Below, one piece after another: positions 1 through 36,716 of a DNA stretch of 36,716 nucleotides; position 1 is the first letter of the stretch, and every line of letters starts with the position of its first letter. The notes below the pieces were generated by a model that was given only the letters and a program-made list of their open reading frames with translations, was not told where the DNA came from and ran no database searches. The stretch covers positions 1-36,716 of the forward strand of contig JAIPGP010000031.1 in assembly GCA_021735645.1 (NCBI GenBank), in the 5' to 3' direction. The DNA is from Candidatus Cloacimonadota bacterium (lineage in GTDB: Bacteria > Cloacimonadota > Cloacimonadia > Cloacimonadales > TCS61). A program made the position numbers and the translations under genes.

Positions 1-1
1 C

Positions 2-112
2 TGGGATTTGCGTGATGAAGCGGGACAAACGGTTAGTAGTGGAGTATATTTCCTGCGGCTTTCCAAAGATGGCGAATATCTGGAGCAGGGTAAATTGACA
101 GTGGTGAAATGA
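2..112 (+). CDS. C-terminal fragment of a secreted protein with a sorting domain
   Basis: The window opens inside a gene. Only its last 36 codons are present, ending in TGA at 110-112. They read W-D-L-R-D-E-A-G, then V-S-S-G-V-Y-F-L-R-L, then G-K-L-T-V-V-K at the end. This is the final part of the FlgD-like/type IX (Por) C-terminal sorting domain: a WD/WN turn, an SSG(I/V)YF strand and a last strand ending in a basic residue. Three complete proteins in this window (minus strand, ending at 6131, 9536 and 15673) finish the same way. The function of the missing part cannot be seen. In the family the domain directs export through the outer membrane, so this was probably a secreted or surface protein. 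Confidence 0.8.
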   Translation, partial: WDLRDEAGQTVSSGVYFLRLSKDGEYLEQGKLTVVK

Positions 113-239
113 AGAAGAATATAGAACACTAATTGGACGTATTAGACTGATTTAACACAGATAATGTGTGTGTTTTATCGTGGATGATATTTATTTGTAG
201 AAATATAAACAAGATAGGGTGGGGAGAGCAATCAGGATT

Positions 240-284
240 ATGGATTTTATGGACTTTATGGACAATATGGACGAGATGATGGAC
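240..284 (+). repeat. 9-nt periodic ATGGAC array, copy 1
   Basis: ATGGAY begins at 240, 249, 258, 267 and 279, that is at 9-nt steps with one 12-nt step. The three bases between hexamers vary. The same structure occurs at 6090-6131 and 36373-36414. Read from an ATG it stays open as Met-Asp-x repeats and ends at TGA 292-294, but nothing else suggests translation. Confidence 0.8.
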
Positions 285-540
285 AATTCTTGATTTGGCT
301 GAGTAATGTAGGATTATTTTAACCTCCATTCTTCGCGTAAAACTACGGGGATGACAAGAGTGCAGAATTTAATAGTAGGCATTGAATATGAGTAACTGTA
401 ACCTGTTAAGGCGATTAAAGAAATTTAAGAGAGCTGTTTTTTATTAAAAAGTAAAATATGGGGTATATATTTTTGAAAATGGGCAAAAATGTAAGTTTTG
501 GTTGTAATTAACAGTATTGCTTGGGTTTATGACCTTACAT

Positions 541-570
541 TTTCCTTACATTTCCTTACATTTCCTTACA
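541..570 (+). repeat. Tandem repeat of TTTCCTTACA, three units
   Basis: Three perfect 10-bp units TTTCCTTACA run from 541 to 570. A partial unit (CCTTACAT, 533-540) precedes them and TATTTC follows. The period equals about one DNA helical turn. The complement TGTAAGGAAA resembles the TGTAATGTAAG words that recur at 715, 1120, 1265 and 1470. Confidence 0.8.
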
Positions 571-602
571 TATTTCTAAATATAACAGCCGGGAGGGGGG
601 AA

Positions 603-735
603 TTGAAAATGGAAAATTGAAAATGGAAAATGGAAAATTAATCGTGAATGGGAAAAGAGGTGATTGGTGAATGGGGGAATATAAATTGAAAATGGAAAAT
701 GGAAAATTAGAATGTAATGTAAGAGGAGAAAAGGG
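603..735 (+). repeat. GAAAAT tract and first copies of the ~100-bp module
   Basis: A tract of alternating GAAAATG/GAAAATT words (603-640) is followed by CGTGAATGGGAAAAGAGG (643-660). A second start of the module then begins near 669 (GAATGGGGGAATATAAATTG), another GAAAAT tract, and AGAATGTAATGTAA. The order of words is the same as in the copies at 1064 and 1430, so these look like tandem or dispersed copies of one module. Confidence 0.7.
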
Positions 736-1063
736 GATGGGAGGAGAATCACTTTGAAGACCAGAAAGAGACTGTTCTTTTTGGGGAAATGAGTATGGGT
801 CTTGCATCGTTTTCATAATAAACCTCTTTTTTAGCAAAAACTTATTCACTACTATGATAAATTAAAGACCTTAATTAACCTGATTCAAAATTGCGCCATC
901 ACATGATATCTTGTGAAGGATAAAAAGTCTGTTTTATTGTTGTTTTATACTTAGTAAAGTGTAACTAAATACAGCAATATAGCTCAGAATAGGTGTTACG
1001 GAATATAAAGTAGTGTGATTTAGAAAATGCTATGTTTAGATAAAAGTTTTAGTGGTAAACAGT

Positions 1064-1169
1064 GAATGGGGGAATATAAATTGAAAATGGAAAATTGAAA
1101 ATTGAAAATTGAAAATTAGAATGTAATGTAGTACTTTAAGCGTGAATGGGAAAAGAGGTGAATGGAGGG
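1064..1169 (+). repeat. ~100-bp repeat module, copy B
   Basis: The order of words is GAATGGGGGAATATAAA, GAAAAT-type units, TTAGAATGTAATGTA, TACTTTAAGCGTGAATGG and GAAAAGAGGTGAATGGAGGG. It matches the copy at 1430-1540 almost base for base over the last ~60 bp. Copy B runs directly into the GGGACTC array. Confidence 0.8.
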
Positions 1170-1217
1170 ACTCGGGACTCGGGACTCGGGACTCGGGACT
1201 CGGAACTTGGGACTTGG
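1167..1217 (+). repeat. GGGACTC heptamer array (G-quadruplex-capable)
   Basis: Five perfect GGGACTC units (1167-1201) are followed by degenerate GGAACTT and GGGACTT units and a run of five G. At least four GGG runs are separated by 4-nt loops, which fits the general G3-N(1-7) quadruplex rule on the plus strand. A shorter degenerate relative lies at 1517-1545 next to the third module copy. Confidence 0.85.
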
Positions 1218-1283
1218 GGGAGAAGAAAATGTAAGACTATTAACCGCGAAAAACGCAAGCGAAAGAATGTAATGTAAGATTTT

Positions 1284-1331
1284 TTACCACAGAGGTACAA
1301 GAGAACAGAGAACGAAGAGAACGCAGAGGAA
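1284..1331 (+). repeat. Purine-rich ACAGAG/AGAGAAC degenerate repeat
   Basis: The tract reads CCACAGAGGTACAAGAG, then ACAGAGAACGAAGAGAACGC, then AGAGG. It is a degenerate 6-8-nt period with almost no pyrimidines. It follows CCGCGAAAAACGCAAGCG at about 1243-1260. Both words look like dispersed intergenic repeats rather than coding sequence. Confidence 0.55.
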
Positions 1332-1429
1332 TGTAGTAATATGGCGTAGGTAAGACCTTGCGGATGGTTGAAAAACCTCCGCAATGGTTGTCGTTACAGT
1401 AAAAGTTCTAAATTGTGGACATAGTGGAC

Positions 1430-1540
1430 GGGGGAATATAAATTGAAAATTGAAAATTGAAAATTAGAATGTAATGTAATACTTTAAGCGTGAATGGGAA
1501 AAGAAGTGAATGGAGGAACTCGGGACGTGGGACTCGGGGC
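1430..1540 (+). repeat. ~100-bp repeat module, copy C
   Basis: This has the same word order as copy B: GGGGGAATATAAATTG, three GAAAATT units, AGAATGTAATGTAATAC, TTTAAGCGTGAATGGG and AAAAGAAGTGAATGGAGG. It ends in a degenerate ACTCGGGACGTGGGACTCGG tract in place of the perfect GGGACTC array. It lies about 70 bp upstream of the ligA promoter. Confidence 0.8.
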
Positions 1541-1605
1541 GGGGAGAATTGGTGATAAGATAATTCTGTGAGTCGTGGACAGTGAGTCGAGAATCGATTT
1601 TTAGA

Positions 1606-3668
<2,063 letters not shown>

Positions 3669-4988
3669 ATGAAGATACTTGAACGTTATATCTTGCGGGA
3701 GAATTTTAAGCCCTTTATCTCGTCACTGGTAGTAGTGACCTTTGTGATGGTGCTGGACAGGCTGCTTGATCTGCTGAAAGTGATCATTGAGAAGCAGCTA
3801 GGATTTTTCACAGTAGTGCAGATATTCGGGTTAAGTCTGCCCTTTATGCTGGCACTGACAATCCCGATGGCAGTGCTATTGGCAACTATCATGTCGTTTG
3901 GCAGGTTATCAACAGATAATGAACTGGTAGCCTTTAAATCCTGCGGAATAAACATATTTAATCTCATGAAGCCAACAGTGATCGCGGCTTTATTACTCTC
4001 CATATTTATGCTTTATTTTAATGATCATATCCTGCCGGACAGCAATCATCTGCTGAAAAATAAGATGATCCAGGTGAATTACCGGCGACCAGCCACTGCA
4101 ATAAAATCCGGTGTTTTTAATGAAGCCAAGAATGTGACGATTTATGTCCGCGAGCGCATTGATGATGAATTATATGGTATAATGATCTATAACCGGGAAA
4201 CTTCCAAATTTCCGGCAACCATAAATGCTGCTCACGGCACAATAGAGCTATCAAATGGCGGCAACAGCATGACAGCCACGTTGTATAACGGACAGATGCA
4301 CGAGCGTGATGCCAAGGACCGCGATATTTATAATATCCGCAGTTTTAAGAAGCTGGTGATGAATATGCCGGATCTTGGTTATCAGATGAAAGACGTGGAA
4401 TCTGATTATCGTGGTGATCGGGAATTGAACGTGAAAGCCATGCAGGGCATAATCAGCGAGCATGAGGGCAAAATATTGGAAGTGGGCAGCCAGATAGACA
4501 GTATCAGTCTGGAAATCAGCAGTCTGGAGAGACAGGAAATTCTGGCAGATGATGAGAATAATAAGCTGAACCGACTGCAAAACTCACGGCGCATCAAGAA
4601 TGAGAAACTGGAAAATTATCAGAAAAAAGTAAGAATATATGAAGTGGAGATCCATAAGAAATATGCTTTAGCATTTGCCTGCCTGATCTTTGTATTAATC
4701 GGAGCGCCAGTGGGTATGATGACCAGGTCTAATGGAGTGGGGATGGCATTCACAGTATCTTCATTTGTATTTATGATCTATTATGGTGCACTTACCGGCG
4801 GAGAAGAGCTGGCTGATAAAGGAATAGTAGCACCCTGGCTTTCCATGTGGATATCTAATATAATTCTGGGAGTAATAGGAATATATCTGATTATAATCTC
4901 GGTACGGGAAATGAAGGTATATGATCTGAATTTATTGTGGCATAAACTGCTGGGGAAATTTAAGAGGAAGAAAAATGCGTCTGCTTGA
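3669..4988 (+). CDS. lptF: LPS export ABC transporter permease, LptF-like
   Basis: This is a YjgP/YjgQ-family permease. In the known LptB2FG complex such subunits extract lipopolysaccharide from the inner membrane and pass it to the periplasmic bridge. The 439-residue protein has three N-terminal membrane segments (about 15-35, 48-75 and 98-118), a periplasmic beta-rich domain (about 125-240) and three C-terminal segments (about 330-350, 355-375 and 390-415). A charged, heptad-like stretch of about 70 residues (255-325, rich in Glu, Lys and Leu) lies between the periplasmic domain and segment 4, and makes the protein longer than E. coli LptF (about 366). Its ATG follows the ligA stop without a gap, with no strong ribosome-binding site at normal distance, so translational coupling is likely. 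Its 3' end overlaps lptG by 14 bases. Confidence 0.9.
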   Translation: MKILERYILRENFKPFISSLVVVTFVMVLDRLLDLLKVIIEKQLGFFTVVQIFGLSLPFMLALTIPMAVLLATIMSFGRLSTDNELVAFKSCGINIFNLMKPTVIAALLLSIFMLYFNDHILPDSNHLLKNKMIQVNYRRPATAIKSGVFNEAKNVTIYVRERIDDELYGIMIYNRETSKFPATINAAHGTIELSNGGNSMTATLYNGQMHERDAKDRDIYNIRSFKKLVMNMPDLGYQMKDVESDYRGDRELNVKAMQGIISEHEGKILEVGSQIDSISLEISSLERQEILADDENNKLNRLQNSRRIKNEKLENYQKKVRIYEVEIHKKYALAFACLIFVLIGAPVGMMTRSNGVGMAFTVSSFVFMIYYGALTGGEELADKGIVAPWLSMWISNIILGVIGIYLIIISVREMKVYDLNLLWHKLLGKFKRKKNASA

Positions 4989-6063
4989 CCGCTATTTGAC
5001 CCGTGAATATCTGAGATTTTATATAATGATCCTGCTGTCATTTACAGTGATATTCCTGGTAGTAGATTTCTTTGATAATCTTCCCAGACTGCTCAGACGG
5101 GGTGCCACCTGGGATTTGATGGCAATATATTTTGCCTTGAGGCTGCCATATCTGGTTATACTCACATCACCAGTAGTAGTACTGCTATCAGGACTTTTTT
5201 TGATGGATGCCTTATCAAAATACAGCGAGTCAATAGCAATACGATCAGCGGGAATATCAATTGTCCGCATGGTGAGACCTCTTTTTGTGATTGGTGCAGT
5301 CATCGGTGTGGCAGTTTTATTACTGGGTGAATTTGTTTTGCCCTGGGCGGAGGCAAAGCGGGAATATGTATATACCGTTTTGATTAAAAATCAGAAGCTG
5401 GAAGATAAAAAGATGTTATCAAATATCCATTATCAGGGTACTGATAACAACATGTATTATATAGGTTTTTTTGATGGTTACAGGAACAATTTAAAGACCA
5501 TAGACATCTCAAATTTTGATCCTGAAACAGGGGAAATGCACTCTAAGATCATAGCAGACCGGGCGACCTGGGAAAATAATGAGTGGGTATTTGAAAATTG
5601 CTATATCCGCACATTTAAGAATGGGATGCCGGATTCCACCAGTTATTATCCGCGAACAGTTCTCAGTTTTGTGGACGTGACTCCTAATGATTTCATTCGC
5701 AGCTCCAGATCACCGATGTCCATGAACTTTTTTGAGCTGAAGAGTTATATAAAACGGCTGCAAAAGGTAGGAGAAAAGTATCATAATGAGCTTACTGACC
5801 TCTATTATAAAGTATCTTTTCCCATCTCTAATCTGATAATTCTGCTATTCTGCATCCCGCTTGCCAGTGCGTCTGTGCGCAGCCGCGGCAGGGGGCTTAT
5901 CTTTGCCATTGGCTTATTTGTCTGCTTCTTTTATCTCTCGCTTCTGCGGCTGGCGCAGAGTCTGGGGCATAGTGGTGTGATCGCACCACTGGCATCAGCC
6001 TGGATGCCACATGCTTTTTTTTTGGTGATAGGGCTGTATTTCCTCATCAAGGCAGAAATCTAA
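4975..6063 (+). CDS. lptG: LPS export ABC transporter permease, LptG-like
   Basis: This is the second YjgP/YjgQ-family permease, 362 residues, close to the usual LptG length. It has three N-terminal membrane segments (about 14-34, 52-80 and 102-122), a periplasmic beta-jellyroll region (about 130-260) and three C-terminal segments (about 275-295, 300-322 and 335-358). It would pair with the upstream LptF-like protein and an LptB ATPase encoded elsewhere. The start ATG lies inside the end of lptF, 14-base overlap, behind a good AGAGGAAG ribosome-binding site. It lacks the coiled-coil insertion seen in its neighbour. It converges on the gene ending at 6131, and the gap is filled by a 9-nt periodic repeat instead of an obvious terminator. 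Confidence 0.9.
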   Translation: MRLLDRYLTREYLRFYIMILLSFTVIFLVVDFFDNLPRLLRRGATWDLMAIYFALRLPYLVILTSPVVVLLSGLFLMDALSKYSESIAIRSAGISIVRMVRPLFVIGAVIGVAVLLLGEFVLPWAEAKREYVYTVLIKNQKLEDKKMLSNIHYQGTDNNMYYIGFFDGYRNNLKTIDISNFDPETGEMHSKIIADRATWENNEWVFENCYIRTFKNGMPDSTSYYPRTVLSFVDVTPNDFIRSSRSPMSMNFFELKSYIKRLQKVGEKYHNELTDLYYKVSFPISNLIILLFCIPLASASVRSRGRGLIFAIGLFVCFFYLSLLRLAQSLGHSGVIAPLASAWMPHAFFLVIGLYFLIKAEI

Positions 6064-6089
6064 GTTAGTTTTTCCCTTGGTGGAATCTT

Positions 6090-6131
6090 ATGGACATTAT
6101 GGACAAAATAGACATTATGGACACTATGGAC
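6090..6131 (+). repeat. 9-nt periodic ATGGAC array, copy 2
   Basis: ATGGAC or ATAGAC begins at 6090, 6099, 6108, 6117 and 6126, exactly every 9 nt, with variable triplets between. It fills the 67-bp gap between the converging lptG and minus-strand sorting-domain genes. Its last base is the end of the TAG stop codon of the minus-strand gene. It is the same type as 240-284 and 36373-36414. Confidence 0.85.
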
Positions 6132-8371
6132 TATTTTAATAATACCATTCTATGGTTGATAATTCTACCTTCTGTTTTCAGAGAGAAGTAGTAGATACCG
6201 CTGGGCTGTGAGGTTGCATTCCAGGTCATCTGATGGTTTCCGGCAGCTAATTGGGCATTTACCAGAGTTTCTATAAATTGTCCTTTGACATTATAGATAT
6301 TCAATTGCACCTGGGCAGATTGAGGCAGATTGAAAGCAATAGTGGTTTCCGGATTGAAAGGATTAGGATAATTTGCTGCCCTGGTATAGATGTCAGAAAT
6401 AGCATCCTGGTTAGTGCTAACAGGTTCATAGGTGAAATCAGAGGAGATCAATTCAGATTCTGCATTTGTATAAACGGCACTTACAGCAGCAGTATAAGAA
6501 TTTCCCGCAATCAGGTTATTCAGTTGGTAAAACAGCTCAGTAGTATAATCCAGGGGGATTTGCAGATCATCCAGATAGACATTGAAGCCTGTGAGATCAC
6601 GTCCAGGTGAAGCGGGTAATTCCCATTCCATAAGTGCATCCACAGGATTAACCGTCAGATTGTAAGGAGGGAAGGGAAATTCAATGATCTCAACAACCAC
6701 AGAATTGGATGGACCGGAAATACCTTCTTCATAAACTGCTTTAAGATAATATTCATAAGTGATATATTCCCAGACATAGTCACCGAATTCGCGTGTACCG
6801 GCATCATTGATCTCAGCCAGCAGTTCATTGTTTCTATAGAGCTCAAAACCGGTTAAAAAGCGGTCATCAGGCATTTCCCAATGCAGAAAAATTGTATACA
6901 ATTCTGCTTCAGCTGTTAAGTTGACGGGGGCAGGCAGGACAGGTCCCTGTGTTCCGATTGAGCCATCTTCATTATATCTCTGGGCATAAATACCATTTGT
7001 GCCACTACCCCAGGCAATGATAAAGCCATCATCGGGGACAAAGCCATTATCCTGATAGATGATATCAGCGGTATCAGTGTGCATCTTGGTAGTCTGCATA
7101 TCAGAAACTATCAATACCTCGTCCCAGACGTTTTCACCTTCGGGATCAACTCTTTGCGCCAGTATCCGTTCATTATTAAAATTGCCCCAGGGATAAGTAG
7201 AATAAGAAACCACAACATCATCTCCAAAAGGTCTGAGGGCAATAATAGTACCCCCATTAGGCTGAATAGGAGAAATGTTTACTCCGGAACTATTATAAAG
7301 CAGTTCTCCATCCGAATTGATCTTTTGCCCAAAGATACCGGAATTATTCTGATTAGCATCAGTTTCTTCCCAGTATACATAGATATTTTCGTCTAGAGGC
7401 TGATAGATAGTTTGGGGGTAATACTGGTTATTTGCGCCATGATCACCTACCTGAATACCGTCCTCAAACAAAGCAGTTCCATCGGAGAAAATATGCTGGA
7501 CATAAGCGCGGCTGATATTTTCACTATTACGGTCATCATGCCAGGCGATTACTGCTCCTCCTGAGCCATCAGGAGCCCAGGAGAAAATTTGATTCCAGGC
7601 AGAAATGCCGGAAGCGTTTGTGACTACAGCGGGAGAATCCCAGACCGGGTTTCCGTTAAAATTATATTTCTGAATATAGACAAAACGGTCGGGAGCCCAG
7701 TAGGGACCTGAATCCACAAAATATTTCATCAGGAAATTATCAGGGTTGCCATCATTATCGGCAGCCATAAGCTGGGGCCAGGAGCAGGTCTCGGGTTCAG
7801 AGATCGTAATAGGAATTTCCCAGTTTTGGGAACCTGCCGGCGAAATACTTCTGGCAATTACAGAAGTATCATCTGCCCAGGCAAAAATACAATTATTATT
7901 TGCAGTAACGGTAACCTTTGGTGCTGCATTAAAACCTCCATTAGAGAGATTAATACCGTCCGCTCCCCAGGCAAATTCACCTTCAGGTGTAATCTTATAA
8001 CCAAAGATATCAAGCTGTTCCTCACCTTCGCGGATGTCGTTAAATGCCATGATCGCATTCCCATCATGGTCTATTGTCATATCCCAGTCCGTAAGCCAGC
8101 TCATCTGGGTATTATCACTCACCAGAATACCATTTTCGTCCCAGACAATGTTACCATCTGCGTCTATATATTGCAACCGCATATTATAATTGCCTGTGGC
8201 ATTACTCCACCAGCCGATATAGCAACTGCCATCCGGATTTTGAGCAATTTTAGGAATTGTCTGATCTCCTGCCAGACTTGATATTTGATTATTAAATTCG
8301 GGGTTTTCGCTCCAATCTGCCTGCATCAGCGCAAAACATAATACTAATCCAATAAAAATTAATCTTCTCAT
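6131..8371 (-). CDS. Secreted propeller-like/FnIII protein with C-terminal sorting domain
   Basis: This 746-residue protein begins with a signal peptide (MRRLIFIGLVLCFALMQADW). Residues about 25-480 hold repeated blocks in which a W-x-D or A-W-x-D-D/R turn alternates with D-G-N/E and Y-x-Q-K/R-Y/I strands (W-H-D-D-R, Y-x-Q-R-Y). That pattern suggests a beta-propeller, but the fold is inferred. One or two fibronectin type III-like domains follow (about 485-655). The C-terminal ~80 residues start at YPNPFNPETTI, contain IYNVKG and SGIYYF, and form the FlgD-like/type IX sorting domain. No catalytic motif was recognised, so a binding or surface role is only a guess. The ATG has AGGAG six bases upstream. 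It is the last gene of the minus-strand operon, 18 bp after the EnvC-like gene. Confidence 0.85.
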   Translation of the reverse strand: MRRLIFIGLVLCFALMQADWSENPEFNNQISSLAGDQTIPKIAQNPDGSCYIGWWSNATGNYNMRLQYIDADGNIVWDENGILVSDNTQMSWLTDWDMTIDHDGNAIMAFNDIREGEEQLDIFGYKITPEGEFAWGADGINLSNGGFNAAPKVTVTANNNCIFAWADDTSVIARSISPAGSQNWEIPITISEPETCSWPQLMAADNDGNPDNFLMKYFVDSGPYWAPDRFVYIQKYNFNGNPVWDSPAVVTNASGISAWNQIFSWAPDGSGGAVIAWHDDRNSENISRAYVQHIFSDGTALFEDGIQVGDHGANNQYYPQTIYQPLDENIYVYWEETDANQNNSGIFGQKINSDGELLYNSSGVNISPIQPNGGTIIALRPFGDDVVVSYSTYPWGNFNNERILAQRVDPEGENVWDEVLIVSDMQTTKMHTDTADIIYQDNGFVPDDGFIIAWGSGTNGIYAQRYNEDGSIGTQGPVLPAPVNLTAEAELYTIFLHWEMPDDRFLTGFELYRNNELLAEINDAGTREFGDYVWEYITYEYYLKAVYEEGISGPSNSVVVEIIEFPFPPYNLTVNPVDALMEWELPASPGRDLTGFNVYLDDLQIPLDYTTELFYQLNNLIAGNSYTAAVSAVYTNAESELISSDFTYEPVSTNQDAISDIYTRAANYPNPFNPETTIAFNLPQSAQVQLNIYNVKGQFIETLVNAQLAAGNHQMTWNATSQPSGIYYFSLKTEGRIINHRMVLLK

Positions 8372-8389
8372 AAATTACTCCTTACTGAC

Positions 8390-9529
8390 TTAAAATTCCA
8401 GATATTCCAGGGGATTAACTGCTCTGCCATCTTTACGTATTTCAAAATGCAGGCAGGGTTCATCCACCAGACCTGACTGCCCGGATTCTGCCAGGACAGT
8501 CCCTCTTTTAACAGTATCACCCAGCGAAACCAGTAGATGTTCGTTGTGACTGTAAACCGTATAGAATCCATTCTGGTGATCGATAATCACCACTCTGCCA
8601 CTCCCCCCGCTTCTACCGGCATAAACAACTACGCCCTTATCAACACTTTTAACTTCAGTACCTATTTTCACCGCTACATCTATACCGTCATTGTGCAAAG
8701 TAAGGCGTTTATTTTCTAACTCATAATCTCCAAAGCTGCGGATTATCTCACCCTGCACGGGCCAGATCAATTTATCATAAGTAAATTTATAGGAATAAAC
8801 CGGTCGATAGGAAGTTTTATTCTGCAGTCTGGTTATGAGATCATTCATGGCAGACTGAGCATCTTCGAGTTCCTTTTTACGTGTAACTGCCTGCCGGTAT
8901 TCCTCATCCAGAGAACTAACCTCTCTCTCCAGGATCACCAGTTCTTTCTGGTAGCTGCTTTTCTTTTTTTTAGAGACTATTTTGGTCCATTGCACGTCTT
9001 TAAAATATTTCTCGTCTTTCTTTTCTTTATTTTCCAGAACCTGTCTGCTGCATTCCAGACTGCTGATATCTGCATTCACTTCAGTCAATTCCTCTCCGGC
9101 AGCTTCCAGGGTAGTTGCCAGTATCCAGGCATCAGCAGCCAGATAAACATCATTCATATAATGGGAGATTACCAAAGCGTTACCCAGTTCATGGGCAGAA
9201 TTATACAATTCCTGCTCAGTCTGTTTTTTAGAATTCAGGTTCATAGTAGTATTTTTCAATCTTTCGCGGGTTTTATCCCATTCTTCCTGAGCTTTACACT
9301 GATTAGTTTCCAGTTCACAGATATTATCTTCCAGTTTCTTTTTTTTTGCCAGCATTTCGAGGGTTTGAGCTTCTTTAGCTGCTTTCTGAGCCTGATTCTG
9401 CTCAATGAGAGTTTCCATATCCTGCAATTCACGGTTCAGCTTTTCCAATTCCTGCTGTTTATCGGATAATTCATCAGCACAGAGAAAAATCACACTAAAC
9501 AGCAAAAAAATAACTAATATCCGGGACAT
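8390..9529 (-). CDS. EnvC/NlpD-like coiled-coil protein with M23 (LytM) domain
   Basis: This periplasmic protein has a signal peptide (MSRILVIFLLFSVIFLC), a long charged coiled coil (about 20-235) and a C-terminal LytM/M23 domain (about 265-379). In the family, EnvC-type proteins activate cell-wall amidases, while true M23 enzymes cut peptide cross-links. The zinc-ligand His and Asp are present as H279-N-D-G-I-D284, one residue further apart than the usual H-x3-D. Y-S-H328 is kept. The final HxH motif reads C359-L-H361, so the residue used as catalytic His in LytM is Cys. This suggests an activator, not proved. I chose the ATG at 9529 (weak GTAGG five bases upstream). A GTG at 9535, abutting the previous stop, would add two residues. 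It is fourth in the five-gene operon. Confidence 0.88.
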   Translation of the reverse strand: MSRILVIFLLFSVIFLCADELSDKQQELEKLNRELQDMETLIEQNQAQKAAKEAQTLEMLAKKKKLEDNICELETNQCKAQEEWDKTRERLKNTTMNLNSKKQTEQELYNSAHELGNALVISHYMNDVYLAADAWILATTLEAAGEELTEVNADISSLECSRQVLENKEKKDEKYFKDVQWTKIVSKKKKSSYQKELVILEREVSSLDEEYRQAVTRKKELEDAQSAMNDLITRLQNKTSYRPVYSYKFTYDKLIWPVQGEIIRSFGDYELENKRLTLHNDGIDVAVKIGTEVKSVDKGVVVYAGRSGGSGRVVIIDHQNGFYTVYSHNEHLLVSLGDTVKRGTVLAESGQSGLVDEPCLHFEIRKDGRAVNPLEYLEF

Positions 9530-9535
9530 TTGCAC

Positions 9536-12500
9536 CTACTTAAGTACAATAAATTTCCGCTGGTTGCGATAAATCCCTGTATCCATGGCTAAAAAATATA
9601 CACCGCTGCTTACCGGCTTTCCATTTTCATTATCCATCTGCCAGCAGATATTATGCAGACCTTGATCATATACCTGATTAGTCAAGTTCTTTACTTTCTG
9701 TCCCCGAATATTATAAACATCTATCTTCACCAGTTGATTACCGGAGACGGCAAAACTAACCTGCAATTCAGGTGAACGCTCCCTGCTGACTACTACAGGA
9801 TTAGGTGAAACAGGGTATAGTTCTGTTACCTGAGGTACTTCGCCACTTTGCAGATCAGGTTCCAGATATCTGCCATTAACTTTCAGATGGATTTCCTGGG
9901 TTTTTATCTGTCTCATCAGGTTTAGTTCCGCGATCTGTTTGCCAGTTGATATACCTTCAGCAGAGGCAATAGCCAGTTTATAGCTTTCCTGCTGGTTATC
10001 AGCCCAAAGCAGGTTTTCGCCCTTTATAACTGCGTCTGCTACAACAGGCGGCAGTTCCAGATCAAGACTGTAAACTTCTCCGCAGGAATAAAAGCTGAGA
10101 TTATTCCCTGACTGGCAAATAGTGACATCACCAGCCGGAGCGATCTGGTATTCACGAGATTCCACTGGAAATACTTCAATAATACTGATGCAATACTGCA
10201 GGATAAGAGCGGCATCATAGCTATCTATTGTCTGGTTTCCGTCCACATTTGCTGTGATCAGGCGCCACTCTGCCCAGGGCAAAGGTGCTGCAATGGGTTC
10301 AATGCCCACACTGTACTGGAGAACAATTGCGCCATCGTAAGCTTCCACTCCCCCATCTTTATCTACATTGCCATAATCCCACACCCGCGGATACATTACT
10401 TTGACAGTGCCATTTATCTGCCCGGATTCATCGGGTTCAAAGCTGAATTCCTGTTCCTGATCAAGATCATAAATCTCAGAATCCACTTCCAGCCAGGCGT
10501 AGTGCTCCAGACTGATTTGAGCTAATTGAAAACTTAGTTCCAGATTATTATCCGGATTGCCCCGGGCAATAAAATCAAATTCCCGCAAACCTTCATCATC
10601 AAAAGGTTCTGAGAATAGAGTATGAAAACTGGGAACAGGATAGCTCATACCCAGAGCTGATAAATATATTTGACATCCCTGATCCTGCGGTTTGGCCGGT
10701 AAAGCAGGAAAATCATATAACACATTAAAATCATCACTGCTGTTTCCCACTGCTCCCAGCACAACTTCAGAATTATCACCTGACTGGCTGAGCATAACTC
10801 CTATCTGCCAGTCTGGCACAACAGTGGGTAAAGGTATGCCATTACTGTATGGAATGAATTCTACGTTGATGGCAAAGCTTGAATCTCGGTAATTATATAA
10901 ATAAAATGATTCCCCTGCCTCCACTTCCTGCACAGGCATAAAGAGACTATCTCTATAGGCATATACCAGCTTTGATAAACTGCCGGCGCTCACCATCTGC
11001 CGGAAACTGTAATTCCAGGTAAAATAGTGAAAAATAAGACCATCTATTTCCAAAGGTGCGGGGTGTGGATTGGCTAACAGGTTCCAGCCGGGTAGCAGCG
11101 TCATTGTGAAGCTGCTGCCAGAAAGCTCACCTGAACCAGTGAAATTGCTTTCTGCCGGAAGATCAAGCCAGTACCCTTTGCCAAATTGTAGCATATCTGC
11201 CTGCGAATATTCACTACCTGTCCATTCATACAATTCTGCCCCAGCCCCAAAAACATCTTCCACTTCATACTCATCTTCCAGCCATACACCGGCAATATTG
11301 TGCCATCCTGCTGCCAGATCATAAGTATATTCCAGAGGCACTATGCCAATCTCATAATCAGATACTGACATTTGAGGAATTCCTGTCAGGCTTTCAAAAT
11401 ATACCCGCAGTTCAGCAGCATGAATAGTGATATCTTCCGGTGCATTCCATACAATAGCCTCAGGAATATCTGTCAGGTTGTCTATGATCATTATCTGCTG
11501 CTCACCATTATCAAGCAGCACAGAAGCAGTATTTACTAACTGGGGAAATAATAACTGCAAGGGAGTAACTACTTCATCACCTGCCTGATAAATGGTATCA
11601 GGCAGGTTGGTGAAATCTATATCCGGCTGCACATAACCCACATGAAGCTGCAGCGAAGCACTGCCCGTACCACTTAGAATCACCTCATCGGTAAATTCAT
11701 CATTCAGGTTATACAGGTCACCACTGTAATTATCCTCCAGATAAATATTAGTATAATCAGGGAATTCAGCATCCAGCTCAATTTGCAGAGCATCACCTTC
11801 TTCAAATTGTGACCGCACTTCAATAGCCCAGGTTTTCCAGGTTTGCGACATGCTGTAAAATGCTTTTATATCACGTTTATACCAGTTTTGAGACCATTCA
11901 GGGTGATAGAGGCGAGTATATAAGTCCTCTCCCAGATATGGTCCCGAAAGTATCTCAAAATATTCATCTAAGCCATCTGTAGCATATTGATTAGTGGCAA
12001 AAGCAATTGAATCCCGTATTTCACCATTAATAAATTTTAGATTATAGACTTGACTGGAAATTGTCTCCACTTCTTCAGCAAAAAAATATTCTGTACCATA
12101 AATATTTTCTGCACTTAGTTTATATCTATACCAGCCATTTGATCCCGCCTGCTCATCTACATACTCAAAATCCTGACCATTGATATTTGTACTTACCAGT
12201 GACGGTTCTGTTTCCCAGCTGGCATGTAATGCCCAATTGCTATACGGCATAGTGCAGCGATACACATTAAATCCCTGATTGCCGGACTGATGCTCTGCTT
12301 CCCAGAATAACTGACTGTAATCATCTATACCAATTCCACTCAATTCACCTATCTCGGCGGGAGAGGTATATATCTCAACCTGCTCCGAATAGCTGACATT
12401 ATCATTATAATCAAGACTGGCTATCTGGAAATAATAGAGTGTATTGATCTCCAGATCTCCCACATTCAATTCTTCTGCTAAAGGACTTGCCAGTTCCAGG

Positions 12501-13963
12501 TCGGTCAATCTATCATAATAAGGAGACACTTCGGGGTCGATTGGCGCAGTATCCACATATAATCTATAACTGAAGAAATCATAACAGGGCTGAGGCTGCC
12601 AGTGAATGTCCACAGAACTCTCTGATAATTCTTCAAACCACATACTGTCCACTGCCACAGGCTCCTGTCCATCATCAAGGGCTATCACGTCCGGCAATAT
12701 AATACCCAGGTCTGTCACCCAGCGACTATACCAGCTTCGAACTTTGTCATAGCGGGTTTGTGCATTCCATTCATCATTTTCATAATCAAATCCGTAAAAA
12801 GTATCTAACTGATAGGTATTCTGCAAAAACTCATTGGGCAATTCGTCCATCTCCATGTGAAAAAACGGGTCATAGACATCATAGGTATTCCAGTCTTCTA
12901 TGGCAAATTCCCGGAAAGCTCCACCCACACCCGGCAGGTCTATTTCATCATTCACCACCAGCATCGTATCATCATAGACAAAATGAAAGGGATACAGCGA
13001 ATAATTCACCGCATAATAATCATTAATATAGCAATCATAATAATTGCCATATTCATTTGCCGGTATCATCAAATAATCACCTTGATTGATCAAGTCATAG
13101 TGCAGCCCGGAAAGGTCTCTGGTCGGCAAATTGGGATTTGATTGTACTACTGAAACCTGACAGTTTGCTCTATCTCCATGCCTGTTCCAGTCATAACTGT
13201 GTATCTGGGCAGAAAATTCCCGTCGGAAGTTTTCCCGAATATAGTCTGTAGCCTGACGGCAGGCTACTATCTGAGGATGTTCATCATTGCGGGTGGGATC
13301 ACTGATAGATTTACCGTTGTTATAAATCCCCACTTCCGTCCATTCCACCTCCCTGCCAGCCCCGCTGACAAACCAGAACATGGCATCCCATGCCAGCAGG
13401 CAATCAAGAGATATTGCCACGGTAATATAGTCATCATTAGGATGGGGAGTAGAAATGATCACGGGCTGTGCTGCTGCCGGATTATATATATATAAACCCC
13501 AGCCATAGCCAAATGCGCCACTCTCATCATCATATTCCGCTTCTGTGCCATTATTGTCAAAATACTGCTCGTCAATATTCTCTCGCAGCATCTTAAAATT
13601 CCTGCCACTTTCCAGGTCAGTGAAATCCACTACTTCATAAGGAAAACTGAAGCTGTCTATCAAAGCTTCCGCCGCTTCCAGCTCTCCGCTTATAAATGCC
13701 GCATATACTGCTCCCCATTGCTGCAATTCCAGCTCATCCGGTATCCGAAATGCCCCAAATCCCTCAGTCTGCTCTTCCCAGGGAGCATAAACATTAAAGT
13801 TAACTCGGGCTATACCTTCAGCAATATGACTCACCCAGTTATCATAACTACACCCAGGTGCTGCACCATATAGGAAATTTCTTAAGCTGTCTGTCTCCAC
13901 AGTAACTGCTTGTGAATAACAGAAAAGGCTTAAAACCAGAAATACTAAAATTATTTTCATCAT
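9536..13963 (-). CDS. Large secreted protein with FnIII, dockerin and sorting domains
   Basis: This 1475-residue protein starts MMKIILVFLVLSLFCYSQA, a clear signal peptide. The open frame extends 23 codons further up, but that part lies inside the preceding gene and would bury the signal. The N-terminal ~450 residues contain polar clusters suggestive of a hydrolase (H-P-N-D-D, R-N-D-E-H-P, H-S-Y-D-W and R-H-G-D-R), but I cannot assign a family. FnIII-like domains follow (about 455-650), then beta-rich segments. Two dockerin type I repeats sit at about 1198-1216 and 1238-1256, each with D-x-D/N-x-D/N loops and the YDAALILQY-type helix. A beta-rich segment and a sorting domain (about 1383-1475, with VSPNP, IDVYNIRGQ and SSGVYFL) end it. 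The start ATG overlaps the upstream TGA by one base, so translation is probably coupled. Confidence 0.85.
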   Translation of the reverse strand: MMKIILVFLVLSLFCYSQAVTVETDSLRNFLYGAAPGCSYDNWVSHIAEGIARVNFNVYAPWEEQTEGFGAFRIPDELELQQWGAVYAAFISGELEAAEALIDSFSFPYEVVDFTDLESGRNFKMLRENIDEQYFDNNGTEAEYDDESGAFGYGWGLYIYNPAAAQPVIISTPHPNDDYITVAISLDCLLAWDAMFWFVSGAGREVEWTEVGIYNNGKSISDPTRNDEHPQIVACRQATDYIRENFRREFSAQIHSYDWNRHGDRANCQVSVVQSNPNLPTRDLSGLHYDLINQGDYLMIPANEYGNYYDCYINDYYAVNYSLYPFHFVYDDTMLVVNDEIDLPGVGGAFREFAIEDWNTYDVYDPFFHMEMDELPNEFLQNTYQLDTFYGFDYENDEWNAQTRYDKVRSWYSRWVTDLGIILPDVIALDDGQEPVAVDSMWFEELSESSVDIHWQPQPCYDFFSYRLYVDTAPIDPEVSPYYDRLTDLELASPLAEELNVGDLEINTLYYFQIASLDYNDNVSYSEQVEIYTSPAEIGELSGIGIDDYSQLFWEAEHQSGNQGFNVYRCTMPYSNWALHASWETEPSLVSTNINGQDFEYVDEQAGSNGWYRYKLSAENIYGTEYFFAEEVETISSQVYNLKFINGEIRDSIAFATNQYATDGLDEYFEILSGPYLGEDLYTRLYHPEWSQNWYKRDIKAFYSMSQTWKTWAIEVRSQFEEGDALQIELDAEFPDYTNIYLEDNYSGDLYNLNDEFTDEVILSGTGSASLQLHVGYVQPDIDFTNLPDTIYQAGDEVVTPLQLLFPQLVNTASVLLDNGEQQIMIIDNLTDIPEAIVWNAPEDITIHAAELRVYFESLTGIPQMSVSDYEIGIVPLEYTYDLAAGWHNIAGVWLEDEYEVEDVFGAGAELYEWTGSEYSQADMLQFGKGYWLDLPAESNFTGSGELSGSSFTMTLLPGWNLLANPHPAPLEIDGLIFHYFTWNYSFRQMVSAGSLSKLVYAYRDSLFMPVQEVEAGESFYLYNYRDSSFAINVEFIPYSNGIPLPTVVPDWQIGVMLSQSGDNSEVVLGAVGNSSDDFNVLYDFPALPAKPQDQGCQIYLSALGMSYPVPSFHTLFSEPFDDEGLREFDFIARGNPDNNLELSFQLAQISLEHYAWLEVDSEIYDLDQEQEFSFEPDESGQINGTVKVMYPRVWDYGNVDKDGGVEAYDGAIVLQYSVGIEPIAAPLPWAEWRLITANVDGNQTIDSYDAALILQYCISIIEVFPVESREYQIAPAGDVTICQSGNNLSFYSCGEVYSLDLELPPVVADAVIKGENLLWADNQQESYKLAIASAEGISTGKQIAELNLMRQIKTQEIHLKVNGRYLEPDLQSGEVPQVTELYPVSPNPVVVSRERSPELQVSFAVSGNQLVKIDVYNIRGQKVKNLTNQVYDQGLHNICWQMDNENGKPVSSGVYFLAMDTGIYRNQRKFIVLK

Positions 13964-15660
13964 CACTCGATCACGGCTGGACTGCCGGAATGTTCCGCTT
14001 CCTGAACTGCCACATTGCATTGACGCAGGCAATCACCCACTTTGCTGCCCGGCTGATATATTGTCCCGCCAAACAGTATCTCCAGCTTAATCCGTTTATC
14101 ATCCCGGAAAAACTCAGTCTGGCTGAGCATTTCATCCAATTTGGCTATCAATTGCCTGATGCCAATTGATCCTGTTGTGGGTAATATGAGCAAAAACACC
14201 TCTTCCGCCCATCTCCCTAAGTGGTCTTGTCTTCTTAAAATTGAACGCAGCTTTGAGCCTACTTTATTAATCAGATAATCTGTAAAATTGTTCCCAAAAG
14301 CATTTCTTAAACCGGACATGTTATTCAGCTTCAGAAACATCAAACCGAATTCCTGTTTCTCCCGGTCTGACCTGGCACTTTCATAATCCAGATACTCAAT
14401 CAAAGTCTCGCGGTTTGGCAGTCCTGTCAACCGGTCTGTCCTCTGCATCTGCTCATATTGATTACGGGCATCATTTAATTCGCCAGCCAGTGACTGGGTC
14501 TGCAGGTTTTCATTCTCAAGCTGCTGCCTCAGAAGCTCATTAGCTTCCTGAAGCTCTGCTAATTCTTTGCTCTTATCTTCGTGCTTATTCTGATAATTCT
14601 CTGCCAGTTCAATTAAACCACTTTCAATTTCTTTATTAAAAGTGTCTTTCTCAAATATATCACGCCGGAACTTTTTTTGTCGAATCGCCTCAATGATTTT
14701 TAAGATCAATTCTTCCCGGTCATGCTGAGAACTCTTAAAAAAGAAATAGACAATTAAATAGATTACTACTGCCAGAACAATAAATCCCAGTAATGCCCTG
14801 AATAAAAGATTAGAAGATATTTGCCGTATCATATCATTATCAAAGTAAACCTTGATCATTACCTGATTTAAACCCGTACTCCCCTTCAAGAGCTCGGGGA
14901 TGATCACATATTCATAACCATTTAATATCTGACTCTCTATGCTGCTGTAAATCTGTAGCTTTTCCTGCTCTTCATACCCTCTTTCTATATCTGCTACCGA
15001 ATAATATTCATCTCCTTGCCTGAAGACAAGATCAATGGTCTTCACCATCAATATACTCTCTGCTAAATTTTCAAAATATCCACCAAATAAAAATTCCGCA
15101 AAAGACTGCGAATTATTATCCTCCAGATATTTCAGCATATCCACGGCATAGATGATCAATTTATTCGAGGCAGAATCTATTAACCAGGCAGATTTATAAA
15201 TAGTATCACTATCTGTCAGCAAGCCTGCCCGGTCTATTATCACATCATCCGCTGCCAAACCCAGGGCAATCATATCATAATAGCCCGGTATAATATCCCT
15301 TATGTTAGCCCCTTTCAGCGTCATATCCGTAGATGTTTTCACATTACCTTCTAAATCAGTAATAATGATTAAATCCAAGCCGAATTTGATGGCAGTCTCA
15401 TCTAAATCTGAAATCTGCTCCGTATCTTTCAACAGGCTTGTCTTAATTTCCAGAAGTTTTTCATTGATCATCTCTTCATTGCTCCGAAGCAGCATATCAT
15501 AGTCTTCCCCAATCTGACGCACCCTGTAAACAGAATTTATCTTGATCTCATCTATCTGTTCCCGCAAATGCACTAATGCCCGATAGAATACCAGGATAGT
15601 CGATACTGTGATCAATAATAGCATTACCAGATGAAATGCCAGATTGTGTTTTCTTTTCAC
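13963..15660 (-). CDS. Membrane sensor-like protein with degenerate GGDEF domain
   Basis: The 565-residue protein has an N-terminal membrane segment (about 8-28), an extracytoplasmic region of ~240 residues (sensor-like, possibly Cache/dCache), a second membrane segment (about 280-305) and a coiled coil (about 345-405). A C-terminal GGDEF-family domain starts at D-R-L-T-G-L-P-N-R (409-417). Active diguanylate cyclases make c-di-GMP using a D-x-D metal site and GG(D/E)EF. Here the first is replaced around K444-L-N and the second reads W484-A-E-E-V488-F. Cyclase activity is therefore unlikely, and signalling by binding or by protein contact is inferred. The start is GTG at 15660 behind a strong GGAGGAGGG site. 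No ATG fits as well. It lies 12 bp after the aminopeptidase gene and overlaps the next gene by one base. Confidence 0.85.
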   Translation of the reverse strand: MKRKHNLAFHLVMLLLITVSTILVFYRALVHLREQIDEIKINSVYRVRQIGEDYDMLLRSNEEMINEKLLEIKTSLLKDTEQISDLDETAIKFGLDLIIITDLEGNVKTSTDMTLKGANIRDIIPGYYDMIALGLAADDVIIDRAGLLTDSDTIYKSAWLIDSASNKLIIYAVDMLKYLEDNNSQSFAEFLFGGYFENLAESILMVKTIDLVFRQGDEYYSVADIERGYEEQEKLQIYSSIESQILNGYEYVIIPELLKGSTGLNQVMIKVYFDNDMIRQISSNLLFRALLGFIVLAVVIYLIVYFFFKSSQHDREELILKIIEAIRQKKFRRDIFEKDTFNKEIESGLIELAENYQNKHEDKSKELAELQEANELLRQQLENENLQTQSLAGELNDARNQYEQMQRTDRLTGLPNRETLIEYLDYESARSDREKQEFGLMFLKLNNMSGLRNAFGNNFTDYLINKVGSKLRSILRRQDHLGRWAEEVFLLILPTTGSIGIRQLIAKLDEMLSQTEFFRDDKRIKLEILFGGTIYQPGSKVGDCLRQCNVAVQEAEHSGSPAVIE

Positions 15661-15672
15661 TTTGCCCTCCTC

Positions 15673-18552
15673 CTATTTAATAATCAAAGTCTTACTGACT
15701 GCCCGAATGTTTCCAGAACTCAACATCATAAAATATATACCACTGCTTAATTCACCTTGAAATTCCCACACCTGCTCACCTTTGCTTTGCCGGATTATTA
15801 TCTCATCCAGCTTTTGTCCCCGCAGATTATAAATACCCAATACTCCCTGCTTCTGTTCTCCCAGATCATAACTGTATTTCAATCCGGTCCGTCCCTTTGT
15901 CATATTAAAAGGATTCGGATAGGTTTGCAAACTAATATTACCAGCCGGTATTTCGGCTTCTTCGTTGCCATTCCCTTCAAATTCGGCTAAGATCGCTTCC
16001 ATAAATACCCCGGCTTCGGTTTCATCGCAAAAATACAAGGGGAATCCCAAAAAAAAACAATTCCCGCCATAACTGCTCCGCACTGCGCAGGCCTGACCTG
16101 TATATTCGCTGCCGGTAATTCCTTCATAGGCAAATACTGCAGCATCACCCGCCGGATATATTGCCACATATGGCAAATGCCCATTAAAGGCTGCCGGAAT
16201 CTTGGCTGCGTCAATATTCAGAGCATTATAAATCTCGGAACTGGCACCCACAAACTCCTGACCTGCTGCCAGTATATACTCTGAACTACCAGTAAATTGC
16301 TCCAGAAATTCTGCACTCATATCATCTGTCGTCTTCCAGCCTGATACCAGTAAATTTCCTCCGGCATATACATAACTGCCCAGCACAGCTTCATTATCAC
16401 CAAAATGCTTCTGGCTGATGTCTTCATCATGCCAGATCACCGTGCTGTAGTTCCTGATCAGCTCTGTAGATATTGCCCCTTCACTGGCATAATCATAGTT
16501 CGTAACTTCCAGACCCGTTAGCGCTGCATAAAATTCATCTACCATAGCATCTGTAGGACTGCCCGGATTGCCATTGCCATCCATGGTCTCATCTATCACA
16601 AGAACGCCCTGATCCAGGGGCCATTCCTCAATCGTTACGGCATACACATTACTTGCTTCACTCTCAAATTCTTCATCTATCACAGCCACCACTTTATAAT
16701 AATACGTCGTCCCCACTTCCAGACCGTTATCCACATACATCTCATTTTCTATCAGATCACCACTTACCCATAAATAAGGACCCGCTTCATTCTCTGACCG
16801 GCTCAGCCTGTAGCCATCCACGTTCAGCTCATCTTCCCAGACTTGCGACCAGTATAAAGCAGCTCCGTCTTCAAAAGGATATACCCCTGTGATTTCGAGA
16901 CTATGATGAGTGACTCCCCTGTCCAGAAGCCAGCTATCCGGGTCAAATGCTACTTCATCTATCATTATGTCATTTAATAACCTCTCCGTCATCGCTATTC
17001 CGGCACTGGCATCCACCAGTAAACTATCCTCTGCTCCGCTCTCATAAGTTACCCATACCGGAGCTTTTCCCTCAAACACCGTATTACTGGTGCTGGTAGT
17101 CTTCACATAAGTCCGCAGCTTAGGTATATTATCATAAGGATTCACAAACCAGGCATATTCATAACGCGGTATTCCGCTGCCAAAAATCCACTGCTCAAAA
17201 AACTGCTCATAATCCTCGCCTGTCACATCTTCCACTACTGCCTGAAACTCACTTGTCACGGCATTGCCGTGCATATAAGTGGCAAAATACTGCTGCAGTA
17301 TCTCAAAAAACTGCTCATCACCTGCCTGCATCCGCAACATGTGCAGCACTGACCCTGCTTTCTCATAAACCGGCGGTGTAAAATAATTGTAAAAAGTGGG
17401 ATTAAAGATCGTGTAATTGCTCCCACCTGACCATGATAGATAATAACCCTGAATATCATTCGCTACATAGTCTAACATCGCCTGATATCCAGATTGCTCT
17501 TCTGCCCATAATGCCTCAGAATACACCGCAAAACCCTCAGACAGCCAGACATGTGGAAAATCTAAAAATGCTACGCAGTCACCAAACCATTGATGAGCCA
17601 GTTCATGAGCAAATACCATCTCATAGGTATGATTGCCATTCACCAGATAATTCGCCAGCGTCACCATCGTCTGATGCTCCATGCCCCCGAATATTGTCAT
17701 CGGCACTACGCAATTGCCAAATTTTTCAAAGGGATACATACCATATATTTCCGAAAAATATTCTATCATCCAGGGCATATTCTCAAAATCTTCCTGGGCA
17801 TTCGCCAGTTGACTCGGGATACAAAAGTGCTGTATCAGTAAATCCTCACCATTCGGCAAAGTGCAATCCTGCTCAAATTCCACAAAATTGGAAGCATGGA
17901 AGCATGCCAGATAGGTTGTCATCGGATTCTCACCTATCCAGTGCGTGGTATTAGTCCCATCCCCGTTATTTTCTATACCTGTCCTGACTCCGTTCGCTGC
18001 CACCAGCCAGTCATCCCGAATCGTGATATGCAGATCAACTATTGCCTTATCCCAGGGATGATCATAGCAGGGCCACCAGTAACGGCTCGCATCCGGGTCA
18101 GAAACAGTAAATACATAATTATTATTCCAGAACATCCCACCACCATACCCCGGACTGCTCGTGGGATTGCCATGATAACTCACACTGGTAGTAAACTCCG
18201 CCCCTGTCTCCATCTCACCTAATTGAATGGTCACATATCCGCAGGACTCTTCAAATTCCGCAATCTCTCCATTCACACTCACTTCACTGACAGTTAAACC
18301 TTCTATTTCATAACCAATCTCGGTGATCATCTCGGTTGCTGTCACATGTGCTATTACTATCCCGTCTATAAAATGATTGACGTTATCCACATCAAGATAC
18401 AATTCATATCTTGTTACATCAAATCCATGGGCAGAATCTGCCCGTACAGTCTCAAATAATGGTATATCTTCTGCTCTCCATTCCTGTTGCGGATATCCAA
18501 AGATCAATAATGGTAATATTATCAAAACAAATAACAGTATTTTTTTATTCAT
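15673..18552 (-). CDS. Secreted M1-family aminopeptidase with sorting domain
   Basis: This predicted zinc aminopeptidase has 959 residues. A signal peptide (MNKKILLFVLIILPLLIFG) precedes an M1 domain (about 30-560). The zinc site is H316-E-L-A-H320 with E339 in WLSEGF, the standard HEXXH-x18-E spacing. The substrate-binding GAMEN-type motif reads GGMEH (289-293), a variation seen by eye. A FnIII-like domain (about 565-660), a beta/alpha domain resembling class I glutamine-amidotransferase-like folds without a recognisable catalytic Cys (about 670-870), and a C-terminal sorting domain (about 880-959, starting at TYPNPFN) follow. It probably trims peptides outside the cell, with the tail handling export. 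It is the first gene of the five-gene minus-strand operon. GGGAG precedes the ATG. Confidence 0.92.
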   Translation of the reverse strand: MNKKILLFVLIILPLLIFGYPQQEWRAEDIPLFETVRADSAHGFDVTRYELYLDVDNVNHFIDGIVIAHVTATEMITEIGYEIEGLTVSEVSVNGEIAEFEESCGYVTIQLGEMETGAEFTTSVSYHGNPTSSPGYGGGMFWNNNYVFTVSDPDASRYWWPCYDHPWDKAIVDLHITIRDDWLVAANGVRTGIENNGDGTNTTHWIGENPMTTYLACFHASNFVEFEQDCTLPNGEDLLIQHFCIPSQLANAQEDFENMPWMIEYFSEIYGMYPFEKFGNCVVPMTIFGGMEHQTMVTLANYLVNGNHTYEMVFAHELAHQWFGDCVAFLDFPHVWLSEGFAVYSEALWAEEQSGYQAMLDYVANDIQGYYLSWSGGSNYTIFNPTFYNYFTPPVYEKAGSVLHMLRMQAGDEQFFEILQQYFATYMHGNAVTSEFQAVVEDVTGEDYEQFFEQWIFGSGIPRYEYAWFVNPYDNIPKLRTYVKTTSTSNTVFEGKAPVWVTYESGAEDSLLVDASAGIAMTERLLNDIMIDEVAFDPDSWLLDRGVTHHSLEITGVYPFEDGAALYWSQVWEDELNVDGYRLSRSENEAGPYLWVSGDLIENEMYVDNGLEVGTTYYYKVVAVIDEEFESEASNVYAVTIEEWPLDQGVLVIDETMDGNGNPGSPTDAMVDEFYAALTGLEVTNYDYASEGAISTELIRNYSTVIWHDEDISQKHFGDNEAVLGSYVYAGGNLLVSGWKTTDDMSAEFLEQFTGSSEYILAAGQEFVGASSEIYNALNIDAAKIPAAFNGHLPYVAIYPAGDAAVFAYEGITGSEYTGQACAVRSSYGGNCFFLGFPLYFCDETEAGVFMEAILAEFEGNGNEEAEIPAGNISLQTYPNPFNMTKGRTGLKYSYDLGEQKQGVLGIYNLRGQKLDEIIIRQSKGEQVWEFQGELSSGIYFMMLSSGNIRAVSKTLIIK

Positions 18553-18575
18553 ATTTTACTCCCAGTATATTTCCC

Positions 18576-18605
18576 ATATAGTCAATTTCCCTGTCTTTCC
18601 GTCAA
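18576..18605 (-). promoter_or_regulatory. Possible promoter of the aminopeptidase operon
   Basis: On the minus strand TTGACG (18605-18600) and CTATAT (18581-18576) are 18 bp apart, so transcription would begin about 15-20 nt before the ATG at 18552. The match is fair, not perfect. Confidence 0.35.
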
Positions 18606-18766
18606 GTTAAAACACAAATTCACGTTGTTTACCCGGTTTACAATGTTAACTGATTTCGAGCAAAGATGCCCAATTTTCTTGATTGGTATCTCCCTGTTTT
18701 ATTAAAAAGTTGCTATAGATATCTCAATAACTTATAGATATTTAGGCGTATTTTACAGCAAATTTT

Positions 18767-18973
18767 TCATTCTCATTAACACCAGGTTTTTAACCTGGTG
18801 AGAAGCGAAAAAGAATATGGCTTGAGTGGCTTCAGCCACTTCTCATAATAATAATTTATTCCCGTCTGGATTTTATTATAACGAACTCAAATACAAAGGG
18901 AAGCCACTGAAGTGACTATACATCGTTCGTTCATCATTAACCTCTAAATAAATTTAGGGGTTAATGAGAATGA
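18767..18973. mobile_element. MITE-like 207-bp element with 14-bp terminal inverted repeats
   Basis: The ends are TCATTCTCATTAAC (18767-18780) and its exact reverse complement GTTAATGAGAATGA (18960-18973). Three internal hairpins are visible. CACCAGGTT/AACCTGGTG lies at 18780-18800, AGTGGCT/AGCCACT at 18825-18840, and a 15-bp arm pair with one G-T wobble at 18935-18966. An imperfect AGCCACTGAAGTGACT occurs at 18902-18917. There is no transposase and no open frame, as expected of a non-autonomous element. No clear target-site duplication is seen. Confidence 0.6.
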
Positions 18974-19007
18974 TCCATTGATGCTATTGGAAACCTAAAA
19001 TGAAATT

Positions 19008-19024
19008 AATTCCGGGGGGATGCC
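19008..19024 (+). promoter_or_regulatory. Shared G-rich upstream motif, copy 1
   Basis: AATTCCGGGGGGATGCC occurs here and, identically, at 27336-27352. Both copies lie 70-100 bp upstream of a plus-strand start codon, and both are followed 15-19 bp later by TTGACA and then an A/G and AATA. It may be an operator or part of a dispersed repeat. Confidence 0.5.
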
Positions 19025-19039
19025 CGATTTATTTGATTC

Positions 19040-19068
19040 TTGACAAAATATCCAGAATAAAAAATTAT
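19040..19068 (+). promoter_or_regulatory. Possible promoter of the pRiA4b ORF-3-like gene
   Basis: TTGACA at 19040-19045 is a perfect -35 hexamer. The best -10 candidate at 17-bp spacing is AATTAT (19063-19068), 4 of 6 bases. The start codon is at 19098. Confidence 0.35.
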
Positions 19069-19097
19069 TTTTTAAAATAAAATTAAAGGAAATCCTG

Positions 19098-19703
19098 ATG
19101 GCAGAAAAAATTAAGTATGAACCTAAATTACTGCTGCTTCGCATCAAACTGGAATACATTAGACCATTTATCGTTCGCAAGGTGGTTGTCCGCAATACTA
19201 TCTCTTTTGCTGATCTTCATGACATTATCCAGATTACGATGGGCTGGGAAAATGAGCATCTTTACAGCTTCTCTAAAGGTAACATTTACATTGATGATGA
19301 TCATGGTGATGATGAAAAAGATGATTTTTTTAACCTTTTCCCTTCCCGTAATAAATATCTCTCTGCTTCTAATAATCCTATTGCCAGATTCCTCAATGAG
19401 CCTAAAGATAAAGTTAAATATGAATATGATTTCGGAGATTCCTGGCTGCACCAGATTTCTGTCAGCAAGGTATTAGAAAATGACCCCCGCCTTATTCACC
19501 CAGTCTGCAAAAAAGCTTCCCGAGCCTGTCCCCCGGAGGATTGCGGCGGTGTTTACGGCTATTACCGCATTCTGAATGCCCTGAATTCCGAGGAAAAAGA
19601 TGAAGATGATGAATCATACCTTGAATGGGTCGGTGAAGATTATAATCCGGAATTTACCGATATTGATATAATTAACAGCTGGCTGAGAAAAATCAAAATG
19701 TAA
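19098..19703 (+). CDS. Plasmid pRiA4b ORF-3-like protein
   Basis: This 201-residue protein has the hallmarks of the pRiA4b ORF-3-like family. These are an N-terminal L-R-I-K-L-x-x-I-R-P-x-I-x-R beta/alpha start (14-27), a helix ending I-T-M-G-W (46-50), the Y-E-Y-D-F-G-D-S-W motif (108-116) and the CPPEDCGG motif (144-151). The end is acidic. The family is widespread on plasmids, mobile elements and chromosomes. Its biochemical role is not established, so none is claimed. AAAGGA stands about eight bases before the ATG. It is a single gene with a possible TTGACA promoter, 124 bp from the MITE-like element. It converges on the lapA-like gene. A short TCTCCA/TGGAGA hairpin lies in the 3' gap without a T run. 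Confidence 0.85.
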   Translation: MAEKIKYEPKLLLLRIKLEYIRPFIVRKVVVRNTISFADLHDIIQITMGWENEHLYSFSKGNIYIDDDHGDDEKDDFFNLFPSRNKYLSASNNPIARFLNEPKDKVKYEYDFGDSWLHQISVSKVLENDPRLIHPVCKKASRACPPEDCGGVYGYYRILNALNSEEKDEDDESYLEWVGEDYNPEFTDIDIINSWLRKIKM

Positions 19704-19848
19704 TCCAGCTAAGACTCTCCAGTGGAGAATAAAAGCGGAACTGTCAAATGGTGATGATAGACCGGACTGAAATGACCATATCCCCTTCACATTTAGCAAT
19801 CTTGGGACTGAGCGGACATAGCGAACGATACAGTGATAGTAATTGCCT

Positions 19849-20067
19849 TTAATCTATTTCAACTCCTGCAGGTTTATTATTTTTTCCATACCTTCCCAGC
19901 AGAAAACCAATGATAAAGCCTACCAGCAGTGTGACGGGAAAAAGTATTATTCGGGACATACTGATCTTCCAGAAAAGCAGGCGTAGTTCCACAACCTGAG
20001 TATTTTGAAAAAGAACGATTAAAAACAGAGCAATCAGCACGATAATAATGATACTTTTAGCTTTCAT
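19849..20067 (-). CDS. Small LapA-domain membrane protein
   Basis: This 72-residue protein has two hydrophobic segments (about 4-22 and 38-58) around V-V-E-L-R-L-L-F-W, and a G-R-Y/basic C-terminus. That is the pattern of the LapA/DUF1049 domain, whose E. coli member works with LapB in regulating lipopolysaccharide synthesis. Residues 20-35 (FQNTQVVELRLLFWKI) are the typical FxxNxxxVxLxFLxW core. AGGAGG stands before the ATG. It begins 8 bp after tamB, so it is the last gene of the tamA-tamB operon. Co-occurrence fits an envelope-assembly role, but direct function in LPS control is inferred from the family only. Confidence 0.8.
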   Translation of the reverse strand: MKAKSIIIIVLIALFLIVLFQNTQVVELRLLFWKISMSRIILFPVTLLVGFIIGFLLGRYGKNNKPAGVEID

Positions 20068-20075
20068 ATTTCCTC

Positions 20076-23000
20076 CTATTTAAGCTTAAATTTCCAATAC
20101 AGATCAACACCGGTAGATTTTTCATCACCTCTGGTTGCCTGTACAGAAATATATTTATTCATCTCATATTCCAAAGAAACCTCGTCTGGCACTATCTCAG
20201 AAGACTGGTCAAGTGAGAATTCTTTTTTATAACTTATAAACAGGTCATTTGTGATGTATTTTCCCACCACAATTGCTGCCTGCTTCCAGCTCTCTCCACC
20301 GGAAAATTCTATTACATCCAGATTGAGTTTCTTGCCTATTTCACTGGCAAGTTTATTACCAATTGTCTTAGACAGCATGCTCAATGCCAGATCAGATTCT
20401 GTCTGCCGGGCTACTTCTGATTTCTCACCCTGACTGATCTCACTACTGCTTCTGCCAAATAACAGGTAAGATATGGCATCACTCTCGGTGATCTCTTCAT
20501 CATCCAGATAAAAGCTGATTCCGGGGGTTTTTAAATCTCCGGTTATCTGCAGACGTAGTGTCCGCTTATTCCTGTATATATCCCGGAAAACGTGGCTGAT
20601 ATTTAAATCAAGCAGAGCATTAAACTCTGACCCGCCATTAAAGGTGATAGTTCCACCCTTAAGATCAAACTTCTTACCATAAAGCTCATATTTACCTCGC
20701 AGGGTTTTCACGGTTCCGTATAGCTCAAAATTCTTACCTTTCTTAATAATCCGCAGGTCTCCAGAAATTTCTACATTCATATCTTTATTGCGTATCCAGG
20801 TATTTCTGGGAATAGTGACCTTCATCTCTCCGGTTAAATTCTTAATCAGATCTGGGTGAGAAGCTTTCTTTTGTTTTACAGGTATCACAGTTACAGCAGT
20901 ATATTTTTGTTCAGCTTTCACCAGCAGAGGTGAATTAATGTCAACTTTGCTTACACTGCTTCCGGGCAGAGCATCAAGGTCAATTATAGCCTTAGGAATA
21001 TTAAGATATCCGCTATATACCAGTTTGTCTGGTGAGCCAGCAAGTTTGATATCCGAATTCAGTTTCACCTGCAATCCCCGTTTATCTGCCAGACTGAAAT
21101 TATCTGCCTTTAATCTCAGTTCAATGCTTTTTATACCCTCGGAAATTGGACTTTTTACTTCAGCATTTCCAGAAAAACGCAAATAGCCATCTCCTCCGGC
21201 TACGTACAATTCTTCGAGATTAATATTGCGCTGCTGAAAAGCTGCCTTCAAGCGTATTTTCGGATAATTGATCCCGTACTGTGGTACTGAAATACTTGCC
21301 TGTTCAAGTTTAACTTCGCCGCTTAGCAGCGGATCAGAAAGATTATTTCTCAAATGAAGATCAACGCCTAATATCCCATTCATTTTTTTTATCTGGTCAA
21401 TTGAACCCGCTAGAAAACTGATATCATAATCCGATACCAGTAGATCTGCTTCCAGCGGTTCATTATAAGGTATAATTTCAATACTTTGCCTGGGATTCAA
21501 ATATAAAGGAATCCTGGCTGAACCACTTATAAGCTCTTTCTTATCCTTCTCCAGGGAAAAAAATATCTCTGCCTTATTACTCTTTATATCGGCAGTAAAT
21601 TGTAAATTCCCGGGCTGAAAGTCATCCCAGCCTATATCTGTCAGCTGCATTTCAGCAGAGATTTCAGGTTCGCTCAAATATCCACCAATCTCTGCTTTCA
21701 AATTGAATATTCCTGCAATCTGAGAGGATATTAAACCCAGATTGTTTAAAGGTTCCAGGTTAACATCTTTGATCTGTAAGATTACCTGTTGAGTATCTGC
21801 AGGAGCAATAGTGCCATCAAGCATCAAACTCCCCTCGTTAAAGGCTAATTGCAGCCCATCAATCTGGTAAAATTTATCTCCTATCAATATCCTGGCACCG
21901 GTATGCCGGGTTTCTACCTGCAAGTCTTCATATTCTGCCCGGAAGACTGGTAATTCAATAGTTATCATAGAATCTACCAGTACTCCTGATTCCAGATGAA
22001 CCAGCAGCTTATCTTCACCGGCATCAAGTACAATTTTCTGCCGTTTCTCATCACCATTAATCTGCAGGTCTATATTATCAATCACGAACTCGCCAGATGC
22101 AAACTCCTTCATCGTTAGACTGACATCATAAGGTGCTTCCAGCTCACTATCTATCAATATCTCACCCGACATCTCTCCCAGTGAATACTCATTAAATTGC
22201 AGTTGTTCCAATTTCAGATTAACATTGGCTTTATAAGTTTTATCATTTAATATAATATTTCCCCTGATATCTCCGCTACCTTTCAGAGTCTCTGCATTTA
22301 CCAGTTCACTCATTGGCTGCAGATCAATTAAAGACAGCTGAAAATCAAGATTATGACCACCCTTTATATTGCCATCAGCTTTCAGTTTAAGCAAAATGGC
22401 AGAAGTCATTAACTCCAGATTTCTGATAATATAATTTTCTTCTTCATAATGTATATCTGCCTTCACCATATCCAGCTCTATATCTATTATCTCAGATGGC
22501 CTGCCTGTAATTTTCAGGTCAGCAGTTAATTCCTCCGGCTCAAATCCCTTACCCTGCAATTCAAATCCCAGATTCAGGTCAGATTTCAAGGTCTCATCCT
22601 GAAGCAGAATTGCCAGATCAACTCCTGCCAGATCACCCTGCAAATTATAACTGACCTCATTAAATATTTCTTCGGCTCTTCCTGATAATCCTATCCTGCC
22701 AAATTCTCCCGTTATCGATGTATTAAAGTCCGCAGTACTTCCATTTTTTTGGGCATCTAAAACCACTGAGCTGAATTTGATATCACCCCAGAAACCGGGC
22801 CTTACATTAAGCTGTATTTCCGTATCTGCTTCTTCAAGCTCAAATCCCCTGCCAATTACTGTCAAATCAAGATTTAAATCTGAATTATATTCAGGATTAT
22901 CCAGCCAGTGACCTCCATTAAAATGCGATATTGTGAGCTTCAAGGTGTATTCCGGGTCTTTAAAAACATCTTCAATTACTGCTGAAATATCAAATTTCTG

Positions 23001-23876
23001 ACCTGCTTCTTCCATTTCAATACTCAGACTCGCTTTCTGATTCTCCAGCGTAAATCCCAAATCAAGTTCCGGCAACCTTCCTATATCTTTCTGAGCGATC
23101 AATCCGGCGAATTCTGATAAGTTCAAAGATTCACTATTGAGATCAATAAATGTATTCTCTATAATATCAAGGTCAATTAATGCTCCAATATTTACCGTAT
23201 TTTCGGCAGTTTTTATGTGCATATTGCTCAGCATTACCTTATTGTTCTTTAATCGAGCCTTAAAATCCAGCTTCTCTAATTTTAAGTCTGGATCTTTGCA
23301 GATAAAACTAAATTTATCCAGATTGATGAGACTTTCATCCCCAGAATATTTCCCAGTGAAATGCAGCATAATCTCTGAAATCTGAGCAGAATTAATTGTG
23401 ATCTCACTATTTCTCAAATTAAAATCAGCTAATTCAATTTCCCAGTCAGATGATTGAGTTTTTTTCTTTGGCTTGGCTTTCTTATCTGCTGCCGGCAGCA
23501 TAGTCATCAGGTTCCATTCACCTTCATTATTTTGCTGCAGATCAAGATTTAATTCATCCAATAATATCGCACTGATCACTATCTTATTTGACCTGATATC
23601 ACGCAAAGAATAATGGATACCAAGTTCTTTAAGACTCAGGATTATTTCCTTATCCCGGCTGATACTCACACCTTTCAAAGTAACAGAACTAAGATATTTT
23701 ATCTCCAGCCGCTCGATATTCAGCGTTGCATTTACCAGCCTGCTATTCACGTTTGCCACTATCCGATCAGCGATCAGGTTTTTCACTGGTCGGGTCTGGA
23801 TCAGGATTACAGTTATCAGTAATAATGCCAGAATTAACAGCAACACTGCACCCGTAAATTTTAGTATCTTACGCAT
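20076..23876 (-). CDS. tamB: Translocation and assembly module protein TamB-like
   Basis: The 1266-residue protein has a single N-terminal membrane anchor (about 7-28) and then a long run of beta-strand repeats typical of the TamB/AsmA-like lipid-bridge family. The C-terminal ~400 residues are the TamB (DUF490) domain, with the recognisable LRGKYELYGKKFDLKGGTI and ITESDAISYLLFGR segments near the end. In E. coli, TamB with the barrel protein TamA helps outer-membrane protein insertion, and TamB-like proteins also move phospholipid between membranes. The ATG overlaps the tamA TAA stop by one base (TAATG), implying coupled translation. Length is close to the E. coli protein (about 1259). No defects are seen. 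Confidence 0.92.
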   Translation of the reverse strand: MRKILKFTGAVLLLILALLLITVILIQTRPVKNLIADRIVANVNSRLVNATLNIERLEIKYLSSVTLKGVSISRDKEIILSLKELGIHYSLRDIRSNKIVISAILLDELNLDLQQNNEGEWNLMTMLPAADKKAKPKKKTQSSDWEIELADFNLRNSEITINSAQISEIMLHFTGKYSGDESLINLDKFSFICKDPDLKLEKLDFKARLKNNKVMLSNMHIKTAENTVNIGALIDLDIIENTFIDLNSESLNLSEFAGLIAQKDIGRLPELDLGFTLENQKASLSIEMEEAGQKFDISAVIEDVFKDPEYTLKLTISHFNGGHWLDNPEYNSDLNLDLTVIGRGFELEEADTEIQLNVRPGFWGDIKFSSVVLDAQKNGSTADFNTSITGEFGRIGLSGRAEEIFNEVSYNLQGDLAGVDLAILLQDETLKSDLNLGFELQGKGFEPEELTADLKITGRPSEIIDIELDMVKADIHYEEENYIIRNLELMTSAILLKLKADGNIKGGHNLDFQLSLIDLQPMSELVNAETLKGSGDIRGNIILNDKTYKANVNLKLEQLQFNEYSLGEMSGEILIDSELEAPYDVSLTMKEFASGEFVIDNIDLQINGDEKRQKIVLDAGEDKLLVHLESGVLVDSMITIELPVFRAEYEDLQVETRHTGARILIGDKFYQIDGLQLAFNEGSLMLDGTIAPADTQQVILQIKDVNLEPLNNLGLISSQIAGIFNLKAEIGGYLSEPEISAEMQLTDIGWDDFQPGNLQFTADIKSNKAEIFFSLEKDKKELISGSARIPLYLNPRQSIEIIPYNEPLEADLLVSDYDISFLAGSIDQIKKMNGILGVDLHLRNNLSDPLLSGEVKLEQASISVPQYGINYPKIRLKAAFQQRNINLEELYVAGGDGYLRFSGNAEVKSPISEGIKSIELRLKADNFSLADKRGLQVKLNSDIKLAGSPDKLVYSGYLNIPKAIIDLDALPGSSVSKVDINSPLLVKAEQKYTAVTVIPVKQKKASHPDLIKNLTGEMKVTIPRNTWIRNKDMNVEISGDLRIIKKGKNFELYGTVKTLRGKYELYGKKFDLKGGTITFNGGSEFNALLDLNISHVFRDIYRNKRTLRLQITGDLKTPGISFYLDDEEITESDAISYLLFGRSSSEISQGEKSEVARQTESDLALSMLSKTIGNKLASEIGKKLNLDVIEFSGGESWKQAAIVVGKYITNDLFISYKKEFSLDQSSEIVPDEVSLEYEMNKYISVQATRGDEKSTGVDLYWKFKLK

Positions 23877-25702
23877 TAGAATGCCTGCCCGATATTCAAA
23901 TGCAGCTGGATCTGCTTATCCTCGCTCCATAACGGCTGGGCAGCATCAAAACGTATTGGTCCTATGGGAGTGGTAATTCGGATTCCCAATCCGGCAGAAT
24001 ATTTCAAACCGCCCAGATCATAGTCATCATATCCGGACCACACATTACCGGCGTCACAAAATAATACACCAGACAGCATTCGCCAAAGCAGCTGCCTTAA
24101 TTCCAGGGAAAATTCCAGATAGCTTTCACCACCCAGAGCAATACCTTCTTCACTTTGAGGTCCCACTTTTCCTCGAGCCCAGCCCCGAATGGAATTACTG
24201 CCCCCGGCAAAAAAACGCTCATCAATTGGCGTTGTATTATCGCCCCAGACAGGTTTCATTATTCCCGCTTTCACTTTTCCTGCTACTACTGAACCTTCAC
24301 TTATCTCATTATATTTTCTGAGATCTATCAAACCCTGCAAATAATGATATTCACTGCCAAGCTTTAATCCCGATAGCGTGGTCACAAAAGAAGCGGCATA
24401 ACCTTGAACTGGTGAAAATAAAGGATGGGAATCATCTATGGATATTCCGGCTGAAATACTTGATTTATTATAATTTTCCTGACTTAAATACAGCAGTTCA
24501 TCAGTGATATCACTATTGATTTGCAGATTATCTCTTTCAAACTTATACTTGATGAAGGTATTGATAGCATTACTAAGATTCTGCAGCATTGTTGTGCTGA
24601 ACCCATATTTCTGTAAATCATAAGATTCCTCGTGTTCCTTGATCAAAAAAGGACTGATGCTGAGACTGCCCTGAGGATTGATAAACGAAGGCTGAGTGAT
24701 TACTACACTTAAATGGTACGGCTCCAGATATGAATATTTAGCAAAAAACGATGCCCTCCTTGCTCCGCCCAGAAATCCAAGTTTCTCTACTCTTACTGAT
24801 AAGCGAAACCTGTCCTCAAGTCCATAACCAACTCCTGTCTTCACTGACCAATAGGGCAATTCCTTCACTATTATTTCTACAGGTATCTTGTTATCTTCTA
24901 TCTCAGTCAGCATTGTTTTCATGGTCACAAACTGAAACATGCCCAGATTCTGGATTCGCTGCTGGGTCTTCTGTATTTTTCGCTGATCAAAACTGTCTTG
25001 CTCATTAAAAGATACCTGCTTTAAAATCACTTTCTCAGCTAACTTCTCATTGCCCTGCACTCTGATCTCTCCAAAATAACAGTATTCACCGGTATTTATC
25101 TTATAATTAACCTCAGCAAACCTGTTTTGATCAATTAATTCAATCTCAAATTCCGTTTCCGGTTCCGGGAATCCATTATTCATTAAAAGCAGATTGATCT
25201 GTTTTATTGTATTATTTATATTATCATCCTGAAAACGGCTGCCTGCCCGGGCATTAAATTCTGCCGAATTGTCATCCAGCAGTTTTTTCACCAGTTCTCT
25301 GTCTTCTGTTCTGAGTGCTTCTACAGCATAATTTATTATTTTAATTATTACCGGGTCATTTTCCTTGATCTCAAAGGTTAATATTGTCTTCCTGTTTTTT
25401 GCATCTGCCTCTGTTTTAGCTTTTACCTCTACTCCCAAAAATCCGGCTCTTTGATACAGCACCTTGATCTGCTTGATATCTTCTTCCAGAAATATCTCAT
25501 TAAAATATGGCTTCGCCTTCCAGAAAAAAAACCTGTTACCCAGGTTTTCTGCCTTTAAATTCAAATTCTTTTTCAAAACTCCTGCTGAAATTGCTTTATT
25601 GCCCTCAAACTTGATGCTTTTTAATATTATTCCATTCTCTGCCGACATCATTGTAAATGATACCATTATTATCAGAAATATTACTTTTCTAATATTGCTC
25701 AA
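23876..25702 (-). CDS. tamA: BamA/TamA-family outer-membrane assembly protein
   Basis: The 608-residue protein has a signal peptide (SNIRKVIFLIIMVSFTMMSA), about three POTRA-like repeats (about 25-285), and a C-terminal Omp85 beta-barrel (about 290-608). The barrel includes a G-G-S-N-S-I-R-G-W motif, the lid-lock loop motif typical of Omp85 proteins, and ends in Phe. Family members insert or assemble other outer-membrane proteins. The order tamA-tamB supports TamA over BamA. The start appears to be TTG at 25702, with AGGA close upstream. No in-frame ATG would keep the signal peptide whole. A good TTGACC/TATATA promoter lies about 100 bp upstream at 25804-25832. Confidence 0.9.
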   Translation of the reverse strand: MSNIRKVIFLIIMVSFTMMSAENGIILKSIKFEGNKAISAGVLKKNLNLKAENLGNRFFFWKAKPYFNEIFLEEDIKQIKVLYQRAGFLGVEVKAKTEADAKNRKTILTFEIKENDPVIIKIINYAVEALRTEDRELVKKLLDDNSAEFNARAGSRFQDDNINNTIKQINLLLMNNGFPEPETEFEIELIDQNRFAEVNYKINTGEYCYFGEIRVQGNEKLAEKVILKQVSFNEQDSFDQRKIQKTQQRIQNLGMFQFVTMKTMLTEIEDNKIPVEIIVKELPYWSVKTGVGYGLEDRFRLSVRVEKLGFLGGARRASFFAKYSYLEPYHLSVVITQPSFINPQGSLSISPFLIKEHEESYDLQKYGFSTTMLQNLSNAINTFIKYKFERDNLQINSDITDELLYLSQENYNKSSISAGISIDDSHPLFSPVQGYAASFVTTLSGLKLGSEYHYLQGLIDLRKYNEISEGSVVAGKVKAGIMKPVWGDNTTPIDERFFAGGSNSIRGWARGKVGPQSEEGIALGGESYLEFSLELRQLLWRMLSGVLFCDAGNVWSGYDDYDLGGLKYSAGLGIRITTPIGPIRFDAAQPLWSEDKQIQLHLNIGQAF

Positions 25703-25803
25703 TTATCCTGCCTTTTCTCTTCCTGTATCTTCTGCCAATTTCTCCCGTAAAACCTGTCTGAATTCCACCTGATCAAACTATAATCTTACATCTACTCAAT
25801 TTC

Positions 25804-25832
25804 TATATACTATTACTCACATATAAGGTCAA
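25804..25832 (-). promoter_or_regulatory. Probable promoter of tamA-tamB-lapA-like operon
   Basis: On the minus strand TTGACC (25832-25827) and TATATA (25809-25804) are exactly 17 bp apart. Transcription would begin near 25797, leaving about a 95-nt leader before the TTG start of tamA. Confidence 0.6.
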
Positions 25833-26378
25833 GGTTAATCTTTACAATCAATTAAGATTGATCAGAAGACTGTTCGATATGTCACCTGCTTTGACCTGAG
25901 AATGGGTTTCTGTCCATTGCAAGTCTCAGAAATGCTGATTAATATCCCCTATCCACCTGTTTTATTTAACTCAAGTTTCGCAGAAGCATAAACGTGTTTA
26001 TATAGTGCATTTTAAAAATTAATAAAGCACAAATATGGCGATTAAACAGCAATAATAAAAGCAGATTATTTCATATTTACATTTTTAGACAAATTGTCAG
26101 AGTTATTAACCGGAAGGGACTAACTACGGGCAAGAATGTAATCCAGTTTAGGGCTGTACTCAGGGTAAGACTGGATGGTATTAGTTGATTGGAATAGGTG
26201 GTGAGATAGGCGTTCATCACGAATTATCGGGACTGGCTTACCTTATTTCTTACACTATATTTTTCAGCGTAATTCAGTGATTTCCGCGGAAGATAATCTT
26301 ATATTACATTTTTTTTCCTTCGCTGCAAAAAAAATCAAACACAAATGCCGCAAAATGACACGAACAAAACAACATTAA
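25833..26378. other. Gene-free intergenic DNA before the hairpin array
   Basis: No open frame with a plausible start and composition is seen on either strand. The stretch is AT-rich. The only link to its surroundings is ACTCAGGGTAA near 26159, a word also present in the spacers of the array that begins at 26379. Confidence 0.6.
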
Positions 26379-27300
26379 TGTAGATTAATCGTCCTCGATT
26401 AATGTTTTATATAATGATCAATCGGGGACGATTGATCTACGATAAGAACTCAGGGTAAACGGTTCATCATCAGCTTATCTATGTAGATTAATCGTCCTAG
26501 ATTAATGTTTTATAGAATGATCAATCGGAGACGATTGATCTACAATAAGAACTCAGGGTAAACGGTTCATCATCCACTTGTTTATGTAGATTAATCGTCC
26601 TCGATTAATGTTTTATTGAATGATCAATCGGGGACGATTGATCTACAATAAGACCTCAGAGTAAACGGTTCATCATCAGCTTATTTATGTAGATTAATCG
26701 TCCTCGATTAATGTTTTATAGAATGATCAATCGGGGACGATTGATCTACAATAAGACCTCAGGGTAAACACTTCATCATCAGCTTATCTATGTAGATTAA
26801 TCGTCCTCGGTTAATGTTTTATAGAATGATCAATCGGGGACGATTGATCTACAATAAGAACTCAGAGTAAACAGTTCATCATCCATTTATTTATGTAGAT
26901 TAATCGTCCTCGATTAATTGTTTTATATAATGATCAATCGGGGACGATTGATCTACAATAAGACCTCAGAGTAAACGGTTCATCATCAGCTTATTTATGT
27001 AGATTAATCGTCCTCGGTTAATTGTTTTATATAATGATCAATCGGGGACGATTGATCTACAATAAGAACTCAGAGTAAGCAGTTCATCATCCACTAATTG
27101 ATGTAGATTAATCGTCCTCGGTTAATGTTTTATAGAATGATCAATCGGGGACGATTGATCTACGATAAGAGCTTAGAGTAAACAGTTCATCATCCATTTA
27201 TTTATGTAGATTAATCGTCCTCGATTAATGTTTTATAGAATGATCAATCGGGGACGATTGATCTACAATAAGACCTCATGGTAAGCAGTTCATCATCCAC
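26379..27300 (+). repeat. Nine-copy ~103-bp tandem array of paired hairpins
   Basis: Units start with TGTAGATTAATCG at 26379, 26482, 26585, 26688, 26791, 26894, 26998, 27102 and 27205, giving periods of 103 (six times) and 104 (twice). Each unit has a ~62-bp structured half ending in GATTGATCTAC, and a ~41-bp spacer containing variants of CTCAGRGTAAACGGTTCATC. The structured half holds two local hairpins. Hairpin 1 has arms ATTAATCG and CGATTAAT with loop TCCT. Hairpin 2 has arms ATCAATCG and CGATTGAT with loop GGGA. The two hairpins are also complementary to each other across a GTTTTATAGAA-type centre. The second hairpin is identical in eight of nine copies. No cas genes or variable spacers are present, so it is not a CRISPR. 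Confidence 0.95.
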
Positions 27301-27335
27301 CCTTTCAGGGTGAAGATTAAACAAGAATCCTGAGA

Positions 27336-27352
27336 AATTCCGGGGGGATGCC
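27336..27352 (+). promoter_or_regulatory. Shared G-rich upstream motif, copy 2
   Basis: This is the same 17-base word, AATTCCGGGGGGATGCC, as at 19008-19024. It sits between the hairpin array and the channel gene. TTGACA follows at 27372-27377, then GAATAG. The best -10 match (TATAGA, 27392-27397) is only 14 bp away, so the promoter itself is uncertain. Confidence 0.5.
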
Positions 27353-27449
27353 AGGCAAATAAATAAAATATTTGACAGAATAGTAGTTACATATAGACAA
27401 TTGCAACATAATATTAAACTAAGTTATATGGGTTATGAAGGAGCAGACT

Positions 27450-29591
27450 ATGAAAAAGAATATATTTAAGCAGATCAGGAATATAGTAAGATATAAAAGC
27501 GAATTTATACTTTCGCGAAATCCCGCTGTTCAGATAGCCATGCTGGCAATAGTAGCATTATTTATTACTATGGTGGCAACTTTAGTTCTCAAGCTTACCC
27601 AGATCATGCCGACAGAATGGAAACTGCTTCCTCTTCCAAAACTTGTCTGGAATAATCTTATGCGGGTAATGGACCAGGGCACCATGGTCAATGATGAAGG
27701 TTCCTGGCTTTTTTTACTCATAATGCTCACGACTACGGTCTTTGGTCTAATTATTATCAGTACCCTGATCGGTATTATCACTGAAGGGTTTGATTCAAAA
27801 GTGGAAGAACTGAATAAAGGCAGATCAGCCGTCATCGAAAAGGGACATTTTATCATTTTGGGCTGGTCAGCAAAAATATATCATATCATCAACCAGTTGA
27901 TTATCGGTAACATTCTTTCCGATACCGGCCTCGGAAAGCCCTGTATCGTAATTCTGGCAGATAAAGACAAGGTAGAAATGGAGGATGCTATTTACGATAA
28001 TTGCCGGAATTCCAGGAAAGCCAAAATAATCTGCCGGTCCGGAAACCCGATTATCTTAGAAAAACTGGGAAAACTCTCTCTCGATAAGGCAGATACGATC
28101 CTGATACTTGCTTCCGAGAAAAAGAATCCTGATACTTTTGTCTTTAAAATTGTGCTGGCAATTATCAGTTTATGCTCTAAAAAAGATAAACATAAAACAA
28201 CGTGTAAAACCGTTATAGCTGAAATCTTTGAAAAGAAAAATGAAGCCCTCCTGACTGATCAAATTAATAAATGCCAGATGAAAAATGAAATTAACTTCAT
28301 CGCGCTTAATTCCAGTCAGATCATCTCGGAAATTATTGCCCAAACCTGTATTCAGCAGAAACTCTCCCGAGTATATTCAGAATTGTTAAAATTCGATAAA
28401 AATGACAATGAAATTTATTTTGAAAAAGTAGCCAAATTCCGCGGTATTAATGAATCAGATACTTTCCAGGACTTAATGTTCAAGTTTGAAAATTCCTGCC
28501 TGATCGGTTATATGAAAGCAAACTCGAAGGATCAGGATAATAAAATTGTCATTAACCCCTTATCTGAGCAATATGGAAATGAAAAACTGCTTCCAGAAGA
28601 TGAATTGATCTTTATAGCCAGACAAAGAAAGGAAATTAAATTTATAGTGAAACATCATGACAAGCAAGGAAAAAAAACCAGTCCCGATATCGTCAGAAAA
28701 CAGAAATTACCCATATCCAATACTATCATTTTTGGCTTCAATAAAAAAATTTTCAGAATAATTGATGAACTGGAAAATTATATTAATGAAGGCTCTTCGG
28801 TTAAGATCATTGCCAAAGTTACTGAAGAAAATGAGAATGAATACAAGGATTACAAGGAATCTATTAAAGAGAAGGGTGAAAGGAAACAGACCCTGAAGTT
28901 AATTAAAATTGCAGAACAAATTATCGATCAGAATATCATTGAAAAAGAGATATTCAATATTACAAAAGATAAAGATGTTAAGACTGCTATTCGTAAAAAA
29001 ATTAAATGCGATAATATCATTATCTTGAATTATGGTAATTTGAATAGTCATAATGCCAATCAGGAAGTCGCCTTTTTAGAGGAAATTGATGCCATCACAA
29101 TTAAGTCATTGCTCAATATCAGGAAGTATTTTGAACTTAATAAGCAATTTAAAGAAGATGGGTTCTCAATAGTCACTGAGATGAAATTTGCCCATAATAA
29201 AGATGTGATCCCTTCCGGTGATGAAGATGAATTTATCATCAGTGACGAAATTATCAGTTCTATCATCGCCCAGACTGTTCTAAATAAAAACCTGGGTAAA
29301 GTATATCAGGATATTTTACTGAAATCTAATAAATGTGAAATATATCTGAAAAATGCTGGCTGCTATGCACCCTTAGGGACAGAAACAACATTTAATGACC
29401 TGATCCGCTCAGGAATCGAATTTAATGAAATTGTAATAGGCTATATCTTTGCAAAAAAAGGTAATCCGGAACTTGAAGAAGATGAAATCCATTTAAATCC
29501 TGACAGGCAACTGCTTGTCACATTTCAAAAGTATGATAAAGTGATCACTATCGCCAATGACTTCACTTTCTATCACCCTCAGAGTAAATAA
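27450..29591 (+). CDS. CASTOR/POLLUX-like ion channel with two RCK-type domains
   Basis: This 713-residue protein has two hydrophobic segments (about 28-52 and 85-110) flanking a pore-like stretch. After them comes D-S-K-V-E-E-L-N-K-G-R-S-A-V-I-E, then G-H-F-I-I-L-G-W-S, which closely resembles the linker and first nucleotide-binding strand of plant CASTOR/POLLUX channels and their bacterial relatives. A second Rossmann-like repeat begins near residue 423 (T-I-I-F-G-F). In plants these are calcium-regulated nuclear cation channels. Ion choice here is unknown. The frame is open from an ATG at 27435, but AAGGAG (27438-27443) lies six bases before the ATG at 27450, which is the better start. It heads a plus-strand group with the next three genes, right after the hairpin array. 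Confidence 0.85.
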   Translation: MKKNIFKQIRNIVRYKSEFILSRNPAVQIAMLAIVALFITMVATLVLKLTQIMPTEWKLLPLPKLVWNNLMRVMDQGTMVNDEGSWLFLLIMLTTTVFGLIIISTLIGIITEGFDSKVEELNKGRSAVIEKGHFIILGWSAKIYHIINQLIIGNILSDTGLGKPCIVILADKDKVEMEDAIYDNCRNSRKAKIICRSGNPIILEKLGKLSLDKADTILILASEKKNPDTFVFKIVLAIISLCSKKDKHKTTCKTVIAEIFEKKNEALLTDQINKCQMKNEINFIALNSSQIISEIIAQTCIQQKLSRVYSELLKFDKNDNEIYFEKVAKFRGINESDTFQDLMFKFENSCLIGYMKANSKDQDNKIVINPLSEQYGNEKLLPEDELIFIARQRKEIKFIVKHHDKQGKKTSPDIVRKQKLPISNTIIFGFNKKIFRIIDELENYINEGSSVKIIAKVTEENENEYKDYKESIKEKGERKQTLKLIKIAEQIIDQNIIEKEIFNITKDKDVKTAIRKKIKCDNIIILNYGNLNSHNANQEVAFLEEIDAITIKSLLNIRKYFELNKQFKEDGFSIVTEMKFAHNKDVIPSGDEDEFIISDEIISSIIAQTVLNKNLGKVYQDILLKSNKCEIYLKNAGCYAPLGTETTFNDLIRSGIEFNEIVIGYIFAKKGNPELEEDEIHLNPDRQLLVTFQKYDKVITIANDFTFYHPQSK

Positions 29592-29608
29592 GTAAAGAGC
29601 AAAAAAAC

Positions 29609-30187
29609 ATGGATCAACTGAAAGATATTCCACAAATATTTCCCCAGATCGAGGACGGACCGGAAAGCTGGGAAAGATTTATCTATAAAGCCAGCCGGGG
29701 AAGCTATAAAGCCAGTGACATGCTTCTCCATGCAGAATGGGCTTTTATGGCTTATAAAACAGGCATTATTGATGATATGGACGAGGACGAATACGCTGAG
29801 ATATTGCAGGCTCAATTCAAAGATAAACCTGATTGTAACAGCTCAGAAGAATTGATCAGAATACTTGCCAGAGCGGCAAAAATTGAGTTGCCTGAATATA
29901 TTGATACTCTGCCAATACATCCTCAGACATTCTATGAATCATCCTGGGAGAATGATAGTGTTGACGGTTATGAATTATTACATGATGCAGCTCATTATGC
30001 CTTTGAGAACTGGTCATACCAAGAATACATGAAGCTGGAAAATGAGATTTTGGATGCTCTTGATAATTATAATTCACTGCATTTGACAGCCGCAATGATA
30101 CTGCTGGTTTTCACGTTTCTACCATCCTGCCCAGGTGCTTTTAAGAACGAGTTCTTTCAATTACCTGCTGAGCATCTGATCAGATAG
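29609..30187 (+). CDS. Uncharacterised 192-residue protein
   Basis: I do not recognise this gene. It has no signal peptide and no membrane segment at the start. It is acidic in the first 110 residues, rich in Trp, Tyr and Glu, and probably alpha-helical. Residues 143-170 form an amphipathic to hydrophobic helix, and a late hydrophobic stretch reads A-A-M-I-L-L-V-F-T-F. The W-E-N-D-S-V-D-G-Y-E-L-L-H-D-A-A-H-Y region (about 112-129) is the most distinctive part. It begins 17 bp after the channel gene on the same strand, so it is probably co-transcribed and may be soluble and cytoplasmic. Only a weak purine-rich site precedes the ATG. A partner role with the channel is only suggested by position. 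Confidence 0.75.
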   Translation: MDQLKDIPQIFPQIEDGPESWERFIYKASRGSYKASDMLLHAEWAFMAYKTGIIDDMDEDEYAEILQAQFKDKPDCNSSEELIRILARAAKIELPEYIDTLPIHPQTFYESSWENDSVDGYELLHDAAHYAFENWSYQEYMKLENEILDALDNYNSLHLTAAMILLVFTFLPSCPGAFKNEFFQLPAEHLIR

Positions 30188-30239
30188 TAATTTTAAAAAA
30201 ATAGATTATCGCATACAACATATTTTATAGGAGGGCTTG

Positions 30240-31535
30240 ATGAAAAGAGCATTTTTTTTAATGCTGCTGATAATTATTTTAGCAGGTTGTGAATCCCCGT
30301 TAAAAGTTGGAGTGATTGAGATGAACGATGTCTCTCCGGTTCTGTTCCGGCACGAATTATATACCAGTGGTGATGATTTTAGTGCTGGTTATAATAGTGG
30401 CAGGCTGCGCTCTGACCGCATTTTGATTGAATGGGAGCCTTATACGGACAATGATTTCATGTATTACAGCTTAAAACGTAATAATGCCCAGGAAATTATC
30501 ATTACCGATATTTCTGAAACTTCAGTTTTAGATTCGATCAATGTCAATGATGACACAAAGTATGAATACACTTTAGTGGTTATGGCAGAGAATGGAATGT
30601 ATGGGAAAGACATTATTAAAGTAAAAACTCCCCGCTGGGACCCACCCGGCAATCTTTCTGTCAATGGATTAAATCATACTGATCTGATTCTGAACTGGGG
30701 GGATAGAAGTGACACAGAAGAGCATTTTATTGTCTATTTATATAGTGAAGAAATGGTGAAAATTGATTCTTTTTTTACTGAACCGGACGTAGAGGAAAAA
30801 GTTGTTTCTGATCTGGTATTTATGGAATATTACCATTTTAAGGTCAAAGCTATTGGAGCCTGGGAAGAAGATATTAATTCTATGACAATGGGTTTCAGAG
30901 CAGGAAATTTCGTTTTAGCAGATCCCCGGTTTCTGGAAGCAAACCAGAATCCGGATAATACTGTGACTGTTACCTGGGAAGACCAGTCCAATTACGAAAC
31001 CGGATTCAGTCTGGAACGCAAATTAAATGCCAATGACTTTATTGAAATCGCTGATCTGGATTACAGCTCTGGTTCCAATTTTATTGAATATATTGATACC
31101 GATTCACATCTTTTTGATAATGATGACATAGTTACTTACAGGGTAAGAGTCTATAATGATTATGAAGACGAAACGGTTTACTCGGATTATTCTGATGAGA
31201 CAGAATTATTGATCATTGATATGTCCGATGTTGTCTGTATTGAGCTGCAGGTGGATGAATGGAATCAGGAAGCCAGCTGGAACCTGTATATGCAATCCAC
31301 CGGAGATTACTATTATGACGATTGGCAGGATTTCACCGAAGAGTATCAGATAGTAACCAGAGATATTATTCTGGAAGCTGGACTATATTCTATTCATTGC
31401 TGGGACGACTTCGGCGATGGCGGTATCAGTGGCTCAGTTATATTTAAGGGAGAGATTCTTGTTGAGTGGGATAAGAATGATTACAGCTCTCGGGAACAGT
31501 TTAATTTTGAAATTCCGGCATTTACTGAGGAGTAA
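30240..31535 (+). CDS. Lipoprotein with fibronectin type III-like domains
   Basis: The 431-residue product starts MKRAFFLMLLIIILAGC, a lipoprotein signal with lipobox L-A-G-C and Cys17 as the modified residue. A short spacer is followed by about three FnIII-like domains (about 55-135, 138-225 and 228-325), each with W/Y-rich strands. A C-terminal beta domain (about 330-431) carries D-D-F-G-D-G-G, a D-x-x-G-D-G-type turn seen in extracellular beta-sandwich domains. The frame can be extended one codon to TTG at 30237, but AGGAGG at 30229-30234 favours the ATG at 30240. It ends 3 bp before the next gene, so the two form a coupled pair. The role is unknown, and a surface or periplasmic scaffold is likely. 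Confidence 0.85.
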   Translation: MKRAFFLMLLIIILAGCESPLKVGVIEMNDVSPVLFRHELYTSGDDFSAGYNSGRLRSDRILIEWEPYTDNDFMYYSLKRNNAQEIIITDISETSVLDSINVNDDTKYEYTLVVMAENGMYGKDIIKVKTPRWDPPGNLSVNGLNHTDLILNWGDRSDTEEHFIVYLYSEEMVKIDSFFTEPDVEEKVVSDLVFMEYYHFKVKAIGAWEEDINSMTMGFRAGNFVLADPRFLEANQNPDNTVTVTWEDQSNYETGFSLERKLNANDFIEIADLDYSSGSNFIEYIDTDSHLFDNDDIVTYRVRVYNDYEDETVYSDYSDETELLIIDMSDVVCIELQVDEWNQEASWNLYMQSTGDYYYDDWQDFTEEYQIVTRDIILEAGLYSIHCWDDFGDGGISGSVIFKGEILVEWDKNDYSSREQFNFEIPAFTEE

Positions 31536-31538
31536 AAA

Positions 31539-33338
31539 ATGAAAAAAATAATCATTATAATAGCCGTATTGTCCTTAGTGGGATTATGTACCGCTCAGCT
31601 GCCGCTTTCTATGCGCAATATTGCCAGCGACGGCATTTTTGCAAGTGACTGGGATTATATCTATGACCCTGTTGATCTCTCTAAGAGCAGCCAGATGTTC
31701 TTCTTCACTAACCTGGCAGATTTTTGCTACAGATATGACAACCTGCTGACAGATACAAATGAAGAATCGAAAACCCGGATACTGGAGGAGCTGCCTTTGG
31801 GAGTTGCCATTAATAATCCTCTGGTCTCAAATTTGCGGCACTCGCTATTTATCCGTTTCCGCCATAACCTCACACCAGATGATATGACTGGTGAAAAAGA
31901 AAGCTATACTACCGAATATTCCAGTGGTGCCGGGAATCCCTTTATTTATGATACTAAAGTGATATCTTATGAAAAAGTGAAAGATTATGACGATGACTGC
32001 TCTAATTTTGACCTTATCTGGAATAATAGTTTTCGCCTCTCTGATAAAGTCATTGGTCTCAGATATTCATCGTTTCATAGAAATGAAAAATTCTATGATG
32101 CTGATGGCTGGCTCGGTTTAGATGTGTTTGACCCACACATGATCATCGATTATGTCCATACAGGCGAAACCAGTTTTGAGAATTATATCGAATATTATGA
32201 CTATGCCAGTAATCAAATGTATTTTCGCGTCGATGAAAAAGGTGACTTTGAAAAAGAAATCTCTGACAATCAGAAGGAGTTAATGGCGAGTGTTGAACTG
32301 GAAAATGATTTTCTGGTTAGCGAATCAATTATGCGATTCGATTTAGGATTAAGAACTCATGAAGATATCAGCAGAAATATAACCGACGAATATAGTGCCA
32401 GTTTTTATCAGCTTGACGAAGACAGCCTGAGCTATGAAGGTGATCTTAGTGACTGCTATCTCGTTAAGCAGTCATATAATCAGCAGCATTATTATATTGC
32501 CGCGGAATTGAAAAAATATCTGGGTAACAGTTTTGAAGAAGAACTGGATTTCTATGAATTTGGCTTGAGCTGCGGCTATCTGAGCGGAGACAGTAAAAAT
32601 AACAGCTTAACGCATCGAGTCTGGCAAAGAACTCATGAGGATTACTTCCCGGAAGATAATATTACATACTCTGATGATAGAAACCAGGAAGTGAATGAAG
32701 CAGGAGATTTTAGCGGCTTTGATCTGAACTCTCATTTCAGGTTTAATCTGGTATTGAATAAATATGCCTGCTTTGGAATGGGCTGCTTCGTTAAATATAA
32801 TTATCTTAAGCATGATCTTGATTATGAAGCTGATTTTGAGAATATTCACACTACTCTGCTCGGATCTGAATTTGACGAAGAATTTGACACCATTTCTACT
32901 GAGACCGAATATCTGCTTGCCGAAAAAGAATCTATTGATCAGACCACTGAAATGCGGTTGCCAATTGCTCTGGAATTCAAGATTGATGATGATGACCTGT
33001 CTGATAATGACGCCTTCAGTATGCGGAATTTTGTTTACCGGCTCAGCTCCACTTTCATATATAATTACCAGAATGATGAAGATTCATATAATGACATTGT
33101 GCATGAACCATATTTCATTATTGTTGAATATGGAACTGGTGAGGTGGAGGAAGATCATGATTCTGATAATGTGTTAAGCTCAAAAAAAACCATTCGGAAA
33201 ACTGCCATTAGTAGAAAACTGTTCTCCGCTGGAATTGGCTACCGCCATTCCGATAATGTTAATATCGATTTCGCTGTTTCTTATGACTCCGAAGCAGAAG
33301 ACTTCTTTTTCGGATTATCATTTACGGTTAAAAAATAG
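31539..33338 (+). CDS. Predicted outer-membrane protein, function unknown
   Basis: The 599-residue protein has a signal peptide (MKKIIIIIAVLSLVGLCTA, cleavage probably before Gln20). The rest is rich in Tyr, Phe, Asp, Glu and Ser, with alternating polar/apolar strands separated by acidic loops (D-D-D, E-E-D-H-D-S-D). It ends F-F-F-G-L-S-F-T-V-K-K. This composition and the aromatic-girdle-like strands suggest a beta-barrel, though no family motif is recognised. It follows the lipoprotein gene by 3 bp on the same strand, which suggests that the two products work together at the outer membrane. The gene is closed by a strong bidirectional hairpin at 33358-33399. Confidence 0.75.
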   Translation: MKKIIIIIAVLSLVGLCTAQLPLSMRNIASDGIFASDWDYIYDPVDLSKSSQMFFFTNLADFCYRYDNLLTDTNEESKTRILEELPLGVAINNPLVSNLRHSLFIRFRHNLTPDDMTGEKESYTTEYSSGAGNPFIYDTKVISYEKVKDYDDDCSNFDLIWNNSFRLSDKVIGLRYSSFHRNEKFYDADGWLGLDVFDPHMIIDYVHTGETSFENYIEYYDYASNQMYFRVDEKGDFEKEISDNQKELMASVELENDFLVSESIMRFDLGLRTHEDISRNITDEYSASFYQLDEDSLSYEGDLSDCYLVKQSYNQQHYYIAAELKKYLGNSFEEELDFYEFGLSCGYLSGDSKNNSLTHRVWQRTHEDYFPEDNITYSDDRNQEVNEAGDFSGFDLNSHFRFNLVLNKYACFGMGCFVKYNYLKHDLDYEADFENIHTTLLGSEFDEEFDTISTETEYLLAEKESIDQTTEMRLPIALEFKIDDDDLSDNDAFSMRNFVYRLSSTFIYNYQNDEDSYNDIVHEPYFIIVEYGTGEVEEDHDSDNVLSSKKTIRKTAISRKLFSAGIGYRHSDNVNIDFAVSYDSEAEDFFFGLSFTVKK

Positions 33339-33357
33339 CTGCTGATTTAGAAAAATA

Positions 33358-33399
33358 AACGGCGATAGATTAACTTTTTGAGGAAAATCTATCGCCGTT
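33358..33399. terminator. Bidirectional hairpin terminator between converging genes
   Basis: AACGGCGATAGATT (33358-33371) and its exact reverse complement (33386-33399) form a 14-bp perfect stem around a 14-nt loop. The plus-strand side is followed by an AT-rich tail (ATTATTTG) and the minus-strand side by TTATTTTTCT. It sits between the ends of the outer-membrane protein gene and lysS. Confidence 0.85.
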
Positions 33400-33414
33400 A
33401 TTATTTGATACTAT

Positions 33415-34911
33415 CTAATTCTCCGGTTTCATCTGCGGAAAGAGAATTACTTCTTTGATGGAAGTATTATTGGTAAACAGCATTATCAGCCGGTCTATCC
33501 CAATGCCCAGTCCACCTGTTGGCGGCATGCCATATTCCATAGCCTCCAGAAAGTCCTCATCCATCACATTCGCTTCACTATCACCCATTTCCCGCATCTT
33601 CACCTGATCTTCCAGACGCTCACGCTGGTCCACCGGGTCATTCAGCTCTGTGAAGGCATTGGCATATTCATTGCCCAGTATAAACAGCTCAAAACGTTCC
33701 ACGATCTCAGTTTCTCCCGGTTTCAATTTAGCCAGAGGGGATATTTCACGGGGATAATCTAAGACAAAAGTCGGCTGAATAAGCTTGGGCTCCACAAAAT
33801 GATCAAAGAGCAGCTCTATCAGTTTGCCGCTGCCGGCAGAAGGTTCTATCTCCATTTTATGCTCCAGACAAAATGCCTTGATCCGCTCAAAATCAAAGTC
33901 GCTGGCATCAAAACCGGCATATTCCTTGATCAGATCAAGCATAGTAGCCTGACGGAATGGCACACTGAAATCCAGCTCCACTCCATTACATTCAATCTTG
34001 TCTGAGTGCAGCACAGATTTTGCCAGGTGCTTGATCAGGCTTTCTGTAAGCTCTATCATCCCATCCAGATCTGTATATGCCTGATATAGTTCCAACAATG
34101 TAAATTCAGGATTATGTGACCTGTCCATGCCCTCATTACGGAAGACTTTCCCGATTTCATAGACCCGCTCAAAACCGCCAACGATCAGCCTTTTAAGATA
34201 AAGTTCTATTGCTATCCGCATATAAAGCGTTATGTCCAAAGTGTTATGATGAGTTAAAAAAGGACGCGCCTGCGCGCCACCATACAAAGGTGTGAGCACT
34301 GGAGTTTCCACTTCCAGAAAGCCCCGGTTTTCCAGAAAATGACGCATTCCGGAGATTAGATGAGCACGCGTAACAAAACTATGCTTATGCTCAGGATTCA
34401 GCAGTAGATCAAGGTAGCGCTTGCGGTAACGCGTTTCTATATCATGAAACTCATCATAGCGAATTGTCTTGCCATCTACAACTTTTTCTTTCACGACAGG
34501 CAGAGGTCGCAAAGCCTTGCAAAGCATCGTCACTTTTGCCGCCTTCACCGAATATTCACCCATCTGAGTAACAAAACAAATGCCATCTATCTGCACAAAA
34601 TCTCCCAGATCACAGGCTTTGAACACATCATAATTTTCTTCACCTGTGTTATCCCTACGCACAAATATCTGAATATTGCCCGATTCATCGGCTACATTAC
34701 CAAATCCCACTTTGCCCTGACGCCTCAGTGCCACCAGTCTGCCAGTAATAGAAACCTCTTCTTCTGAGGCGAGTAATTCAGCTTTGTGGGTGATAAGTTC
34801 AGATATTATATGGGTTCTGTATGAACGGTTCGGATAAGCATTCACCTGCATATCCTCCAGACGCTGCAATTTCTGACGCCGCGCCTGCATCAATTGATTT
34901 CTATTATCCAT
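33415..34911 (-). CDS. lysS: Lysyl-tRNA synthetase, class II
   Basis: This enzyme charges tRNA-Lys with lysine using ATP in the cytoplasm. The product has 498 residues, the usual length. It has an N-terminal OB-fold anticodon-binding domain (about 50-150), motif 1, motif 2 F-R-N-E-G-M-D-x-S-H-N-P-E-F (about 252-265) and motif 3 G-I-G-I-D-R-L (about 475-481), all complete. The frame opens at an ATG at 34923, but that codon has no spacing from its purine tract. GGAG stands six bases before the ATG at 34911, so I take the latter. A TTGACA/TAAAAT promoter lies upstream. The gene is single, converging on the previous plus-strand group. Confidence 0.96.
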   Translation of the reverse strand: MDNRNQLMQARRQKLQRLEDMQVNAYPNRSYRTHIISELITHKAELLASEEEVSITGRLVALRRQGKVGFGNVADESGNIQIFVRRDNTGEENYDVFKACDLGDFVQIDGICFVTQMGEYSVKAAKVTMLCKALRPLPVVKEKVVDGKTIRYDEFHDIETRYRKRYLDLLLNPEHKHSFVTRAHLISGMRHFLENRGFLEVETPVLTPLYGGAQARPFLTHHNTLDITLYMRIAIELYLKRLIVGGFERVYEIGKVFRNEGMDRSHNPEFTLLELYQAYTDLDGMIELTESLIKHLAKSVLHSDKIECNGVELDFSVPFRQATMLDLIKEYAGFDASDFDFERIKAFCLEHKMEIEPSAGSGKLIELLFDHFVEPKLIQPTFVLDYPREISPLAKLKPGETEIVERFELFILGNEYANAFTELNDPVDQRERLEDQVKMREMGDSEANVMDEDFLEAMEYGMPPTGGLGIGIDRLIMLFTNNTSIKEVILFPQMKPEN

Positions 34912-34944
34912 GGCTTTCTCCATCTCTTAGTATTAACTGAACAG

Positions 34945-34971
34945 ATTTTAATCCAGTGATTTAGATGTCAA
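34945..34971 (-). promoter_or_regulatory. Probable lysS promoter
   Basis: On the minus strand TTGACA (34971-34966) is perfect and TAAAAT (34950-34945) matches 5 of 6 bases. The spacing is 15 bp, shorter than the usual 17. A start near 34938 would leave a ~27-nt leader to the ATG at 34911. Confidence 0.45.
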
Positions 34972-35085
34972 GCTCATCTGCTGAAATACTGCCAGGGAAA
35001 TAAAATACAAATTCAAAACGTACTACTAGACAGGAAGTAAGAGACTGTTCAAGCTAAGTAATTGATAGCATTGTAGAATTTTCGA

Positions 35086-35114
35086 TTGACAGAATAGAGA
35101 AAAAAAATGAGAAT
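35086..35114 (+). promoter_or_regulatory. Possible promoter of the glycosyltransferase gene
   Basis: TTGACA (35086-35091) is followed at 17 bp by GAGAAT (35109-35114), a weak -10. TTGACAGAATAG also occurs exactly at 27372-27383 in front of the channel gene. Confidence 0.35.
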
Positions 35115-35148
35115 TACAGAGTAAACTATGTTTTATAAAGAGGAAAAT

Positions 35149-36147
35149 ATGAAAGAAGAATCTTCGTGTACTATAGTAACAATAACAGACAAAAATTTTG
35201 TTTTGGCTGTTTTTGTATTAGTGCTGTCATTGAAGTATCACAAAGTAAATTCAAAAATCAAGATATTAGGAATTGATCTAAGTGAAGCAGATATAAAATT
35301 GCTGACTCAATTTGATAATGTAGAAGTCGTGAAATCAATGATAAAGAATCCTTCAGACCGGACATCTTTACGTGCTATTGCAAATATCTGCAAACGGGAA
35401 GCGATCTTATCTGCAAAACCCGATAATTCTGATTTTGTTGCCTTACTGGATGGTGATTGTATTGTTACGGGAGATATTTCTCCCTATCTGACTCCTTCAG
35501 AACCTGGTCTTTTTCTACGAATACGCTCTACTGAAGAAAATAACATGATCTTTCAATCGCGCTATCAAGCTGAAGATAAATTCGGCACCATTCCTCTACG
35601 TGTCCTTGAGAAATGGCAAAAAGATGTTAACGGAAATCCGGAAAGCAATTTAGTTAATACTGTATTATCCGGTAATCTGATCATCCATAAAAATTATTTT
35701 GGCTTCGTGGATCATTGGGGTGATTTTATGGAAACAGTATTGCCTTATCATCAAAGTACTTTCGATCACGTGGCTTATGAAATGATGGGCGATTTCACCT
35801 TATCAGCTATGCTGGCTTTCGCCAAAGATGCTCCGCCAATTAAGGAAATGATGCTGAATAAAGACGTGAACGCTTATGTGGCACATCTGGGACCTAAACC
35901 TAAATTCTGGGAATTATGGTCAAAAAATAAACTGAAATATTTTCAGCAAATATTAAAAATTCTTGATTGGGCGAGAAAGTCCAATGTTACTCTGCCCGTA
36001 CTTCCCTGGACATTACAGCGAAAGTATATGCTAAAAATATATGTATATGCCTATTTATACCAGTTTTACTTCAATCTAAAAAAATTTATCCGACCAATCT
36101 ATAATGTCATTTCCCCGAATTTTAAAAACAGGAAACATAAATATTAG
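35149..36147 (+). CDS. Putative glycosyltransferase, GT-A fold with DxD motif
   Basis: This 332-residue protein probably transfers a sugar from a nucleotide sugar in building surface glycans. The N-terminal T-I-V-T-I-T-D-K-N-F strand is followed by an SLK helix, and the V-A-L-L-D-G-D-C-I segment places a D101-G-D103 metal-binding DxD motif at the end of a core strand, as in GT-A enzymes (GT8-like arrangement). L-N-K-D-V-N-A-Y-V-A-H-L-G-P-K (about 236-250) resembles the GT8 end with its conserved His-x-x-Gly/Pro-K. The C-terminal 60 residues are basic and aromatic, suggesting membrane attachment. The frame opens at 35128, but AAGAGG before the ATG at 35149 (5-6 base spacing) supports that start. 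A canonical terminator follows at 36297-36329. Confidence 0.75.
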   Translation: MKEESSCTIVTITDKNFVLAVFVLVLSLKYHKVNSKIKILGIDLSEADIKLLTQFDNVEVVKSMIKNPSDRTSLRAIANICKREAILSAKPDNSDFVALLDGDCIVTGDISPYLTPSEPGLFLRIRSTEENNMIFQSRYQAEDKFGTIPLRVLEKWQKDVNGNPESNLVNTVLSGNLIIHKNYFGFVDHWGDFMETVLPYHQSTFDHVAYEMMGDFTLSAMLAFAKDAPPIKEMMLNKDVNAYVAHLGPKPKFWELWSKNKLKYFQQILKILDWARKSNVTLPVLPWTLQRKYMLKIYVYAYLYQFYFNLKKFIRPIYNVISPNFKNRKHKY

Positions 36148-36296
36148 AGAATAGCCTCTCACTATATGAAATTGCAATAATAATAACAAAAAAGCAGCCA
36201 GCGGCATATGCACAGTTATTATGAAATATGGCAATCTGGTTGACAGCCATAAGCTGCAATTGATTAAATAAGCTGGTTAAACACAAATAATTTATC
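36148..36296. other. Short 3' region after the glycosyltransferase
   Basis: There is no gene here. GCAGC near 36193 and GCTGC near 36253 could close a large imperfect fold, but pairing between them is poor. Confidence 0.4.
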
Positions 36297-36329
36297 GAGG
36301 GGTTCATTTATGAATCCCTCTTTTTTTTT
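36297..36329 (+). terminator. Intrinsic terminator after the glycosyltransferase
   Basis: GAGGGGTTCA (36297-36306) pairs with TGAATCCCTC (36311-36320) in a 10-bp stem with one G-T wobble and a TTTA loop. Nine T residues follow directly. It is a textbook rho-independent terminator about 150 bp after the stop codon. Confidence 0.9.
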
Positions 36330-36372
36330 CTCAAATTCCTAAATTCATTATTAAGCAGCCAGAGAGATATTT

Positions 36373-36414
36373 ATGGACAAAATTGACAGTATGGACAATA
36401 TAGACATAATAGAT
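36373..36414 (+). repeat. 9-nt periodic ATGGAC array, copy 3
   Basis: ATGGAC, ATTGAC, ATGGAC, ATAGAC and ATAGAT start at 36373, 36382, 36391, 36400 and 36409, exactly 9 nt apart, with free triplets between. It lies about 45 bp beyond the terminator. It is the same type as 240-284 and 6090-6131 and reads open as Met/Ile-Asp-x to a TGA at 36433-36435. Confidence 0.8.
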
Positions 36415-36716
36415 ACGAGAACTATTGTAGGATGAGGAAGTAAGTAATAATTGCCGTAATAATTATTGTTGTTGTTTTCTTAGTTTTTGTTTATTGAAGG
36501 GTATATTTTAGGGAATTCGTGGTTGATGGGGTAAATACTCGCCCTCATGTCAATTGGCGGAGTATATTGTTTTAACCTGTTAACCCAAGTTTACCATTTT
36601 TTTTGTGAAAGTACTGCCCTGTAAGGGTCTAACATTTTTTGGGGTCACTACAGTATTGAATATTTGGTGATAACCCTATCAACTGGTTTATTGCTTATAC
36701 CAAGACTTCTATATAT
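36415..36716. other. AT-rich intergenic tail of the window
   Basis: No gene or clear RNA is seen. The only recognisable word is the IS3-end-like sequence at 36627-36652. The window stops before any further coding region. Confidence 0.6.
36627..36652 (-). mobile_element. Possible IS3-family terminal inverted repeat remnant
   Basis: Read on the minus strand from 36652, the sequence is TGTAGTGACCCCAAAAAATG followed by TTAGAC. It starts with TG, and the GACCCCAAAAA core with TTAGAC resembles the outer ends of many IS3-family (IS150-type) elements. The body would lie toward smaller coordinates, but no transposase frame or opposite end is found before the terminator at 36329. At most it is a remnant or solo end. 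Confidence 0.3.

Follow-up and report, generated by a model that had tools for sequence, protein, structure and literature searches.

A probable MITE of an IS4-type insertion sequence lineage, inserted beside −35-like sites in Cloacimonadota

The window, that is, the whole stretch of DNA analysed here, comprises 36,716 nucleotides from a Candidatus Cloacimonadota bacterium (assembly GCA_021735645.1, contig JAIPGP010000031.1). Upstream of a gene for a pRiA4b ORF-3-like protein, it contains a short, non-coding element of 344 bp with terminal inverted repeats at its ends, 18683 and 19026. The initial annotation had placed a MITE-like element inside this region, at 18767–18973, with exact 14-bp inverted repeats as its termini. 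These repeats exist; TCATTCTCATTAAC at 18767–18780 has its exact reverse complement at 18960–18973, and imperfect matching extends to 17 nt at 94%. They are, in fact, the stem of an internal module. In alignments, similarity among the best copies runs past 18767–18973 and stops at two related ends, which differ from the 14-bp repeat and measure approximately 12–14 bp each. The features of the locus are as follows.

18673–18682, forward strand: left copy of the degenerate target duplication (TSD), ATTTTCTTGA, read directly; 8 of its 10 bases equal the right copy
18683–19026, forward strand: whole MITE, A-end to B-end, 344 bp, delimited by alignment to other copies and their common ends
18683–18696, forward strand: A-end, TTGGTATCTCCCTG; family type CTGGCATCCCCCTG
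18767–18973, forward strand: internal hairpin module (the element of the initial annotation), closed by the exact 14-bp inverted repeat
18780–18800, forward strand: perfect hairpin, CACCAGGTT/AACCTGGTG
18825–18840, forward strand: palindrome AGTGGCTTCAGCCACT, also in long-range pairing with 18900–18917
18934–18967, forward strand: hairpin, TCATTAACCTCTAAAT/ATTTAGGGGTTAATGA
19012–19026, reverse strand: B-end, family type CTGGCATCCCCCCGAAATT read inward; promoter-proximal, IRR-equivalent
19027–19036, forward strand: right copy of the degenerate target duplication, ATTTATTTGA, read directly
19040–19045, forward strand: TTGACA, −35-like target anchor, 3 bp past the TSD
19098–19703, forward strand: downstream gene, pRiA4b ORF-3-like protein (PF07929)

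Beyond the B-end, the order is thus the degenerate 10-bp TSD, TTC, TTGACA at 19040 and the pRiA4b-like gene at 19098. As the two copies of this TSD differ at two positions, and the TSD+3 rule described below was used to fix its length, the window copy serves as an illustration rather than as independent evidence. The element-rich genome G020 has an ortholog of this gene (61% identity) that is likewise preceded by TTGACA, at a comparable spacing from the gene start, and by no element.

Across the MITE family, the outer ends are asymmetric, with an A-end of the type CTGGCATCCCCCTGTTTT and a B-end of the type CTGGCATCCCCCCGAAATT. The three hairpins noted in the initial annotation are real, as is the lack of coding capacity (the open reading frame list holds no ORF of at least 60 aa within the 207-bp core), and a long-range stem joins 18825–18842 to 18900–18917. 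Folding of the 207 nt gives z = −6.6, with none of 200 shuffles equalling or beating it; an Rfam scan of the window matched no family. Full-length copies of the core have CTGGCATCCCCC-like ends about 84–101 bp (A side) and 53–67 bp (B side) outside it. Subfamilies have their ends in common, and not their interiors; nearly all interiors are hairpin-rich, with z-scores that are rough owing to small shuffle numbers. Because the hairpin-rich interior varies between subfamilies, it is probably dispensable for recognition. A related core, read by eye, sits inside a different frame in G020; the 670-bp composite at G020:C73:51522–52191 (L195) holds a window-like core within a frame typical of another genus, which suggests that modules are exchanged between elements.

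The initial annotation would have been refuted by the lack of any second copy, which is not the case. With at most one mismatch, the 14-mer occurs 32 times in the host genome and its reversed control 3 times, so the repeat is not a product of chance; the 261-bp region has 41 matches. The end pattern gives 83 matches against 0 for the reversed control and, with two mismatches allowed, 191 against 4. At two ends per element, the host has roughly a hundred elements (of the order of 95) in 3.77 Mb, copy numbers here being those of pattern searches. End pairs in the host span only elements of about 140–490 bp and tandems, with no larger pairs; the pairs of 650–680 bp in G020 are one tandem and one composite, neither with coding capacity. 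Among named genomes, only Cloacimonadota MAGs, Candidatus Stygibacter among them, contain the exact B-end pattern, and the distribution among relatives is patchy. The description as MITE-like is supported, the element being multicopy, non-coding, patchy and flanked by target duplications, with its boundaries corrected to 18683–19026. MAG contigs break at these repeats, and the empty sites in relatives that had been suggested as a check yielded no clean case in a joined-flank comparison of the loci collected.

Some individual copies deserve mention. In L073, L075, L079 and L101 (G000 C28, C37, C45 and C84), tandem elements are split by copies of one target duplication, and look as if a single promoter site had been used repeatedly. 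Two pairs of loci from sister species, L144 with L120 and L149 with L155, each have one orthologous gene preceded by different elements, which suggests separate insertions at a single promoter region. L159 (G026:C42, element from 1501) keeps its A-end intact and has a 19-bp duplication with 1 mismatch; TTGACG comes next, and no B-end can be recognised. The window itself has a second element, at 26374–27354. Its B-end (27336–27354) is followed by TTGACA 19 bp past GGATGCC, upstream of a gene at 27435; inside, palindromic units are repeated in a tandem array of 9 copies and 103 bp, and no A-end can be recognised. The gene (27435–29591) encodes a protein with a Castor/Pollux-type ion-channel domain (PF06241).

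The target rule emerges from 38 distinct paired elements in five genomes, chosen because both ends and a direct repeat were present, irrespective of TTGAC. Their TSDs vary from 10 to 18 bp; the family thus comprises many copies with target duplications, that of the window copy being degenerate (8/10). In 28 of the 38, TTGAC lies on the B side at +3 (25 elements) or +4 (3 elements, each compatible with a one-base ambiguity in the repeat) past the TSD. Only one other TTGAC falls within 12 bp; it sits at +0 on the other side of an element counted among the +3 cases. The ten elements without TTGAC at +3/+4 include tandem re-insertions with a duplication in common and others that carry TTGCC or TTGATA. 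TTGACA occurs 15–23 bp from B-ends, and not so at A-ends; the orientation of insertion is fixed, with the B-end facing the promoter.

A candidate source for the transposase was found by clustering ORFs near elements, which led, in the congener G025, to a transposase gene enclosed by two such ends. This insertion sequence (IS) has IRL CACTCATCCCCCCGAAATT and IRR CTGGCATCCCCCCGTTTTT, and its duplication ATTTTGTAATAA is followed by ATA and then TTGACA. Autonomous relatives of about 1.5–1.7 kb are present in Cloacimonadota, and 32 of 125 genomes of this phylum have transposase matches at E < 1e-20; plasmids and viral contigs gave no relative of the transposase. The complete ISs with TSDs (9, 10, 11, 12, 13, 17 and 18 bp) have TTGACA exactly at TSD+3 on the IRR side in 7/7 cases, and a tally of the listed flanks finds TTGACA in 25/27 IRR flanks vs 1/12 IRL flanks.

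The predicted transposase has a DDE triad (D105, D195, E337) that is invariant in 14 homologs and conforms to the IS4 spacing D(60–110)D(100–150)E, and an exact YREK motif, Y(2)R(3)E(6)K, in 14/14 aligned homologs. Pfam DDE_Tnp_1 matches above its cut-off; the match to Tn5 transposase is marginal, and NCBIfam IS4/IS701 models all remain below cut-off (best, IS4_3, 43 bits vs a cut-off of 160). On the strength of the DDE triad and the exact YREK motif, the enzyme is taken as a member of the IS4 family and, since the motif definition is satisfied despite the sub-cut-off models, as a divergent subgroup.

The initial annotation had proposed a transposase acting in trans. This is supported by related genomes, in which there are autonomous copies whose ends are of the same kind (the G025 IS, L200/L223). 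A transposase gene between such ends is thus found in G025; the host assembly has no intact one, only a weak relic at C75, which is why we can only infer mobilization in the host species. Element-rich G020 likewise has no transposase beyond a relic. The host's only above-cut-off DDE_Tnp_1 match (C4:289–999) was considered as the mobilizer and rejected, as no such ends lie nearby. The G025 IS is not the exact parent of the MITEs, because the opposite end type is promoter-proximal: GTTTT in the IS, GAAATT in the MITEs. Some G025 elements keep transposase remnants beside an end, suggesting internal deletion, with this evidence coming from G025 and not from the window's subfamily.

Taken together, the element is very probably a MITE of an IS4-family IS lineage found in Cloacimonadota. 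In the proposed mechanism, an IS4-type transposase, encoded elsewhere or since lost, would bind both MITE ends in trans and excise the element by cut-and-paste, the mode by which IS10 and IS50 transpose. One strand transfer would be fixed by the promoter's −35 region, 3 bp upstream of TTGACA; the second would float, 9–18 bp upstream. The −35/−10 promoter would be left intact downstream of the inserted MITE. Insertion would then probably cost the host little, allowing copies to build up.

Judged by their surroundings, the TTGAC sites behave as −35 boxes of host promoters would. At the spacing expected of a promoter, −10-like hexamers are over-represented (TAnnnT, 21% vs 7%), and a ribosome-binding site with a gene start follows at 45/68 insertion sites, about twice as often as at other TTGAC in the same loci (295/1003; p = 3e-9). 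The L198 insertion site, as read directly, precedes an apparent tRNA-Leu gene. How the promoter is recognised admits two readings. The transposase of a genuine MITE may simply read TTGAC as DNA, the promoter link being a by-product of where TTGACA is tolerated rather than of recognition of promoters or RNA polymerase. This is a serious contender that falls only a little short of an even chance; it accounts for a nearly invariant TTGAC beside a merely moderate enrichment of the −10 match, and for the roughly one-third of insertion sites at which no gene start was detected. The excess of gene starts over other TTGAC and the −10 enrichment at the correct spacing speak against it, although selection against insertions within genes could contribute to the former and could also yield both. 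The other reading, which we put forward tentatively and with some doubt, is that the IS4-type lineage independently evolved promoter tethering, in which bound RNA polymerase (sigma region 4 at −35, possibly alpha-CTD upstream) would hold one strand transfer in place 3 bp before TTGACA and leave the second to float 9–18 bp farther upstream.

Variable TSDs with one fixed boundary would also be expected of a SINE-like structured RNA inserted by target-primed reverse transcription, in which the initial nick would be sequence-specific, near TTGACA, and the other one loose. The strong structure of the elements and the L159 copy, with its TSD and missing B-end, would suit such a process. It is nevertheless very unlikely; both ends are normally precise, autonomous copies that follow this target rule carry a DDE transposase gene, and the reverse transcriptases detected, which are DGR-like, group-II-like or unassigned, show no relation to how abundant the elements are. 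By eye, the reverse transcriptase loci L186, L188, L190 and L191 resemble diversity-generating retroelements, several of them near formylglycine-generating-enzyme-like proteins.

Strong folding and a position upstream of genes could likewise indicate an immobile regulatory or structural RNA element conserved in place; given site-unique TSDs, many copies, tandem re-insertions and the patchy distribution, this is highly improbable. Least credible, to the point of being negligible, is a casposon-like element whose Cas1 attacks a leader-like anchor first and then a second site at ruler distance. The anchor adjoining a long TSD resembles Cas1 integration, but Cas1 is absent from element-rich G020 (97% completeness) and the ISs bearing such ends have a DDE transposase gene. 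The host has a cas1 gene at G000:C123:7588–8424.

For the favoured reading, a MITE mobilised by an IS4-type transposase, promoter-side integration would now extend to a DDE family unrelated to the Mutator-like enzymes, with the near TSD edge locked to −35 and the far edge variable. If true, tethering would be a bacterial counterpart of Ty3-style targeting and a departure from the fixed stagger of DDE transposition. Two questions become testable, namely promoter recognition by the transposase and the tolerance of a DDE enzyme for variable stagger. There is also a practical side: across Cloacimonadota, a phylum with few experimental data, both the elements and candidate host promoters could be annotated by a simple rule.

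As set out in the sections of PMC2266710 drawn on here, the IS4 family comprises the subgroups IS231, ISH8, IS4Sa, IS4, IS10, IS50 and ISPepr1, with DDE and YREK as its signature, subgroup TSDs of 7–13 bp, and strong insertion specificity mentioned for some elements. By comparison with these sections, the source IS resembles the family in its DDE spacing, exact YREK, single ORF, size of about 1.5 kb, and ends that start with C, then A or T. Unlike the subgroups, it has variable TSDs of 9–18 bp, which overlap with the approximately one helix turn (7–13 bp) of IS4 but exceed the published range. It also differs from the family in its anchor, a −35-like TTGACA that it adjoins in a single orientation, and in scoring below cut-off with NCBIfam IS4 models. 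IS1634/IS1549, an IS4-related lineage, share variable-length target duplications (8–514 bp; PMC2266710); their YREK is incomplete, in contrast to the complete motif here, and the same sections describe no promoter anchor for them.

Among prokaryotic MITEs, Correia, MITEAba12 and BrickBuilt, the last containing a minisatellite (PMC10969869, PMC4596501), are likewise short, non-coding, intergenic elements with inverted ends that are mobilised in trans. Unlike the present family, they have no strict −35 spacing described in those papers, and the interiors here are modular and hairpin-rich.

The closest parallel in action comes from TnGBS/ISLre2 (p-MULT 3) and the ISKra4 group (p-MULT 4), which insert about 13–17 bp upstream of sigma-A promoters with IRR proximal, using Mutator-like transposases (PMC3942029). 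The MITE similarly inserts in one orientation upstream of apparent sigma-A-type promoters, about 12–21 bp from −35, with the IRR-equivalent of its asymmetric ends beside the promoter. It is not a member of these groups; the transposase belongs to a different family, its sole Pfam match being DDE_Tnp_1 with no Mutator or UPF0236 model, and the MITE's distance varies with TSD length, the TSD edge far from the MITE lying 3 bp from TTGACA. The open-access papers searched gave no account of IS4-family elements targeting promoters; an earlier report is possible, given this scope and the strong insertion specificity mentioned for some IS4 elements (PMC2266710). Promoter targeting itself is known with Mutator-like transposases; its combination with an IS4-type enzyme and variable TSDs appears to be new.
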